Shown one piece after another: positions 1 through 64,000 of a stretch of 64,000 bases of DNA. Position numbers and translations under genes: made by a program. Source of the stretch: a virus; IMG/VR virus record IMGVR_UViG_3300046758_000611, positions 1 through 64,000 of that record. One strand, 5' to 3'. Position 1 is the first letter of the stretch, and each line of letters opens with the position of its first letter. The notes under the pieces were generated by a model that was given only the letters and a program-made list of their open reading frames with translations, was not told where the DNA came from and did not search any database.

Positions 1-33
1 ATTTATATATATCGTTTTATATTGTCAAATAGT

Positions 34-357
34 TTATAATGATTTCAAATTTTGTTTTTTCATGCGATGCACAAGAATACCGAGCAGTAATAAAAAAGCA
101 AATGGTATTACATAAAACCAAACTGAAGTTTCTACTTCTATATTTTTTTTATTTGTTTCTGATTCATAAGTGAGAGTATCGTCTACTTGACTTGAATTTA
201 AATCATCGGTGTGTGGTGCTTTGGTTTGTTCTACATTAACTATTGGTTCTTGTTGTGGAATTCCCAAACTAGAATTTCCGTAGTTAAGTATGCTTTTTTT
301 AATGCCACACGATGACAATAATACCAAGCACGTTAGTAATACAATTAATGTTTTCAT
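34..357 (-). CDS. Probable unimolecular spanin (lipoprotein with C-terminal membrane segment)
   Basis: 107 residues. The N-terminus is a lipoprotein signal with lipobox LSSC, which would make Cys17 the lipidated residue. A polar, Pro-containing stretch (18-78) follows, then a strong hydrophobic segment (about 79-96) and a short basic tail. A lipid anchor at one end and a membrane helix at the other is the architecture of u-spanins such as T1 gp11, which link outer and inner membrane and fuse them at the end of lysis. The start has a clear AAGGAG ribosome site. It follows a lipoprotein and a secreted protease, so an envelope cassette is likely. No holin or endolysin is visible here; they may lie beyond position 1. 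Architecture is seen; function is inferred. It could instead be an unrelated small membrane lipoprotein. Confidence 0.6.
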   Translation of the reverse strand: MKTLIVLLTCLVLLSSCGIKKSILNYGNSSLGIPQQEPIVNVEQTKAPHTDDLNSSQVDDTLTYESETNKKNIEVETSVWFYVIPFAFLLLLGILVHRMKKQNLKSL

Positions 358-420
358 ATATAGTTCTCCTTTATCTTGAAGAATAATATACCATACATTA
401 TTCGTTATGTAAAGTTTTAT

Positions 421-519
421 TTATTTTTTGCCGTGACAAAGACAATCACATTTATTGTCTTTGCAACATGAAACAAAAAAACATTTAATCTTACAAATTA
501 ATTTTTTTATTAACATCAT
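421..519 (-). CDS. Possible Cys-rich microprotein (32 aa)
   Basis: A short open frame with two tandem ATGs encodes 32 residues: a Lys/Ile/Leu-rich first half and seven cysteines (9, 13, 18, 19, 24, 26, 28). It fills most of the gap between the two lipoprotein genes and is co-directional with them. There is no Shine-Dalgarno sequence, and the frame overlaps the hairpin at 437-463, so it may be chance. No family recognised. Confidence 0.3.
   Translation of the reverse strand: MMLIKKLICKIKCFFVSCCKDNKCDCLCHGKK
437..463. other. Perfect 10-bp inverted repeat in intergenic region
   Basis: CAAAGACAAT and ATTGTCTTTG flank a 7-base loop. No T-tract follows directly on either strand, so it is not a typical intrinsic terminator. 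It may be an RNA stability or processing hairpin between the two lipoprotein genes. Confidence 0.45.
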
Positions 520-530
520 TATAATAAATA

Positions 531-1007
531 TTAGTGTATCACTTTAATTTTAAGTCCAGCACGAACAAAAGTTAATTTTACAAATTCTTCAAAAAAGAAG
601 ACATATGCAGGACCATCGTAGTTTTTTCTTGCTATTTCGATTTCCTTTTCGTATATCTCCATCCACTTAGTACAATCATCGTACACTTTTTTATCAACCA
701 CATCATGGGATAAATTATACCTATGAATATTCATTGCAAGTTGTAATTGATCTTTTGTTAATGTTGCATGAGTTTTAATATCTCTTTCAAACTGAATTTG
801 CATTTCTTTTTGTTTTTGAAGTTCCTCATAAGATTTTTGCAGTAACGGGTTGATTAATTCTTTCCAGTCTTTCCATTCTTCTTTACCACTCAATGCTTCT
901 TTAGGAGTGGGTGCTTTTATAAACCCATCACCCTCGGCACACGAAGTAACCAAGGGTGACATTAAAATAAAATATATAACATTTAAAAACCTAACAAAAA
1001 ATCGCAT
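531..1007 (-). CDS. Putative lipoprotein, unknown function
   Basis: 158 residues. An N-terminal hydrophobic signal is followed by a lipobox-like VTSC with Cys23. The mature part is charged and largely helical, with a Lys/Glu/Gln-rich stretch around residues 55-75 that could form a coiled coil. The start codon overlaps the stop of the upstream protease gene by one base (TAATG), which implies translational coupling and a joint role at the cell envelope. No family recognised. A spanin partner, an immunity lipoprotein or a protease substrate/cofactor are all possible. Confidence 0.6.
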   Translation of the reverse strand: MRFFVRFLNVIYFILMSPLVTSCAEGDGFIKAPTPKEALSGKEEWKDWKELINPLLQKSYEELQKQKEMQIQFERDIKTHATLTKDQLQLAMNIHRYNLSHDVVDKKVYDDCTKWMEIYEKEIEIARKNYDGPAYVFFFEEFVKLTFVRAGLKIKVIH

Positions 1008-2035
1008 TATCTATGCTCAATTCTGTAAGGACTCATTCCGTCAAATGGCATAATCTTTAATTCTTTTTCGAACTCATTGGATTTATCAAAACCATTCAAT
1101 AATTTATCATCAAATTTATACTTAGTCTTAATTCTATAAGGAAATGTAGACTTTACACTATACTCGTCATCGTCTCCTTCTTCATCCTTACGAATAACAC
1201 CTGTATCTTCAATTTGCATACTTAAAATTTCTTCCATAGGTGGCATTTCAACTTTAGGATCAATTGCCCACATAATATCATTCTTTTCTGCCCAACGAAT
1301 CATTCTACGCACAGGAACCATTAAATTAAATCCTTCTCCCGCACCACGCACAATCATGCCAACATATTGTCCATTTTGCAAATAAACTCCACCTCCAGAA
1401 CTTCCTGGAAATGCAGTAACGGTTGTTTGGTCATATTCAAATTTATCGAGAGTTCGTCCGACTTGTGAAATAATTCCAGTTGTCATTGAATTTGCACCCA
1501 TTTGACCAAGCAACGAACCAACGTGGAATAAATCAGTTCCAATTGGAATGATTCTATCATTTTCTTCTTTAAGATAAAAATCAACTCCGTCTTTTGCATA
1601 ATCCTTTGCACGAACCATAAGAAGTGCCAAATCATGACCATCTTCAGCATTTGAATATTTGATGATTTTCGCATCCATTTTCATTTCACCAACTCTACGA
1701 CCTTTTTCTACAAGTTCTTTTACGATTGATGCATCGTCAAATTCAACAATTTTTACAGGAGTACCTCCTTCAATAACACTACGAACTTTACGAAGATTAT
1801 CTACCACATGGGCAGCCGTCCAAACAAATGTAACTTTTTTTCCGTCAACTTCACGAATAATCATTGCACCTGAACCTTCGGAACTACTATATCGTGCTTT
1901 TGCTTTTATTGTAACCGATACATCTTGCAAGTGATCCGCAACTTCCCTTAATTGTTTATAGTTTGGTGATCCGAAAATAACATTAACGGAAATTGCCATA
2001 AAGGCCACGATTGCGAAAATCTTGCTTGAATTCAT
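1007..2035 (-). CDS. Secreted trypsin-like serine protease
   Basis: 342 residues from the chosen ATG, which has a strong purine-rich site (AGGGGGG) upstream and begins a typical signal peptide (about 1-22). A longer in-frame reading upstream would bury the signal, so I reject it. The chymotrypsin-fold triad is visible: His76 in TAAH, Asp135 in GHDLALL, and Ser213 in PGSSGGG. The C-terminal third (after about 260) is acidic and not recognised; I see no PDZ domain, so this is not a full DegP/HtrA. The export signal places it in the periplasm. It heads a three-gene envelope cassette and has a TATAAATA late-type promoter word 35 bases upstream. The role may be envelope protein degradation late in infection; this is inference. 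Confidence 0.8.
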   Translation of the reverse strand: MNSSKIFAIVAFMAISVNVIFGSPNYKQLREVADHLQDVSVTIKAKARYSSSEGSGAMIIREVDGKKVTFVWTAAHVVDNLRKVRSVIEGGTPVKIVEFDDASIVKELVEKGRRVGEMKMDAKIIKYSNAEDGHDLALLMVRAKDYAKDGVDFYLKEENDRIIPIGTDLFHVGSLLGQMGANSMTTGIISQVGRTLDKFEYDQTTVTAFPGSSGGGVYLQNGQYVGMIVRGAGEGFNLMVPVRRMIRWAEKNDIMWAIDPKVEMPPMEEILSMQIEDTGVIRKDEEGDDDEYSVKSTFPYRIKTKYKFDDKLLNGFDKSNEFEKELKIMPFDGMSPYRIEHR

Positions 2036-2069
2036 AGTTTTACCCCCCTGGGTTAATTGGTTAATAATA

Positions 2070-2077
2070 TATTTATA
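2070..2077 (-). promoter_or_regulatory. T4-late-promoter-like TATAAATA
   Basis: TATAAATA in the gene-sense direction, about 35 bases upstream of the secreted protease start. This matches the T4 late promoter word recognised by gp55 sigma. The region is AT-rich, so chance is possible. Confidence 0.4.
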
Positions 2078-2117
2078 TATATTACCCCATTGAGGGTTTT
2101 TAGTCAATTACATTAAA

Positions 2118-4601
2118 TTATTGACAACTTTCGCAAACTTCACCACGCATTTTTGCTTCTAAACTACATAAGGACGGAGAGGGTTCACCTTCTGATTCTT
2201 TATTTTCAGTTTCGGTGTTATGTTCGTCTACGTTGACACCTGTGCTTTTTTCAACAGCACTTGCGGCCAAATTACGCAAGTAGTAAGTCGTTTTCAAACC
2301 ACTTTTCCATGCGTGGAAATAAACATCGTTAAGAAACTTCATACTACTTTTATCGTTGTAAAGATTTAAACTTTGTCCTTGATCAATCCACTTTTGTCGT
2401 GCAGATGCACAATCAATAAGTTTAAATTGATCTTGTTGAAATGCGGTTTTATACTTCTCTTTGATCCAGGGTGGAATTGCTCCGTTTAGTTTCTGCAAAT
2501 CTCCATCTACACTTTTAACAAGATTGCTAAGTTCTTTTGTCCACAATCCTTCTGCTTTCATATCGTTCACAAAGTATTCATTCATCATTGTAAATTCACC
2601 ACTCAATGTAGAATACACAAAGATAACACCAAAGTTTGGTTCAATACTTTGTGAACATCCTGCAATATAACTAATTGTTGCGGTTGGAGCAATGGCCATT
2701 GTATTAGAATTACGCATTCCTTGTTTAGCAACTTTCTTTTTGAGTTTGTCCCAATCTTTACGCAATCGTACTTCATCAGAATTTCCACGAAGTTTCATAA
2801 CTTGTTTCCAAGTATCAATCGGAAATGTTCCTTGACTCCAAAGACTTCCTGAATATGAACTATAAGTTTCACGATCAAGTGCCATATCAGAAGATGCTTC
2901 AATTGCAAAATAAGAAATGTTTTCGTAAATTTCATCGGAAATACGAACTGCATCATCACTTTCGTAATTAACATTAAACTCATAAAACATATCATGCCAA
3001 CCCATTGTTCCAAGACCAACAGGACGATGATTCATATTACTTTTACGTGCTTCTTCAGTTGGATAATAATTAAGATCAATAACATTATCCAGCATACGCA
3101 TTGCAGTTTTTACACTACTTTCAAGTTTTTTGTAATCAATAGATTTTTCTCCGTGTTTGTTTACATCAACGTGTCGTTTCAAATTCACACTTGCTAAATT
3201 ACAAGTTGCAGTTTCTCCGTATTCTTTTACTGAACGAGTTCCTTCGTTATCATGAATAGTTGGTTTTGTATGAAGAAGAATTTCTGTACACAGATTACTA
3301 CTATGAACCGTTCCTTCGTGCTGATTGCTGTAACGAATATTACTTGGGTCTTTGAATGTAACCCACGGATGACCCGTTTCAAAAATACTTTTCAACATTT
3401 TCTTCCAAAGGTCTTTTGCTTTTACTTCACGAAAAACACTAAGTTCACCTTCTTGACCTTTTTTAACATATTCCCAATATTTTGTTTCAAACTTTTCACC
3501 AAAAATTTCGTGCAACTCAGGTGTTTCATTTGGACTAAACAAATACCACGGACCATCAGTTTCAACTTGCTTCATAAACAAATCAGGAATCCAATTTGCG
3601 GTATTCATATCGTGGCAACGCATTCTATCATCACCCACAGTTTTTCTTAATGCCAAAAAGTCTTCAATATCTGCGTGCCAGGTTTCAAGGTATGCACATC
3701 CCGCACCTTTTCTTTTACCACCTTGATTAACTGCAACAAGCATATCATTGTAAAGTTTCCAAAAGTAAACTGGTCCTTGATTGATTCCGTTTGTTCCTTT
3801 GATGTAACTTCCTCTTGCACGGAAATTGGTAATATCAAATCCAAGACCACCTGCGAATTTACTTTTTCTTGCTTCTTGCCATATTCCATCGAATATTCCA
3901 TCAATAGAATCATCAAATGTATTAAGATAGCAACTACTCAATTGACTATGAGTTGTTCCACTATTAAACAAAGTTGGAGTGGAACTTACTACGTCAAAGC
4001 AACTAAGTGTTTCGTAAAACTTAATTGCGTATGCTTGACGTTCTTCCGGTTTCTCGTTCAAGGCAAGACCCATTGCAATACGCATCCACATTGCTTGTGG
4101 TGTTTCCATACGTCTACCACTAATATGAAGTAAATAACGATCATATATCGTTTGAATACCAAGATACTTCCAATCCTTTTCTCGTTCAATATTAAGTTTG
4201 TCACTCAATTCACGTAAATCAAAACACTCAAGAAGTTGTTCGTTTAAAATTTCCTCTCGGACTAATTTACGCATATTTGTAATAAAACTTTTACGATACT
4301 GAAGTTCAAAAGCATCACTATCTACTCCCTCACCAAAAACTTCTTTGTAAATTGTATTAAGAAGCATTCTCGCAGCCATATAAGCATAATTCGGTTCAAA
4401 CTCAATTTTAGACCTCGCACTCATAATAAGTGATTTGTCTATTTCTACCGTTGTAACTTTATCATACAACTTGATTTTGGCATCAATCAAAACTTCACTT
4501 GCACTAACGTTATCTAAATTTTTTGCGGCTCTTTCGGCACATTTGTTGATTTTATCAACATTGAAGTCTTCTAGTCTACCATTTCTTTTCTTTACTTTCA
4601 C
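2118..4601 (-). CDS. nrdA: Class Ia ribonucleoside-diphosphate reductase, large subunit
   Basis: 827 residues. It reduces ribonucleotides to deoxyribonucleotides for phage DNA synthesis. An N-terminal ATP-cone (about 1-95) suggests allosteric control. The catalytic barrel shows the active-site Cys in LSSCYL, the NLCTEI motif (Asn, radical Cys, Glu), the ATCNLASVNL segment and the paired-Tyr region. The C-terminus ends in a CxxC tail (CESCQ), the redox relay expected for thioredoxin/glutaredoxin recharge. It is somewhat longer than E. coli NrdA. The small subunit NrdB and a glutaredoxin are not in this window. The gene follows the replication genes and is preceded by an AT-rich element shared with the 9609 gene. 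Confidence 0.96.
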   Translation of the reverse strand: MKVKKRNGRLEDFNVDKINKCAERAAKNLDNVSASEVLIDAKIKLYDKVTTVEIDKSLIMSARSKIEFEPNYAYMAARMLLNTIYKEVFGEGVDSDAFELQYRKSFITNMRKLVREEILNEQLLECFDLRELSDKLNIEREKDWKYLGIQTIYDRYLLHISGRRMETPQAMWMRIAMGLALNEKPEERQAYAIKFYETLSCFDVVSSTPTLFNSGTTHSQLSSCYLNTFDDSIDGIFDGIWQEARKSKFAGGLGFDITNFRARGSYIKGTNGINQGPVYFWKLYNDMLVAVNQGGKRKGAGCAYLETWHADIEDFLALRKTVGDDRMRCHDMNTANWIPDLFMKQVETDGPWYLFSPNETPELHEIFGEKFETKYWEYVKKGQEGELSVFREVKAKDLWKKMLKSIFETGHPWVTFKDPSNIRYSNQHEGTVHSSNLCTEILLHTKPTIHDNEGTRSVKEYGETATCNLASVNLKRHVDVNKHGEKSIDYKKLESSVKTAMRMLDNVIDLNYYPTEEARKSNMNHRPVGLGTMGWHDMFYEFNVNYESDDAVRISDEIYENISYFAIEASSDMALDRETYSSYSGSLWSQGTFPIDTWKQVMKLRGNSDEVRLRKDWDKLKKKVAKQGMRNSNTMAIAPTATISYIAGCSQSIEPNFGVIFVYSTLSGEFTMMNEYFVNDMKAEGLWTKELSNLVKSVDGDLQKLNGAIPPWIKEKYKTAFQQDQFKLIDCASARQKWIDQGQSLNLYNDKSSMKFLNDVYFHAWKSGLKTTYYLRNLAASAVEKSTGVNVDEHNTETENKESEGEPSPSLCSLEAKMRGEVCESCQ

Positions 4602-4646
4602 TTGTAACCTTTTGTTAGTTTTTTTATATTAACATTATAATTTAAT

Positions 4647-4664
4647 TATATAAATATATTTTAC
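4647..4664 (-). promoter_or_regulatory. AT-rich 18-bp upstream element (copy 1)
   Basis: The gene-sense sequence GTAAAATATATTTATATA lies 46 bases upstream of nrdA and is identical over 18 bases to the element upstream of the small gene at 9609. It contains the recurrent TATTTATA word. It is a candidate promoter. Confidence 0.4.
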
Positions 4665-4705
4665 GAAATGCATCGTAAAAATACATACTATATATACAGA
4701 ATTTT

Positions 4706-6121
4706 TTAACCAATATCAACACTATCTTCTTTATTATATGAATTTTTATTGTTCATTTGGTCATACTTGGATTTTAAAAGATTCTTTGCACCATTCTCAG
4801 AATCATTCATTTCCACCATTATTTCCGCACCCTTTGTACTTTGCTCATCATATATTTCAATAACACCAGAAGAAGTGTCAACTCTACTTGGAAATGTCAA
4901 ACCATCAGGTCCAAACCGATTTTTAATGACATGAAATCTACCTGTACTACTAACCTTGTCAGTTGCTTTTCTAGACAAACTTATCACAAAGTCTGCCGTC
5001 ATTATTTTACGATAACTATCCGCAACTTTTTGTGCTTCAATAATATTATCATCTAATGACGAACGACTTGCCTGTGATGCCGTCCAAACAGGCACTCCGA
5101 GTTCGCCCGCAAGGCCTCGAAGATCCTCATAAATTCCCCCCTGCTCAACATAACTGTTGGCATTATTTCCGTGATTACCCGGAGATAAAATATCTGCATA
5201 ATCAATTACAACCATATCAACTGGGTACCCCATTGTATTTGCTAAATTTGCGTGTGCAAGAATTGTACTTACTCCTACACTTTTTGTTGGATATTCTTTA
5301 ATAAGAAGTTTTCCTTTAATATTTGCTACGACATTTTTTACTTTTTCTTCATGCTCCATTATATCTTGAAATGGAATGCCCGTGAAGCAACTATCGTAAC
5401 GAAGTCCAACATAACACTCATTAAGTTCTAATGTATAATGTAATACATTCTTACCACTTTGCATTGCCGATTTACCAAGTGATGCTAAACACCAACTTTT
5501 ACCACCTCCTGCACTACTAATAATAACACCAAGTTCTCCAGGTCCCAATCCACCATTTGTTAAATCATCAATCACGTCCCAACCTGTGTTGATTGTATCC
5601 CGAGCAGTTTCTGACATTCTTAATGCTATATCACGTGCATAATCATGCCCTATGTCACGTTCTGTTCCTGCTTTTAGTGCATCATCTACAATTCGTTTAA
5701 TAGAGTCGTATTGACCACCTTTAAGAAAGTCAACACTCTGCATAATTGCGTTTTTAAGTTTTTGATTTTTACAAAAGTTTAAAAACTCATTTTTAACAAA
5801 TTCAGCATCGTTCGTATCAACTTGTGTGAATATACTTCTAAGTTGATCAATGATTGCGGCCTTTAGTGAATCAATGTTTACATCATCACACTTAATCTTA
5901 AATACATCAAGTGTTGTTGTTCTTTTATACTTACCATAATGCGTTAAAATTTCATCTACAATCCACTTATGTGCTTCACTTTCCCAATATTCAGTTTCAA
6001 TAATATCGTGAGTTCTTTCCAAGAACTTTTTATCGTCAATTAAAGCACGAATGGTTTTACTTTGAAATGCAGTTCCAAACTTTTGTAAGGTATCCACATT
6101 ATTATTTATAGTCTCCGTCAT
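4706..6121 (-). CDS. gp41: DnaB-family replicative helicase (T4 gp41-like)
   Basis: 471 residues. It unwinds DNA ahead of the fork as a hexamer. Walker A is SSAGGGKSW with Lys208. Walker B is DMVVIDYADIL near residue 306. A downstream KNRFGPDG segment has the form of the DnaB arginine-finger/loop region. The N-terminal 160 residues are helical and would form the hexamerisation collar. The partner primase lies far away at 63114, but both are T4-type. The gene is co-directional with the exonuclease, recombinase and SSB genes just upstream. Confidence 0.92.
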   Translation of the reverse strand: MTETINNNVDTLQKFGTAFQSKTIRALIDDKKFLERTHDIIETEYWESEAHKWIVDEILTHYGKYKRTTTLDVFKIKCDDVNIDSLKAAIIDQLRSIFTQVDTNDAEFVKNEFLNFCKNQKLKNAIMQSVDFLKGGQYDSIKRIVDDALKAGTERDIGHDYARDIALRMSETARDTINTGWDVIDDLTNGGLGPGELGVIISSAGGGKSWCLASLGKSAMQSGKNVLHYTLELNECYVGLRYDSCFTGIPFQDIMEHEEKVKNVVANIKGKLLIKEYPTKSVGVSTILAHANLANTMGYPVDMVVIDYADILSPGNHGNNANSYVEQGGIYEDLRGLAGELGVPVWTASQASRSSLDDNIIEAQKVADSYRKIMTADFVISLSRKATDKVSSTGRFHVIKNRFGPDGLTFPSRVDTSSGVIEIYDEQSTKGAEIMVEMNDSENGAKNLLKSKYDQMNNKNSYNKEDSVDIG

Positions 6122-6177
6122 ATATTAAATTAGATTATCAAATGATTGGAATCCAATCAAGACTTTTTTTAAAAAAA

Positions 6178-7257
6178 TTACGATTGTGAAGAAATCGCAT
6201 AACTATTTAGCACCGACCAAGTTTCCATTAACCAATTATGATGATTCGGAAATGCAGCCCATAATTGGTCTTCGGCAAATTTTTTACTAAACTCAAACTT
6301 ATTAAGTTCAGTCACAGGTGACTCAACATGGTCAAATATTTTTGTTTGCATACTTGCAGGTAAAATACTATCTTTAAGTTGCATCAAATCATAGTTTCTT
6401 TTTAACAATAATTGATTTTCTTCTTTTAGAAAATTTTTATACAAAGGCATCTGCGGTTTTCTGTCTTCGGAAATTTTTAATAAATCCTCAACAGACAATT
6501 TTGATTCGTTTGCAAATTCAGGGAAAGCAGTTTTTAACTTTTTTTCACCAACACCCTTTATACCTGCTATATTATCACCACGGTCTCCATCTATGGTTCG
6601 GTATACCAAAAAGTTGTTTGGGTGTATGCCATATTCAAGTAAAACTTTTTCTTGTGTATACAAAGTTCTTTTGGTGGGACTATATACTGTAACATCCTCA
6701 TCAACGAGTTGAATGAAATCTTTATCAGTACTCATTATAGTTGTCCGTTTACCAAGGCCACTAAATTTTGATCTAGCAAGTAATGCGATTACATCGTCTG
6801 CTTCTACATTATCAATGCAAATCGTAGTTACTGGTAGCATATTTAAATACTCAATGAGTTTCACAATTTGATACTTCATAGAACTTGATTCTTCACTCTG
6901 ATCCATATCTAAACTTAACGCACGATTTACACGAAATCGTACATTTTTTTTCATTTTGTAATCTGGAAATATTTTTCTTCTTCGTGTACTACCACCTTTT
7001 CCATCAAACACAACTACACATCTAGTTGGTTTTCGTAAACGAATTGCATGACCGATACTTTTTAAAAAACCTGTATATCCACCTATATGATCACCATTTT
7101 CATTTGTAGTTGGATACATACTCCAAACTCGCATGAATGTGTTCATACCATCAACTAAAAGTGTGTCGGAATTTATATCCCGTTCCACTTCTAATTCATT
7201 CTTTTTTTCTTTTGAAAATTCTTGAAATAAACTAAATATTTTACTTTTATCACTCAT
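6178..7257 (-). CDS. rnh: 5'-3' exonuclease / RNase H (T4 rnh-like, FEN family)
   Basis: 359 residues. It likely removes RNA primers and processes flaps. FEN/PIN-like nuclease acidic motifs are present: LLVDGMN near the N-terminus, VEADDVIALLA, STDKDFIQLV, and DGDRGDNIAGIKGVGEKK, which combines the last metal ligand with a helix-hairpin-helix DNA-binding motif. The start overlaps the end of the recombinase gene by 8 bases, so the two are translationally coupled. Confidence 0.92.
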   Translation of the reverse strand: MSDKSKIFSLFQEFSKEKKNELEVERDINSDTLLVDGMNTFMRVWSMYPTTNENGDHIGGYTGFLKSIGHAIRLRKPTRCVVVFDGKGGSTRRRKIFPDYKMKKNVRFRVNRALSLDMDQSEESSSMKYQIVKLIEYLNMLPVTTICIDNVEADDVIALLARSKFSGLGKRTTIMSTDKDFIQLVDEDVTVYSPTKRTLYTQEKVLLEYGIHPNNFLVYRTIDGDRGDNIAGIKGVGEKKLKTAFPEFANESKLSVEDLLKISEDRKPQMPLYKNFLKEENQLLLKRNYDLMQLKDSILPASMQTKIFDHVESPVTELNKFEFSKKFAEDQLWAAFPNHHNWLMETWSVLNSYAISSQS

Positions 7258-8407
7258 CCGATATTGATGCCAATTCTTGTTCTACAATTGTATCATTATC
7301 TTCAAATTCAACATCTTCATCAATGACACTATTTGCAGATTCATACTGCATAACAACTTTGTCACAAATTTGAGTATATAACTCGTCTTTTAGTTCAGGA
7401 TTTTCTGCTAACAAAGTTGGAAATTCCTTTGCCATAAACTTGTGTTCATTTTCTTTAGAATCAACATAGGTGTAATATGCCCCACCTTGCTTAAATACTT
7501 TATGAGTTTTAAGTGTAGTAATCCAACTTCCCAAATCATCAATACCACGATTGAAATAAATTTCAAAGGCTGCTTTTCTTTGAGGAGGACCCATACGATT
7601 CTTAACGATTGTTGCTTCGCACTTATTTCCGATTACTTCGGTTGTAGAACCCTGTTTGATTTGTCCAAGATTCTTTAAACGAAGACGAACACTTGCGTGG
7701 AATGCCAATGCTTTACCACCACTTGTTGTCCACGGATCACCAAACATAACTCCCATCTTTTGACGAAGTTGGTTGGTGAATACTAAAGCAATTCGTTGAC
7801 GTCCTATTGTAGAAGTCAACTTACGCATTGCTTTACTAATTAGAATTGCTTTGGTTGTTGCAAATCCATCTTTACTATAATCTGCGGACATTTCTACTTT
7901 AGTTGATGCGGCCGCAACACTATCTGTCACAATAGTTACGAGTCTATCTTTGTTGCTTTTACGAATCGTTGCGATGATATTATCAATTGTTGCGAAGATG
8001 TCTTCTACAGTATCTACATGAACATACAACAACTTGGTTGTATCAACACCGATAGCAGTTAAATATTCAATACTAACACTTGTTTCCGTGTCTATATACA
8101 CTGCAACACCTCCCTTCTTTTGAGTTTCCGCAAGAATGTGACCACACAACAAACTTTTACCACTTTGTTCTAGTCCAGTTACTTCGGTGATTCGTCCCAC
8201 AGGAATTCCACCATTCGGACGATTTGAAATTGCCAAATCAAGTAAACTACTACCTGTTGGAATCCAATCGGAAATTAAAGAAGGATCATCTCCTTCATTT
8301 AAAAAGAATGCTACTTTACCTTCATCCTTATACGCAGAGTTTAGACTTTCTGCAAGTACAGATGCTAAATCTTCTGATTTTGTTTTATCTTCTTTTTTTC
8401 TTGCCAT
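7250..8407 (-). CDS. uvsX: UvsX/RecA-family recombinase
   Basis: 385 residues. It catalyses strand exchange for recombination-dependent replication and repair. Walker A is GLEQSGKS (78-85). The AVYIDTETS segment supplies the catalytic Glu region, and VTIVTDSVAA is the Walker B strand. The acidic C-terminal tail is typical of RecA-like proteins. I chose the ATG at 8407 because the further-upstream in-frame codon is a GTG located inside the 8425-8453 hairpin. The gene lies directly after the gp32-like SSB gene, its functional partner. Confidence 0.94.
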   Translation of the reverse strand: MARKKEDKTKSEDLASVLAESLNSAYKDEGKVAFFLNEGDDPSLISDWIPTGSSLLDLAISNRPNGGIPVGRITEVTGLEQSGKSLLCGHILAETQKKGGVAVYIDTETSVSIEYLTAIGVDTTKLLYVHVDTVEDIFATIDNIIATIRKSNKDRLVTIVTDSVAAASTKVEMSADYSKDGFATTKAILISKAMRKLTSTIGRQRIALVFTNQLRQKMGVMFGDPWTTSGGKALAFHASVRLRLKNLGQIKQGSTTEVIGNKCEATIVKNRMGPPQRKAAFEIYFNRGIDDLGSWITTLKTHKVFKQGGAYYTYVDSKENEHKFMAKEFPTLLAENPELKDELYTQICDKVVMQYESANSVIDEDVEFEDNDTIVEQELASISDE

Positions 8408-8424
8408 AAATTTTAAATTGATAT

Positions 8425-8453
8425 GAGGGTGGTTGGAGATGCCAACCACCCTC
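8425..8453. terminator. Perfect 12-bp hairpin between SSB and recombinase genes
   Basis: GAGGGTGGTTGG and CCAACCACCCTC pair perfectly around a 5-base loop. The T-run (TTGGTTTTTT) lies on the plus-strand side, so it is a canonical terminator only for plus-strand RNA. In the gene direction it has an A-rich lead and no U-tract. It may protect the 3' end of SSB mRNA, attenuate uvsX, or stop antisense transcripts. Confidence 0.65.
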
Positions 8454-8461
8454 TTGGTTTT

Positions 8462-9292
8462 TTAAGACTTAAACAACTCTTCAAAAGCTGCCTCTACATC
8501 TTCCGTGGAAGTTGCATTGGGTTTACTTTTCTCTGAGGTAGCACTTGCAACTTCGGGTTGCTTTACTTCAGTTTGAGTTGATTCAACTACAACTTCATCA
8601 GTTGATACTGATTCGGCCGGTGGTGCATCTTCTTCGGACTCACCACTTACCCATTTTTCAAGAGCATCTTTCAATTCATCATAACTCAATTCTTGATAAA
8701 TTTCTGTGATTTCTGCTTGGTTGTTTGCAACTGACTCTGCGATATTCTTATTGTCAGATACAGGAGATGTGTTGGGTTTTACACGAATATTTGTTTTTGG
8801 AAATGATCGTCCTGCTTCTTCTGCCGAGAGAAACTCAATTGTGATGTCTCTTCCATTAATTGGATCAGTAATGTCTCCATAATCGGGGTCTGCAATAACT
8901 CCGAGTAGTTCTTGATATACTTCTTTACCAAAACCCCAAAAACGAACTCCTTCTGCTTCTTCACCACGAACGATGACAGGAACGAAAGTTCTCATTTTAG
9001 GCATAAGTGAACGTCCCATACGATAATCATCCTTATCTCCACTACGAGTTAACTTTTCAGCAAACTCAACGATAGGGTCTGGACGACCAAACGATTTTGG
9101 GGACAGATATGTCCGGTTGTTGATTCCATAGTGAAAGAACAATTCGATAAACGGATTATCCGGTTGGTGCATATAAGGCACAATACGAACCTGTTGTTTG
9201 CCAGGTTGAGGTTTCCATTGGTAATTCTTACGATTATTACTCTGAGAGAGGTTTGTAAGTTTTGCTTTGATTTTATCTAGGTCAATTGCCAT
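8462..9292 (-). CDS. gp32: Single-stranded DNA-binding protein (T4 gp32-like)
   Basis: 276 residues. It coats single-stranded DNA during replication and recombination. The N-terminus has a short basic helix followed by WKPQPGKQQVRIVPY, a typical gp32 core start. The C-terminal part is acidic and flexible (about 185-276), matching the protein-interaction tail of gp32. The whole protein contains no cysteine, so the zinc-binding site of T4 gp32 is absent. An AAGGA ribosome site precedes the ATG. It sits next to uvsX, as in T4-type replication modules. Confidence 0.9.
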   Translation of the reverse strand: MAIDLDKIKAKLTNLSQSNNRKNYQWKPQPGKQQVRIVPYMHQPDNPFIELFFHYGINNRTYLSPKSFGRPDPIVEFAEKLTRSGDKDDYRMGRSLMPKMRTFVPVIVRGEEAEGVRFWGFGKEVYQELLGVIADPDYGDITDPINGRDITIEFLSAEEAGRSFPKTNIRVKPNTSPVSDNKNIAESVANNQAEITEIYQELSYDELKDALEKWVSGESEEDAPPAESVSTDEVVVESTQTEVKQPEVASATSEKSKPNATSTEDVEAAFEELFKS

Positions 9293-9378
9293 TTTTTAAT
9301 CCTTAATTTAGTATTTGTTATTATTATTCTTAATATAATACAACTCGATTTGAATTTCGTCAATCAGAATTGTATACA

Positions 9379-9609
9379 TCAAGAGAGTTTTTCGCCATTT
9401 TCAACGAAATTGTAAAAGTCCGAAGCAATTTCTAATACTTCGTGTGTAGTTGGAATTGGTGGTATTTCTAAGGGAGTATTTTCAAATCTGGCACGACTTT
9501 CCAACTCGTCTTTTTCCATGTGCCATGCTTCCCATACCATCTCTTTTGCGTTTTTTAACACTTCTAATCGTATGCCGTGGGCATCGTATTTTTTATCTTT
9601 ATTACTCAT
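9379..9609 (-). CDS. Small acidic protein, unknown
   Basis: 76 residues, predicted helical, with a Trp/Met-rich centre (MVWEAWHMEKDELE) and a Pro-containing linker before a C-terminal helix. It lies between the methyltransferase and SSB genes and has its own upstream AT-rich element (9644-9661). No family recognised. The size and location suggest an early or middle regulatory or replication accessory protein; that is inference. Confidence 0.65.
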   Translation of the reverse strand: MSNKDKKYDAHGIRLEVLKNAKEMVWEAWHMEKDELESRARFENTPLEIPPIPTTHEVLEIASDFYNFVENGEKLS

Positions 9610-9643
9610 TTTTTAATTATTATTTAGTCAATTATATTTACTA

Positions 9644-9661
9644 TATATAAATATATTTTAC
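9644..9661 (-). promoter_or_regulatory. AT-rich 18-bp upstream element (copy 2)
   Basis: Identical over 18 bases to the element at 4647-4664, here 35 bases upstream of the 76-residue gene. Candidate promoter for that gene and possibly for SSB and uvsX downstream. Confidence 0.4.
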
Positions 9662-9693
9662 TTGAATTTTATATCAATTTCAAGGCAAAAAAA

Positions 9694-10449
9694 TTAACTT
9701 TTTTTGATCAATCTTTTCTTAGAAAGTTTAACTGCGTTTGGATTTATATCACAACCAATGTAATTGCGATTCAAAGACTTTGCTACTTCAAATGTCGTTC
9801 CACTTCCACAGTAAAAATCACCGACTAAGTCACCTTCATTGCTACTTGCTTTAATAATTCTTTCTAAAATCTTAGGATGTTTTTCACTATAATAATCAGT
9901 TGCTTTTTTAACTTTTAAACCAGATGGAATATCATCCCAAACATTTGTAGGTATCGTTCCAACTTTTAGTTTTTCTTCTGTAATATTCGGTCTATCTTGT
10001 TTTTTACTGATTACTGATTTATATGGAACTCTGATGGACATATCATTAAAAACAAAATCATCAGACTTTGTGTATACGATTATATAATCATGCTTTTTTG
10101 CAAATTCTTTTTTTCCTCGTCCACCTATATTAAATTTTACGACAATTTGATTTCTGAAATTTTCATATCCAAACACACTATCCATTAGAATTCGTATCCA
10201 ATGTACAATTCGTAAATCCATTTGTAAATAAATTGTACCGGTGTCAGACAATATACGTTTCATTTCATGCAAACGAGGAATATAATGATTGTTTATTTCG
10301 TTTTTATTTGGTTTTAAATCTGTGTAATCCTTAAATTTTTTACCAGTTCCATATAAAATATCACAATAAATTAAGTTTACACATTCAGAATCCAATTTAT
10401 TTAGAAGTGTTAAGTTATCGCAAGTATGAACTTCGTTTTCTATTTTCAC
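9694..10449 (-). CDS. DNA methyltransferase, beta-class (N4/N6 amino type), with altered catalytic motif
   Basis: 251 residues, GTG start. The order is catalytic motif IV first, then SAM-binding motif I near the C-terminus, as in beta-class amino-methyltransferases. Motif I reads DFYCGSGTT (about 213-221) followed by IGCDIN, where the Asp would contact SAM. The motif IV position reads CDILYGTG instead of the usual DPPY/DPPF followed by NTG: the Asp is kept but both prolines are replaced by Ile-Leu. Segments such as HDYIIVYTK and HPKILERIIKASSNEGD are otherwise typical. It may protect phage DNA from restriction, or be weakened or altered in target. It starts 3 bases after the SpoVR stop, so it is in the same operon. 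Confidence 0.8.
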   Translation of the reverse strand: MKIENEVHTCDNLTLLNKLDSECVNLIYCDILYGTGKKFKDYTDLKPNKNEINNHYIPRLHEMKRILSDTGTIYLQMDLRIVHWIRILMDSVFGYENFRNQIVVKFNIGGRGKKEFAKKHDYIIVYTKSDDFVFNDMSIRVPYKSVISKKQDRPNITEEKLKVGTIPTNVWDDIPSGLKVKKATDYYSEKHPKILERIIKASSNEGDLVGDFYCGSGTTFEVAKSLNRNYIGCDINPNAVKLSKKRLIKKS

Positions 10450-10452
10450 TTA

Positions 10453-12018
10453 TCAAAGTTTACCACCTTCGTATCTTTTAAGTTCTCCATTGTTAAATCT
10501 ATACCTAACTTCAATTTCAATGGTTTCTTTTTCGGCACCGTATCCTTCTTCTACAAGATCATATGTTAAAAGATTAATTGGTTTTTTGATAATTTCGTGT
10601 AAGTATGCCATTGTACCAGTTGCATATTTTATATCAAGTGGTCTGCCTTCAAAGTCATGTCTAAGTAATATTTCAGTATTTTTATATTTCATATTCTCCA
10701 TGTAAATAACAGGTCTTCCCATATTAACATGACGATTTACAAGTTTTTTCTTGATTGCCTTATAATCTTTGCTTACGACAACATACTTGTTTGTAGACTT
10801 ATCAAGTGCATATTCAAAATACTCATTTTTTTCACAAAACTCTTTTGTAAAAAATTCATTTAAAAAAGTTACATCGTTATAGTTTTCACGAACTTCATAG
10901 ATTTTTTCACGACCCAAATTAAGATTCTTATTCCAATATCTTTTTTCATCTCCATTGTCGCAATTTTCGTATTCCTTACCAAACTTTCCTTTATTCCAAC
11001 GATCTTCAATATCTCGCAACAAAGAATTACCAAGTTTATATGGATTATTCATGTTATATTTTCCACCTAAAACACCAGCATGATGTTTTGCATACGCAAA
11101 GATTCCTTCATCTCCTGCAAAATTACAAGTCGCCATAATATATGAATCCCAATAACTTGCCCAACCTTCATTTAGAACCTTTGTCATTCCTTGTGGACGA
11201 TAGTAAATAGATTCATCACGAATCATACTAAGAATATTTTGTTGCCAAGGTTCTAAACGACAATGGTTAATAATCATAAGCATAATATCACGTTCAGGAC
11301 GCAAGGGAAATTTATTTTCTGCTAATTTTTTTCTTTCTTCACGTTCACTTCTTTGCTTTTCAATATAATGCGTGGGATTAACATACTTTTGCATATACTC
11401 TTTAGTATCTAATCTTGTAACGTGTTCACGTGGTTGACGATCTTCAAAGTTAAATTTTGTTGCTTTCTTTAGATTACTTTCACGATAACAAAGTGAAGGA
11501 TCAATTAGATCGTCAATTGCCAAGGCCGCATTCAAAAAGTCTTTTACTTTTTTACGTCCAAAACGATCCATATACATACGAATTTTATCACTATGATTTG
11601 CCATAACATTCATCATATTACGATTAGTATGCTTGAACATAATGTTGTTCTTAAAGAAATCACTATGTGCAGTTGCGTGTGCAACAACAGTCAAATTATC
11701 AACAATAGGATTATTTCTTTGTAGGTACATATAAGTCGGATCGGTATTTACCACCATTTCATAAATCTTACCCATACCTGAATGATATTGATGATGAAGT
11801 TGTTCAAATTGTTGTCCAAAATTAAAATGTGGGTAACGAACAGGAAACCCACCATAGGCCGCAATTTCAACTATTTCATCCGCATCAAATTCTTCAATAC
11901 ATAAAGGGTATGGATCAAGTCCATTATCATAACAGGCCTTTAGTACATCAGGTATAAGTTTTGCAAGTTCTTTGCAAACTCCATATTGTAATTTATCACT
12001 TTCCCATGCAATTCCCAT
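10453..12018 (-). CDS. spoVR: SpoVR-family protein (YcgB-like)
   Basis: 521 residues, close to the usual length for SpoVR/YcgB. Diagnostic stretches include the His-rich QFEQLHHQYHSGMGKIYEMV, the AHATAHSDFFKNN segment and LNEGWASYW. The biochemical function of SpoVR is not established. In bacteria the family is linked to spore cortex formation in Bacillus and, in non-sporulating bacteria, co-occurs with PrkA/YeaG kinase and the DUF444 protein YeaH. Here it follows exactly those two genes, 4 bases after the DUF444 stop, so the whole trio is one operon. Confidence 0.9.
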   Translation of the reverse strand: MGIAWESDKLQYGVCKELAKLIPDVLKACYDNGLDPYPLCIEEFDADEIVEIAAYGGFPVRYPHFNFGQQFEQLHHQYHSGMGKIYEMVVNTDPTYMYLQRNNPIVDNLTVVAHATAHSDFFKNNIMFKHTNRNMMNVMANHSDKIRMYMDRFGRKKVKDFLNAALAIDDLIDPSLCYRESNLKKATKFNFEDRQPREHVTRLDTKEYMQKYVNPTHYIEKQRSEREERKKLAENKFPLRPERDIMLMIINHCRLEPWQQNILSMIRDESIYYRPQGMTKVLNEGWASYWDSYIMATCNFAGDEGIFAYAKHHAGVLGGKYNMNNPYKLGNSLLRDIEDRWNKGKFGKEYENCDNGDEKRYWNKNLNLGREKIYEVRENYNDVTFLNEFFTKEFCEKNEYFEYALDKSTNKYVVVSKDYKAIKKKLVNRHVNMGRPVIYMENMKYKNTEILLRHDFEGRPLDIKYATGTMAYLHEIIKKPINLLTYDLVEEGYGAEKETIEIEVRYRFNNGELKRYEGGKL

Positions 12019-12022
12019 AATT

Positions 12023-13177
12023 TTAAAAAGGTACTTCCTCTTCGGCAGGAGTTAATAATTTTTTAAGTGACTTTAATACATCACTTCTGTCATCCAACGA
12101 TGTGGTTACAATGGTTTTGGGATCAAGTTCACCACTTGATAATTTAGATTGAATGTGTGGTAAAAATGTTGCCCAACTTCTGATTGCTTTTACTTCTGTA
12201 ATTCCGATTAAATTAGAATACTTTTGCATCTTTTTAAGATAATCAACACACACTTCATTGTCTGAACCAAAATTTTCTCCATCACTTAAATAAAATACAT
12301 AAATATTCCACTCATCGAGAGGAAATGCCTTTTCAACAATGTCATCAACTAAGTGAAACGCACTACTAATTTGAGTTCCTCCTCCACTTTTGTATTTGTA
12401 AAACTTTTCTTGGTCTACTTCTTGAGCATGATGATCATGTACAATATATTTTACCTGAGTTTCTTGGTAAAATCGTTGCACCCAGTTATCTAAATACCAA
12501 CACAATTCACGAACAATTTCTCGTTTTTCTTCATCCATACTTGCAGAGATATCAGATACAAAAAATATTACAGCATTTGTATCAGGGTTTTCGACCGAAC
12601 TCCAACTTCTAAATTCTTTATCGTCTTTAACTGGATAAAAGTTAGATAAATCCTCAGGATCATATTCACTTGAGGAAATAAGTCGTTTGAAAGCATTTTT
12701 TAATGTTTTTCGTTTATGAAGTAAACTATTATTTCCTACTTTTGCGATACGATTCCATTTAATTTTTTCTTTAACCATCTCACCATTTTCTTTTGGAAGA
12801 AGATTGGGAAGTTGCAGTTCTTCTCCTATCATATCAAAGTAAGCATCCATACTAATTCCAACATCAATTTCGTGGCCATCACCTTCACCTTCACCACCAT
12901 CACCTGGTTGACCACCCTGCCCTTGACCTTGGGGTGGTCCTTCTCCTACTTCGTCACCTACGTCTGCCTGTCCGTTTCCAATGCCACTTCCATCGGATGG
13001 TTGCCCATAACGAAAACTCGGAAGTTCTACATGAGGAACTTTTACGACAACAAAGTCTTTTCCACGACGAGTGATTCTCTGTCCTGATTTAATATGATTT
13101 TTAAGTTTATCGGATACGTTTCCTTTAACGATATCACGATACTCTTTATGATCTTCTCTGATTCTGCGAGATGGCAT
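12023..13177 (-). CDS. yeaH: DUF444 / YeaH-family VWA-domain protein
   Basis: 384 residues. The N-terminus is basic. A Gly/Gln/Glu-rich low-complexity linker spans about 65-105. The C-terminal half is a von Willebrand A-like domain with a MIDAS-type DISAS motif (FFVSDISASMDEEK) and later SGGGTQISSAF and YLSDGENFGSD segments. This matches YeaH/YhbH (DUF444), the genetic partner of PrkA kinase. The gene lies 32 bases after prkA and 4 bases before spoVR. Function is presumably binding or presenting substrate to the kinase; this is inferred from the partnership. Confidence 0.9.
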   Translation of the reverse strand: MPSRRIREDHKEYRDIVKGNVSDKLKNHIKSGQRITRRGKDFVVVKVPHVELPSFRYGQPSDGSGIGNGQADVGDEVGEGPPQGQGQGGQPGDGGEGEGDGHEIDVGISMDAYFDMIGEELQLPNLLPKENGEMVKEKIKWNRIAKVGNNSLLHKRKTLKNAFKRLISSSEYDPEDLSNFYPVKDDKEFRSWSSVENPDTNAVIFFVSDISASMDEEKREIVRELCWYLDNWVQRFYQETQVKYIVHDHHAQEVDQEKFYKYKSGGGTQISSAFHLVDDIVEKAFPLDEWNIYVFYLSDGENFGSDNEVCVDYLKKMQKYSNLIGITEVKAIRSWATFLPHIQSKLSSGELDPKTIVTTSLDDRSDVLKSLKKLLTPAEEEVPF

Positions 13178-13209
13178 ATAGAATTATCCGTTGATTATTA
13201 TTATTAATA

Positions 13210-15312
13210 TTAATCTTCGTCTTCGTCTGCGTCACCTCTTGCGAAAATACTACCTACATAAGTAAGAACATCCGAAGCACTATCTTCATCGTATCCAAAA
13301 GATGTAATAAGACGTTGCTTCAACGCATCAATTTTTTCAAGAAGTTCTTTGTCAACTACAGTTGCAGTATCTTGAGCAAGAGCAGATAACTTGATGCTAT
13401 CTTTGGTATCTTCAAACAACTTCTTTTCAAGTGCTTTGTATAACTGCTCATTAGAGTCGTATTTAAACTCTTTACCTTTGGCGGCAAGTCCACCCATGTA
13501 GTTCATAATTTCTCTACGAAAATCGTCTTTCATTCCCTCAGAAATTCCTATTTTTTCTTCTATACTACGCATAAGTTGTTCATTTGCAGTTTCTTCTTTT
13601 CCAGTTACAGGGTTTGTAACTTTCTCGTCCTGAATATAAGCAACAATATTATCAATATAGTTTGTGCAAGTTGCTTTTATTGCTTCTTCACTGCTACTAA
13701 GTGCCTGTTGCACTTCTCTTTTCACAATTCTGTCATATTCTTTTTCAACCATTTCAAGTCTTTCCATCATGTTCTTTTTATCATCTTCTGATGAAAACCC
13801 ACTATGACTTTTCAACCCTTCACGGATTTGTGCAAATAACATAAATGGATTTAAACTCTTAGCACCCATTCTTGGATTAACAATTGCATTGGAAAACTGA
13901 TTTTGAATGAAACGTGCTGACACCCCACCATATAATCCTTCTTTTGGAGATTCTTCTTGCATTTCTTTTACGTGTTCATCCGTAAAACCATGCACACTTT
14001 GACCATTGTAAAGTTTTGCCTTCTGAATAATACTCATATCTTGCTTTGTGCTTTCTTCTAAACGACTTACAACTGCAAATAAAGCAGCCAAATATGTTGT
14101 ATGTGGTGCAATGTGTTTGTTTACAGTACTTTTGTTATAGAAGTGATCATAAATCTTCTTTTCTTCGTCAATCTTGAGAAGGTACGGAATATCAATTTTA
14201 ATTGTTCTGTCACGAAGTGCTTCCATGAATTTGTTGTTGGTTAATTTTTCAAATTCAGCATTATTTGTATGACCAAGAATAACTTCATCAATCGGTACTT
14301 GATTGAAACGACGTGGTTTAACACGGTGTTCTTGGGTTGCCCCAAGTAAATCATATAAGAACTCAGTTTGAAGTTTAAGAATTTCTTGGAACTCAATCAA
14401 ACCACGATTTGATACGAGAAATTCTCCATCAAAATCAAATGCACGGGGATCACTTTCACTTCCGTATTCTGCTAACTTACGATAATTAATATCACCGGTA
14501 AGTTCGGTTGCATCTTGTGACTTTTCGTCTTTCGGTTGAAAAGTTCCTATACCGATGCGGTTTTTTTCTGACAATGCAACTCGTCTGACTACAATATGAT
14601 CTAGTACTTTGCGATAGTCTCCACCATGCAATTCCATTAATTGGTTATAGTAAAATTCATTTACCGGGTTTAATGCTCCATCTAATTTGATTCGATAGTC
14701 ATCTTTGTCAAGAGTTGAATTAATTTTAGAAATAATAGATTCTTTAATGTCTTCTGGTAAGAGTTTCAATGGCTCTTCGTTCATTGGACACGGAACGAGT
14801 TTTTCATTTCCACTTTCATCGGTAAGTTTCCAACTAAATGAATATAATGCACCTTCATTAGTTCGTGTGTATGCCTCAAGACCTTTTTTCAGTGCAGTAA
14901 CAATTGTAGACTTACTACTTCCAACAGGGCCGTGGAGTAATATAACACGTCGTTCTGGTCCGTAATGTCTACTTGCACTTTTAAGTATGTCCATAAACTC
15001 CATTAGATTTTCCTCAAGTCCATAAATTGAGATGTCACCGAGTCCTTCAAAGAATTTGTATCTTACATATGTTCGTTTGCAATAAGTTGTCTCGTTAGTT
15101 CCATGAGACATTACCATGTCGTATAATCTTTGATATGAATTTCTTGCGATGGTAGGTTTTTCTTCCACCATATTGATGTAATCCCAAAACGAACCTGTCC
15201 AATTTAACGATTCGTATGATTGAATTGCGTCATTGTTTTCAGACTTAATTAAAGATTCAAGACTACTTTTTGAATCTTTCTTTTTTTCTTCATATCTTTT
15301 TTTATTTTCCAT
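13210..15312 (-). CDS. prkA: PrkA/YeaG-family AAA serine protein kinase
   Basis: 700 residues from the ATG at 15312, which has AAGG eight bases upstream; an adjacent ATG two codons earlier and a TTG further upstream are less likely. The AAA part carries Walker A LLHGPVGSSKST and the downstream EILKLQTEFLYDLLGATQE and DEVILGHTNNAEF stretches that are hallmarks of PrkA. The C-terminal kinase-like region continues for about 300 residues. PrkA/YeaG proteins act in stress, nitrogen-starvation or sporulation responses in bacteria. It is slightly longer than typical family members. It is the first gene of the PrkA-DUF444-SpoVR trio. Confidence 0.92.
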   Translation of the reverse strand: MENKKRYEEKKKDSKSSLESLIKSENNDAIQSYESLNWTGSFWDYINMVEEKPTIARNSYQRLYDMVMSHGTNETTYCKRTYVRYKFFEGLGDISIYGLEENLMEFMDILKSASRHYGPERRVILLHGPVGSSKSTIVTALKKGLEAYTRTNEGALYSFSWKLTDESGNEKLVPCPMNEEPLKLLPEDIKESIISKINSTLDKDDYRIKLDGALNPVNEFYYNQLMELHGGDYRKVLDHIVVRRVALSEKNRIGIGTFQPKDEKSQDATELTGDINYRKLAEYGSESDPRAFDFDGEFLVSNRGLIEFQEILKLQTEFLYDLLGATQEHRVKPRRFNQVPIDEVILGHTNNAEFEKLTNNKFMEALRDRTIKIDIPYLLKIDEEKKIYDHFYNKSTVNKHIAPHTTYLAALFAVVSRLEESTKQDMSIIQKAKLYNGQSVHGFTDEHVKEMQEESPKEGLYGGVSARFIQNQFSNAIVNPRMGAKSLNPFMLFAQIREGLKSHSGFSSEDDKKNMMERLEMVEKEYDRIVKREVQQALSSSEEAIKATCTNYIDNIVAYIQDEKVTNPVTGKEETANEQLMRSIEEKIGISEGMKDDFRREIMNYMGGLAAKGKEFKYDSNEQLYKALEKKLFEDTKDSIKLSALAQDTATVVDKELLEKIDALKQRLITSFGYDEDSASDVLTYVGSIFARGDADEDED

Positions 15313-15356
15313 AACCATTACCTTATATTTTTTTTGTGAGTGAGTCAAATGTTTTA

Positions 15357-15755
15357 TCAAATATTTTGAATTTTAAACAATTTTGTATCAATTTTTCTAA
15401 TGTCACCCGTAGGTGAAGTTAATAATATACAATTTTCATAATTGTTCCAATTAATTTGGAATTTCAAATCAAGAAGACCGTTATTTAAATGTTTAATTAG
15501 CATATTCAGTGAATTTATTGTGTATATAGTGTTTGAATCTTTTTTTCTATGAACACTTATAGTATTACTAAAGAAGTTACTTTTATTTAGTAAAGCAGAA
15601 TTTATATTGTATGTCAAATAAATCTCATTTAAATCATCGACATTCTGCAAAGCATACACTTTTCCGAATAAAATATCATAAAAACTCGAAACCTGCTTGA
15701 TAATTTCATTATAGTTCTGAATATCTGTAAATGTACAAAGTAGTTGAGTTTTCAT
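15357..15755 (-). CDS. Small protein, unknown, paired with polymerase-like gene
   Basis: 132 residues from the ATG at 15755, chosen because AAAAGG lies nine bases upstream; a longer reading to 15815 would overlap the upstream gene by 8 bases. The protein begins MKTQLLCTFTD and has alternating strands and helices with many Asn, Lys and Ile. No family recognised. It sits between the family A polymerase-like gene and prkA. An ATAAATAT word on the plus strand (15787-15795) precedes it, so it may start a transcription unit. Confidence 0.6.
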   Translation of the reverse strand: MKTQLLCTFTDIQNYNEIIKQVSSFYDILFGKVYALQNVDDLNEIYLTYNINSALLNKSNFFSNTISVHRKKDSNTIYTINSLNMLIKHLNNGLLDLKFQINWNNYENCILLTSPTGDIRKIDTKLFKIQNI

Positions 15756-15807
15756 TAATAATAACCTTTTTATTTTGTTAGTTATCCATAAATATATATT
15801 AGAAAAC

Positions 15808-17091
15808 TCAAACATGGATTTCTGCTAAATCTCCATAACTTCCTCCAGCATATAGTTTTAAAGGAAACTGGTCATCTGGATTCATAATTTTTATTATATC
15901 CTTAATCGAATTAAACTCACATTTATGCAAATCAAACAAAAAAGCATCGTATGTATACAACGATAAATTTATTTGTTTTCCATTAATAAATTGTAAAATA
16001 TTTTTCAAAACCTTGCAATTTCTTTCAGTTTCTGCTGATTGTAGTAAATAATTAAAAACTTTATATGGGTTTGGTTTATCTTCAAATACATCAGAATATA
16101 TTCTCCTTTTATATATCCAAGTTTCTACAAAATTATTTTTTTGATAGAAATCTTTAACTTCCATGATATAGTCGTGTATTGATTTCATAAATGGAACATT
16201 ATCAATTATATCTTGGGTTATTCCACCGTACATTAAATTAAATGTAATCTTCTTGGAAAGATCATACTCTTCTTCTGTTAATTCGTCTTTCCCGTGATAC
16301 AGTTTACCTAGATATGTGTGTAAAGATTCGTTGGGTAAATTATATCCTACATGATTGGCAAATAATCTCAAATGATAACTTTCATAATCAATCATTGCCA
16401 TAGCACCGTCATCTCCGTATCTACTTACATAATCGTTTCGTTCTCCTTCCTTTTTATTTAATGCAAGAAAATTTATATTGTTATATCGATTACTTGGTCT
16501 TGATGTTGGTGTGAATAAATTATATTGAGTGCTAAGTAATCTATTATTCTTTTCGGAAAATATTTTACTTTTTTCCAGTTCACATAATACTTCACTTAAA
16601 TCATTTATAAATTTGTCGGTTGGTGATTCGTATGTGTTTAGTGCATTTTTAATACTTTCGAAGGTATCGTTGAACTTTTTTAAAATCATCATTATAGGAA
16701 TTGATTTATTACTTTTACATCTCGGTAAATCAATTTGAATTTTACTTTTATTTCTATAATAAACATGAAGAGATATATCAACTGAGTTTTCAAAACTTAC
16801 AATATGATTTGTATCCTTTTTATTTACTATTATTTTTCTACAAGAAGATTTTGCAATTTTATCAAGCACTCGTGTATCAATATTCACAACATCAGGATGT
16901 GAAAAGGATACTGCAAATGTATCATTATTATCTATATTTTTAATTAATAAAACTAATGGTTTTACTTCAATTGGGTGAGTTTCCTGTTCTTCTACGAATA
17001 AGTGAAAAAAAAATTGTTCTGTACTATCAAGTTTACTAAGTAAATGTTTGAATTCGGATATTGTTTCAACAAAATGCATTTCGTTTATCAT
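15808..17091 (-). CDS. Divergent family A (Pol I-like) DNA polymerase domain protein
   Basis: 427 residues. Motifs of the family A palm and fingers appear in the right order. A TPTSRPSNRYNNINF segment (194-208) corresponds to the Pol I TGRLSS..PNLQN stretch. Motif A is MIDYESYHLRLFA (233-245) with Asp235. The O-helix is KKITFNLMYGG with Lys280, Phe284 and Tyr288 in the Pol I spacing, but the usual first Arg is missing. Motif C is YTYDAFLFDL with Asp382, where the usual HDE is YDA. I see no 3'-5' exonuclease motifs in the N-terminal 190 residues. Both metal-binding Asp are kept, so activity is possible. A T4-type family B polymerase is not in this window. It could be a repair or accessory polymerase, or a repurposed fold. 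Confidence 0.68.
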   Translation of the reverse strand: MINEMHFVETISEFKHLLSKLDSTEQFFFHLFVEEQETHPIEVKPLVLLIKNIDNNDTFAVSFSHPDVVNIDTRVLDKIAKSSCRKIIVNKKDTNHIVSFENSVDISLHVYYRNKSKIQIDLPRCKSNKSIPIMMILKKFNDTFESIKNALNTYESPTDKFINDLSEVLCELEKSKIFSEKNNRLLSTQYNLFTPTSRPSNRYNNINFLALNKKEGERNDYVSRYGDDGAMAMIDYESYHLRLFANHVGYNLPNESLHTYLGKLYHGKDELTEEEYDLSKKITFNLMYGGITQDIIDNVPFMKSIHDYIMEVKDFYQKNNFVETWIYKRRIYSDVFEDKPNPYKVFNYLLQSAETERNCKVLKNILQFINGKQINLSLYTYDAFLFDLHKCEFNSIKDIIKIMNPDDQFPLKLYAGGSYGDLAEIHV

Positions 17092-17114
17092 AATACGAAA
17101 TGATTTTTAACTTG

Positions 17115-17552
17115 TCAATATGAATTTTTATAAAATTGTGTGACAGATGGAATTTTATTTTTTATTCCACTAAATTTTTTTTCTGCGTTGTTCAGTACAA
17201 GTGTATTATGTTCAATTACTCCCAATTCATTTTTGATATTTCCAGTAGATATAGAATTTAAGTCTCCTGCTATTTTCCAATCAAATTGTATAATTTCAAA
17301 AAAATTCGAGTTTTTAAATCCATTGTATTGATTTATACCAACCTCAACAATTCTATACCGTGGGTCACTTGATTTTTTTATAAAATATCTTGTTATAAAT
17401 TTATTTAAATAATCATCTTTTGTGATTTCTATAATTTCTTCCTCAGGAAATTCCGAAAGATCCCGCAAATTCATTCGTGTTTGTGATACGAGTAATTGCG
17501 AATAAAACGAGTTCAATTCTTCGTTTTCTGTGATATTTTTATTACTTTTCAT
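17115..17552 (-). CDS. Unknown protein next to baseplate genes
   Basis: 145 residues, mixed charge, with no membrane segment or signal. It overlaps the end of the 945-residue structural gene by 11 bases, so it is translationally coupled to it and may be a small baseplate or tail component. No motif recognised. Confidence 0.6.
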   Translation of the reverse strand: MKSNKNITENEELNSFYSQLLVSQTRMNLRDLSEFPEEEIIEITKDDYLNKFITRYFIKKSSDPRYRIVEVGINQYNGFKNSNFFEIIQFDWKIAGDLNSISTGNIKNELGVIEHNTLVLNNAEKKFSGIKNKIPSVTQFYKNSY

Positions 17553-20379
17553 TTGAATTTGGTCTTAGTATTGCACGAACTGTAGTTTCCCAATCACCAT
17601 TTTGAACTGCATGATCGATTGCAGTTATTTGCCATATTCCGTTCATGAACCAATGAGTTGGAATTCCTGTACAATTGAAAGCATCAAGCATTCTTAGACC
17701 TTCAATTCCATCGATAGTCAATGTCATTTCACATCCATCTATCGGTTGATTATATCCTTTTACTGCGTTTTCAGGAATCATATCACTTGTCATTGATTCT
17801 TTTACCCTAGCTGTATCTATATCAACGCATTGTATGTCGTATCCCGCAAGAGTTCCTTTCATTGGAATTATAAAATATTCCTTGTTAGTTTTTTCCGCCT
17901 CATCGTCTTCTTCAGTAGTTTCTTCTCTCACCACACCCGGAATTACTTTCACACCCTCTACTTCTTTTAAAATTCTATCGTTTTTACTTCGTTGATAAAA
18001 CGCAACCTGTGCGTCATCGTGTCTATCGTACACAACCATTGATTTTAATTCGGCAGGAACTTGTATGTCCAAATCAAGTCCACGAACTATACTATTTTTT
18101 TGATGTGCTCTGAAAATATATGCTTTATTATCTCGTTTTATCGTTTCAACAGTTTTATTTCCGTAAAACTTCATATCACGTATTGTTAGTTTAGTTTCAT
18201 TTGAAGTGTTTGAATCAAGTGGAACTACTCTAAAATCCCATATATCACAACACGCAGTTGATATTTTTTTCAGTATCGCATCTAACATTGTGATAATTGT
18301 TTTGTGATTTTTTACCGCATCTTTTATAACTGTGGTGTTTATATACAAATCCCTCAACCTTCCACTCATTCCCTTGGTACCAGGTAGAAAGTCTGGAAAT
18401 GGCTGCGATGGATATAAAACATTTTTATGTTTTTGAACAACTGTAATCACAGAGTGTAAGTTATCTCGCATATTCGTTGCAATACCCGTTTTACTTGTTG
18501 ATGCGTATATTTCATTTAATCTTAATTGTGCATTTGCCGTTTTTCCAAAAGTGTTATTTTTTGCGAGTGCATTTGCGGTCATTGTTCCGTAGAAAATTGT
18601 AGAAGTTGAACCATCAAACTTCTTACTTCTGTTTCTACGTGGTGCAACCGCATTTGGTATCAACAAAACATTTCCATCGGTTGATTTTATATTCGGATGT
18701 GCTATACAACGAGAATTTGCTATATCAAGACGATATAAATCTCCTTTTGTTTTAACTTTTCTTGAAAAGAAGTTGTTTATTATGACACTCAGCATATATA
18801 ATGATATAAATTTATCTTCGTTATCCCCGGCATGATAAACATTTCCTTTGTCTGCTTCACTCGGAGCATAAACATGACGATATGCTCTTAGTTTTTTTAA
18901 AAATTCTGAGGAATTAACCCCAAGATCATTGATTGATCTTGAATTTCCTCCGAAAGTACCAGTACCACTATCACCTTCCGCAAGATCAACAACTATATCA
19001 TCCAAGTCTTCTTCTATAAATTTTTTAAAATTTGAAAGTTTTGTAGGTTCTTCAGAATCTGCACTTTGTACTTTTTTATTTTGTGCTTTTGTTGCATCAT
19101 TGGTCATCATCTTAGCAACTTGAGCCATGCTAGTTAACTCTACACTACAATCATACCCACCGTCTTGTCTAAGTGAATAACTATAATTACTTATCATACC
19201 GATAGCAAAACTATAATTGCCTTTACCAGATTTCATTTTCTCATGGCATACGTGGCCATCATTAAATAAACCTACCAACCCAGTCGGTCTTGAAATTAGT
19301 TTACCCTCCGCATCAGCACCTGCACTTATATTTTGTTTACGACCTTCATTTTTTCTACGAGCATTCACAAGTTTTGCTTCACTTTCTGTTAAAGAACCTC
19401 CACGACCTTTTGCTAAAACATAGTTTGAAGAACCATCTGCAACATCAGGTGATCCTGTATACATTTTTCCAGGTCTTCCTACATTTTTTAAATCAATTAG
19501 TGCTTCTCTTGGAAAATGATTCCAGCCAAACTCTACAATAGCAGTTACACCAACCGTAAAAAAGTAAGGTTGAAGGTAATCTAATTGTGATCTACTCCAA
19601 CACACAAATTCAATTGTGGTTTTTCGTTCACCTGTTGCTATTCCAGAATATTCTACTTTTACATTCATTACACCAGGTGGTGGACGATGTTTAAAATCTG
19701 CTTCTTCAACTTGATGTGGATTACCCTGTGCATCAAATCCTAATACATTTTTATGTGTTTTACTTGGATCTTTAGAAAATCCATAGTTATCATCAAAACT
19801 TTCAACACCATGCATGATAAAACCTTCATGTATAGGCAATCCAATTTTATTATCCTGTGTTGTTGCATTTGATACAAATCGTGCCCATGCAGTTTTTGGT
19901 CCACGATAAATTGTATCTACATACTGATCATCAAGAAAACCTTGACTTCCTATTCCTAAATCTTTATCTCCAAATTCAGTTGAAGCATGAGTCCCACGAT
20001 CATTTGTACCTGTTCTTTCAGTTGGATAATGCATTCCATAATTTTTTTCTCTTCGCATTAACTCTCCACGTACATAATTTTGAATATGGGTAATATCTGA
20101 TCCAGTTGCACCGTCTTCCCAATCTGTGGATAATAAATCAATATCATCCTTTGCCAATAACATTGGTTCATAATTTAAAAGTTGAATTTCGGCATCCTTT
20201 GCGGTTGCGTATTGTGGTGCTATTTTACCAGATTCACTTTTTGCTTTTTCTTTTTCTTTTTCTTTATCACCAAACAACCCACCGAATGGTAATTTTGATT
20301 TATTTGATAATCCACCACCATGCGATCCAAGTAAATTACTTGCTAAATTTTTTGCACTACTTGAAATGGGTAAGTTCAT
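17542..20379 (-). CDS. Large baseplate/hub-type virion structural protein
   Basis: 945 residues. The N-terminal 60 residues are Ser/Gly/Lys-rich. The body has stretches typical of phage hub or late-control-type proteins: ATGERKTTIEFVCWSRS, VGVTAIVEFGWNHF, a SYSLRQDGGYDCSVELTSM segment, and a C-terminal GIWQITAIDHAVQNGDWETT that resembles the closing strand pattern of gp27/gpD-like hub proteins. It follows the gp53-like gene and tape measure gene, the usual place for baseplate hub genes. I cannot assign a single T4 counterpart. Confidence 0.65.
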   Translation of the reverse strand: MNLPISSSAKNLASNLLGSHGGGLSNKSKLPFGGLFGDKEKEKEKAKSESGKIAPQYATAKDAEIQLLNYEPMLLAKDDIDLLSTDWEDGATGSDITHIQNYVRGELMRREKNYGMHYPTERTGTNDRGTHASTEFGDKDLGIGSQGFLDDQYVDTIYRGPKTAWARFVSNATTQDNKIGLPIHEGFIMHGVESFDDNYGFSKDPSKTHKNVLGFDAQGNPHQVEEADFKHRPPPGVMNVKVEYSGIATGERKTTIEFVCWSRSQLDYLQPYFFTVGVTAIVEFGWNHFPREALIDLKNVGRPGKMYTGSPDVADGSSNYVLAKGRGGSLTESEAKLVNARRKNEGRKQNISAGADAEGKLISRPTGLVGLFNDGHVCHEKMKSGKGNYSFAIGMISNYSYSLRQDGGYDCSVELTSMAQVAKMMTNDATKAQNKKVQSADSEEPTKLSNFKKFIEEDLDDIVVDLAEGDSGTGTFGGNSRSINDLGVNSSEFLKKLRAYRHVYAPSEADKGNVYHAGDNEDKFISLYMLSVIINNFFSRKVKTKGDLYRLDIANSRCIAHPNIKSTDGNVLLIPNAVAPRRNRSKKFDGSTSTIFYGTMTANALAKNNTFGKTANAQLRLNEIYASTSKTGIATNMRDNLHSVITVVQKHKNVLYPSQPFPDFLPGTKGMSGRLRDLYINTTVIKDAVKNHKTIITMLDAILKKISTACCDIWDFRVVPLDSNTSNETKLTIRDMKFYGNKTVETIKRDNKAYIFRAHQKNSIVRGLDLDIQVPAELKSMVVYDRHDDAQVAFYQRSKNDRILKEVEGVKVIPGVVREETTEEDDEAEKTNKEYFIIPMKGTLAGYDIQCVDIDTARVKESMTSDMIPENAVKGYNQPIDGCEMTLTIDGIEGLRMLDAFNCTGIPTHWFMNGIWQITAIDHAVQNGDWETTVRAILRPNSNEK

Positions 20380-20382
20380 TTA

Positions 20383-20673
20383 TTAATTGTTAATTTTATT
20401 ATGATCTAAGATAATTTCACCAAGTTCAGTTGGAATTCTTAATTGAGTTCCTGGATTAACAAACATTGTTCCTTTGATTCCGTTTGCATTTGCAATAACC
20501 CACCAGTATCTCGGATTTTTGTAGAACCTGTTTGCCAGATGATCGAGTCTTGTTTTCTCAACCATAACCACAAAAACATCCGATTCACGATTTCTAATTT
20601 TATTTAATAAAGTAGTTTCAAGAACTTCTTTATTATCCTCTCGGAATTTTGTTTTTACTTTTGCGTATCTCAT
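20383..20673 (-). CDS. gp53: gp53-like baseplate wedge / LysM-type tail protein
   Basis: 96 residues. The segment RLDHLANRFYKNPRYWWVIA followed by NPGTQLRIP is the LysM-like fold signature seen in T4 gp53 and tail protein X, with the conserved Trp pair and the NPGxxLxIP closing strand. T4 gp53 is twice as long; this is the minimal form. The gene is compactly placed between two structural genes. Confidence 0.7.
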   Translation of the reverse strand: MRYAKVKTKFREDNKEVLETTLLNKIRNRESDVFVVMVEKTRLDHLANRFYKNPRYWWVIANANGIKGTMFVNPGTQLRIPTELGEIILDHNKINN

Positions 20674-20681
20674 AATTTAAA

Positions 20682-22790
20682 TTATACACCAGGAATTGGT
20701 ATTGATATATCAGTATTACCATTACACTCTTCACAACTACTAAAATTTGTTAGTGAACCTGATTTTATACTAAAATCTGATACTTGTACATCATATTTAC
20801 CAGGTAGAAACCCTTTACCAAATAAGAATTCTTCAAATAGTTCCCTAACCATTATTTGGTCACTTGACACTGTTTTTGCTAATTGCATTGATTGTAAAAA
20901 CCGGTAACAACCATCCATTTTACCAAATGATGCCCCATCTTGCGTATAATCACCAATAGTAACAACCGAATCGGTGGGGATGCTCCACGCACTATCAGTT
21001 TTCATTATACCCACAATAGGACGGATGTTAGTGCCAGAGCCTGTACAATATTCCAACGCAACCCATTCGTCATTAGAATCATCTTTTGTTGGTGTTGGTG
21101 TTGGATCAACTGAAATATTAGTAGTTGCTGAGTCACTGTTTGGTGTGCTGATGTTTTGATTATTCTTGTTGTTTTGTCTTTGAATTGCTTCTTCTTCTCG
21201 GTCTTGTTCTTCAAACTCACGGAAATTTATCGTAGACATATCACTTGGTTCTTGAAAATCCTGTGTATCATATTCAGATTCTTCTTTGTAGTGTATTAAT
21301 TGCTCATTAAACGAACCATTTTTATCATAGGAAGTTCGTACATCTTTCGTAACATATACCGCAGTTCCATCCTCTTTGTTATGACCAAAGTGCCTTTGTT
21401 TTGTTTTTGGAGCATTTTTCTCTAATAATTGCATACTAACTGTGATTTCACAACTTTTTGGGTATCTCGCAGCTTTCCCCTTGCGAAATATATTATCATT
21501 CAAATATGTGTACTCAGACAAACGATCATCTTCGTTGTTTCCAAGTTCCCAATTAGATTCTGGTAGTGTTAATCCAACTGACTTTATTAAAACAGGTTGT
21601 TCTAAGTAAATATCACCTAAATTAAACTCAACAATCGGAGGTATAATGAATGAAGAATAAGTCTCACTTATCGGACCACTTTCACTTTCATTTGTGTAAC
21701 CTGCTGGACGTGTTAGTCCAACTAAATAATTAATTCGTTGCCACATAGGATGTAACTCTGCCAAACTAAATGATACACATTCAAAACTTAAATTTACATT
21801 CCGTGTAAATCCTTGATATACACCAACAACATCTGCACGACCTAGATATTGTGTTTCTATCCAAGTTGCATCGTGTTGATCGTCAAGTGATTTTAAATAA
21901 CTTCTAAATGGAATAAATTTTCTATTTACCAAATCGTGAAAATATAAAGGCATGAAATCCAAGTTAGCATATTTTTTTGGAAGTCTATTAAGATTTGTAT
22001 CATCACCCTCTGTTGAGTCAAGTACACTCAATGCATTATATTTATCTATACGTTCCTCATAGGTTGCATCGTATTTTGGTAATCTTTTGTTTACTGTGAT
22101 TTTGTTGATATTAGTTTCGTTATGATCAAATTTATCCTCATATCTAACTCGTTTACCTTCATCCACCAAATTTGTTATTTCATCTCTTGTTTTTGTATCT
22201 CCTGCTATGACTTTTTTACCCTCACGATTATTGGCATCCAAGTTTTCAAGTGCAGTATCATATTGAGATTGAAAGTTTTGAAAATTTTTATCACGAAGAC
22301 CTATATCAAATCCGTGCTTTTCGTCTTTAAATTTATTAAAATTCATTAATAATTCTTCGTCATCTCTTTTTCTTTTTTCGTAAATTTCTTCTGTTCGTTC
22401 GTTAATTTGCTTATTTATATCTGTATTTGTACTATCTGCCCCATGTAAAGGTCCTGATGTTTCGTATTCTGTTACTGGTTTATGAACATCACTAGCACGG
22501 TTTTGCTTGTGACCATCGTGATATAAGTTTTGTTTTAATATAGTTTCTAAATAACCATTTTTTGTTGAACCTCCACTTGGTTTCGCAAAAACGGTTGAAG
22601 GTCTTTTATCGGAAGAAGATTGTAGTGTATTATTTTTTCTTCTTTCAATTTCCGAAAATGCGTCTTTATCTTCTTTTGTTATATCTTTATCCATGTCTGA
22701 ATCAACCGGAACTCCTGGTAATGTACCAGGTACTGTAGGTGATACAGGAGTTTTATCACGATTTGCGAATGGATCATACGGAATTGCCAT
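20682..22790 (-). CDS. Baseplate/tail structural protein
   Basis: 702 residues. The first 230 residues are highly charged and low in predicted structure. A folded core follows, with ELHPMWQRINYLVGLTRPAG, FIIPPIVEFNLGDIYLEQP and SVGLTLPESNWEL, a pattern found in baseplate/tube-cap proteins of large myophages (an Arg-Ile-Asn-Tyr-Leu segment, then a strand ending in G-D). A Thr/Asn/Ser-rich linker near 560-590 precedes the C-terminal domain, which holds a CEECNG pair of cysteines close to the end. It lies directly downstream of the tape measure gene, consistent with a tube-initiation or hub role. Confidence 0.6.
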   Translation of the reverse strand: MAIPYDPFANRDKTPVSPTVPGTLPGVPVDSDMDKDITKEDKDAFSEIERRKNNTLQSSSDKRPSTVFAKPSGGSTKNGYLETILKQNLYHDGHKQNRASDVHKPVTEYETSGPLHGADSTNTDINKQINERTEEIYEKRKRDDEELLMNFNKFKDEKHGFDIGLRDKNFQNFQSQYDTALENLDANNREGKKVIAGDTKTRDEITNLVDEGKRVRYEDKFDHNETNINKITVNKRLPKYDATYEERIDKYNALSVLDSTEGDDTNLNRLPKKYANLDFMPLYFHDLVNRKFIPFRSYLKSLDDQHDATWIETQYLGRADVVGVYQGFTRNVNLSFECVSFSLAELHPMWQRINYLVGLTRPAGYTNESESGPISETYSSFIIPPIVEFNLGDIYLEQPVLIKSVGLTLPESNWELGNNEDDRLSEYTYLNDNIFRKGKAARYPKSCEITVSMQLLEKNAPKTKQRHFGHNKEDGTAVYVTKDVRTSYDKNGSFNEQLIHYKEESEYDTQDFQEPSDMSTINFREFEEQDREEEAIQRQNNKNNQNISTPNSDSATTNISVDPTPTPTKDDSNDEWVALEYCTGSGTNIRPIVGIMKTDSAWSIPTDSVVTIGDYTQDGASFGKMDGCYRFLQSMQLAKTVSSDQIMVRELFEEFLFGKGFLPGKYDVQVSDFSIKSGSLTNFSSCEECNGNTDISIPIPGV

Positions 22791-22819
22791 ATATTTAAAT
22801 ATATAAAAGTATATATTTT

Positions 22820-25800
22820 TTAATCAGGTTGTACTTTTGCTATTGCAGTACTTACTTTCTTTCCGTCTAGGTTTACAGCAATTCCTCCGGACTTCATTAA
22901 AGCAATTAACTCACTTAATTTTTTCTCAATTGCTCCATCTGCTACTTCACGTGTATCAACAACAGTAGACGGTGATGGTTCTGACATAATCGTAGATATA
23001 GAGGGTGGAATTGTGGTATCCACAGATTGAGCAAGTTGCTCTATTTGAATTCCTGTTTGTAGTTCTTCATTTCCTTCGTCTGTTTCTGCAACGGAAAAAG
23101 GATTAAATGCTTCTCCAGGTGCAACTTGTGGAGATATGCTCATCATACCCGGATCACCAAAATCTACATTCCCACTTTCATCTTGTTTCCAATCAAAAAC
23201 ATTTAATGGTTTTTCAGGAACTTGAATATTTTCATAAGACTGAAATTGTTCTTGTGCTTTTTCTTGTATCATTCTTTCCATGTAATTGTTTTCCATTTGG
23301 AACTTATTTACATCAAGATACGTTGATTCACCTCGTCTTCTGTTTTCTTCACTTGATTCAATTAGTGATTTGTTTGTACCAATGTAAGATTGTAAATCTT
23401 CGATACTTGCATCACTGTGTGATCTCTTAAACAATTCATATTTTTTATCAACTTCAGGTTTCTTGAAATCGCCTGTCAAATTTGCAAAACTTTCACCAAG
23501 GGAGGATGTGTTTGTAGTTTTCTCAATATCGTCTGTCAAGTTTGCAAAACTTTCACCGAGAGATGATGTGTTTGTAGTTGTAGTTGCAAATGACGATGAT
23601 TTTGTTGGCATAATATCAGGTGATCCGTCTCCAATTCCCATGCGAATCATGTCTGCTTCTGAATTTACATTTGGTGGTAAAAATCCTCCACCTTCAGACG
23701 AACCACCGATACCCGTTCCCATTTGCTTAAGTGCCTCGATTTTTTCAATATTCAAATTATTAATATTTTCACACAATGAATAAAGTTCTGCATTTATGTC
23801 TTTTAGTGTTTGTATAATTGGATCGTCTACATTAGCAAATGCACTTAAAGATTCTGTTAATTTTACTCCAAGAAGTTCAATGTTTGAAACTGCACTTGGA
23901 TCAATTCCTTTTGCAACTTCACTTAAATCTCGTAAACTTGTGGTTAAAGAGATTTCTTTTACATTCGCAATTTTTGATACACCTTCAACGAATCTAACCA
24001 ATGATGATCCTGCTGATCTAAAAAAGTTTCCTATATCTTTTCCTTCACCGTCATTTAAATAATCAGAAAATTGTTCAACCCCTTTACCCAAACTTGTTAA
24101 GGTATTTCCGAAATTTGATGATATACTGATACCTGATAATGAAACGAGAGCATTGGATAACAATGCCATTTGGTTTACAAATGTACCTGTCATTGTTTCC
24201 ATTTCATCATCGTTTAGATAATCTAAGAATTCTTCTATTCCATGACCAAGACTTTGAAGATTTTCTCCAAATTGCTCTGTTATCTGAATTCCGGATAATG
24301 ATTTTAGTGCAGTTGAAAGTGAAAGCATTTGACTTGAAAATTTCTGTGTCATCGTTTCCATTTCATTATCGTTTAGATAATCCAAGAATTCTTCTATTCC
24401 TTTTCCTAAATTTTCTATCGTTGCACCAAAGCCGTCTGATATGTTTAACCCAGACAACGATGATATTGCTTTTCCCAGTGACATCATCTGTGATGAAAAT
24501 TGATCAGTAACTACACTTAATTCATCATCATCTAAATAATCTATAAACTCTTCAAGGCCTTCACCAAAGTTTTCTAGTGTATCTCCGATATTTGATTTAA
24601 TATTTAGACTTGAAAATTTCGTAAGTGCAGAACCTAAGTTTGATAGGTTTTTACCCAAACTTGAACTTACTTTTGCAAGATCAGCATCGTCCATATAATC
24701 AATAAAGTCTTCAAGACCTTCACCGAAGTCTTCTAGTTTATCACCAATGTCAGATTGAATATTAAGTGTGCTAAATGTATTTAAAGCATTTCCAAGATCA
24801 CTTAAATTTGATGCCAATGCACCACTTACTTCTGCTAAATCGGCATCGGACATATAATCAATAAAGTCTTCAAGACCTTCACCGAAGTCTTCTAGTTTAT
24901 CACCAATGTCAGATTGAATATTAAGTGTGCTAAATGTATTTAATGCGTTACCAAGTGCAGATAAATTAGATGCTAAACTTCCACTTACTTCTGCTAAATC
25001 TGCATCATCCATGTAATCAATAAAGTCTTCAAGTCCTTCTCCAAAGTCTTCTAGCTTATCACCAATATCGGATTGAATGTTCAAGGTGCTAAAAGTTTTT
25101 AGTGCATTGCCAAGATCAGTCAAATTTTTTGACAAACTTGCACTTACTTCTGCTAAATCAGCATCATCCATATAATCAATAAAGTCTTCTAGTCCTTCAC
25201 CAAAATCCTCAAGTTTATCACCAATATCAGATTGTATATTCAGAGTACTAAAAGTTTTTAATGCGTTTCCAAGATCATTCAAATTTTTTGATAAACTTAC
25301 ACTTACTTCTGCTAGATCAGCATCGTCCATATAATCAATGAAGTCTTCAAGACCCTCACCGAAATCTTCAAGTTGATCTCCGAGATCACTGCTTATATTT
25401 AAATTTGCAAATCCACGCAAAGCATTACCAAGTGCAGATAAGTTTGCAGATAAACTTACACTTACCTCTGCTAAATCAGCATCGTCCATATAATCAATGA
25501 AGTCTTCAAGACCCTCACCGAAATCTTCAAGTTGATCTCCGAGATCACCACTTATATTTAAATTTGAAAATCCTCGCAAAGCATTGCCAAGTGCAGTTAA
25601 ATTTGTTGATAAACTAACACTAACTGTTGCCAAGTCAGCATCGTCCATATAATCAATGAAGTCTTCAAGGCCTTCTCCGAAGTCTTCAAGTATATTACCT
25701 AGTTCTGAATTTATATTTAATGTTGAGAATGTTGAAATTGCCGATCCTAATTTTTTTAGATTTACAGACAGACTATCACTTATTGTTGCTAAATCCGCAT

Positions 25801-28800
25801 CTGCCATATAATCAATAAAGTCTTCAAGACCTTCACCAAAATCTTCAAGGTGGTCACCCAAATCAGGATTAATTTGTACACTTGCAAATGAATTTAATGC
25901 CTTTCCGATTGCATCTAGATTAGCAGGTAATGTTTTGGACATTGTATCTAAATCTGCATCTACCATATAATCAACAAAATCTTCAAGACCTTCTCCCAAG
26001 TCTTCAAGTCCATCACCAAGATCATCACCTACATCAGCAGTTATATTCATATCAGCAAGTTTCTTCAAAGAATCAGTTAATATTTTAAGATGAGGTCCTG
26101 CTGATTGCATTGAGTCTTCTACATCGGTAACCGAATCAGCAACCATTTTAAGAGCAGACGTTCCCCGTTGAACCGAGGGTAATATTCTTCCAATTTGTGA
26201 AAATGATTCTCCAAGTGAAGTAATAGTCTCTACTTGCTCCATATTAATCATTGTAAGTGCCATCGCAAGACGTGCCATAGAATATGAAATTAAATCCAAT
26301 ACACCAAGAGTTTCATCTGAAATTGATGCAAATTCATTGAGTTGATCAACCATTTTCTTGAGTGGTGCTTGTGACATTTCTACACCTCCACCTCCTGCGG
26401 CTGCTTGAGGTTTTTCTTCATCATCATCTCCACCAAACATTCCTGTAAATCCAGAAAATAAACTACTCATAAATCCCTCAGGTTCTTTTGCAACTGGGGC
26501 ATTACCGAGTATAGATGACATCAACTCAGGTAATACCGTTGATAATTGTTGAATTGGTGCAATATCTACATTTGATATTTGACTCAATCCATTTGCAACT
26601 GCTTCTAGTCCTACACCTAACATAAATGCTTGATCAGCAAAAGCAAATAATTCCGTCAAAGGACCAAACATATCATCCATTGGCATTGCTTCTGCATCTT
26701 TCATGGGATTCAATGAATCTATAAATCCGGATGCAGTATTTTTCAATGAACCTAAAATAGATGCTTCTTCTTCACCAGAAAATGCTCTTCTTAAATTTCT
26801 AATTGACTCGGAAACTGCATCAAGTGCATCTGTATCTATTCTACTTAAAACAGTTGTACCTATCGCAAGTTTTTCAATACCCATGCCCAATCCTTCAAAA
26901 TCTTTAGCATAAGGAGCAAGTTTTAATATTTCGTCAAATGGACCTTTAGCAGCCTCCTCCGAAGCATCACGAAATGGATTTACTGCATTTACCATATCCG
27001 ATCCAAAATTTACAAAAGAACTAGCAAGTCCACCTACAGCCTGACCAACTTGAGCAAATGCTAAACTTGATAATGCACCGGATACTGCGTATATAGCAAT
27101 TGCGGCCGATCCAATTTGTCCTGCCATTTCACCAAGTTGTTTTAAATAACCAACCGTAGATTCCAGTCCTCCACTGAGAACCTCAAGTCCCAAACCAACA
27201 ACCATTACGGCCGCACCGAATGTAAGAAGAGAACCAGACATTAAAGTTAAACTAATTGCTCCTAATGCAATAAATGGTAATAATGGTCCCAATGCAGCCA
27301 CAGCAAGTGCTATTCCAAATAAATTTGCAATTGATTCACCTGTAATTTGATTTAACGCATCCGCAGTTAAACTTAATCCCAATCCAAACAAAGACATTCC
27401 CACTCCTGCTACTAACAAAGCAACGGAAAACGGAATCAATGCAGCCGTCATAACTCCAATTGCAACCGCACCAAGAACTATAAAAGGTAGCATCAGTCCA
27501 ACAAGAGATATTGCCATTCCAAGATTAACAAGAAGTTCCGGTGCATTTGCATCACTTAACATTTGAAATCCGAGACCAACCAACGCAACTCCTGCTCCAA
27601 ACGCAAGCATAGCAACTGCTAATGGTATTAATGCAACACCAAGAATCGCAAATGCACCTGCCGTCAATAATATAAAAGGAGTTAATGGTGCAATTAATGC
27701 CATAGCACCAGCAAACAACATAAGACTTGCGGCTGCCTCTGGTAAATCTTTCATGGTATCCATTACCATGCTCATTCCATATCCAAATAATGCCACTCCT
27801 GCTCCTGCTAATGCTATTCCAATTCCAAACGGTATCAATGCAACACCAAATGCAGCCAATCCTAATCCTGCAACTGCAAGTGTAGGAGCAAGCATTGCCA
27901 TTGCACCAACAAAAATTCCAAAATTAAATGCGGCTGCGGGTAATTCAGATGAATGATCAATAAGTTGTTTTACACCAAATGCGAACAGTGTTAAACCCAT
28001 ACCGGCCGCAAGTAATCCAATCGAAAACGGAATTAATGCCAATCCAAGTATTCCAATTGAAACGGATGCTAATATTAATAAAGGAGACATAATTCCAATA
28101 AATGCAAATGCAGAACCAAGTGCATATATCATTCCAATATCACCCATAGACATTGATTGTATTGTTTCTATTACTTTACCAAATGCCGAGGCAATAATAT
28201 TAACTGCCGTTGCAAATGCCATGGCTGCTAATCCAAATACAAGCATAGCACCACCAACTGCAGCCAATGCACCAGCACCTGCTAAAATAACCGGAGAAAG
28301 TTTACCAAGCAATCCAGCAACAACTGCCAAAGCAGTAATCGCACCAATTCCAAGTAACACCGCAGAAAATGGAACATTTGCGAACATTTGAAAAGCAAAT
28401 GCGGCCGGGATAAGTGAAGCACCTAAAATCGCAACTGCGGCCGCACCTTTTATCATATCGTCACTTCCTTTGCTAAGTAATTTAGAAACTAGCACCAAAG
28501 CACCTATTGCAAATAAACCTTTTATAACACCTTCCCATGTTACTTCACCGAATTCCTGAAATGCTTTTGCTGAAATAAATAATGCACCGGCTAATATTGC
28601 TAATGCTCCGGCTGCTTTTAGTAAACCAGTTGTATCTATTTTCGCAAATTTATCAGCAAATCCAGGTCCTTTATTTGCGGCTGCGGATGGTTTTGGTGTT
28701 GCGGATTTAATTGGACTACCTCTTCCAAACGCCCCCACTCCACTTGGTGGTGGAATCGGTGGAGCACCGGAAGTAGTTCCACCTGCTGAAAATGCTGTTT

Positions 28801-31147
28801 TGATTGCAGAACCTAACCCTGCTACTTTTTTCAATGCTCCTTTTATCATATCACCAAATGAAGAAAATAGTCCTGTCATAGAAGTAGAACCCATTTTCAT
28901 TGCGACTGCGAGTGCAACTCCAAGTGATCCAACGATTGTTATTGCCGTACTTCCAAAGTCACTGAAACGTTCTTTCAAACGACTTGTATCACCTGTAATA
29001 GCCGCAATTAGATCACCTATTAACGCAAATGGTGCAACGATTAATTTTAATAAAAATCCTATAACCTTTAATATAGGTACAAGTGCCGACATAAATCCAT
29101 TTACAACAGGTAATAATGCTTCACCGAGTTCTACCATCATTTGATTAAATTGATTTTGCAGAGCATTCATTTTTGCTTGTTGAATTTCTTGCTTCATTCT
29201 TGCTTCTGCTTGTTGTGCTAAACTTTTTTCTTCACCACCACGAAGTGCTTCCAACTGCTTTTGATACTCAGCGGCCAGTTCTGGGTTTTCACGTGCAAAC
29301 TCAGCATTTTCTTTTTCAATTTTATTCATCTTGGTGAGTTCTTCTACACTCGTTCCAAGTGCTTCTGCAAGTGCTTGCTTTTGAAAACGATTCATGCGAT
29401 CAAATCCACCCATTTCTTTCATGATACGTAATTGCTCTTTTTGCATACCTGCTAAATCACCATCCATTGCAAGTTGTCGCATTTTTTGAAAATTAACATG
29501 ACGTCCCATCATGCTTGCCAATTTCATTTCCGATGAAATACTACTTTCAAAATCAAGTAAGTGACTTGCAGTTGCGGCCGCAGAATCTAAACTACTTCCC
29601 ATGCGTCTTGCTTCAACGGCTGCGGCTGCTAGATTTCTTGGCATATTACCAATTGCTAATATTGCATCCTCACTTGCGTTTGCAACATCTTCCATAACTT
29701 TACCAGCAGGAACTCCAGCAAGATTACTAAGTTCGGCAGTTGCAAGTGTTAAGTTTTGTGCTACTTCATCACTTGGTGCTCCCATTTCCATAAACTTAAC
29801 TAAAGCACCTGCGGCTGCATCTTGACTAATTCCTAATCCTGCACTTAACTTTGAAACTAATTCTATTTGTCCACGTGTAACATGATTAACATTTCCAAAT
29901 TCTTCTACTAATGCTTTTGCTGATCCAACTGCTTCTTCAATACTTACTCCAAAATATGCCAATTCTTTGTTTACTGAAATGGCATCTTTTTGTATTTGTT
30001 CCATTGCTCCATACGACAATCCAAGTTCGTTGCGAAATTCCTGTGTAGATTTTTCAAGTGCTTGAAATCTTGAAAATGCTAATGCCAATAATGCTACTAT
30101 ACTTCCAATTATTAATACAGGACCAGTTAACACGGAAGTCAACATAGAACCTATTCCTTTAATTGCACCCATCATTTCGGTGGATCCTGCTTTTAATGAA
30201 TCTGTCAATGTTGCTCCGGGTTTTCCCGCAACCTCTGCCATTTTAAGAAATCCAGCCGTAAAATCTTCTTTTACTTTGTTGGTTGCTTTTTCTAATGGTT
30301 TTTGTACACTTGATGCCAGAATTCCTCCTATCAATGGAATTTTTTTGATTGTGTTTGTAATTCCACTAGACATATTATCGATTTCACTATGAAATTCCTT
30401 AATTAAATCTTTGTTATTTTCTAGTAGTTTTTTGAAATTAGGTCCTAGACGTTCAAGAACACGTTCTAGTTTTTCAGTTGCATCAAGTTGTTCTTTCGTA
30501 GATTCTACCAAAGCATCTGAGTTGTGTTTCATTTGTGCTCTGATGATGTCTATATCTTTTTCTTTCTCAACTATGTCACTTATTTTTTTTAATTCTTCAT
30601 CTCTTATTTTAACGAGTCCTGCTTGTTGACCTATTATATCTGCGATTCGTGTTTTTTCTTTTCCAATAGTCTCACCTATTTCTTTGACTTTGTTTAATTG
30701 ATCGGTATATCCTACATCTAATTTATCCATCAAAGAAAGTTTTGTTTGTGCCATGGCCAATTCACTTTGCAAATTTGGCATAAGTTTGTTGTTCGATTCT
30801 TCTATTAACTTCTGCCCCAATGCTACTTTGTCATTTATTGCAGATGTTTGCTCGGTTATTTTTAATTCGACTTCTTTGTCGTCTTTTGCTTTTGATAATT
30901 CGTTTACAAGGTCTACCGACTCTTTTTTCATTTTTTCAAGCATAGAAGCAGATGCAGTAAGTTGTGTTGATAATTCTTTTACTTTATCACCACCTACAAT
31001 ATTTATTGCAGAATCTATTTCACCTGAACTTAGATTTTCAGATATTTGCTTAGTTATATCATTAATTTGGTTTTGGGTAGGAAGTAACCCATCTCCAATT
31101 GATTTTTGAAGATTAGAAGTAAAATCTATTACATCTTTATCGTCCAT
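22820..31147 (-). CDS. Tail tape measure protein
   Basis: 2775 residues, the longest gene of the window. The N-terminal 300 residues are coiled coil. A membrane-like segment (about 330-370) precedes an Ala/Met-rich helical stretch typical of tape measure proteins. Then come a long hydrophobic region of about 66-residue repeats (roughly 1030-1310) and thirteen 53-residue tandem repeats (about 1714-2402). The C-terminus ends in SGGIAVNLDGKKVSTAIAK, a common closing motif of tape measure proteins. Tape measure length sets tail length, so a long tail is expected. The gene follows the frameshifted chaperone and an 85-residue protein, the classic tail gene order. Confidence 0.93.
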   Translation of the reverse strand: MDDKDVIDFTSNLQKSIGDGLLPTQNQINDITKQISENLSSGEIDSAINIVGGDKVKELSTQLTASASMLEKMKKESVDLVNELSKAKDDKEVELKITEQTSAINDKVALGQKLIEESNNKLMPNLQSELAMAQTKLSLMDKLDVGYTDQLNKVKEIGETIGKEKTRIADIIGQQAGLVKIRDEELKKISDIVEKEKDIDIIRAQMKHNSDALVESTKEQLDATEKLERVLERLGPNFKKLLENNKDLIKEFHSEIDNMSSGITNTIKKIPLIGGILASSVQKPLEKATNKVKEDFTAGFLKMAEVAGKPGATLTDSLKAGSTEMMGAIKGIGSMLTSVLTGPVLIIGSIVALLALAFSRFQALEKSTQEFRNELGLSYGAMEQIQKDAISVNKELAYFGVSIEEAVGSAKALVEEFGNVNHVTRGQIELVSKLSAGLGISQDAAAGALVKFMEMGAPSDEVAQNLTLATAELSNLAGVPAGKVMEDVANASEDAILAIGNMPRNLAAAAVEARRMGSSLDSAAATASHLLDFESSISSEMKLASMMGRHVNFQKMRQLAMDGDLAGMQKEQLRIMKEMGGFDRMNRFQKQALAEALGTSVEELTKMNKIEKENAEFARENPELAAEYQKQLEALRGGEEKSLAQQAEARMKQEIQQAKMNALQNQFNQMMVELGEALLPVVNGFMSALVPILKVIGFLLKLIVAPFALIGDLIAAITGDTSRLKERFSDFGSTAITIVGSLGVALAVAMKMGSTSMTGLFSSFGDMIKGALKKVAGLGSAIKTAFSAGGTTSGAPPIPPPSGVGAFGRGSPIKSATPKPSAAANKGPGFADKFAKIDTTGLLKAAGALAILAGALFISAKAFQEFGEVTWEGVIKGLFAIGALVLVSKLLSKGSDDMIKGAAAVAILGASLIPAAFAFQMFANVPFSAVLLGIGAITALAVVAGLLGKLSPVILAGAGALAAVGGAMLVFGLAAMAFATAVNIIASAFGKVIETIQSMSMGDIGMIYALGSAFAFIGIMSPLLILASVSIGILGLALIPFSIGLLAAGMGLTLFAFGVKQLIDHSSELPAAAFNFGIFVGAMAMLAPTLAVAGLGLAAFGVALIPFGIGIALAGAGVALFGYGMSMVMDTMKDLPEAAASLMLFAGAMALIAPLTPFILLTAGAFAILGVALIPLAVAMLAFGAGVALVGLGFQMLSDANAPELLVNLGMAISLVGLMLPFIVLGAVAIGVMTAALIPFSVALLVAGVGMSLFGLGLSLTADALNQITGESIANLFGIALAVAALGPLLPFIALGAISLTLMSGSLLTFGAAVMVVGLGLEVLSGGLESTVGYLKQLGEMAGQIGSAAIAIYAVSGALSSLAFAQVGQAVGGLASSFVNFGSDMVNAVNPFRDASEEAAKGPFDEILKLAPYAKDFEGLGMGIEKLAIGTTVLSRIDTDALDAVSESIRNLRRAFSGEEEASILGSLKNTASGFIDSLNPMKDAEAMPMDDMFGPLTELFAFADQAFMLGVGLEAVANGLSQISNVDIAPIQQLSTVLPELMSSILGNAPVAKEPEGFMSSLFSGFTGMFGGDDDEEKPQAAAGGGGVEMSQAPLKKMVDQLNEFASISDETLGVLDLISYSMARLAMALTMINMEQVETITSLGESFSQIGRILPSVQRGTSALKMVADSVTDVEDSMQSAGPHLKILTDSLKKLADMNITADVGDDLGDGLEDLGEGLEDFVDYMVDADLDTMSKTLPANLDAIGKALNSFASVQINPDLGDHLEDFGEGLEDFIDYMADADLATISDSLSVNLKKLGSAISTFSTLNINSELGNILEDFGEGLEDFIDYMDDADLATVSVSLSTNLTALGNALRGFSNLNISGDLGDQLEDFGEGLEDFIDYMDDADLAEVSVSLSANLSALGNALRGFANLNISSDLGDQLEDFGEGLEDFIDYMDDADLAEVSVSLSKNLNDLGNALKTFSTLNIQSDIGDKLEDFGEGLEDFIDYMDDADLAEVSASLSKNLTDLGNALKTFSTLNIQSDIGDKLEDFGEGLEDFIDYMDDADLAEVSGSLASNLSALGNALNTFSTLNIQSDIGDKLEDFGEGLEDFIDYMSDADLAEVSGALASNLSDLGNALNTFSTLNIQSDIGDKLEDFGEGLEDFIDYMDDADLAKVSSSLGKNLSNLGSALTKFSSLNIKSNIGDTLENFGEGLEEFIDYLDDDELSVVTDQFSSQMMSLGKAISSLSGLNISDGFGATIENLGKGIEEFLDYLNDNEMETMTQKFSSQMLSLSTALKSLSGIQITEQFGENLQSLGHGIEEFLDYLNDDEMETMTGTFVNQMALLSNALVSLSGISISSNFGNTLTSLGKGVEQFSDYLNDGEGKDIGNFFRSAGSSLVRFVEGVSKIANVKEISLTTSLRDLSEVAKGIDPSAVSNIELLGVKLTESLSAFANVDDPIIQTLKDINAELYSLCENINNLNIEKIEALKQMGTGIGGSSEGGGFLPPNVNSEADMIRMGIGDGSPDIMPTKSSSFATTTTNTSSLGESFANLTDDIEKTTNTSSLGESFANLTGDFKKPEVDKKYELFKRSHSDASIEDLQSYIGTNKSLIESSEENRRRGESTYLDVNKFQMENNYMERMIQEKAQEQFQSYENIQVPEKPLNVFDWKQDESGNVDFGDPGMMSISPQVAPGEAFNPFSVAETDEGNEELQTGIQIEQLAQSVDTTIPPSISTIMSEPSPSTVVDTREVADGAIEKKLSELIALMKSGGIAVNLDGKKVSTAIAKVQPD
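23942..26008 (-). repeat. 13 tandem 159-bp (53-aa) repeats in the tape measure gene
   Basis: Units start with LEDFGEGLEDFIDYM, then a (D/A)DADLA segment, a Ser/Leu/Asn helix and a S(D/E)(I/L)GD end. The first unit begins at 26008 and the thirteenth at 24100, exactly 12 x 159 bases apart. Units 2-9 (in coding order) are most alike, 10-12 diverge (EEFLDYLNDDE variants), and 13 is degenerate. The constant phase with no indels shows a selected protein repeat, not a DNA-level array. Confidence 0.95.
27225..28050 (-). repeat. Hydrophobic ~66-aa repeats in the tape measure gene
   Basis: Recurring (A/V)ALIPF(S/G)(I/V)-(A/L) segments followed by AG.G..LFG(L/Y)G and a second hydrophobic run occur near 28030, 27830, 27635 and 27435, with a weaker unit near 27230, spaced about 195-205 bases. 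They encode Gly/Ala-rich membrane-like helices. Confidence 0.8.
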
Positions 31148-31150
31148 TTA

Positions 31151-31408
31151 TTAAAGTTCGATATAGTCTTTTACTTTTGGGTCGTTTGCTAATGCTTTTT
31201 TTAAATCTTCTTTACTTGATAATCCAATTCTTTTTAGTTCTTGACGAAATTTTTCTGTGTCGTTGATATATTGTTGTAAAGAATTTGCCAAACGAGGGTC
31301 TTCTAATTTGCCTTTTGCAATTTTTCTTGCCTTTCCATTGAAAATTGCATTTACAATTCCACCGATGAATTCATTTAATTGTTGTTCTTGTTCTGTTATA
31401 TTTTTCAT
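31151..31408 (-). CDS. Small protein upstream of tape measure, unknown
   Basis: 85 residues, helical and strongly charged, with one short hydrophobic stretch (FIGGIVNAIF). The stop is 3 bases before the tape measure start. The position between the tail assembly chaperone and the tape measure suggests a tail assembly factor. No family recognised. It has its own upstream TATTTATA word after a terminator. Confidence 0.65.
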   Translation of the reverse strand: MKNITEQEQQLNEFIGGIVNAIFNGKARKIAKGKLEDPRLANSLQQYINDTEKFRQELKRIGLSSKEDLKKALANDPKVKDYIEL

Positions 31409-31428
31409 GTCATTAATTAGAGTTATGT

Positions 31429-31436
31429 TATAAATA
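31429..31436 (-). promoter_or_regulatory. TATTTATA word after terminator
   Basis: The gene-sense octamer TATTTATA lies 20 bases upstream of the 85-residue gene and just after the 31439-31472 terminator. One of a recurrent set. Confidence 0.35.
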
Positions 31437-31438
31437 CA

Positions 31439-31472
31439 AAAAGTCGTATATATTGATAAATATACGACTTCT
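31439..31472 (-). terminator. Rho-independent terminator after tail chaperone
   Basis: AAGTCGTATA pairs with TATACGACTT and a T-run follows in the gene direction. It lies about 33 bases past the stop of the frameshift-extended chaperone frame. Confidence 0.75.
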
Positions 31473-31504
31473 GTAAATTAAGTTAAATGATTAACTAAAT
31501 AATG

Positions 31505-31783
31505 CTATCTAAAAGATGACCTACTTGGCATAGAAGGTTTGCTTGGCATACTCGGAGATTTTGACTTCGCAGATGCTTGTGCTTTTTCAACTTGTTCGTT
31601 TTCTTTATTGCGTATGTCAACGAGTTTTCTGATATAAAATCTGCGAAGATATATCGGTAGATTATACACAATATCTTGTGTAAATCCTCCTTGACTATAA
31701 TAAGCAAGATTAAAAACTTCTTCGTGAAGTTGAATTCTATACTCGGGTGGAAGGGTAAAAAAAGTCGACCCCCAAAGGGATCG
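31505..31783 (-). CDS. Frameshift extension of tail assembly chaperone (no own start)
   Basis: An open frame with no plausible start codon at its head, beginning after a TGA at 31784-31786 and ending with TAG at 31505-31507. Past the T-run at 31757-31763 it encodes 83 residues: LPPEYRIQLHEEVFNLAYYS, then QDIVYNLPIYLRRFYIRKLV, then a Lys/Ser/Pro/Met-rich tail. The pattern is typical of the second half of tail assembly chaperones. It would be joined to the upstream frame by +1 (or -2) slippage to give a product of about 391 residues, as with lambda gpG/gpGT-type fusions. A different open frame across the same stretch encodes a basic, implausible protein and is a shadow. Confidence 0.7.
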   Translation of the reverse strand, partial: RSLWGSTFFTLPPEYRIQLHEEVFNLAYYSQGGFTQDIVYNLPIYLRRFYIRKLVDIRNKENEQVEKAQASAKSKSPSMPSKPSMPSRSSFR

Positions 31784-32681
31784 TCATCCTTTCTTCATAT
31801 CCAGTATCTTCCGATTCAAAATTAAATGTCATGTCTAAATCAGGAGTATTTTCCTTGATATGCTCACGAAATGCCAAACTATCACGTGCAAGAAGTTCAC
31901 GATCAACAAATTGCTTGATTGAATTACGATCATCATTTCCATCAATTGCTTTGATAACATATTTCAATCGTGTTGTTACTTCGTTAGTTTCATTTTTATT
32001 TTTTGTAAACTTCTTCATTGCTTTAAGTTCAGCATCAATGTTTTGTTCGTCTTTATGAGACAACAAACTCCAATGTACTTTCTTTTTGCAAAATGGAAGT
32101 TCAAACTCAAACAAATTAGAACCACGTTCGTAATTTTCAAAATCAAATTCCTTTGGTTCGATCTTTGATAAATCAATTACATCTTGTACATCTTCGTTTG
32201 TGGATGGGTCTTTAAACTTAATGTTATAATCTTTTCCGTAAGCAAGAATTCTGGCTGCTATAAAAATCGCATTTTTATCACCAACCAATACATCATCAAG
32301 ATTAACACCTGGTGTTGCAATCAATGCTTCAAGAAGTTTGTCAAGAACGACTCCCTTTTTGATTAAATTTTGACTCGTAAGAATATCTTCTTCACGTGCA
32401 GTCATGTATTTAATATCAATTTTACCAGATGCAAGTGGTGAATTTGGTTCATAAAACCAACCACGACTTGGTAAATCTACAACTTCAGTAGGATATTCTA
32501 CCTTTTGCACAACATCAGTTGACTTACTTGCACTAGAAGGAGCAGTATTTTGCGTACTTGTTGCTTCTGTGCGTGTGCTTTGTGTTGTTGCACTTGAATT
32601 TGCAGTTGATGCGTTATTGTTGCGTTGCAATGCCTCTCTTACTTCCTGAGGAATGTCTACTTTATCATTTTCATTTGCCAT
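31737..32681 (-). CDS. gp26: Tail assembly chaperone / T4 gp26-type (T4_baseplate family) protein
   Basis: 314 residues. A Ser/Thr/Asn-rich N-terminal 55 residues is followed by VEYPTEVVDLPSRGWFYEP, then SGKIDIKYMTAREEDILTSQ and NLIKKGVVLDKLLEAL, the signature of the T4 baseplate protein family containing gp26. In large myophages this family sits where the tail assembly chaperone should be, just before the tape measure gene, and that is the case here. The frame ends shortly after GVDFFYPS; a T7 run just before the end overlaps a second frame (31505-31783), so a longer slippage product is likely. Confidence 0.8.
   Translation of the reverse strand: MANENDKVDIPQEVREALQRNNNASTANSSATTQSTRTEATSTQNTAPSSASKSTDVVQKVEYPTEVVDLPSRGWFYEPNSPLASGKIDIKYMTAREEDILTSQNLIKKGVVLDKLLEALIATPGVNLDDVLVGDKNAIFIAARILAYGKDYNIKFKDPSTNEDVQDVIDLSKIEPKEFDFENYERGSNLFEFELPFCKKKVHWSLLSHKDEQNIDAELKAMKKFTKNKNETNEVTTRLKYVIKAIDGNDDRNSIKQFVDRELLARDSLAFREHIKENTPDLDMTFNFESEDTGYEERMTIPLGVDFFYPSTRV
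31757..31763 (-). other. Probable slippery site (T7 run)
   Basis: Seven T in the gene direction, read GAC TTT TTT TAC in the zero frame, eight codons before the stop counting the stop codon. Slippage of +1 or -2 here enters the 31505-31783 frame. There is no other bridging point with comparable homopolymer character in the overlap. Confidence 0.6.
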
Positions 32682-32718
32682 AATTTGTAACCTTTTAAAT
32701 TGTATATTTTATATATAC

Positions 32719-32727
32719 TATAAATAT
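32719..32727 (-). promoter_or_regulatory. ATATTTATA word upstream of tail chaperone
   Basis: Gene-sense ATATTTATA 37 bases upstream of the 32681 start. One of a recurrent set. Confidence 0.35.
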
Positions 32728-32760
32728 ACATATATACGATGGCAAGTTTTTTTTACAAGT

Positions 32761-33099
32761 TTATGATTTTAATGCAAACTTTAAAATATCACTGTGTTCA
32801 CTATAATCAAAAAACTCTTTATCTTTTTTATTCTTCCAAGATTTATATACCAAAATACCAAGTTTAGCATCACTAATTACTATTCGTTTTCCACCCTTAG
32901 TAATAAACTCCATTCTACCGGAAGAAGTATCAACATCGTAATTTCTTTGAAATGTTCCTTTTTTAACTTTTGCCAACAAAAATTTAAGAAGTGAATTCAT
33001 TGCAGAACTAAGTCCTTCGGTTACTTCTGCTTTTTCGTATTCATTTTTTATTTCGCAAAAAAGTTCATTTACTGTTTTATTAAAGTTTGTTGTATCCAT
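32761..33099 (-). CDS. Unknown tail-region protein
   Basis: 112 residues from the ATG at 33099 (a second in-frame ATG lies at 33105). The N-terminal half is helical, the C-terminal half mixed with a GGKRIVISDAKLGILVYKSW stretch. No signal or membrane segment. It lies alone between the terminator after the tube gene and the chaperone gene. An ATATTTATG word is only about 3 bases from the start, with no Shine-Dalgarno sequence, so the real start or mode of initiation is unclear. Confidence 0.6.
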   Translation of the reverse strand: MDTTNFNKTVNELFCEIKNEYEKAEVTEGLSSAMNSLLKFLLAKVKKGTFQRNYDVDTSSGRMEFITKGGKRIVISDAKLGILVYKSWKNKKDKEFFDYSEHSDILKFALKS

Positions 33100-33120
33100 A
33101 ATCATAAATATATATTTAAA

Positions 33121-33152
33121 AAAAAAAACTTCTCAAGAAGAGAAGTTTTTTT
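33121..33152 (-). terminator. Rho-independent terminator after tail tube gene
   Basis: AAAAAACTTCTC pairs with GAGAAGTTTTTT around a 5-base loop. A and T runs on both sides make it potentially bidirectional. It lies 26 bases past the tube stop codon. Confidence 0.85.
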
Positions 33153-33177
33153 AAGTTTAAAAAACTGGAAAGTTTTT

Positions 33178-33669
33178 TTAGTATTGGAGAATTGCGTAAT
33201 CGTATGAAAGAGTAAGTTCAACGGTTGAGAATTCACCGGTTGACCAATCAAGTGTACCTGGGTTCATGTTATTCACGAACGCACCCTTTATCGTCCACTC
33301 TTCAACATAATCACCGACAGGACCGAGAACGTTGATTGTAAGATCCTTTTTGTAGAAGTCAGCATAACCATTTCTTCCAGTAACAGATTCGTGAGAAAGA
33401 CGAATCCACTCCATTGCAGCCTGTGCTCCACTTGGAACTACCGGATCGTAAAGTGTGATTGAGATGTCCTGCCATTCTGCTTTACCTGCTCTAAGTTTGC
33501 GTTTAATATTGATATGATCAATTGTTTGAACGTCAATAGCAAGATTCGGACGTGCCGTTGCTTTAATAAGATAAGATGGAAGACCATCGATGTACATGAT
33601 AAAACGATTTTGTGTCTTCGGTTCAAATGCCGTAAAGAACATTTCCTGTGTTTCAACTACTTGTGCCAT
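33178..33669 (-). CDS. gp19: Tail tube protein (gp19-like)
   Basis: 163 residues, equal to T4 gp19. It forms the inner tube of the contractile tail. Typical segments are FEPKTQNRFIMYIDGLPSYL near the start, KLRAGKAEWQDISITLYDP and a C-terminal FSTVELTLSYDYAILQY. A GGAG ribosome site precedes the ATG, and an ATATTTATA word lies 38 bases upstream. It is followed by a strong terminator, as expected for a highly expressed virion protein. Confidence 0.93.
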   Translation of the reverse strand: MAQVVETQEMFFTAFEPKTQNRFIMYIDGLPSYLIKATARPNLAIDVQTIDHINIKRKLRAGKAEWQDISITLYDPVVPSGAQAAMEWIRLSHESVTGRNGYADFYKKDLTINVLGPVGDYVEEWTIKGAFVNNMNPGTLDWSTGEFSTVELTLSYDYAILQY

Positions 33670-33707
33670 AATTTTATTTCTCCAGTTTTTGTGTTTAAAT
33701 TATATTC

Positions 33708-33716
33708 TATAAATAT
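33708..33716 (-). promoter_or_regulatory. ATATTTATA word upstream of tail tube gene
   Basis: Gene-sense ATATTTATA 38 bases upstream of the gp19 start. One of a recurrent set. Confidence 0.4.
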
Positions 33717-33786
33717 GTGATTAATTTTTGAAAAGTTGTTTTTTCATCTAATAATAATTATTTACAATAAACGAAAATATACATAT

Positions 33787-34485
33787 TTATTTTTCTTTTC
33801 TTAACTTTTGTCCAACGAGTTTAGCAGACCCATATAATACTGCTCCTACAAATTGAATATGTTGAGGTCCTGGCCATGGAAAGGACAACCCAACAACACC
33901 AGTCGCAAACAATGTTAGCAACGCCATGCCCTCAGGTCCTGCGAATAGTGTAGACAATGTAAATCCACCACCAAGTGCCATAATCATATCCCCCATATCA
34001 AAGTCGTAATCTGCATTTCCTGTAAATGTCATATTCAACCAAATATAAATTAATATACCTGCAACTGCCAATCCTGCTATTCTTTTTGTTTTTGGATGCT
34101 TGGCAAGGAATGCATCTAAGTCTTTTAATTTATCTTCAGTCCATCGTCCTACCTTTGTACTTGCAATATATTCACCAATTGCTTTAATAACTTGTTTATA
34201 TGCTTTAAATCCTGCTTTAACAATTGAAAACAACTTTGTCATACTAAATTTGATCTTAGCAAAAAACTTAAAAACTATTTTATTTTTAAAAAGTTTTACT
34301 AAATCTAGTAACTTTACTTTCACCAAATCTTTTAGTTCTTTTACGAAAGACCATATTTTTTTCAAAGACGATGGAATTGCAATTTCATTCAAGTTTGTTT
34401 CGTTCGTAATATTAATTGAATCAACAAATTTACAAAATTCATTATATTGAATTTCAGATACAATCTCAGTTAATGTCATTGTCAT
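33787..34485 (-). CDS. Membrane-segment protein between sheath and tube genes
   Basis: 232 residues. The N-terminal 130 residues are helical and Lys-rich (amphipathic). A hydrophobic helix GLAVAGILIYIWLNM (about 138-156) follows, then an Asp-rich short loop and a second Gly-rich hydrophobic stretch with LSFPWPGPQ, and a basic end. Sheath and tube genes usually neighbour each other in T4-like phages, so this is an inserted gene. It may be a virion or host-membrane protein. Its start lies only 3 bases after an ATATTTATA word; an alternative ATG is two codons downstream. No family assigned. Confidence 0.6.
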   Translation of the reverse strand: MTMTLTEIVSEIQYNEFCKFVDSINITNETNLNEIAIPSSLKKIWSFVKELKDLVKVKLLDLVKLFKNKIVFKFFAKIKFSMTKLFSIVKAGFKAYKQVIKAIGEYIASTKVGRWTEDKLKDLDAFLAKHPKTKRIAGLAVAGILIYIWLNMTFTGNADYDFDMGDMIMALGGGFTLSTLFAGPEGMALLTLFATGVVGLSFPWPGPQHIQFVGAVLYGSAKLVGQKLRKEK

Positions 34486-34488
34486 AGC

Positions 34489-34497
34489 TATAAATAT
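34489..34497 (-). promoter_or_regulatory. ATATTTATA word between terminator and gene start
   Basis: Lies between the sheath terminator and the 34485 start, only 3 bases from the ATG. If it is a -10-type element the transcript would be leaderless or start inside the gene. Confidence 0.3.
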
Positions 34498-34510
34498 ATA
34501 TGATCACAAA

Positions 34511-34541
34511 AAAAAGACCCTCTAAACAGAGGGTCTTTTTT
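34511..34541 (-). terminator. Rho-independent terminator after tail sheath gene
   Basis: GACCCTCT pairs with AGAGGGTC around a 4-base loop, with A and T runs on both sides. It lies 24 bases past the sheath stop codon. Confidence 0.88.
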
Positions 34542-34564
34542 CTTTTTTTGTTTACAATTACAAA

Positions 34565-37231
34565 TTATGCACCAAATGATGCTCCAGTTGACTGAACGTT
34601 AAAGTCAAGTACGATGTACTCAACTGCACGTGCAGGTTGGATGAAAATTTGTCCATACATAATGTTTCTGTCAATCATATCCGCAGTATTATTACTTTCG
34701 TCCATAATTACACGGAAAGCATACAATCCAAGTCTTTGTTGTACATTTTCAAGATAAGGATTAACTATACCCAAGAAACGATTACGTGTTGCGGTTACAT
34801 TTTGCTCGAAAATTAAGAATCGTGCAGAACTTGCAATGAACTTCTTAAGGTTGATAAGAAGACGTCTTACATTAATTCTATCCAATGCACTTGCATTTCT
34901 TTGCAATGTTTTCTGACCGAAAGCAACAATACCTTGACCAGGAAATGCGGCGATTGGGTTAACTTTACCTTCATAAAGTGTATCTCTTTCAGCAAAGTTT
35001 AATCTATCCATAACAGATACTGCTGACTCAATTCCACCACGATTAAGTCCGGCAGGAGCAAACCACTCAGCAGAACGTTGGTCATTAGAAGCATATACTG
35101 CCATCATCAATGCACTCGGAGGATATGGAACAATACGGTTAGTTGCCGGATCAATGATCTTAACCCAAGGATAATATGTAGCCGCATAGTTTGAATCAAG
35201 TGTAGATGCTTGTGAAACTGCATCGTCTACACGACCTGGTTGATTATGAGCACTTACACAATCAAGGATATAGAAGCAATCTTCACGGGTTTCACAAAGA
35301 TCAACACCACGATTAATTACAGTTCTATGAAGATCAAGACTCAATCCAGGTGTTACGAGCAAGTTAATATCAAACTCGTCCTGATTGCTTAATGCCTGAA
35401 ATGCACGAATATAACCTTGTGTCCCGGATGAAAATCGTCCAGAACAATCAAGACCCTGTACATTAGAAGGAGAAATATTTTTCCCTGTATTAATAGGATG
35501 TCCAGGAGCATGGCCATCAAATCCTTGTTGGAAACCAACCAAGAATCTTCTAAGTTTGCTTGTTTCAATTTCTTCAGAAACCGAAGGACTTGTATCAATA
35601 GCACTAACGGCAAATTCTTCAACTACTCCATCGACTTCCTCTTTATATGATCCGGGTTTGTCCATGTAATATCCAAGACCTGCTTCTCCAGCATCATTAG
35701 GGATCGGAGCAAACAGTTCAAAAGTGTCTTTCTGAGAACGTGGCATATCTAAAATACCATCTGGTGTATCTTCTGTAAATACCGCACCATTAAAGTAACG
35801 ACCTGGATTTCTTTCATATTGAGAAACATGACTGAAAATAGGTTGTGGAACTTCAAGTCCACCTACTGGTGACATATATGAAGCATGACCATAAGGCATT
35901 GCATTTGCAGGAGCAACCATATCAGGATTCAATTCAATACGAATCCAACGACTTGAGTTTCCATAGTCACCGTGCTCAGTTACTTTACCACGTGAGTCAA
36001 TTGTTGTAAAACGGTCACCTATTACACGTGCGACAAAGTTAGGACTAAGTGGGTCAAGTGTAAGAGCATCGTAGTTTTCAATTACATTTTGGGTTTTGTC
36101 GTTATCAAGAAATCCACGAACAACCAAACTAAATGTACCATAATCCGAACCAGAAATGCTACCAGGAGTTCTGACATTATATATACCAATTTTGATTTCA
36201 CGATTTGCACTTGTTCCCATATTACGAGTATAAACTCTAAACAAGTCGTATCTACGTCCACTAATTTCTTGGGACTGAATATAAGGTGTTACTGCTGGAC
36301 GACACGCAAACTCACCACCTTCACCGAATGTTGACAAATCAACTTCTTCTTCACCTTCTGCATTAAGAGTAGTATTTTGAAACTGCATTGTTTCTCCTTC
36401 ACCAATCGCAGCCTCTACATCACAACTTAAACGATAAGTTACACCTGCAAATACATTTGCATATATTCTTTCTTGTTCGTTTTCAAAATAGCAATGGAAA
36501 TATGCAGGTTCTACATTTTTCTTAGCAGCCCTACCAAATACATTATGCAAACTATCAGGATCACGTGGATCAAGTGAGAACGCATAATCACTAGGAATTT
36601 CATTTCCGTTTTCGTCTTCTTTATCTCCAACATTTTGAACAACTCCGTCTTCATCGGTAGTTCTTAATTTAAGTGTTGAACGAAGATTTGAACTAACAAC
36701 GGTATTTCCATCAGCATCTTCAGTTTCAGAATAAAACATTACATCAGTTAATGAGTCGACCTCAGAACCACGGAAACCACTAAGGTCTACAATTGACTCT
36801 CCACCAGGAGAAACAATCAAAGCATTTGCTAAGACACCGATAACACTATCGTCACCGACTTCAACTGGACAACTGCCACTTTCCAATCCGTAGTATGCTT
36901 CGTATTTTTCGTCATCTACTGATTCTACCGTTGCTTTAATAATGAGTGCATCTTTCTGCTCATATCCACCGAGTGATCCGACTCGTACTATTGTTACCAC
37001 ACCTTGTTGTTGTAAATATTCACTTGCAGTAAATGGTTGATAATAATCACCATCTGCTGTGCCAAATAAATCTTCCAACTCTGCGGCTGAAGTTACGATG
37101 GTTGGTGCATATGCGGGACCTCTGTTAAAAGGACCAACAACTGCTCCACCTATATTTTGAACTCCTTGTGAAAGAAGTGATGAATCGATTTCATTCGTGA
37201 AAACTGCTGGACTAATTGTTCGTTCTGCCAT
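34565..37231 (-). CDS. gp18: Tail sheath protein (gp18-like)
   Basis: 888 residues, longer than T4 gp18 (659). It forms the contractile sheath. The N-terminus has the sheath signature ISPAVFTNEIDSSLLSQGVQ with GGAVVGPFNRGPAYAPTIV. The C-terminal domain ends with NRFLGIVNPYLENVQQRLGL, then MYGQIFIQPARAVEYIVLDF. Extra length lies in the middle (about 120-480), probably surface-exposed insert domains. An AGGAG site precedes the ATG. A late-type TATAAATA lies 93 bases upstream and a strong terminator follows. Confidence 0.94.
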   Translation of the reverse strand: MAERTISPAVFTNEIDSSLLSQGVQNIGGAVVGPFNRGPAYAPTIVTSAAELEDLFGTADGDYYQPFTASEYLQQQGVVTIVRVGSLGGYEQKDALIIKATVESVDDEKYEAYYGLESGSCPVEVGDDSVIGVLANALIVSPGGESIVDLSGFRGSEVDSLTDVMFYSETEDADGNTVVSSNLRSTLKLRTTDEDGVVQNVGDKEDENGNEIPSDYAFSLDPRDPDSLHNVFGRAAKKNVEPAYFHCYFENEQERIYANVFAGVTYRLSCDVEAAIGEGETMQFQNTTLNAEGEEEVDLSTFGEGGEFACRPAVTPYIQSQEISGRRYDLFRVYTRNMGTSANREIKIGIYNVRTPGSISGSDYGTFSLVVRGFLDNDKTQNVIENYDALTLDPLSPNFVARVIGDRFTTIDSRGKVTEHGDYGNSSRWIRIELNPDMVAPANAMPYGHASYMSPVGGLEVPQPIFSHVSQYERNPGRYFNGAVFTEDTPDGILDMPRSQKDTFELFAPIPNDAGEAGLGYYMDKPGSYKEEVDGVVEEFAVSAIDTSPSVSEEIETSKLRRFLVGFQQGFDGHAPGHPINTGKNISPSNVQGLDCSGRFSSGTQGYIRAFQALSNQDEFDINLLVTPGLSLDLHRTVINRGVDLCETREDCFYILDCVSAHNQPGRVDDAVSQASTLDSNYAATYYPWVKIIDPATNRIVPYPPSALMMAVYASNDQRSAEWFAPAGLNRGGIESAVSVMDRLNFAERDTLYEGKVNPIAAFPGQGIVAFGQKTLQRNASALDRINVRRLLINLKKFIASSARFLIFEQNVTATRNRFLGIVNPYLENVQQRLGLYAFRVIMDESNNTADMIDRNIMYGQIFIQPARAVEYIVLDFNVQSTGASFGA

Positions 37232-37323
37232 TTCTGGATTCTCCTGTTTGGGTTGTTATGTATTGTATAATTAAAGTTTGACCTTTTTTAGAATAAATAT
37301 TCCTAAAAATTTTCAAAGTTTAA

Positions 37324-37331
37324 TATTTATA
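37324..37331 (-). promoter_or_regulatory. T4-late-promoter-like TATAAATA upstream of sheath gene
   Basis: TATAAATA in the gene direction, 93 bases upstream of the sheath start. A second AT word (ATATTTATT in the gene direction, near 37292-37300) lies nearer the gene. Confidence 0.4.
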
Positions 37332-37343
37332 GACAAATAGTAA

Positions 37344-37616
37344 TTATTTTTTAATATATACCCCAAATTGTACATCTATTTCACCGTCACCATATTTTTC
37401 AAACAAACGTTCCTTAAATAAAATTTCTCGTTTTGTTATGTCATTAAAATCGGTATGTGCTTCACTTGTTAAATTTTCAATATTTGACAATTTGTCTTTA
37501 AGTTGCTTTTTTTCAATTTCAAGTTCACCTAGTGATAATACGATTTGTTGGTAATCGGAGTTTAATCTCGTAATTTCAGATATTTCATCTTTACTTAATT
37601 CTATTTTATTTTCCAT
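37344..37616 (-). CDS. Small coiled-coil protein, unknown
   Basis: 90 residues from the ATG at 37616; a TTG one codon earlier is less likely. Residues 5-75 have a strong heptad-like pattern (Leu/Ile/Glu/Lys), then a YGDGEIDVQFGVYIKK end. It lies between the gp15-like gene and the sheath gene. No family recognised; it may be a tail assembly factor. Confidence 0.65.
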   Translation of the reverse strand: MENKIELSKDEISEITRLNSDYQQIVLSLGELEIEKKQLKDKLSNIENLTSEAHTDFNDITKREILFKERLFEKYGDGEIDVQFGVYIKK

Positions 37617-37664
37617 CAAATTAATGATATGTAATAATTAACAAAAAATCAAGTATAAATAATT

Positions 37665-38900
37665 TTAAAGTTTTACTAAATTAATTTTCACTATTTGAAC
37701 AGATGATTCATGTACTTCTATATTCAATTTATATTCAGCATTTATAGTCTGTTCGTATATTTCACTTGGTTTTAACTGAATTTCATTTCCAAGATAATCC
37801 CACACAAATACTTCATCTTCATTTTCATTTATTTTAGTTGTTATGTAAAATTGTGACTCTTCTGTTTCTATCGTATAAAACTCCTCATCCATCTGAAGAC
37901 GAAGTTCATATTTGTTTTCGGTATTGTTAATAAATACATTTTGCGTTTTTCTATCTAATATAATATTTTTCAAACCAGTTGTGCTTGTATTATTTAAATG
38001 TTCATTTTTAAAACTTGAACTATTTTTATCATATTCTACACCCCAAACAATTTTTCTTGGTGTCAGAGAAAGTTTAGATGTAGTTTTATTATCAAATATC
38101 TCAGGTAATAAAAAGGCATTTACAGTTGCACTAAATGTGGTAGTCACATTTCTATCTTCCCCCTCGGCAGATTCAACCGAATTAGAGAAACTATCTATTT
38201 TAGTTTTAAATTTAAATCCAGATGGATCACCCCAGTAGTCATCACTTGCAAATGTTATTTTTTCTACAAGAGTATTCATCTGTTCAACGTATTCCGTTGA
38301 CATGGTAAAATCATAAGTTAAATCAACACGGTCTGGGAATGTAATATTATGAACTTGGTAAACTTTATTTACATCGTTTAACAAACTAAATCGGTCATAC
38401 ATATTTTTTGAATCAAACTTTTTAACAAACGGAACACTTAATTGATTATTGATTGGTGAAAAGTTATCATCTTTAGTTACACTCGTTCTTATAAAAATAA
38501 TCATTGGCCTTTGTGCCTGTCCCTTTGTATCACGAAAAAAACCATCATTTTGAATTGCACTCCATCGTTCAGGTGAAGCATGACGAACAGGAACTGTTAC
38601 AAGTGACCCACCCGTGTCAACTACTTCGGGTTTTATTACTTTTACAAAATAGTCATACAATATATTATCAATATCAAGTAAAGTTATAGAATAATCACTA
38701 AATGAAGTATTTTCCATTCTCATTTTCTCGGCACGGTTATCAGAATAATCCGAAGACTTAGATTGTTTGATATTTGATAATTGTTGATTATTATCTAAAT
38801 TTGGTGGTAATTTACCCAAAGAACTTGTAAATTCGTCTTTATTAGTCGACAAATTTCTTAATGTAATAAATGGATTATTAACTGAATTGAAATTTCCCAC
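37665..38900 (-). CDS. gp15: Tail completion / sheath stabiliser (gp15-like)
   Basis: 411 residues, GTG start with AAAGGA eight bases upstream. The section from about residue 75 (LLDIDNILYDYFV, then SLVTVPVRHASPERWSAI) and the later FTMSTEYVEQMNTLVEKI and TVNAFLLPE segments follow the layout of T4 gp15, which caps the tail and contacts the neck. T4 gp15 is 272 residues; the extra length is an N-terminal Ser/Asn-rich stretch and a C-terminal domain. Location after gp14- and gp13-like genes supports the call. The start overlaps the gp14-like stop by one base. Confidence 0.65.
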   Translation of the reverse strand: MGNFNSVNNPFITLRNLSTNKDEFTSSLGKLPPNLDNNQQLSNIKQSKSSDYSDNRAEKMRMENTSFSDYSITLLDIDNILYDYFVKVIKPEVVDTGGSLVTVPVRHASPERWSAIQNDGFFRDTKGQAQRPMIIFIRTSVTKDDNFSPINNQLSVPFVKKFDSKNMYDRFSLLNDVNKVYQVHNITFPDRVDLTYDFTMSTEYVEQMNTLVEKITFASDDYWGDPSGFKFKTKIDSFSNSVESAEGEDRNVTTTFSATVNAFLLPEIFDNKTTSKLSLTPRKIVWGVEYDKNSSSFKNEHLNNTSTTGLKNIILDRKTQNVFINNTENKYELRLQMDEEFYTIETEESQFYITTKINENEDEVFVWDYLGNEIQLKPSEIYEQTINAEYKLNIEVHESSVQIVKINLVKL

Positions 38901-39367
38901 TATAAATTCCTTTCCGATATATTAAGTTTGCTTAATCTCGTAAGATGACCATTACACAATAAACTAAAGTTTTTTTCTGGTTGACCACCTAAAAATTGAT
39001 TTTCAGTAATTGCACTTATTTCAAAATAAGAATTTTCCCAAAATATAATGTCACCATTTTCAGGATAAAATCCTTTAAGTTCACATAATTTTTGATGAAA
39101 ACGAAATATAACTCCTTTTTTTACATCAGGTCCAAATCCTTCATAACTCGTGGTTTCTGGATTCGTTTCAACTAAACAAGAAGTTTCAATACCAGGATAA
39201 TAAAATTTATTTATGCTTTCACCATATACATTTTCATGTGTGTGTGATGTATCTATTTTAAATAAAATAATTATTTGTTCTATTATATCAAGCATTAATT
39301 CACCGGAAAGACTATTCATTAAACGAACATCTCTTCTTGAAAAGTATCTTCCTCGTGATCTTGACAT
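38900..39367 (-). CDS. gp14: Neck protein (gp14-like)
   Basis: 155 residues. The C-terminal half, with FYPENGDIIFWENSYFEISA and the following FLGGQP loop, resembles the gp14 neck protein core (a GDI(V/I)(Y/F) strand, then FEI). It is shorter than T4 gp14 (256). Gene order gp13-gp14-gp15 is kept. It would join head and tail. Confidence 0.6.
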   Translation of the reverse strand: MSRSRGRYFSRRDVRLMNSLSGELMLDIIEQIIILFKIDTSHTHENVYGESINKFYYPGIETSCLVETNPETTSYEGFGPDVKKGVIFRFHQKLCELKGFYPENGDIIFWENSYFEISAITENQFLGGQPEKNFSLLCNGHLTRLSKLNISERNL

Positions 39368-39370
39368 TTT

Positions 39371-40747
39371 TTATCCTATATACAAAAAGTTTGGTACTTT
39401 TCTTAAATTTTCTTGTAAGTTATCAGAGATTTGATTTAACGACTCACTTGTTGTACTGCGACTTGTGACTTCTAAATCTTCTCTTAACTCTGTTATTAAT
39501 TGTTCTTTTTCGGTGGCAGCCTCTGATCTTAGTGCATCTCCATCTAATGATGTTTCTCCACCTGGTATTGGTAAACTTTGATATTTTGATCGCACAGAAC
39601 CCAATAATTCTTTACACAATGCCAAGTAATATTTCATAATCCAACGTTTCCCAACATCATTGATTGTGGAAAAACTATGAAATTGATATGGTGCATTACT
39701 TACATCCGTAATTGCATCGGAAGACGAATATGATAAACCTGAGTCATATGATTTAGGTGTTCCATCATTTAAACCAGTTTGTGTATTATCAACAACCACT
39801 TGCTCGGTCGTTTCCTCGGTAACTTCCGTTTGAGTTTTCGGCATAACATTAAATTCATCAGCATCTACATAACCCTGAACTGCGGCTATATCTCGTTCTC
39901 TTTTAAATACATAATCAAAATATAAAGTATAATCTTTAGTTGGTATTGGAAAAATTGTAAGTTTATTGTTAATTAATTCAAAACTATAAGCACTTCTTCT
40001 TATCTGTTCATTAAATTCAATTGCCTGTAAACGAAGTAAATCTTCATTGATTGGTCTTAATAAAAACTGAGTACCTTTTGGTGACATACCACTCCAACCA
40101 AATTCACTTAGCATATTTGATGCAGACATACCAGAGTTGGACATTGGGTCATAGATTTTATTTATACTCGGAGGTGGTTCGTGAAATACTCTTTTTACTT
40201 CTATTTTTTCTAACTTTTTTTCACCGGTGTGTGGGTCTTCATAGTAATAATTAAACATTCCTTGTAAATCATATGTTTGAACACCCCGTTTGACTTCAAG
40301 GCCTGCCCGTCTCCAATCAACATTTCCACCTGCCCCCACTTCAGCACCATATGCCTCGGACAATTTTAAATAAAATGGTAATGGTTGAGTTTGTAAAACA
40401 GATGTAGTTAAATTTACACTTGTAGATGTACCACGTAAACTATACATATTTTGCTTAATTGAGAATTGATTTATTTGAGCACTATATTCAGTTACTGCTT
40501 CTTCATAACAAGCATAAAATTGAACATCTATCATTTCAACATCCACGATGGGAAAACCAAGACGAGTTGCAGCCCAAGCTGCGGCCTTTGGAGCAAAGGA
40601 CACAAATTCAACATCATTATCAAAAAACCCAAACGGAGTTTTTCCTATTGGTGATGATGTTTTACCGTCCCAACGAACTCTTTCAAGTTCATGCATTTTA
40701 TCATTGGGACTTTGGGTTTCTTCTTCATATTCTTCGTTGTTTTCCAT
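39371..40747 (-). CDS. gp13: Neck protein (gp13-like)
   Basis: 458 residues. It follows the capsid gene and precedes gp14- and gp15-like genes, the place of gp13 in the T4 head-completion set. Typical stretches are WAATRLGFPIVDVEMIDVQF, YACYEEAVTEYSAQINQF and VQTYDLQG. It is longer than T4 gp13 (309); residues 290-350 are an Thr/Val/Asp-rich insert. The start lies 3 bases after an ATATTTATA word and after the capsid terminator. Confidence 0.6.
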   Translation of the reverse strand: MENNEEYEEETQSPNDKMHELERVRWDGKTSSPIGKTPFGFFDNDVEFVSFAPKAAAWAATRLGFPIVDVEMIDVQFYACYEEAVTEYSAQINQFSIKQNMYSLRGTSTSVNLTTSVLQTQPLPFYLKLSEAYGAEVGAGGNVDWRRAGLEVKRGVQTYDLQGMFNYYYEDPHTGEKKLEKIEVKRVFHEPPPSINKIYDPMSNSGMSASNMLSEFGWSGMSPKGTQFLLRPINEDLLRLQAIEFNEQIRRSAYSFELINNKLTIFPIPTKDYTLYFDYVFKRERDIAAVQGYVDADEFNVMPKTQTEVTEETTEQVVVDNTQTGLNDGTPKSYDSGLSYSSSDAITDVSNAPYQFHSFSTINDVGKRWIMKYYLALCKELLGSVRSKYQSLPIPGGETSLDGDALRSEAATEKEQLITELREDLEVTSRSTTSESLNQISDNLQENLRKVPNFLYIG

Positions 40748-40750
40748 GAA

Positions 40751-40759
40751 TATAAATAT
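40751..40759 (-). promoter_or_regulatory. ATATTTATA word between capsid terminator and neck gene
   Basis: The only promoter-like word in the short gap between the capsid terminator and the gp13-like gene. It lies 3 bases from the ATG. Confidence 0.3.
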
Positions 40760-40794
40760 GATAAAGAAATATATTAAGTATTTTAATTATGAAT

Positions 40795-40830
40795 AAAAAA
40801 AGAGAGGTCCCGAAGAACCTCTCTTTAAAT
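40795..40830 (-). terminator. Rho-independent terminator after major capsid gene
   Basis: AAAGAGAGGT pairs with ACCTCTCTTT around an 8-base loop, followed by T7 in the gene direction. It lies 26 bases past the gp23-like stop codon. Confidence 0.9.
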
Positions 40831-40851
40831 TTTTGATCGTTTGCTCTAAGA

Positions 40852-42279
40852 TTAAATCTTATCTGCGTTATTAACAGAGATCTTACCATAGAATTCAGGA
40901 CGTACCATTTTCTTAGCATAACGAGTCATAACCCCACGACGTGGTGTGAAGTTCACTGGATCGTATACCAATGGTGTTTGAATTAATGGGATATATGGAG
41001 CATAAACCGCACCTGTTTCTAAGAAGTTTGCACCTCTGAAACCTACGAGAACGTCACCACTTGTCATGTATGGGTTCTTGTAAACTTGGAAACGATTGTT
41101 CAATGCACCTACCTTGGTAACACCCATTGCGAACTGAGACTGATTTCCGTCTGTATCAGCTGCATATCCTGGGATACTCTCAAGAACGGTAGCAACTTGT
41201 GGAGAACATACGAGGAAGTTTGCACCACCACGAAGAGTCAATTGATGAATTTTGTTACTCATTGATTGAATCTTTGTTCCGAGTTTCTGGAACAATGTTC
41301 CTTGAGTTTCACCACCTTGTAATCCAGCGGTTGCGTCAAATGCAGTTGCATCAACGGTACCAGCATTAACGATAAGCATATCAAGAATTTCCAAGTCAAT
41401 TTCCATTGAAACATACTCGGAAAGAAGTGATGTTAATTCTGCTTCTGCGTCAATACTATGATAAGCATTAAGGTCTTGTGCCAACTCAGGTGTCCACACT
41501 GCTTTTAACTTACGTGTTTTTGCAACGATTGGTTCACTTTTAAGTTCCAAGTTAACTTCAGGGATACCAGCATCTTGTGATCCTGTTACTGCACCTTCGG
41601 TAGCATCGTCAGCTGCTTCAAAGTCACCACGTGTGATGTCTGTTGTTGCGACATGATAATGAAGTGTTCCGTCAGCAGTTGCTTTGTTGTCTCCGTCAAG
41701 AGAAGTTTCTGCTCCACCTCCGTCTACAACTTTAAATGCACGAACACCGTCAAGGTCTGCGTCAGTTGCAACGTCAACTCCAACTTCTTGACCAGTTGTG
41801 ATAGCAACTGTTTGGTCGTTAAGAGAATAACCATGACGACCTGCTCCGTAAAGACCACCTTCTGCTTTGTCAGTTGATTTTGTTGCTCCAGAACCACCAA
41901 ACAAACTACCACTTGCTTGACGTGATTGTGCTGTTCCGTATTTGAAGTCTAAATAGAAAATCAATCCTGATGGAAGATTCATTGGTTGAACCGAAACGAA
42001 TTCCTTCGCAGCGATTTCTGCAAATACACGACGAACGAGAGGAAGTGCTACTCCACTCCATTCTTCTGATCCAGAAGATGTTCCTGTACGTGAACCTTCA
42101 TCAATTAATTGCTTTGCCTGATTTTCAAGAAGAATTGCCATTCCACTTTTTTCTGTATCTGTATCGATACCTTCTAATAAACCAGTCTTTTCCCACTTTG
42201 AAACTAACCCACGGGTTTCTGCCATAAGTTTTTGTTGTGGATTCTGACTGTTTTGTAATAATTTACTAATCTCACTCAT
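40852..42279 (-). CDS. gp23: Major capsid protein (gp23-like)
   Basis: 475 residues. Segments typical of gp23 include WSGVALPLVRRVFAEIAAKE, FVSVQPMNLPSGLIFYLDFK and a C-terminal FTPRRGVMTRYAKKMVRPEF. A gp21-type cleavage site, LLE/G after Glu36, would remove an N-terminal propeptide of 36 residues during maturation, shorter than in T4 (65). An AAGGA site lies ten bases before the ATG. Flanked by scaffold and neck genes and ended by a strong terminator. Confidence 0.95.
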   Translation of the reverse strand: MSEISKLLQNSQNPQQKLMAETRGLVSKWEKTGLLEGIDTDTEKSGMAILLENQAKQLIDEGSRTGTSSGSEEWSGVALPLVRRVFAEIAAKEFVSVQPMNLPSGLIFYLDFKYGTAQSRQASGSLFGGSGATKSTDKAEGGLYGAGRHGYSLNDQTVAITTGQEVGVDVATDADLDGVRAFKVVDGGGAETSLDGDNKATADGTLHYHVATTDITRGDFEAADDATEGAVTGSQDAGIPEVNLELKSEPIVAKTRKLKAVWTPELAQDLNAYHSIDAEAELTSLLSEYVSMEIDLEILDMLIVNAGTVDATAFDATAGLQGGETQGTLFQKLGTKIQSMSNKIHQLTLRGGANFLVCSPQVATVLESIPGYAADTDGNQSQFAMGVTKVGALNNRFQVYKNPYMTSGDVLVGFRGANFLETGAVYAPYIPLIQTPLVYDPVNFTPRRGVMTRYAKKMVRPEFYGKISVNNADKI

Positions 42280-42331
42280 TTTATTTTTTCCTTTTGAATT
42301 TTAGTTGTTGTTTTTTCTAACAGTTTTTAAA

Positions 42332-43672
42332 TTAAACTATCCCTGCAAGTTTTTTGAATCGGTTAGCAAGTTCATTGCCTTCTGATAAAATCTGCTTGGA
42401 TGGTTTAGTTGATTTTATTGCTTTTGATGCCATTCCTTCAGAAATTGACTTTTTTTCTATTGTTTTTGCTTTTGGTGCAGTTGCAACAGATTTTTGTACT
42501 TTTTCTTCAGATTGTTCGTTGATTGAACGGAATGATTCACCAAGAGTTGCGTAAACAAGTTTTGCTTCACGAACATTCTTCGTAAGATCAAAACTTTCTA
42601 CTACTTTTAATTTTTGTGATTCTGCAAGTGCGAACTCTTTAAACAATTTATTTGTATAAAGAAGTTTTGCATTTAACAAATTCACTTCATTCAACTTACC
42701 ACGCAAATATTTGTAGACCTTGCGGTATTCATCGTTTTCTTTTTGAAGTTTTTCGTTTTCTGTTTTCATTTCAGACAAATCGGTATTTCCAACTTCTTCT
42801 TCAATATTTGATTCTTCCTCAAGTTCTTTGAGAATTTCTTCAAGATTGATTTCTTCGTCTTCGTCTTCTTCTTCGTCTTCTTCTGAACATGAACTTTCTT
42901 CGATTGACTCTTCATCAGATTCTTCAGATTCTTCTTCATCGGATTCTTCAACAATCTCGATGTCAATTTCTTCATCAATATCTTCTGCTTCGTCTTCAGC
43001 CTCTTCTTCTGTTAATGAAGGGTCTCCTGATTCACAATCTGCACAATCTGCCACATCGACATGATTGTCTTTCGTTCCTATATCGGATGAGTCGGATTGC
43101 TCTTCTACTGACTCTTCATCTTCTTCAGATTCTTCTGCTTCAACTTCTTCTGCGTCTTCAACTTCATCTTCTTCACTAATTTCAAGTTCTGCTTCAAGTT
43201 CTTTAATGATATTTTCGAGATTGATTTCGTCGTCAGATTCTTCGTCTTCTGCTTCATCATCTAATTCAAGTTCTTCTTCAGCACCGGCGTCTGCTTCTTC
43301 AGATTCCTCGTCCGATTCCTCGTCCGATTCTTCTTCAGATTCTTCTTCAGATTCAAGTTCATCTTCGATTTCATCTTCAACTGATTCTTCGTCTTCTTCG
43401 GAATAACTTCCTTCTTCGACTTCTTCAGCAGATTCTTCTTCAGACTCTTCTGTTTCTTCTTCAGAAATTTCAGGTTCGATTTCTATGGAATCTTCTGCAT
43501 CTAAATCTTCAGATTCTTCTGCGTCTAATTCTTCGTCTTCTCTTAACTTTTTTGTAAGCATACTTTGCAAACGAGGTGCAAATGCTTCTTCTAAAGCAAG
43601 ACGGGCATTGGCTAATGCTGTTTCACGGACTGCTTTTGCGTCTGCGATTGCTTCTTGTAATAATTTACTCAT
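42332..43672 (-). CDS. gp22: Prohead core scaffold (gp22-like), hyperacidic
   Basis: 446 residues. The N-terminus, AIADAKAVRETALANARLAL then EEAFAPRLQSML, matches the start of gp22 scaffold proteins. Residues about 45-300 are an extreme Glu/Asp/Ser low-complexity expansion absent from T4 gp22 (269 residues). The C-terminal 150 residues are helical and end in NRFKKLAGIV. gp21-type cleavage sites ISE/G (after 412) and LSE/G (after 431) fit destruction of the scaffold in the mature head. Ser-rich readings of the complementary strand here are shadows. Confidence 0.85.
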   Translation of the reverse strand: MSKLLQEAIADAKAVRETALANARLALEEAFAPRLQSMLTKKLREDEELDAEESEDLDAEDSIEIEPEISEEETEESEEESAEEVEEGSYSEEDEESVEDEIEDELESEEESEEESDEESDEESEEADAGAEEELELDDEAEDEESDDEINLENIIKELEAELEISEEDEVEDAEEVEAEESEEDEESVEEQSDSSDIGTKDNHVDVADCADCESGDPSLTEEEAEDEAEDIDEEIDIEIVEESDEEESEESDEESIEESSCSEEDEEEDEDEEINLEEILKELEEESNIEEEVGNTDLSEMKTENEKLQKENDEYRKVYKYLRGKLNEVNLLNAKLLYTNKLFKEFALAESQKLKVVESFDLTKNVREAKLVYATLGESFRSINEQSEEKVQKSVATAPKAKTIEKKSISEGMASKAIKSTKPSKQILSEGNELANRFKKLAGIV

Positions 43673-43823
43673 GATTTTTGTTTTTTTCCTATGTTCTAAA
43701 GTTATTATAAAACTCTAATTGATGAAACTTTTTTGACGTGTTTCCAATATATGTGGAAGCATTTGTAAAATAAATATATACTTACGTATGAAAATATTTT
43801 AAAAATATATAAAAAATTTAAAA

Positions 43824-43849
43824 AAAAAGAGAAGAAACCTTCTCTTTTT
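43824..43849 (-). terminator. Rho-independent terminator after core gene
   Basis: AAAAAGAGAAG pairs with CTTCTCTTTTT around a 4-base loop, with T8 following in the gene direction. It lies 19 bases past the 43868 stop and separates that gene from the scaffold gene. The rest of the 195-base gap is AT-rich with an ATATTTATT word near 43769-43777. Confidence 0.85.
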
Positions 43850-43867
43850 CATTTTTTAAACTAAAAT

Positions 43868-44452
43868 TTATATAACTTTTCGGTCTCCTAAAATGCGATT
43901 AAGTCGTTCCGAAAGAGTTAAAGTAGACCAATCTTTACTTGCCTTGTAAGTTTTTCCATCGATCTCGATTTTATTTTGATCATCGGAAGACTCTTTAACT
44001 TTGTATGTTTTTCCATCAACTTCAAATTCTTCTTCTCCGTCTTCTTTTGCTTGGGTAACAGCTGCACCGAAAGCATTGCCTTCCTCCACATCTTCCTCAT
44101 CCTCTTCGTGTGTATCACACGATGACTCTTCTAGTTCGTCTTCACCGACAAATTCTTCTGTGTCTTCTTGTTCGGTGATTTCCTTTTTTTCTTTTAATTT
44201 ATATTTTTTTCCACCAACTTCGAATTCTTCTTCCCCATTTTCACGGGCATTTTTTACTGCGGCTCCAAATGCGTTACCTTCTTCAATGTTTTCGTCATCG
44301 GAATTTTCATCTGATTCTTCTTGTTTTTTAAGAATTGCTTTCTTTAATGGTTCAGGAAGTTTTTCTTGTGCTTTGGTAAGACCCTCAAACAATTCAAGTT
44401 CGGATATTACTTCTTTAATAATTTTTTTAAGTTCAGTTCTTGTGATTTTCAT
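43868..44452 (-). CDS. Probable prohead core / internal head protein with repeats
   Basis: 194 residues, very acidic. It starts with a short basic amphipathic helix (MKITRTELKKIIKEVISELE) followed by an LFE/G site (after Glu23) that fits gp21-type prohead protease cleavage. Two copies of an EEGNAFGAAV..A...GEEEFEV.GK.YK unit (about 57-90 and 125-158) and a third partial unit (IEIDGKTYK) follow. A targeting helix plus a protease site is like T4 internal proteins that are packed in the head. Located between protease and scaffold genes. Function inferred. Confidence 0.6.
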   Translation of the reverse strand: MKITRTELKKIIKEVISELELFEGLTKAQEKLPEPLKKAILKKQEESDENSDDENIEEGNAFGAAVKNARENGEEEFEVGGKKYKLKEKKEITEQEDTEEFVGEDELEESSCDTHEEDEEDVEEGNAFGAAVTQAKEDGEEEFEVDGKTYKVKESSDDQNKIEIDGKTYKASKDWSTLTLSERLNRILGDRKVI

Positions 44453-44473
44453 AATATTTTATATTTTAAGGTT

Positions 44474-45166
44474 TTAGAAATTTTTACTAACAAATAATTT
44501 ATTGTAGTTTTTTAATATTGATTCATCATCATACTCAAATTTATTGATATGTTTATTTGTACTTTCTTCGATATATTTTACTACCAAAGAACTAATCTGA
44601 GATATATCATTTTCATGTAATTCATTTAATGAATCACTTTTATTGCTCGCATCTTTAATGATGATGTTGGCAAACTTGCTAAATGTTGTTGGATCAAACA
44701 TTTCGTTTGCTCTTTTAACTGATATGTTTTCAATAATTGGTTGAATGGTAAATTCATTAATATCAGAGTTTTCAATAATAGTTTCTACCTGTTCCGTAAC
44801 AAATGATTCGTTCGTTTCACTGAGAATTACATTGTTTTTACCAGAAATTCTTTCAAACGATTTATACGCAGACATGGTCTGTTCCATTAAAGTTCCGTAA
44901 AATTTAGGATTTGGTATAAAATCATAAACATCAATTTCTCCTTTGTAATAACCACCAAAACGTGACTCTTCACAAGAATGAAAATTTAAATTGGTTTGCT
45001 TTGCATACTCATTTACATCAGAAACAGTACCTTCTAATACTTTTTCTATGACATATCCATTAAATCCAAGACTTTTTTTATTTAGTGTTCCCTCAATTTC
45101 ACCTTTAAATGAAATTGTTTCAAGTATTTGTTTTTGAACAAGATTTTTAATTTGTTGTTTATTCAT
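44474..45166 (-). CDS. Head-region protein, unknown
   Basis: 230 residues from the ATG at 45166, which has AGGA nine bases upstream; a TTG further upstream is rejected. The N-terminal helix NKQQIKNLVQKQILE resembles those of neighbouring core proteins. The middle contains an aromatic GGYYKGEIDVYDFIPNP segment. It overlaps the upstream gene by 8 bases. Likely a prohead core component by position; no family recognised. Confidence 0.6.
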   Translation of the reverse strand: MNKQQIKNLVQKQILETISFKGEIEGTLNKKSLGFNGYVIEKVLEGTVSDVNEYAKQTNLNFHSCEESRFGGYYKGEIDVYDFIPNPKFYGTLMEQTMSAYKSFERISGKNNVILSETNESFVTEQVETIIENSDINEFTIQPIIENISVKRANEMFDPTTFSKFANIIIKDASNKSDSLNELHENDISQISSLVVKYIEESTNKHINKFEYDDESILKNYNKLFVSKNF

Positions 45167-45608
45167 TGTTATGTTCCTGTGAAATTTCAAAGTATCTATT
45201 TAATATATTACCCATATCCTCGTATAGTCCTTGCATTCGTTGAGTGTATACCTGTCGTTCGGTTGCGGTCTTATGAAATTGTTTTGCAAGTGATTTTAAT
45301 TCTGATAGATTTCTTTTTACACTAACTGCATCAAACCAGTCATCTGTTTCACTTAACATATATTTTGAAGCAGATGAAATGATATTGCACACATCCTCTG
45401 CAATATCTAAATCCTTTATTTCTGTATTGATATGCTTTTGGTAATTTCCAAATTTATTTATTTTCTCACTGGAAATTTGCTTTTCTTCACTTGACATTTT
45501 TTCATCATGAAATAATGACTCAGTTAATATATCTTCAGAAACTTCATATTTTTTAATTTCTTCAGATATAACATCCTCGATAAGTTTTTTCAATTCCGAT
45601 TTTTTCAT
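45159..45608 (-). CDS. Head-region protein with core-type N-terminal helix, unknown
   Basis: 149 residues, helical. The N-terminus KKSELKKLIEDVISEEIKK is the same type of short charged helix as in the 44452 product. A possible protease site ILTE/S occurs near residue 30. The start overlaps the protease stop by 4 bases (ATGA). Likely a prohead core component by location; inferred. Confidence 0.6.
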   Translation of the reverse strand: MKKSELKKLIEDVISEEIKKYEVSEDILTESLFHDEKMSSEEKQISSEKINKFGNYQKHINTEIKDLDIAEDVCNIISSASKYMLSETDDWFDAVSVKRNLSELKSLAKQFHKTATERQVYTQRMQGLYEDMGNILNRYFEISQEHNNE

Positions 45609-46237
45609 TTTACAGAGTCTCCCAGTTCTCCTAGTATTTCATGTATAATAGACTCTACATTACAGAACTTAGTACAAACACGACCGGCGGTAATAGTTTT
45701 GTCCACATTCACAGATTCGTTCATCGCAACTGGCTCCAAGAAAGCACCCCGTGTTGAAGGGTTGCTAACGAAATCAAATGCGACCAATTCAAAATCATCG
45801 TTAACCATTGTTTTACCCTCACTCTCACGAGTTGTTCCCATTCCACGTGAACTAATACCAAGAGTGATTCCTGATTTAAATAACTCACGGAGAATATTAC
45901 CAGCAGGTGTGCTTAAAACTTCAACCGTACCAAGCAAGTTGTCGTTTTCCCACCACATCTTTGTTACATTGTGACTTACATTTTGAAGATTTACTACACT
46001 GCTCTCTGGATGATCAAGTTCTCCAAGTGCTCTCTTATCGTCTATAAGTTCTTGATATTTAGTTGCTTCTCGTTCAAGAAGATCACGACTATATATACGA
46101 CCATTTTGATTTTGTTCTTTTGCTTTTTGCAAAATACCCTGTACAACTAGATTACCGTTGTTTTTATCTATACTTTCATTTATTTGAGTTCTGTTGAACT
46201 CAAATGGCATTGTTGATACTAAAACTTGCTTTGTCAT
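45605..46237 (-). CDS. gp21: Prohead core serine protease (gp21-like)
   Basis: 210 residues. It cleaves scaffold and capsid precursors in the prohead. His76 in ALGELDHPES and Ser129/Ser130 in LGISSRGMG are the catalytic motifs of the phage prohead protease family. NGRIYSRDLLEREA near residue 46 is a family signature. A late-type TATAAATA word lies 29 bases upstream. It heads the cluster of core genes whose products carry predicted cleavage sites. Confidence 0.93.
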   Translation of the reverse strand: MTKQVLVSTMPFEFNRTQINESIDKNNGNLVVQGILQKAKEQNQNGRIYSRDLLEREATKYQELIDDKRALGELDHPESSVVNLQNVSHNVTKMWWENDNLLGTVEVLSTPAGNILRELFKSGITLGISSRGMGTTRESEGKTMVNDDFELVAFDFVSNPSTRGAFLEPVAMNESVNVDKTITAGRVCTKFCNVESIIHEILGELGDSVK

Positions 46238-46265
46238 ATTATATAAGTATATATCTAAAAATAAA

Positions 46266-46273
46266 TATTTATA
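46266..46273 (-). promoter_or_regulatory. T4-late-promoter-like TATAAATA upstream of prohead protease
   Basis: TATAAATA in the gene direction, 29 bases upstream of the protease start. It overlaps a near-palindrome that also holds the ATATTTAT word. Confidence 0.45.
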
Positions 46274-46299
46274 TCTATTTTGACAAAGTCCGTATAAAT

Positions 46300-46773
46300 T
46301 TAACTAGCAGTATCTTCTCTCGATATAGTATCTGTTGTAACATACTCCTCCACACCTTGGTTAGTATGGGTGGATTTAGAGTTTAATAAATTGATTTCGT
46401 GTGTACACGCCAACCCAACATTTTTTAGTGACTTGATTATATTGTCTATACTATTTCTTGCCGATAAAAGAGTTTTTGTTAAGTCGACTGAACTGAAACC
46501 TTTTCCACTTACAGATGTGTTGCAACTAATTGAATATCCATATAAATTGGTTCTGTCGTCTTTGTTGATTAAAATTTTTGTTTTTGCTTCATCAGTTCCG
46601 AGTGTAAGATGTAGACCATTTGAACTTTCTTTCCAATTATCAGATAAAGCACCTTTTAATTCATGTTTCCACACATCTGACTTAGTAACTCGTGTCTTGC
46701 TCAATTTCTTAGTCAAGTTTTTTCTCTCAAAATTACTTGCATTAATTATATCCATTCGTGTACAATCTTCCAT
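46300..46773 (-). CDS. Head-region protein, unknown
   Basis: 157 residues, no signal or membrane segment, Ser/Thr/Asn/Lys-rich. A GAGG site lies eight bases before the ATG. The body has predicted strands (GLHLTLGTDEAKTKILINKD) followed by helices. It lies 5 bases after the 154-residue gene and before the prohead protease. No family recognised. Confidence 0.6.
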   Translation of the reverse strand: MEDCTRMDIINASNFERKNLTKKLSKTRVTKSDVWKHELKGALSDNWKESSNGLHLTLGTDEAKTKILINKDDRTNLYGYSISCNTSVSGKGFSSVDLTKTLLSARNSIDNIIKSLKNVGLACTHEINLLNSKSTHTNQGVEEYVTTDTISREDTAS

Positions 46774-46778
46774 AATAT

Positions 46779-47243
46779 TTACCTCATGTTTCTAAGTTTA
46801 TCAGAAATTCTTGATATTCTTTCATCTATTTTTGATATAAACTTATTTGTTGTTTTCCAATACAATTTACTGTCTGTCCTTGTTTCGTTTTTAAATTTTT
46901 CCGCAACACTAATTAATTTTTCAATTTCTGTTAAATTTTTATTAATCTCACGGATAGTAATTCCAATTTTTTGTACAGGTGTATAATCCGGATGATCACG
47001 GAATAAATGGAATAAACTTTTTCCTTCGTGTATTGTATTCTTGTGCTTTTCTTTTGAAATTTTAAAATCAAATACTTCAGCTGATTTCTTTATTGAATCT
47101 TTGTGTTCTTCTTCACTGTCTTCTTTATCAAATGCAAATGGTGTAGAGTATCCATCTATATTTGATGTAGAGTTTAATTCACTTAATTGTTTTTTAATAT
47201 AAAGACGAACCAATTCTCTAAATTTTTTTTCAGTTAGATTCAT
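46779..47243 (-). CDS. Head-region core-type protein, unknown
   Basis: 154 residues. The N-terminal helix TEKKFRELVRLYIKKQLSEL resembles those of other core proteins here. IHE/G (after Glu73) is a candidate gp21-type cleavage site. The C-terminal half is coiled coil, with PVQKIGITIREINKNLTEIE. It overlaps the upstream gene by 14 bases. Probably a prohead core component by position and motifs. Confidence 0.6.
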   Translation of the reverse strand: MNLTEKKFRELVRLYIKKQLSELNSTSNIDGYSTPFAFDKEDSEEEHKDSIKKSAEVFDFKISKEKHKNTIHEGKSLFHLFRDHPDYTPVQKIGITIREINKNLTEIEKLISVAEKFKNETRTDSKLYWKTTNKFISKIDERISRISDKLRNMR

Positions 47244-48099
47244 GCTTTTTGATCTCTTTGATTAACTCATATGACATAAGCAATGTAGTTACTTGTGAAT
47301 CTCTCACTACACGACCATCACAGATTTTATCAAGTTGAGTAACAACCTCATCTAATTTAATTGCGACAACTGCATCGTCAATTATACTTTCTTTCAAATC
47401 TATAAGTTCTTTTTTAACGTTTGGTATTTCTTTATTTACATATTCACGCAAACTATTTGTATTTGAAATATTGTTTATATAGTTTTTAAGAAGAGTTTGT
47501 TGCCTTTCATCTAAACTACTATATTTTTTATTAAAATTATTTACAAGCAATCTATAACTAATAAGTCTTAAATCTTCATTTTGCTTTTCATAGGTTTCAA
47601 CTATTTCATCATTTTTTAAATAATTTGATTTTGTATTAAGAATGTTTTGCACTATTGTACTCTTTGACTCGAATAATTCTTTTGGATCACAGAATACATT
47701 TGGCGTCTTGCTTTCAAATAATTTATAAATACTTGCGTATGTTTTATAGTTTCGGATTTTAGAACGAAGAAAATCATCGATTGGGTAGTTGTCTTTCATC
47801 TCACGAACCAAATTATATCTTGCTTTACTCAAATTTAACGAATCTAATTTTGAGTGAGATTGCACCACAACCTCCAAAAACTTTTCAGCAGAAGACTCAT
47901 CGGTAAAAGTTTCTTCCATAAGCAATTGATATAATCTTTGCTCCTGACCCAACACACTTTCTTCCGAAAAGTATTTTCTCATAAGTTTATTTGCGTAAGA
48001 CTGTTTATTATCATTGAGAATATCTGCTGTAATTTGGCGTACCAATAACTCGAATAATATTCCGGTATTTTTAAATTTGCTATGTTTTAATTTTTTCAC
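47230..48099 (-). CDS. Head-region protein, unknown
   Basis: 289 residues, GTG start. Helical throughout. The N-terminus KFKNTGILFELLVRQITADI is a conserved-looking block. No catalytic motif. It follows the portal gene. By location it may be a core or portal-associated factor, but I cannot assign a T4 counterpart. Confidence 0.65.
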   Translation of the reverse strand: MKKLKHSKFKNTGILFELLVRQITADILNDNKQSYANKLMRKYFSEESVLGQEQRLYQLLMEETFTDESSAEKFLEVVVQSHSKLDSLNLSKARYNLVREMKDNYPIDDFLRSKIRNYKTYASIYKLFESKTPNVFCDPKELFESKSTIVQNILNTKSNYLKNDEIVETYEKQNEDLRLISYRLLVNNFNKKYSSLDERQQTLLKNYINNISNTNSLREYVNKEIPNVKKELIDLKESIIDDAVVAIKLDEVVTQLDKICDGRVVRDSQVTTLLMSYELIKEIKKHESN

Positions 48100-48177
48100 G
48101 TGAAGTTGCGATGGTAATGTATATAAATATAAATATAGTTAATATTTGTTAAATTTAATTATCATGTAAATTTTATT

Positions 48178-49998
48178 TTAATCTAATTTTACCTGTTTCT
48201 CTAGATTTTCAACAAAATTTTTTGCATCTTGCTCAGTTTCAACTATTAAATGTTGTGGGTTTGAATCTTCTGTATTCTGCTTTCTTGTTAAAAACTGATC
48301 AAGTTTTTCTAAGTCAGATTCTAACTTAAGTGGACTTTCACTTGTCCGTCCAGATACTTTTCGTTCATCTGCACCAAGTGGGTCACGACCCATTGGTTTG
48401 TCATCCGGGTGGTCATACTTGTTGTGTCTATTTTTTCGTTTTTCTTCTTCTCGTTTTCTTTTATGAACATTATCATCATCAGACTCTTCAAAATTAAAAG
48501 AACCTCCACCTTCATCATCACCACCGTCTTCTGTTGAATCATTAGAACTTTGGTCAGCCGGATCTATTCCTTCATTTTGAATGCTTTCCAATCGAAAAAA
48601 TTCTTTAGCATCATCTACAAAATCATTACGAATTCCTTCTACTTCATCTTCTGCAAGACCAAATATTTTATCATATATCCAATCTTTAGAAAACATTTTT
48701 GCATCAACCATATCACGTGCAGTATTTAATTTTTCGGATAGAATTCTAACACGTTCCTCTTCAAAAATAGTAGACGGGTTTGTAAGTGATAAATTAAAAT
48801 CAACAAGTTTACTATCTTTGTATCCCTGTGAATAAAGATGAACTACTGCTATTTTCGTAAGTTCACTTAGTAAAATTCGTTGAACCCGTTCTATTGTTCT
48901 TGCAAATCTTATATCTTCAGCCGCAAGTGTTGCTTTTCCTGTTATTCCTTCTTCATACCCTAGAAATGCTTTTGGTATTTTAAGTGCGGACATCATTTTG
49001 TTTTTTACATACTCAATATCTTCAGTTCCATCATACGTCATTCCTCCTAAACTTTCTATACGAGTACCACTATCACCGCCACGCACAGGTAAGAAAAAGT
49101 CTTCTGTCATATTTTGTAGATTAAACTTTAAATTATAATCACCAGTTTGTTGGTCTACATAAGGAACTTTTTTCATCTTATTAATAACTTTTTGCATAAA
49201 GTTATCAACTTCGTTCGGTGGGATATTACCAATATCAATGTAAAACATTCTTTTTTCAGGTGCTCTCATAATTCTATGAATAAGCATTGCGTCTTCCATT
49301 AGTTGAAGTTGCTTCCACGAACGTCTAGCAGATTCAATCATGCTTTTTCCGTATGGTAAAAAGTTTGTATCACCGAGCAATCTAAAGTGAGCAATTTCAT
49401 AATTTTCGTATGATGCTTTTGCAGAACCTTCCTGTTTAAAGCAAACATATGATGGATTTTCAGGATCCATATCCTCAAGTCGTGTCATTTCATACGTTGA
49501 AATTGGTTTTACGTTTAAAACTCCATACTCAGGTTCAATCTCTAAATGTAAATAAAAATCACCATACTTACACATATTTCGTGTCCATCCCCATAAATTA
49601 AATTCAATATTTAATATCTCGTAAAAAAGATTTTCTAAGATACCCTTTACATTGGAATCTTGACTGGAAATTTTTAAAACTTCACCAAATTCACTTTTAG
49701 TTGTGCATTCATCCGAATATATGTCCAACGCACTTGATAAAATTGGGTCATTATCCATGACATCATAATCATTGAATAACTCTAATCTAGCAGTTTGAAA
49801 TCCTATACTATTGTGCATACTTACATAATCACTATACATTGTATGCATTCTATTGTACTTATCACGAACACTACTCGAATGCTGAATATCATCTGTGTCT
49901 ACAACTTTAAGTTTTTTTCCACCTACATTTCTAACTACTACATCCGAAGAAAATAATCTTTTTAGACCTGCGAATAATTTATTTTTTGGTTTTGCCAT
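48178..49998 (-). CDS. gp20: Portal vertex protein (gp20-like)
   Basis: 606 residues, near T4 gp20 (524) plus an acidic C-terminal tail. Signatures include NDPILSSALDIYSDECT, the clip/stem region WKQLQLMEDAMLIHRIMRAP with EKRMFYIDIGNIPP, and MMSALKIPKAFLGYEEGI. It forms the dodecameric portal for DNA passage and starts head assembly. The last 110 residues are charged and low complexity. Confidence 0.94.
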   Translation of the reverse strand: MAKPKNKLFAGLKRLFSSDVVVRNVGGKKLKVVDTDDIQHSSSVRDKYNRMHTMYSDYVSMHNSIGFQTARLELFNDYDVMDNDPILSSALDIYSDECTTKSEFGEVLKISSQDSNVKGILENLFYEILNIEFNLWGWTRNMCKYGDFYLHLEIEPEYGVLNVKPISTYEMTRLEDMDPENPSYVCFKQEGSAKASYENYEIAHFRLLGDTNFLPYGKSMIESARRSWKQLQLMEDAMLIHRIMRAPEKRMFYIDIGNIPPNEVDNFMQKVINKMKKVPYVDQQTGDYNLKFNLQNMTEDFFLPVRGGDSGTRIESLGGMTYDGTEDIEYVKNKMMSALKIPKAFLGYEEGITGKATLAAEDIRFARTIERVQRILLSELTKIAVVHLYSQGYKDSKLVDFNLSLTNPSTIFEEERVRILSEKLNTARDMVDAKMFSKDWIYDKIFGLAEDEVEGIRNDFVDDAKEFFRLESIQNEGIDPADQSSNDSTEDGGDDEGGGSFNFEESDDDNVHKRKREEEKRKNRHNKYDHPDDKPMGRDPLGADERKVSGRTSESPLKLESDLEKLDQFLTRKQNTEDSNPQHLIVETEQDAKNFVENLEKQVKLD

Positions 49999-50050
49999 TT
50001 TTTTACTTATAAGTTTAAAATTTTAGTATACTAATGATAAAACGTCAAGT

Positions 50051-50659
50051 TTATAGATCCAGGTCACTGGCTGCCCCTATAATGTCACCTCCATCAAATC
50101 CTTGAAAAGGACCCAATGGATTTTTTTCTTTTTTAAGTGTATCAATGTTTTTTTCTCCGGAGTACAAAACATATTCGACTTTTTCATCTACAATTAAAAT
50201 TAAAACACTTATTTTCCATCCAGTTGTGTGTACATTTTTTCTAAAATTAAGAACATCGAGTATAACACTTCCTTCTCTTTGATTTTTTAATTTTTCTAAA
50301 TTAATTTCATATGCAAGTCCATCTTCTCTGGCAGCCAGAGTTTTAAGAACTCCTGAAGGTAATTCAATTTTATTAAATAAAGTATATCTAGAAGGACTAT
50401 CAAGTTTAAATTTTTCCATTATATCAAGATATGTTAATTTTTTAACATTTGGAATATTTTCAAGATCAAGTCCAATTTTTACTAAATCAATATATGTTGT
50501 TTTCCCGACTTCAATTTTATTAACTAAATCTTCTACTTCAGCATATGACTTATAGGTTGTTTCTGTGTAAATTTGTTGTGTTGGTAGTAGTGACTGACAT
50601 CCTGTGTTGAATAAAACAGAAAAAAGTATCAGTAATAAAGATGTTTTATTTGCTTTCAT
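50051..50659 (-). CDS. Putative lipoprotein between terminase and portal genes
   Basis: 202 residues from the ATG at 50659, with AAGGA nine bases upstream. The N-terminus is a lipoprotein-like signal ending in FNTGC with Cys21, though Asn at the -3 position is unusual for a lipobox. The mature part has EVGKTTYIDLVKIGLDLENI followed by predicted strands, which loosely recalls small bacterial outer-membrane lipoproteins. Terminase and portal genes normally adjoin in T4-like phages, so this is an inserted gene. It may alter the host envelope, for example exclude superinfecting phage; inferred. Confidence 0.55.
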   Translation of the reverse strand: MKANKTSLLLILFSVLFNTGCQSLLPTQQIYTETTYKSYAEVEDLVNKIEVGKTTYIDLVKIGLDLENIPNVKKLTYLDIMEKFKLDSPSRYTLFNKIELPSGVLKTLAAREDGLAYEINLEKLKNQREGSVILDVLNFRKNVHTTGWKISVLILIVDEKVEYVLYSGEKNIDTLKKEKNPLGPFQGFDGGDIIGAASDLDL

Positions 50660-50673
50660 TTTTGATTTCCTTT

Positions 50674-52263
50674 TTAAAATAACCAATTGATATTTTCTTT
50701 TTGACCATTTACCGTATTCATTTCATATGGATTGTTTGTTAATCCAGATTTACCAAACGGAGTTGAATCTAATTGATTTGAACTTCCCATGTAATCGAAC
50801 AAACTTTTTTGAGTTTGTACATTTTCACTTCTAAATCTCAATGCAGTATCTCTTACCCACAATGACATACACAAACTTAATGTTAAATCATCATTATATC
50901 CTTGCATTGCTTCTGCTCGTTGACCATTCCATACAAATGTAAATAATTCTTCAATCGTTCGTTCTGATTGTATTTCGACCTCTTTTTCACGAACATAACT
51001 TTCCATTTTGGAAATTATTAATGGTCTCGTTTTTATAGAGGTTGTAAATCCAGGAACTTGCTTCTTTTCCATACGATTTATTTTATTAGTATGTTGTGTA
51101 AGTTCATCTATATATTGAAAATCTCGTTGTGTATAATATAAATTACTATAACCTTTATCTATAATTTGTTGTAATACTGCCCACCCTATATTCGCATTTT
51201 CCACTACAAGTAAAGCATTATTAAACTCACTTGCTACTGCCACAAGAAGATTTCCGTAATCTTTTGTTTCTATATCTCCTTTAAATTCTGCGACTTGTTT
51301 TACATTATCTACATCAAATACATGAAATGCACTTTTATCACGACCGTCTCCTCTTGCAACATCGGCAGAAACTACATAGTGTTTATTGTGGTTCGCATAT
51401 TCCCATAACCAATATTCTTTATTAGCACCTCGTTTTTCTATTGGTTCTTTTACTAAATTGTTTTTATACCAATCAAGAATAGAAGCATCTACTACCGAAC
51501 GACCACTGCTTATAAAATCACAATCACACTCTTGGGCTGCGTCCTTTTCTCCAAGAACCTTTGTCTGTAAATCTCTCCACTTTTGATCACGTTCAGGGTG
51601 TAATGACCAGTGCAAATTAATTGGATTGAAATCATTTGATCCGTCCATAGTACCAACCCACGTTTTGTGGAAGAAATTACCAATTCCGTTTGGAGTAGAA
51701 AGTAAAATAGAACGACCACCTGTTGTAATTGTAGATTGCGATGCAGTCCATATTTCTTCCATATTCGTAATGAACGCACACTCGTCCACGATAAGTAAAC
51801 TCAGAGAGGATGAACGGGAAGCATCTACACTACTTGAAGCCGCACGAATATTACTTCCGTTTTTAAAACGCATACTTAATTTATTTTTTTCAGTACACTC
51901 ACTTCGCAACCAACTCGGTAAATGCTCAGACATATGCGTTACTTTTGTAACAATATTCTTTGCAGTTTCTTGGTTAATAGCAATACAAAGAATACTTTTA
52001 TCTGTAAAAAAGGTCATCAACCACAAAGCATAACCCGATACTAAAGTTGATATACCCATTTGCCTTGCTTTTAATACAATATTAAATTGCTCGTCACGAA
52101 AACTCTCTAAAGTTTTTTCTTGAAAATCATACAAATGAAATGGTATTGTACCCATAGTTGGGTGCTGAATTTTACAATACTTTTTCATAAAATATGCAGG
52201 TGACTTTAAACACTCAGCATATTCTTGTTTTATTATTTCTCGTAACGGAATTTTATTACCCAT
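50674..52263 (-). CDS. gp17: Large terminase subunit (gp17-like)
   Basis: 529 residues. It is the ATP-driven packaging motor and headful nuclease. The deviant Walker A reads KARQMGIST with the Lys at the front (Lys65). Walker B is SLLIVDECAFI and the coupling motif is LLSTPNG. The RNase H-like nuclease has Asp in VVSADVARGDGRDKSAF, Glu in LLVVENANIG and a final YNDDLTLSL. It is shorter than T4 gp17 (610). A lipoprotein gene separates it from the portal gene. Confidence 0.95.
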   Translation of the reverse strand: MGNKIPLREIIKQEYAECLKSPAYFMKKYCKIQHPTMGTIPFHLYDFQEKTLESFRDEQFNIVLKARQMGISTLVSGYALWLMTFFTDKSILCIAINQETAKNIVTKVTHMSEHLPSWLRSECTEKNKLSMRFKNGSNIRAASSSVDASRSSSLSLLIVDECAFITNMEEIWTASQSTITTGGRSILLSTPNGIGNFFHKTWVGTMDGSNDFNPINLHWSLHPERDQKWRDLQTKVLGEKDAAQECDCDFISSGRSVVDASILDWYKNNLVKEPIEKRGANKEYWLWEYANHNKHYVVSADVARGDGRDKSAFHVFDVDNVKQVAEFKGDIETKDYGNLLVAVASEFNNALLVVENANIGWAVLQQIIDKGYSNLYYTQRDFQYIDELTQHTNKINRMEKKQVPGFTTSIKTRPLIISKMESYVREKEVEIQSERTIEELFTFVWNGQRAEAMQGYNDDLTLSLCMSLWVRDTALRFRSENVQTQKSLFDYMGSSNQLDSTPFGKSGLTNNPYEMNTVNGQKENINWLF

Positions 52264-52300
52264 TACAGATAAATATGTATATATTTAATTTTCTTATAAT

Positions 52301-52333
52301 ATAAAAGTTTCGACGATACCTTGAAACTTTTAT
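52301..52333 (-). terminator. Weak terminator-like hairpin before terminase gene
   Basis: ATAAAAGTTTC pairs with GAAACTTTTAT around an 11-base loop, overlapping the stop of the upstream gene. The T content after the stem is broken by A, so termination is uncertain. Confidence 0.45.
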
Positions 52334-52956
52334 AAATCTATATCAGCATACTCTTGAAGGTTATTTTCTACTTCTTTTAAACGAGTTTCTAATTCTTCCA
52401 AGTCGTTTTCAAGTTCTTTCATAATTTCATCTTTGTTTGGAAGATTCCATTGTTCAAGTGAACCATCCTCGTTTAAAAACTTTGGATCATTTGTAATGTG
52501 TTCTTTTGATTCTACTAATTTTGTTTTAGTATCTAATAAAAAACTAAGTTCATTTTCGAGCATAGTCTTTTTTTCATATACTTCGTATTTTCCTTCATCT
52601 TTAAGTTTTTGTTCATATTCTTGAACACAATCAAAGCACATTCCTTTCATCGCAAGCATTCTTTTATCTAAGTATTTTGTGTGATCAACTGTACACATTT
52701 TCTTTGGACAATTGGGTGCTTCTCGTAAACTTTTTCGCACAGTATCCATTAGAGTTTCTGTTCTTACCTTGGAGTTAGTTCCAACTTGCTTCCACTCTTT
52801 TCCATCTTTGTCGGTCCAAATTTCACCTGGCTGTCTTATTACAAGTTCTTCAACTTCTCCTTCGTAACCATGAACTTTAGGAAGTTCTTCTCCTTGAAAC
52901 AACTTACGTGATCGTTTAATCACATACTTAATATCATCTTTATCCATTTTTGCCAT
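52330..52956 (-). CDS. Cys-motif protein upstream of large terminase, unknown
   Basis: 208 residues from the ATG at 52956; another ATG three codons later is also possible. A CPKKMC pair and a CFDC pair about 30 residues apart could bind zinc. The C-terminal 90 residues are an acidic coiled coil. It lies directly before gp17, where the small terminase gp16 would sit, so a DNA-recognition role in packaging is possible, but the sequence does not clearly match gp16. Confidence 0.6.
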   Translation of the reverse strand: MAKMDKDDIKYVIKRSRKLFQGEELPKVHGYEGEVEELVIRQPGEIWTDKDGKEWKQVGTNSKVRTETLMDTVRKSLREAPNCPKKMCTVDHTKYLDKRMLAMKGMCFDCVQEYEQKLKDEGKYEVYEKKTMLENELSFLLDTKTKLVESKEHITNDPKFLNEDGSLEQWNLPNKDEIMKELENDLEELETRLKEVENNLQEYADIDL

Positions 52957-52995
52957 ATCCAATATTATCACACTTTTTTTCTAGTTTGTCAAATA

Positions 52996-53397
52996 TTAAG
53001 ATAATTTTTCAAATGATTTTACGCATTCATCTAAAAAAACGTTTATTAAAAAGTTTAAATACAAATTTCTATATTTATCTCGTTGAGAATCACTTAAATC
53101 ATATTGCATAAATCTTAATTCTTCGGAACAATGTTCTTCTTTTCTCATTCTATCCTGTATACACAGAATGACTTTTTTTACAGAGCAGTGTTCTTCTCCG
53201 TATCCATATAAATATCCACAATGTAATGATAGTTTTAGTCCTTCATCTTGAATAGAAACTACAAACTCTCTATCAAGATACTTAACTGGTTTAGGTAAGA
53301 CTGCACGTTGTGATGTTCTGAATTTGGTACATACCGATGATATTTCTTTTTCAACTTCAATTGATTTTAAATAAATGTTACCATTTAACTTAATCAT
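52996..53397 (-). CDS. Small Cys-containing protein, unknown
   Basis: 133 residues from the ATG at 53397, which has AAGGA close upstream and overlaps the previous stop by 8 bases; a longer reading to 53427 is less likely. Several Cys and His (for example LSLHCGYLYGYGEEHCSV) are scattered in the middle. No family recognised. Confidence 0.55.
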   Translation of the reverse strand: MIKLNGNIYLKSIEVEKEISSVCTKFRTSQRAVLPKPVKYLDREFVVSIQDEGLKLSLHCGYLYGYGEEHCSVKKVILCIQDRMRKEEHCSEELRFMQYDLSDSQRDKYRNLYLNFLINVFLDECVKSFEKLS

Positions 53398-54448
53398 ACT
53401 TTCCTTTTTTAAAGTCTTTTCTATCATATGACTTTTTACTTTTCATTGGTCTACTTTTAGGCATTGTTTGTTTTCTTACCTTATTATAGGCATCAAGTTT
53501 TGTTAATAGTTTTTTTTGTTTTGCTTCCGACAATTTTTTTATTTTATGCACTAGCATTTTAATATATTCTTTTTTGCTACCACGACCTTTGAAATAAGGA
53601 CTTTTGTCACTCAGCATTTTTGCAACATCAAGTATTGCTTTTAAATCTTTTAAATTTTCTTGCTCTTCCTTTCCTTCGTTGGTAGGAACTTTATTTGGTA
53701 AATCATCATGATCAGTTTTTGCCATTTTTTTTGCATCCTTTTTTGTCATGCCATTTGCTATTTTTTTTATTTTTGTATATAAATCAGTATCCACATCAGT
53801 CTTCTTTAAATCTCCTTTGTTGTAAGCATGAACCATTCCAAATAATCTTTGTTGTGATTTCGATACTGATTTTTCTGTTATAGGTCCATCTAATTTCGTA
53901 AACTCAACATAATATATATTTGTTTTGGGAGATTGAAAGATTTTTCCACCTACGTTCTTTTTGTGCTGAATTGCTTCTTTTTTGCTTTTGAAAGAAAAAG
54001 GTTTTAGTTTTCCATTAATATATTGTGCAGATACTTCTAATTTAGAACCATTTACACCGAGTGTAAAAACTCCGTGCTTATTTTCATTTACTGCATTTTT
54101 ATTATTAATTTTACTTCTTACTTTTTTAATTCTTTCTTTTTCTTTTTGTTTTACTTTAGGCAATAACTTTCTTGAAATTTTGTTAATCACAGCTGTTTTT
54201 GTTGCAAGTTTTTTATCTATAAATTCTTTTTGACTAAGAGATAATTCTTGATACTTTTTTCCTCCTGCCAATTTTTTTACTAATATATTTTTTGCGGCCT
54301 TATCTGCTACCTTTTTTAGTTTCGCAGGGGACTTCATTCTTTTTGCAAGTAGTTTTCTTTTAATTGCACGTTTTTTTGCAGTTCTTTTTGCTGATCTTGC
54401 AAGTTTAATTCGTGCAGCCCTTGATAATTTTTTTTCGTTTGTTTTCAC
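53390..54448 (-). CDS. Highly basic protein with DUF3008-like domain
   Basis: 352 residues. The first 130 residues are extremely Lys/Arg/Ala-rich and could bind nucleic acid. A central SKSQQRLFGMVHAYNKGDLK region ending with MAKTDHDDLPNKV matches the DUF3008 pattern seen in phages and some bacteria. The C-terminal 80 residues are again basic. Function unknown; packaging or condensation of DNA is a guess. Confidence 0.65.
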   Translation of the reverse strand: MKTNEKKLSRAARIKLARSAKRTAKKRAIKRKLLAKRMKSPAKLKKVADKAAKNILVKKLAGGKKYQELSLSQKEFIDKKLATKTAVINKISRKLLPKVKQKEKERIKKVRSKINNKNAVNENKHGVFTLGVNGSKLEVSAQYINGKLKPFSFKSKKEAIQHKKNVGGKIFQSPKTNIYYVEFTKLDGPITEKSVSKSQQRLFGMVHAYNKGDLKKTDVDTDLYTKIKKIANGMTKKDAKKMAKTDHDDLPNKVPTNEGKEEQENLKDLKAILDVAKMLSDKSPYFKGRGSKKEYIKMLVHKIKKLSEAKQKKLLTKLDAYNKVRKQTMPKSRPMKSKKSYDRKDFKKGKYD

Positions 54449-54449
54449 T

Positions 54450-56978
54450 TTAAAATCTCATTATACCCATAATTTGATTTATAGGAGCAAATGTTCCGGT
54501 TAGTTTATATGTTCCACCTTTATATTGAAATACAACACCTTCTGTTGGTGCGATTGCGTTGCTTCCACCAATAGAATTAAGACGATTGAGATTTTTATTT
54601 AACTTCTCCATGTCTTTCTTAAACTTATCAGGTGATTCAACAGAACCAATCTTTTTTGATTCTAATGTTTTAACATGAACATCAAGTGCCTTTGCTATAT
54701 CATCACTTCCTCCGGCCGCAACGAATCCTTTTACATTCTTTAATACTTCCGCACCCAATTTCAAAAAGATGAATTGAAATGGCCACATATTTTCTTCAAA
54801 TTGTTTTGTAACATCTTCTTTTTCAAACTTAGTAACCCACGCAAGTAACTTTGGATGATCAGATAATTCTTTTTTAATTGTAGTAATTTTATTGGACTTA
54901 TCGTTATATGCCCAACGACCGATGAGTGCCTCGTATACTTTTGATGGAAATATCTCTTTAGTTTTTGTTTGTTGCTTATTTAATAAATCTCTCCACCAAG
55001 AATCATGATACTTCATTACTTTGTCGTTGTCTTTTAATCTAAATTTATTTTTAAGTTTATCTATTTTAGCAGAATACTTTGTATAAGAATCTCCGAATGT
55101 TTTGCTTTTAGGAAGTTCCACAACAATTGGTGCGTTCAGTGAATAACGACTTTGAACATCTGCGTTTATTTGTTTAAGCATACCTTTAAGCATTCTTGCA
55201 GAGTCTTTAAGTTCACTTGTTATATCGTTTCCCTCGGAATCTACACTAACTGCTTTTCCTGCGGAATCATATGCTTGTGTTCCGTGAAATACCAACATAT
55301 CTACATTTTGAGGAATAACATTTTGTGTTGCGGGTGTCATTACCTCTATATTCATAAAACGTTCACCTTCACGAAATACTTTATTCTTTTGTGCATCAGT
55401 AAGACCCGATATAGCAGTTTCCAAATCTTCAACTGCACTTACAAACGCATCACGAATATTATCAGGACGATCAGCAAATATACTAGAAAATTCTTTTACA
55501 TTAGGTGCGGCTGCTCCTGCATTTTTTAAATGTCCTTGATTTCTTGCAGCCACCAATTCACCATCTTTCCAAGAAAACATTAAATTTTGACCATCAAGTT
55601 TTTCAGTAACTTCTTTTTCAACATTTAGTTCACCTGCCAACGACCTACGAATCATTTCTTTTAAATCGGCAAATGTTAAATCACGATCATCGAAAGGATG
55701 ACTCATATGACCAGCCGCACCTCCTTCTGTGATTATTTTGCTTTCCTTTATAGCATGACCTTCAACTCCTTTATCAATTTCTTCACTACCACTTGCTTCT
55801 TTGCTAGATGAATCAATTGTATTTTTATCAACAAGGTCTTCATCTCCTTGTTCGTTGTTCTTACGAATGGATTTTTCAGAACCAACAAAGTCTACAAGTT
55901 TGTATCCTACAGTTTCGGCAACATTTTCAATGAAGTTAACCCATTGATCGTGGGCATTTGAAGTTTCTTCTGTATTAATTTGATTTGTAGGTGATCCTAC
56001 ATCAAAATCACCAGAAGGATAAAAAGATACCGCAGGAACTGGACCAGAGTATTTTCCCCACTCACGATAATCTGCGTTACGACCTAATCCGTTTTTTCCA
56101 ACCACAAAGTCAAGCACATCATAACCAAGTTGCTTTGCACGGTTTGATGTGTAACTTTCATAAGACTCACCTGGATAATAAACAGAAGGTCCATCATCAA
56201 CCATTGATTTTCCCATTGAAGATATTGAACTTATTTCGTTTATTATACTTGGAAATTTTTCAATAAGTTTTTCAAACTTTGGATATTCATTTAAAAAGTT
56301 TTCAAAAATTTCTTCGTTTTCAAATAATGTTCCGAACTTCTTAGTAAGATACTTAAATATTTTTTCATCATACCAACCGAAGAGCTCTTCAAATGCTTGA
56401 ATCTTTGTCATTTCATCGTGTTCAGGACTACCCAATAAATCACGAATCCGAGTACCACTTACTTCTTTTCCCAAGACCTTGATACTTACATGAGGAGCAA
56501 CAATAAAATAACCATGTTCACCGTATGGTTTTAGATCATTTTTATTTTTCTCATATGATTGATAGTATGCAGGTGATCCATCTGCTTTAGTTGTTTTGAG
56601 ACGACCTGCATCTTTTTCTCCAAAAATATAAACCACCGCAGTTGTATTCGGATTATACTTTTTTAAAATCTCTTCGCATACATACGGATTTTTTACTTTA
56701 ACTACATTCTTAACTCCATGCTTCGTCCATACCAGTTTCTTTTCTTTAAAATTCAAAGGACTTTTTGTGGCATCGGTTTTATTACTCGTAGCAACATATG
56801 CTTTATCAAACTTACCATCTAACCACTTGTATGTTTTGTAATGATGCACACCTGCCGGTTGAAATCTACCAGGATAAATTCCAATTACCTTTTTTATTTT
56901 AGGTGATTCATTCAACAACTCTTCAACCATAAAGTCGGTTAAGTCATTTGCAAGTGAGTTAGTGTTTTTGTAATTCAT
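54450..56978 (-). CDS. Fusion of HxGH-type nucleotidyltransferase and ligase-like nucleotidyltransferase
   Basis: 842 residues. The N-terminal domain has PGRFQPAGVHH (36-46) and SGTRIR (174-179), the two binding motifs of the NMN adenylyltransferase/cytidylyltransferase family. The C-terminal domain has an EKLDG motif (Lys460, the candidate adenylated Lys), AARNQG, FMNIEVM and, near the end, EGVVF and YKLTG (813-827), the order of motifs I-V in DNA/RNA ligases. A linker region (255-370) with two GYD/GYK..DFV stretches lies between. It may seal nucleic acid ends; the N-terminal domain might make NAD+ or another activated nucleotide. A P-loop kinase gene is close upstream. Domain identity is well supported; substrate is not known. 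Confidence 0.75.
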   Translation of the reverse strand: MNYKNTNSLANDLTDFMVEELLNESPKIKKVIGIYPGRFQPAGVHHYKTYKWLDGKFDKAYVATSNKTDATKSPLNFKEKKLVWTKHGVKNVVKVKNPYVCEEILKKYNPNTTAVVYIFGEKDAGRLKTTKADGSPAYYQSYEKNKNDLKPYGEHGYFIVAPHVSIKVLGKEVSGTRIRDLLGSPEHDEMTKIQAFEELFGWYDEKIFKYLTKKFGTLFENEEIFENFLNEYPKFEKLIEKFPSIINEISSISSMGKSMVDDGPSVYYPGESYESYTSNRAKQLGYDVLDFVVGKNGLGRNADYREWGKYSGPVPAVSFYPSGDFDVGSPTNQINTEETSNAHDQWVNFIENVAETVGYKLVDFVGSEKSIRKNNEQGDEDLVDKNTIDSSSKEASGSEEIDKGVEGHAIKESKIITEGGAAGHMSHPFDDRDLTFADLKEMIRRSLAGELNVEKEVTEKLDGQNLMFSWKDGELVAARNQGHLKNAGAAAPNVKEFSSIFADRPDNIRDAFVSAVEDLETAISGLTDAQKNKVFREGERFMNIEVMTPATQNVIPQNVDMLVFHGTQAYDSAGKAVSVDSEGNDITSELKDSARMLKGMLKQINADVQSRYSLNAPIVVELPKSKTFGDSYTKYSAKIDKLKNKFRLKDNDKVMKYHDSWWRDLLNKQQTKTKEIFPSKVYEALIGRWAYNDKSNKITTIKKELSDHPKLLAWVTKFEKEDVTKQFEENMWPFQFIFLKLGAEVLKNVKGFVAAGGSDDIAKALDVHVKTLESKKIGSVESPDKFKKDMEKLNKNLNRLNSIGGSNAIAPTEGVVFQYKGGTYKLTGTFAPINQIMGIMRF

Positions 56979-57508
56979 TTAGTTTCAAGAATTTCTGCTA
57001 AGATAGTTCTTATTTGGTTTCTAAGTTTTTGCTCGTATACTTTTCGTGAAATGAAACGATTAAATTCACCCTTTGACATTCCAGTAAGTTCATCTGCCAT
57101 TTCATCAAATCCCTTTCTTTGTAAAAACGCAACAACTTTATCTTTTGCTTTTAAAATACTTGTATGTAATCCTGACATAAAATCAATTGCCTTTTTGTAC
57201 TCAGGACTTGTTAATTTAATTTCATTTGTTTTTTTCATTTTATTTGATTCCTCGTATTGTGACATATAAAAGTCTTCATCAGATGCAGCTGCCTGAAAAT
57301 CTCTCCAAGCTTGTTCTGCTTCTTTTCCCACCATTATTACTTTTCCTTTTGGATAATAAAGTATTTCATCTCCTTTTTTAAATTTAATGCCACCCTTGCG
57401 AAGTCTTCGTTGTACAGGTAGTCTTTGTTCACCAGATACTCCATCATATTTTGATTTCATCCAAAATGGATCGTCTTTATATCTTTTATATTCTGATATG
57501 TTTTTCAT
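56975..57508 (-). CDS. Unknown protein
   Basis: 177 residues, basic N-terminal half and helical C-terminal half. No motif recognised. It overlaps the next gene by 4 bases (ATGA), coupling it to the nucleotidyltransferase-ligase fusion. Confidence 0.6.
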   Translation of the reverse strand: MKNISEYKRYKDDPFWMKSKYDGVSGEQRLPVQRRLRKGGIKFKKGDEILYYPKGKVIMVGKEAEQAWRDFQAAASDEDFYMSQYEESNKMKKTNEIKLTSPEYKKAIDFMSGLHTSILKAKDKVVAFLQRKGFDEMADELTGMSKGEFNRFISRKVYEQKLRNQIRTILAEILETK

Positions 57509-57511
57509 AAG

Positions 57512-57838
57512 TTATCCTTCTATATAATCTATGGGTTTGTTTGTTTTAATGTTTTTCTTACAGGCCTCTTTTTTTTCAAAATACATATATGGAGAATTTT
57601 TGATATACCACTCTGTACAATGATAGACGGTTCCACTTAAGATAGGTCCTTCCGTACTCATTGATTCTGTAAACGAACCTATAAATTCATATTTGTGTTT
57701 TTCTTTTAAAAAACGGTTTGCCATATTTTTTGACCAAGATTCATTTCCTTCTTTTTTTGTTTCAAAACTATATTTCTCACCCGACTTTGCGAGTTCAAGT
57801 TTATATGATTCACCTAAACTTTCGGATACTAAATTCAT
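57512..57838 (-). CDS. Unknown small protein
   Basis: 108 residues, predicted mostly strands, with no signal. Its start overlaps the kinase gene stop by one base, so it is translated in the same operon. No family recognised. Confidence 0.6.
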   Translation of the reverse strand: MNLVSESLGESYKLELAKSGEKYSFETKKEGNESWSKNMANRFLKEKHKYEFIGSFTESMSTEGPILSGTVYHCTEWYIKNSPYMYFEKKEACKKNIKTNKPIDYIEG

Positions 57839-58869
57839 TAATCAAACTTCTCCGATTTAATTTTCATGTAAAATCTAGTAAATTCGTCACTATCTAGTTC
57901 TAAACTTTCAACTAATCTTGATAATACTGCCAAATTCCGTTGAGGTGATAGATTAAACTTTTCTATTATATAAATTGTACGACTCAAATATCGTTCAAGG
58001 TCTGCTGGTAAAATTGCTTTATCAATTTCATTTAATAGTTGTTCAGTAACACGATTTCTTTTATCACCACTTTTGCTCATTTTATCGTATGCCATCATCA
58101 TTTTGATCCATTTCTTTCCAATTGGATTTTTAATTGGTTTTGAAATAAATTTTGCTACCTCTTTCATAAGTCGTGGAACTAAATCTAATCTACCAGGTTT
58201 TGTTTTACTACGAGTATCTTCTGAATTGTCTACTATAACAAAGTTTGCTTTGAACAAACCTTGAAACTTACCAAGATTTTTTTGGACATCTGTCCAAATA
58301 TCCTTTACTATTTTTCGTGGAAGTTTTCTTTTACGCATTGCGTTTCTTTGTTGTGCGACATCAAGTGTTGTGTTTACAAACACCATATAACAATCGTATC
58401 CTAGTTTTTCAAGTTCTTTTTTTTGCTTTGATATTTTGTTATAGTTGTCACCTGTCCCATCAACAATAATACCCAAACGACCATCTTTAAATAACTCAAA
58501 TTGTTTAAGCATTATTTTCTTCGCACGGGAACGAATACTATTTGGATCATCACTTGTTACTTTGGCAAATGTTTCATCATCCATTTTAGATAAATTCAGA
58601 TCATATCCTGCCTTTTTAAGTAATATTTCAAATGCAGGATCACTGTTTACAATCTTTAAACCACTTGGTGATAAATTTTTTGCATCCGGTGGAAAATTGA
58701 ATAATGTATCAACAGTAGCAGATTTACCAGAACCAGGTCCTCCTGCTAAAAATACTGCTTTTAAAATACCAGGATCATATACACCCTCTACAAGTGTAAA
58801 GTATCCTTTACGCAATCCTGCTTTAATCAGGGTTTCTTGGACTTTTTGATTTTCTTCGGATTTTTCCAT
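57838..58869 (-). CDS. P-loop kinase (zeta-toxin / polynucleotide-kinase-like)
   Basis: 343 residues. Walker A is FLAGGPGSGKSATV (Gly43-Ser50). IVNSDPAFE, GIIVDGTGDNY and an Arg-rich lid (AQQRNAMRKRKLPR) complete the kinase fold of the AAA_33/zeta-toxin type. The family phosphorylates nucleic acid ends, sugars or other small molecules. The operon also encodes a ligase-like fusion, so a 5'-end-healing kinase is an attractive idea; no phosphatase domain is seen. No antitoxin gene is adjacent. Confidence 0.75.
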   Translation of the reverse strand: MEKSEENQKVQETLIKAGLRKGYFTLVEGVYDPGILKAVFLAGGPGSGKSATVDTLFNFPPDAKNLSPSGLKIVNSDPAFEILLKKAGYDLNLSKMDDETFAKVTSDDPNSIRSRAKKIMLKQFELFKDGRLGIIVDGTGDNYNKISKQKKELEKLGYDCYMVFVNTTLDVAQQRNAMRKRKLPRKIVKDIWTDVQKNLGKFQGLFKANFVIVDNSEDTRSKTKPGRLDLVPRLMKEVAKFISKPIKNPIGKKWIKMMMAYDKMSKSGDKRNRVTEQLLNEIDKAILPADLERYLSRTIYIIEKFNLSPQRNLAVLSRLVESLELDSDEFTRFYMKIKSEKFD

Positions 58870-58912
58870 AAATACAATTCAGGTACATAATAAATATATA
58901 TCTAAATATGTT

Positions 58913-61513
58913 TTATGCTCCGTATTTTATCTTACTAAATGAACCTTCTTTTTGAATTTCTACAATTTCATCCACCATATCTCGCATAACATCCAAATGG
59001 CTAATGACTACGATGAACTCAAATTGCCCCTTTAAATAGGTAAATAGATTAAATACACTACTGATGTTATCTCCGTCTAATGTACCCCACCCTTCATCAA
59101 TAACAAGGAAATTAGAACGAGGAAGACTGCTTACATTGATAAGTGCCACACGCATAGCAATACTGCTTATGAATCGTTCCATGCCACTACACATCTCTAA
59201 AGGCCAATGACGATCTTCATAAGTAATCTTTGAGTAAATGTGTTTTCCGTCCATTTCAAGATTCATGCCGAAATCAACGATTTGAGAAAGAATATTATTA
59301 ACCTCACTTTCAATACTAGGAATAGTTTTAGAAATAAGTTCATATGAAATACCATCTCGTTTTACTGCATCAAGATATAGTTCATATCCTCGTTTTTTTC
59401 TTTCATAACTTTTTGCCTCTTCGATAGATGAAAGAACATCTTCGTGTTCTTTTTCAACAATCTTAACTTCACCAAAAAGAGTTTGAAGTTTTTCTGTTTC
59501 TTCATTTGCTATTAAATTCACTTTTGTAAGTTTATTTTGTATATCAGCAACTTCAACTTGTAAAGATTTATTAAATTCAATAATATCTTTACATTCATAA
59601 TATTCGTTGATACTTTTTTCATTTAATAGAATATCCTTTTCAAGTGATTCTATCATACTTGACAATGCAAGAATCTTGGCATCTGTTTGATTTATTTCAT
59701 AAGAAAGTTGTGTATTTTCTGATTTTAAATTATTATACAATTCATAATCACTATCAACATTTTTATATATTTCAAGTTGTTGTTCAAATTCATTTTTTCT
59801 CTTAACAAGTTCATCTGCATCTGCTTTATCTTTATCAAGTTCTTTTTTAGTAATTTCCGCACTTTCTATCAAATTTTTTGAATTAGTAACACAATGCTTA
59901 CAATTAGGATCGTATTCATGACTATCATAATGTTTCAATTTATCAAGTTTAGCATTAACTGATGTTCTTAATACTGCCAAATCTTTATCGACTAAATTTA
60001 TATTTTCACGAATTTTTAAGACATCTACATATTTTTCTTCTATACCGTCAAGTTCAGATATTTTTTTGAATTTTAGTGATTTATCGTTTGATAACTTCTT
60101 CTTTTTATCAGACTCAAGTGAACGATTATCTTTTGCCACATCAAGTCTTTCTTTTAAGTTTGTTTTATTAAATTCTAATTTATCTATATCTACGGATGCT
60201 TCCTCAAATGAGCAATTTTTAAATTGTGCATTTTTGTCTGCCAATTCTTTATTTAGTTTTTTCTGTTTTAATAAAGCAATATTAGTTCTACTATCCTGTT
60301 CATTGTATTGATGTTTAACATCTTCTAATTTTTCTTGAACATTGTTTAATGTTTCATCAAAATCTTCACGATTAAATCTTTTTAAAAGTGCGTTTATTTC
60401 TTTTATATCTTCCGATGCAGTTGTATGTAACTGATCGAACATATCTATTCCCATAAACTGAGCAAGTAAATCTTTTCTCTCACTTTGACTTTTATCTATA
60501 AAAATTGCATTATTATTTTGCAAACTAAGTGTAGTCAAAACAAAATCATCATATGACCCGACATGATCACGTATTACTGCATTGGTTCCTGCTCTTTGTT
60601 CTCCGTTTAGTGAAATTGTTTGACCTTCTTCATCATGTTTCCAGAAATCAACAACAACCGTTACATCTCCGTTCTTTTTAGTAGTTGCAGTTCTTTCTAT
60701 AAAATAATTTACTCCACTTATTTCAAAATTAAGTTTACAGTAAAAATTATCAGTTTGTGTATTCAATACGTGTGCGGCCTTGAATGCACGATCACATTTA
60801 TCAAATAAACAAAAACTCAAAGCACTCATCACACTACTTTTACCACTTGCATTTGAGGCAAATAATCCCATAACACTTTTCATGTTTGAAAAGTCTATTA
60901 TGTTTCCATCTCCGTAACTAAACATATTACCGAATTCAAACTTCTTTGGTTTCCAAATACAATTTCTTAAAACTTCTTTTACTACCAACTTTTCATTTAT
61001 TTCTTTGTTGATATCAAGAGCAGTTTTTACTTGCTCATCATCAACAACAAAATTCCTGCGAAGATAATCTTCTATTAAATCATTTTGAACTTGTATTGTA
61101 GTAATGTCACCGAAATCAAATTTATTATCACGATCATATTTTTTTGCCTCGGAAATTGCATCACAACGAGTTACATTCAAATCACTTATATTTGTTTTCT
61201 TTCGTATATCTGCTATAATTTCTTTAGTTTCAGTTGCAGTAGTATTATATACCTTTACACGAAGTCTTGCTTTTCTTGGTAATAAACTAAGATCACTAAT
61301 ACACTTTCCATCACGAACTACAATTGTATAATATCCATAATCATTGTGAACTTCGTGGTGCGTATGTGTTTGATTATTTAAGTCCCACAAAACATATCCA
61401 TGACCATTTGGTTTTTCACCGTGATTTTGTTGAATCATACTACCAGAATAAACAACAATTGGTTTATTCTTATTGTGTCTTTTTACTTTTATATATGTTT
61501 CTTTATCTTCCAT
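58913..61513 (-). CDS. gp46: Rad50/SbcC-type ATPase (gp46-like) with N-terminal Mre11 cap domain
   Basis: 866 residues from the ATG at 61513 (a TTG lies three codons upstream). Residues 17-180 are not Rad50: KPIVVYSGSMIQQNHGEKPN and HGYVLWDL are the C-terminal cap of Mre11/SbcD. The Rad50 part begins near 184; it has Walker A GLFASNASGKSS (216-227), a long coiled coil, a CKHC zinc hook and a C-terminal FLVIDEGWGTLDGDN Walker B/D-loop. It forms the recombination nuclease with gp47, for host DNA breakdown and recombination-dependent replication. Its nuclease half is encoded separately at 62422. Confidence 0.9.
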   Translation of the reverse strand: MEDKETYIKVKRHNKNKPIVVYSGSMIQQNHGEKPNGHGYVLWDLNNQTHTHHEVHNDYGYYTIVVRDGKCISDLSLLPRKARLRVKVYNTTATETKEIIADIRKKTNISDLNVTRCDAISEAKKYDRDNKFDFGDITTIQVQNDLIEDYLRRNFVVDDEQVKTALDINKEINEKLVVKEVLRNCIWKPKKFEFGNMFSYGDGNIIDFSNMKSVMGLFASNASGKSSVMSALSFCLFDKCDRAFKAAHVLNTQTDNFYCKLNFEISGVNYFIERTATTKKNGDVTVVVDFWKHDEEGQTISLNGEQRAGTNAVIRDHVGSYDDFVLTTLSLQNNNAIFIDKSQSERKDLLAQFMGIDMFDQLHTTASEDIKEINALLKRFNREDFDETLNNVQEKLEDVKHQYNEQDSRTNIALLKQKKLNKELADKNAQFKNCSFEEASVDIDKLEFNKTNLKERLDVAKDNRSLESDKKKKLSNDKSLKFKKISELDGIEEKYVDVLKIRENINLVDKDLAVLRTSVNAKLDKLKHYDSHEYDPNCKHCVTNSKNLIESAEITKKELDKDKADADELVKRKNEFEQQLEIYKNVDSDYELYNNLKSENTQLSYEINQTDAKILALSSMIESLEKDILLNEKSINEYYECKDIIEFNKSLQVEVADIQNKLTKVNLIANEETEKLQTLFGEVKIVEKEHEDVLSSIEEAKSYERKKRGYELYLDAVKRDGISYELISKTIPSIESEVNNILSQIVDFGMNLEMDGKHIYSKITYEDRHWPLEMCSGMERFISSIAMRVALINVSSLPRSNFLVIDEGWGTLDGDNISSVFNLFTYLKGQFEFIVVISHLDVMRDMVDEIVEIQKEGSFSKIKYGA

Positions 61514-62429
61514 GTGTAACAATTTTCAAAATATTTTCACCAACATCTGTGTCACTTAAGAACGGACTGAGGTGCATATGACCTTGGTTCGGAAAGTACA
61601 TATTTGGTCCTAGAAATGGAACTCTATTTTCAAGGTTGTTTAAATCTCCTCCGTTTTGTTGCCAAACAACTCCTTTTGGCCCGAACATCTGGTGAATATA
61701 GTCGGTTGTGATAACAGTTCTGGTGCCCAGAGCAGATGCCATATTTGTAAGACACCCCTCAGAACCAATTACAAAATCACAATTTTTTATTAAACTTGCA
61801 GTAAAAGAAAACTTACTTGTAGAATTAATAGTTGGATATCGTTTAGAAATTGTGTCTTCGAGACCAAGTGCAAATAGAATTACCCTCGGATGATGTTCCA
61901 TGCAATTAATTATATCAAATGTGTTTCTTGTTTTTTGTCCATATCCAGAACCAGTTTCTCCACCGTCTGCGTTATTGTATTCTTCTTCAGTAAATAAGAA
62001 ACTTTTTTTATGCCAATCCATTTGGTATCCGACTTTTATTATATCAGACTTCCAGTCACCTATGTTTTCTAGTTCCTGCATACTTTTTTCAATTGCATAG
62101 TCAAGAATAGTATTTGTAAAAATTTCAAAGGTATCGTCAAAATTTTTTATTTCACATATTTTTTGAAATTGTGAAGTAATTGATTCGTATGGATTTAATG
62201 TGGAGTTGCCAGAAATTAAATTATATACTTTATCGTATACACCCTCGTTTTCCATAAAAAAAACTTTATCTATATACGGATTGCAATTTAATAACTCAAG
62301 TGGTTGTAAATAATTTATATCAAAGTGAATTTCACATAACTTGTTTTGCTTTATTTTTTTAGCAACACTACTTGCAAGTAGAATATCACCAATGTGAATA
62401 TTTCTACATTTTATCAGTATCTTACTCAT
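61503..62429 (-). CDS. Glycosyltransferase family 9-like (heptosyltransferase-like) protein
   Basis: 308 residues. NIHIGDILLASSVAKKIK at the N-terminus and FVIGSEGCLTNMASALGT in the C-terminal half are the two signature regions of GT9/ADP-heptose:LPS heptosyltransferase-type enzymes. It would transfer a sugar, possibly to phage DNA or virion protein or to a host glycan; target unknown. It lies exactly between the two pieces of the Mre11-Rad50 locus, overlapping the first by 8 bases and the second by 11, so it was integrated without leaving spacer DNA. Confidence 0.75.
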   Translation of the reverse strand: MSKILIKCRNIHIGDILLASSVAKKIKQNKLCEIHFDINYLQPLELLNCNPYIDKVFFMENEGVYDKVYNLISGNSTLNPYESITSQFQKICEIKNFDDTFEIFTNTILDYAIEKSMQELENIGDWKSDIIKVGYQMDWHKKSFLFTEEEYNNADGGETGSGYGQKTRNTFDIINCMEHHPRVILFALGLEDTISKRYPTINSTSKFSFTASLIKNCDFVIGSEGCLTNMASALGTRTVITTDYIHQMFGPKGVVWQQNGGDLNNLENRVPFLGPNMYFPNQGHMHLSPFLSDTDVGENILKIVTHGR

Positions 62430-63126
62430 CTGCTATATTCCAACCATCAAGTTTATATTTATCTTGATTGCTTTCTGCTATAAATTTATGTTCAGTTTGA
62501 TATTCCTGTAAAACTTGGTATTTGTGTATATCACCTAACATTACTATGTCATATCCGTCAAACATACCCAAATCAATATCACCACCCATGACCACATACC
62601 CCACGTCTGTGCGACTTCTTTTTACTGCTCCGTGATAAACTGCTATCTTAGTTTTAATTGATTCATCTTTTATGTCAAATCCACGAACATAATTACTCGG
62701 ATCGTCTAATATACTAAAAACACTAACTGCAACATCTCCTATTTTATATAACCCACTATTCTTTAAATAAAAAAGATTTTCATCATCCATCATATCCATT
62801 ATTGGAGATAAAACATCAAGACGGTCAGGATTATTTAAATTACAATCATGGTTTCCTGCAATTACGAGAGTTGGGTGTAGTTTTGAACATTCACGTAAAA
62901 AAGATGATATTTGGTGAATAAGTTCAGGACTCATTTCTGTTTTAGCATGAGCAATATCTCCACCAATAAAAATAATAGCATTATCGTAGTTATCTTCTTT
63001 AACTTGATTATAGAAGTTTTCAAAAACCTGAGAATATTCTGTATGCCTCTTTACATTTCGAATGTGTATATCTGCAAGATGGTATACTTTTTCAATATTT
63101 TTTAAATCTGTTTTTAACTCAAGCAT
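62422..63126 (-). CDS. gp47: Mre11/SbcD nuclease domain (gp47-like), lacking its cap
   Basis: 234 residues against about 340 for T4 gp47. All phosphoesterase motifs are present: DIH (19-21), GGDIAH (55-60), GNHD (91-94), His165 in VYHGAV and GDIH (198-201). The protein stops about 30 residues later, after a tail with KLDGWNIADE that does not look like gp47. The missing cap domain (YSGS..QQNHGE) is at the start of the 58913-61513 gene. Metal ligands are intact, so the nuclease may work with the cap in trans. Confidence 0.85.
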   Translation of the reverse strand: MLELKTDLKNIEKVYHLADIHIRNVKRHTEYSQVFENFYNQVKEDNYDNAIIFIGGDIAHAKTEMSPELIHQISSFLRECSKLHPTLVIAGNHDCNLNNPDRLDVLSPIMDMMDDENLFYLKNSGLYKIGDVAVSVFSILDDPSNYVRGFDIKDESIKTKIAVYHGAVKRSRTDVGYVVMGGDIDLGMFDGYDIVMLGDIHKYQVLQEYQTEHKFIAESNQDKYKLDGWNIADE

Positions 63127-64000
63127 AATTTCTGTTTCATCAACTCACCAAAATCAAGTAGTTTGGTATTTTTTATTTTAGTAATCACCCGAAGAAATCC
63201 TACATCAGATGCATCCTCATCTTCCATTTTAACTAATCTAACTTTTATATTTTCCTTCATAAGAGATTCAGACATACTAATTGCATTTTTGTATGCATCA
63301 CTATCCAACACAATCGTAATTTCTTTTACATCGTGTTCTACTAATTTTAATCTTAACTTATTTGGAATGTTTTTACCAAGCAGGGGAATGGCATTTCTTC
63401 TTATCGCCATTGCATCAAAAACTCCTTCGCAAAAAATAATGGGTTCTTCGTAGTTTATTTGATTTTCAAAAACAACTACATCTTTACTAACAGGTGGGTT
63501 TTTGTATTTAAGATATGCAGATCCTGTATAGTCCCTTGCTAGAAAGTAATTTAGTTTGTTGTTGCAATCAAATGACGGAACTATAATACGACCACCGTAA
63601 TCCCCACCCGAACAATATCCTATTTCATATCGTTCCATGTCATATGATTGTATATTTCTTTTTTTCAAATAATTTAATGCCTTAGAGTAATCTAATTCAT
63701 TTCTATAATCACTTAGTTTTTTATATTCATATGGCAATGAAATAAATTGTTGTTCTGCATTTTCAAGTTTGGTATTCTTGGGTAACTTTACTATTTTTGA
63801 CAACTCAGCAAAATAATTATTTGGAACTTGTAATCTTTTAAACAATGAAAATATACTACGACCTTTTGCGTTGGTATCAATCCAACTTTGCCACCTCTGA
63901 GTAACGAGATTTACTGCCAACTTAGGTTTTCTATGATGAGAAAATGGGCATATAAACATAACCTCGTCTTTAGAGACGATTTTACCTGCTCCTAATACTT
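63114..64000 (-). CDS. gp61: DNA primase (gp61-like), 5' end cut by window edge
   Basis: The frame is open to the right edge, so the start lies beyond position 64000; an internal ATG at 63957-63959 is unlikely to be the start because it would cut into the N-terminal finger. The TOPRIM core is clear: Glu in IIFCEGVFDAMAI and Asp-x-Asp in IVLDSDAY. The N-terminal finger region reads CPFSHHRKPKL and RWQSWID where T4-type primases have CPFC and CWxC, so three of the four zinc Cys are missing. It overlaps the gp47-like gene by 13 bases. Confidence 0.88.
   Translation of the reverse strand, partial: VLGAGKIVSKDEVMFICPFSHHRKPKLAVNLVTQRWQSWIDTNAKGRSIFSLFKRLQVPNNYFAELSKIVKLPKNTKLENAEQQFISLPYEYKKLSDYRNELDYSKALNYLKKRNIQSYDMERYEIGYCSGGDYGGRIIVPSFDCNNKLNYFLARDYTGSAYLKYKNPPVSKDVVVFENQINYEEPIIFCEGVFDAMAIRRNAIPLLGKNIPNKLRLKLVEHDVKEITIVLDSDAYKNAISMSESLMKENIKVRLVKMEDEDASDVGFLRVITKIKNTKLLDFGELMKQKLCLS

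Follow-up and report, generated by a model that had tools for sequence, protein, structure and literature searches.

The genes for PrkA, DUF444 and SpoVR form a trio that is widespread in bacteria and has links to starvation, stress and sporulation. The biochemistry of the three proteins is unsettled. In older biochemical reports, PrkA/YeaG was called a serine kinase. In E. coli, yeaG and yeaH lie together and ycgB is separate. YeaG and YeaH jointly act as a metabolic brake in nitrogen starvation, and K426A, a mutation in the proposed kinase domain of YeaG, abolished the E. coli phenotype, from which the authors inferred kinase activity (PMC10954441). In purified B. anthracis PrkA, kinase and protease activity were undetectable (PMC13001217). 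The prkA operon of R. etli contains all three families and was strongly induced by (p)ppGpp as a single operon (PMC3188799).

The same families are also found in phages. All three genes are clustered in the Thermus phages phiYS40, TMA, phiLo, MN1 and Lalka ('SpoVR', 'serine kinase' and a vWA protein) and occur in the huge phages LR756511, LR745206 and LR756504. PrkA and SpoVR are present in the huge phage LR756502 and in the Ralstonia jumbo phage RsoM2USA (SpoVR as ORF28, PrkA as ORF30). PrkA and SpoVR were already listed in the GenBank annotations of the Thermus phages and in the RsoM2USA paper. No paper describing PrkA-DUF444-SpoVR as a phage module was found in the open-access literature, subscription papers being outside the search. 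The MoxR AAA+/vWA pairs of jumbo phages and ATV likewise combine an AAA+ motor with a MIDAS partner, and one phage set has a metallopeptidase domain (PMC7824862). PrkA is an AAA+ family of its own and not MoxR, and the likeness to the MoxR-vWA pairs would be one of mechanism only.

The window, which is the whole stretch of DNA analysed here, comprised the initial 64 kb of an IMG/VR virus record of 170,221 bases. Its three genes were arranged in the order PrkA-DUF444-SpoVR. This order is shared by R. etli, by the majority of the nearest bacterial loci (from Myxococcota, Planctomycetota, Chloroflexota and other groups) and by the three huge phages with the complete trio. In contrast to the bacterial operon, the window trio was located in a phage gene block and belonged to a separate phage clade. 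The nearest bacterial PrkA found was at most 55-56% identical to the window PrkA. The Thermus phages differed, with the order DUF444-SpoVR-PrkA and identities of approximately 30% for PrkA and 20% for SpoVR.

Gene layout and phage genome

The trio consisted of three adjoining complete ORFs on the minus strand (10453-15312), with a gap of 32 bases between PrkA and DUF444 and of 4 bases between DUF444 and SpoVR (Table 1). A sequence-only reading of this DNA had named them as full-length PrkA, DUF444 and SpoVR genes. This was confirmed by the ORFs and by a Pfam HMM search, in which all three families were matched with E values of 1e-68 to 1e-107, far above the curated cut-offs. The PrkA ORF opened at TTG 15360, in-frame ATGs were present at 15318 and 15312 behind AGG, and the length was counted from ATG 15312. 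The promoter scan gave 49 promoter-like sites, with 48 expected.

Table 1. Features of the trio locus and its flanks in the window.
Feature	Coordinates	Strand	Evidence
PrkA, AAA+ ATPase with PrkA C-terminal domain, 700 aa	13210..15312	-	Pfam, 9xip match, invariant residues
DUF444 (YeaH-like), 384 aa, C-terminal von Willebrand A domain, intact MIDAS	12023..13177	-	Pfam, model, Foldseek
SpoVR (YcgB-like), 521 aa	10453..12018	-	Pfam, motif kept to E. coli YcgB and Thermus phages
N6/N4 DNA methyltransferase	9694..10449	-	Pfam N6_N4_Mtase E 1.5e-42; synteny
152-aa protein, no assigned function; left flank of insertion	15357..15815	-	Synteny; also in trio-less sister phages
ssDNA-binding protein; right flank of insertion	8462..9292	-	PHROG E 1e-20; also in sister phages
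UvsX-like recombinase; anchor for with/without-trio comparison	7250..8449	-	PHROG E 3e-77
Polymerase-like gene	15808-17091		Pfam DNA_pol_A 27 bits, below cut-off 34.3

The same reading had placed the trio between a polymerase-like gene and a methyltransferase, with replication genes beyond. The downstream part of this held, where the N6/N4 methyltransferase was followed by ssDNA-binding protein, UvsX, exonuclease, DnaB helicase and RNR genes. On the opposite side, the 152-aa ORF separated the polymerase-like gene from prkA, and the genes there were tail genes, the trio standing directly after the tail gene block.

The genome carried T4-like myophage genes (tail sheath, portal, major head protein, TerL, prohead S77 protease, UvsX, DnaB-like helicase and RNR). 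By TerL and major capsid protein, the closest cultured relatives were the Flavobacterium phages 'immuto' and Microcystis phage Mel-JY01 (50-54%). The phage genome also encoded two glutamate dehydrogenases in tandem, an M29 aminopeptidase, DnaK, DnaJ and ClpP. For aquatic 'moraphages' that carry DnaK/DnaJ, the presumed hosts are Bacteroidota (PMC12619734). Because of this likeness and the kinship with Flavobacterium phages, a host in Bacteroidota is plausible for the window phage. ClpP was located downstream of SpoVR in 20 freshwater loci, mostly directly. DnaK and ClpP were rejected as specific partners of the trio, since related contigs without PrkA, used as a control set, also carried them (DnaK in 2 and ClpP in 8 of 19), and the proteostasis context is for the same reason not specific to the trio.

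Conserved residues of the three proteins

PrkA matched Pfam AAA_PrkA (E 1e-85) and then the PrkA C-terminal domain (E 9e-72), both almost at full length (PF08298 and PF06798). The solved PrkA structure 9xip was a relative (E 7e-214) and the best match in the profile search, followed just by weak P-loop matches to RAD24 and Lon. The window PrkA was not identified as a MoxR-family AAA+ motor, the best matches being to the PrkA family. K150 and S151 of the Walker A motif GPVGSSKST were invariant in an alignment of 35 sequences that extended from E. coli to the Thermus phages. E323/E326, N366 and R385 were likewise invariant in 35/35 and were named by analogy as Walker B-like acidic residues, sensor 1 Asn and arginine finger. 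YeaG K426 corresponded to Asn487, so that the Lys looked for in a serine kinase was absent from the window copy. The aligned position was Asp in 29 sequences, Asn in 5 and Lys in 1. The literature on the kinase function of PrkA is conflicting, with PMC13001217 negative and older reports positive.

DUF444 was matched at E 1e-68, with 232 bits against a cut-off of 27 (PF04285). No PDB relative was found by sequence or profile search. The predicted model (pLDDT 83) had a VWA fold, and Foldseek matched it to a VWA domain at E 2.7e-8, with further matches to the Rea1/MDN1 MIDAS and Rpn10. The MIDAS motif DxSxS...T...D was complete (D209-S211-S213, T268 and D299) and invariant across the family. The Walker A and MIDAS motifs, which had been read as intact from the letters of the sequence, were thus invariant across their families.

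SpoVR was matched at E 8e-107, with 358 bits against a cut-off of 27, over profile positions 5-405 of 407 (PF04293). No PDB relative was found by sequence or profile search, and the predicted model (pLDDT 86) had no fold match in the PDB (best E 0.025 and TM 0.13, which is not meaningful). The deepest-conserved residues were E87, H114xxxH118 and E284 (in NEGWA). E87, H118 and E284 were retained in all distant copies that were displayed, even those of the Thermus phages at ~20% identity, which suggests a metal or active site. HxxxH and NEGWAS presumably resemble M1-like gluzincin motifs. SpoVR was rejected as an M1-like gluzincin metallopeptidase, because HxxxH and (N/H)EG were conserved but the catalytic Glu of HExxH was absent, and neither a profile match to PepN nor a PDB fold match was obtained.

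SpoVR was interrupted by inteins in four bacterial loci and in several contigs of freshwater phages, and the window SpoVR was intein-free. The inteins were confined to two sites, one between YEMVVN and T92 and the other between NEGWA and S288, which adjoin the two best-conserved SpoVR motifs. Splicing and LAGLIDADG domains were detected by Pfam in the examples tested. Inteins prefer active-site motifs, and their siting therefore gives weak independent support to the functional weight of the SpoVR motifs. No report of an intein in SpoVR was found in the literature search.

Gain and retention in the window clade

Related loci with and without the trio were compared using UvsX as the anchor. Wherever the contig reached, relatives with UvsX identity of at least 81% all had the trio and the methyltransferase between the 152-aa gene and the ssDNA-binding-protein gene. 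Profile searches of the 59 loci with UvsX identity of 60-65% detected no PrkA, DUF444 or SpoVR gene. In these, the flank genes were present in unchanged order where the contigs reached, and in three loci (L239, L251 and L258) the two flanks were ~100 bp apart. PrkA was also absent from the annotated sister phages. Since the flanks were the same with and without the trio, PrkA-DUF444-SpoVR was most likely gained once, as one unit, in the ancestor of the window clade. The methyltransferase was present wherever the trio was in this clade and was not found at that place in sister phages, and it probably entered together with the trio.

The dN/dS values of the trio were mostly 0.03-0.10 in seven relatives, like those of the ssDNA-binding protein and UvsX, and those of the polymerase-like neighbour were 0.16-0.44. 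Identity across the window clade was 78-99% for the trio and mostly 42-51% for the polymerase-like gene. These values indicate that the trio is under purifying selection and has been kept since its gain. With the families confirmed, the order conserved and the catalytic residues intact, the earlier view that the phage carries the whole module under selection was upheld. The same junctions on both sides of the trio were present in independent contigs from many metagenomes. Together with the with/without comparison, this excluded in practice an assembly chimera or host contamination, which had been named as a result that would overturn the reading.

Distribution and origins in phages

In a PrkA scan of IMG/VR viral contigs, 159 relatives were matched, and synteny was read from the 80 that were fetched. 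The order PrkA>DUF444>SpoVR on one strand was found in 75/80, that is, in all contigs reaching far enough. The remaining five (L012, L027, L043, L044 and L081) stopped in or just after PrkA. The question of how frequent the trio is in phages, left open by the earlier reading, was answered with no fewer than 80 fetched IMG/VR contigs (159 matches) plus 16 annotated records of phages. The yeaG/yeaH genes of Enterobacter phage LAU1 were rejected as a phage trio, as they are 98% identical to E. coli and lie at the record end, and are probably host DNA. The trio is common to many uncultured aquatic phages, and in phages it was already known from a few cultured ones, mainly Thermus phages.

For the trees, bacteria were sampled as the 80 nearest PrkA loci and E. 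coli. The window clade grouped with a freshwater phage clade, of which huge phage LR756511 is a member, in the tree of DUF444, in that of SpoVR and in the concatenated tree, apart from all sampled bacteria. The support for this join in the concatenated tree was 83, which is not decisive. In the PrkA tree alone, the window clade was placed beside bacteria with weak support (86). AU tests on joining to the window clade rejected the Thermus phages (p 2e-5), with the caveat of their long branches, and LR745206 (p 0.007), and did not reject L085 (p 0.17). The LR745206-type copies were E. coli YeaG-like, with 62-65% identity to YeaG. A single origin of all phage copies was therefore ruled out. Since the Thermus phages and LR745206 cannot join the window/freshwater group, each would represent a separate acquisition, and at least three phage acquisitions are supported by the trees and AU tests. 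The expectation of a separate phage clade was correct for the window and freshwater copies, and failed for the phage copies as a whole, which were not one group.

Proposed function and alternatives

We consider it somewhat better than an even chance that the complete operon, gained as a unit and retained, encodes an ATP-driven protein-remodelling machine that quiets host metabolism or controls protein quality. In this machine, PrkA would be the AAA+ motor that drives remodelling by ATP. DUF444 would be a MIDAS (metal-site) adaptor holding client proteins, by analogy with the MoxR/vWA pairs and the Rea1/MDN1 MIDAS. SpoVR would complete the machine and might be an effector that binds metal, or else a client. 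During the replication phase of infection, the machine would remodel or remove host (or phage) proteins, and its purpose would most plausibly be the quieting of host metabolism or protein quality control rather than a serine kinase cascade.

The gene families, the intact motor and MIDAS residues, the fixed order, the single insertion and the purifying selection were read from sequence comparison; the joining of the three proteins into a single machine, and the nature of its clients, we infer. The points counted for the machine were the Pfam matches and invariant residues, the fixed order, the R. etli operon, the DUF444 VWA/MIDAS model, the same flanks with and without the trio, the low dN/dS, the phage-clade trees and the kinase-negative purified PrkA. 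The context counted for it was the YeaG/YeaH brake, the DnaK/DnaJ/ClpP and glutamate dehydrogenases of the phage, and ClpP after SpoVR in freshwater relatives. Counted against it were the loss of effect in YeaG K426A and the occurrence of DnaK and ClpP in PrkA-less relatives. The idea in the sequence-only reading that the phage imposes or blocks a slow-growth state would fit the metabolic brake that YeaG/YeaH provide in E. coli. The benefit to the phage may be a metabolic brake, proteostasis or virion assembly; the gene neighbours point both ways.

A bolder version of the machine is doubtful. In this version, a tripartite ATP-driven protein-processing machine would contain SpoVR as an unrecognised new-fold metalloenzyme (E87, H114xxxH118 and E284), and several phage lineages would independently have recruited it to attack host metabolism through protein remodelling.

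It is rather unlikely that the trio serves virion assembly, as a chaperone or processing system for head or tail proteins. Such a role was proposed for the MoxR-vWA(-metallopeptidase) set of the group 2.2 jumbo phages and the Acidianus two-tailed virus (PMC7824862). The trio of Thermus phage Lalka8 is between portal/minor head and TerL genes, that of TMA is near TerL and tail sheath, and that of the window follows the tail genes. However, sister phages of the same gene order make virions without the trio, the neighbours in the freshwater clade and Thermus phage MN1 are nucleotide-metabolism and replication genes, and the bacterial copies work in starvation and sporulation.

Starvation signalling, in which PrkA as a true serine kinase would phosphorylate host proteins and lead to a slow-growth state, is improbable. 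It has in its favour the serine kinase label of PrkA/YeaG in the original biochemical reports, the quieting of metabolism by YeaG/YeaH in nitrogen starvation, which K426A abolishes (PMC10954441), and the two glutamate dehydrogenases of the phage. However, this reading is weak because the window has Asn487 at the K426 position, where 1/35 aligned sequences has Lys, and because purified B. anthracis PrkA was kinase-negative (PMC13001217). The phosphorylation of host proteins, which had been put forward from the sequence, was left unsupported.

We regard counter-defence or superinfection exclusion, in which the AAA+/MIDAS machine would dismantle a host defence complex or exclude competing phages, as a similarly slim prospect. 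AAA+/vWA pairs are known in several conflict systems, and the trio is part of an accessory block that was inserted once along with a DNA methyltransferase. Most counter-defence genes have a fast turnover, whereas the trio was fixed across the clade and evolved as slowly as the replication genes. Passenger host DNA or an assembly chimera that does nothing for the phage, a reading for which the bacterial nature of all three families and the 55-56% identity of the nearest bacterial PrkA could speak, was refuted by synteny and selection and has a negligible chance, given junctions recurring in many contigs of different metagenomes, a phage clade of its own and the low dN/dS.

Biological meaning

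The acquisition of the trio by phages at least three times, each with all three genes, suggests that the three proteins are useful together. The phage copies also suggest that the trio does not need a sporulation or RpoS programme in order to act. The intein positions mark SpoVR motifs worth mutating, and the phage trio is a compact system for probing the function of PrkA, DUF444 and SpoVR.

Inteins in SpoVR

Inteins were found in SpoVR at two sites, each adjoining one of the most conserved motifs. The insertion was positioned after NEGWA in L050, L053 and L055 and after YEMVVN in L056, L074, L079 and L082, while L071 carried inteins at both sites. The SpoVR genes of four bacterial loci (L096, L109, L123 and L126) were also intein-bearing. 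A literature search found no paper on SpoVR and inteins, and it appears that inteins at these two sites have not been reported earlier.

Neighboring and accessory genes

In 20 contigs of freshwater phages (L045-L063 and others), SpoVR had a ClpP-like protease gene downstream of it, directly adjoining in most of them. A DnaE-like gene usually came next; the DnaE of L063 contained an intein. The 170-kb phage itself encoded chaperones, ClpP and tandem glutamate dehydrogenases. DnaK was found elsewhere among annotated phage records mainly in huge phages, and glutamate dehydrogenase matches in the phage collection were mostly short or metagenomic records.

Coordinates of accessory genes (L172, stretch of the 170-kb phage record G000:C1)
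Feature	Locus position	G000:C1 position	Strand
ClpP-like protease, example	L063:13129-13824		
DnaK, full-length	L172:5005-6909	about 145004-146908	
Glutamate dehydrogenase 1, full-length	L172:8297-9679		+
Glutamate dehydrogenase 2, full-length	L172:9698-11041		+
DnaJ with zinc-finger domain, full-length	L172:11524-12573	about 151523-152572	
ClpP, full-length	L172:12895-13536	about 152894-153535	
Polymerase A-like	window 15808-17091		
Protein whose kinase domain resembles zeta toxin (Zeta_toxin in Pfam, E 2e-11)	window 57838-58869		

The polymerase A-like gene evolved fast (dN/dS up to 0.44), and its product matched DNA_pol_A weakly. It is possibly a degenerating or split polymerase.

Viral-labelled contigs at the bacterial branch

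Three viral-labelled contigs with PrkA copies were placed near or inside the bacterial branch, L083 and L086 by the PrkA tree and L085 by the other trees. These contigs may represent either another acquisition or misclassified host DNA.
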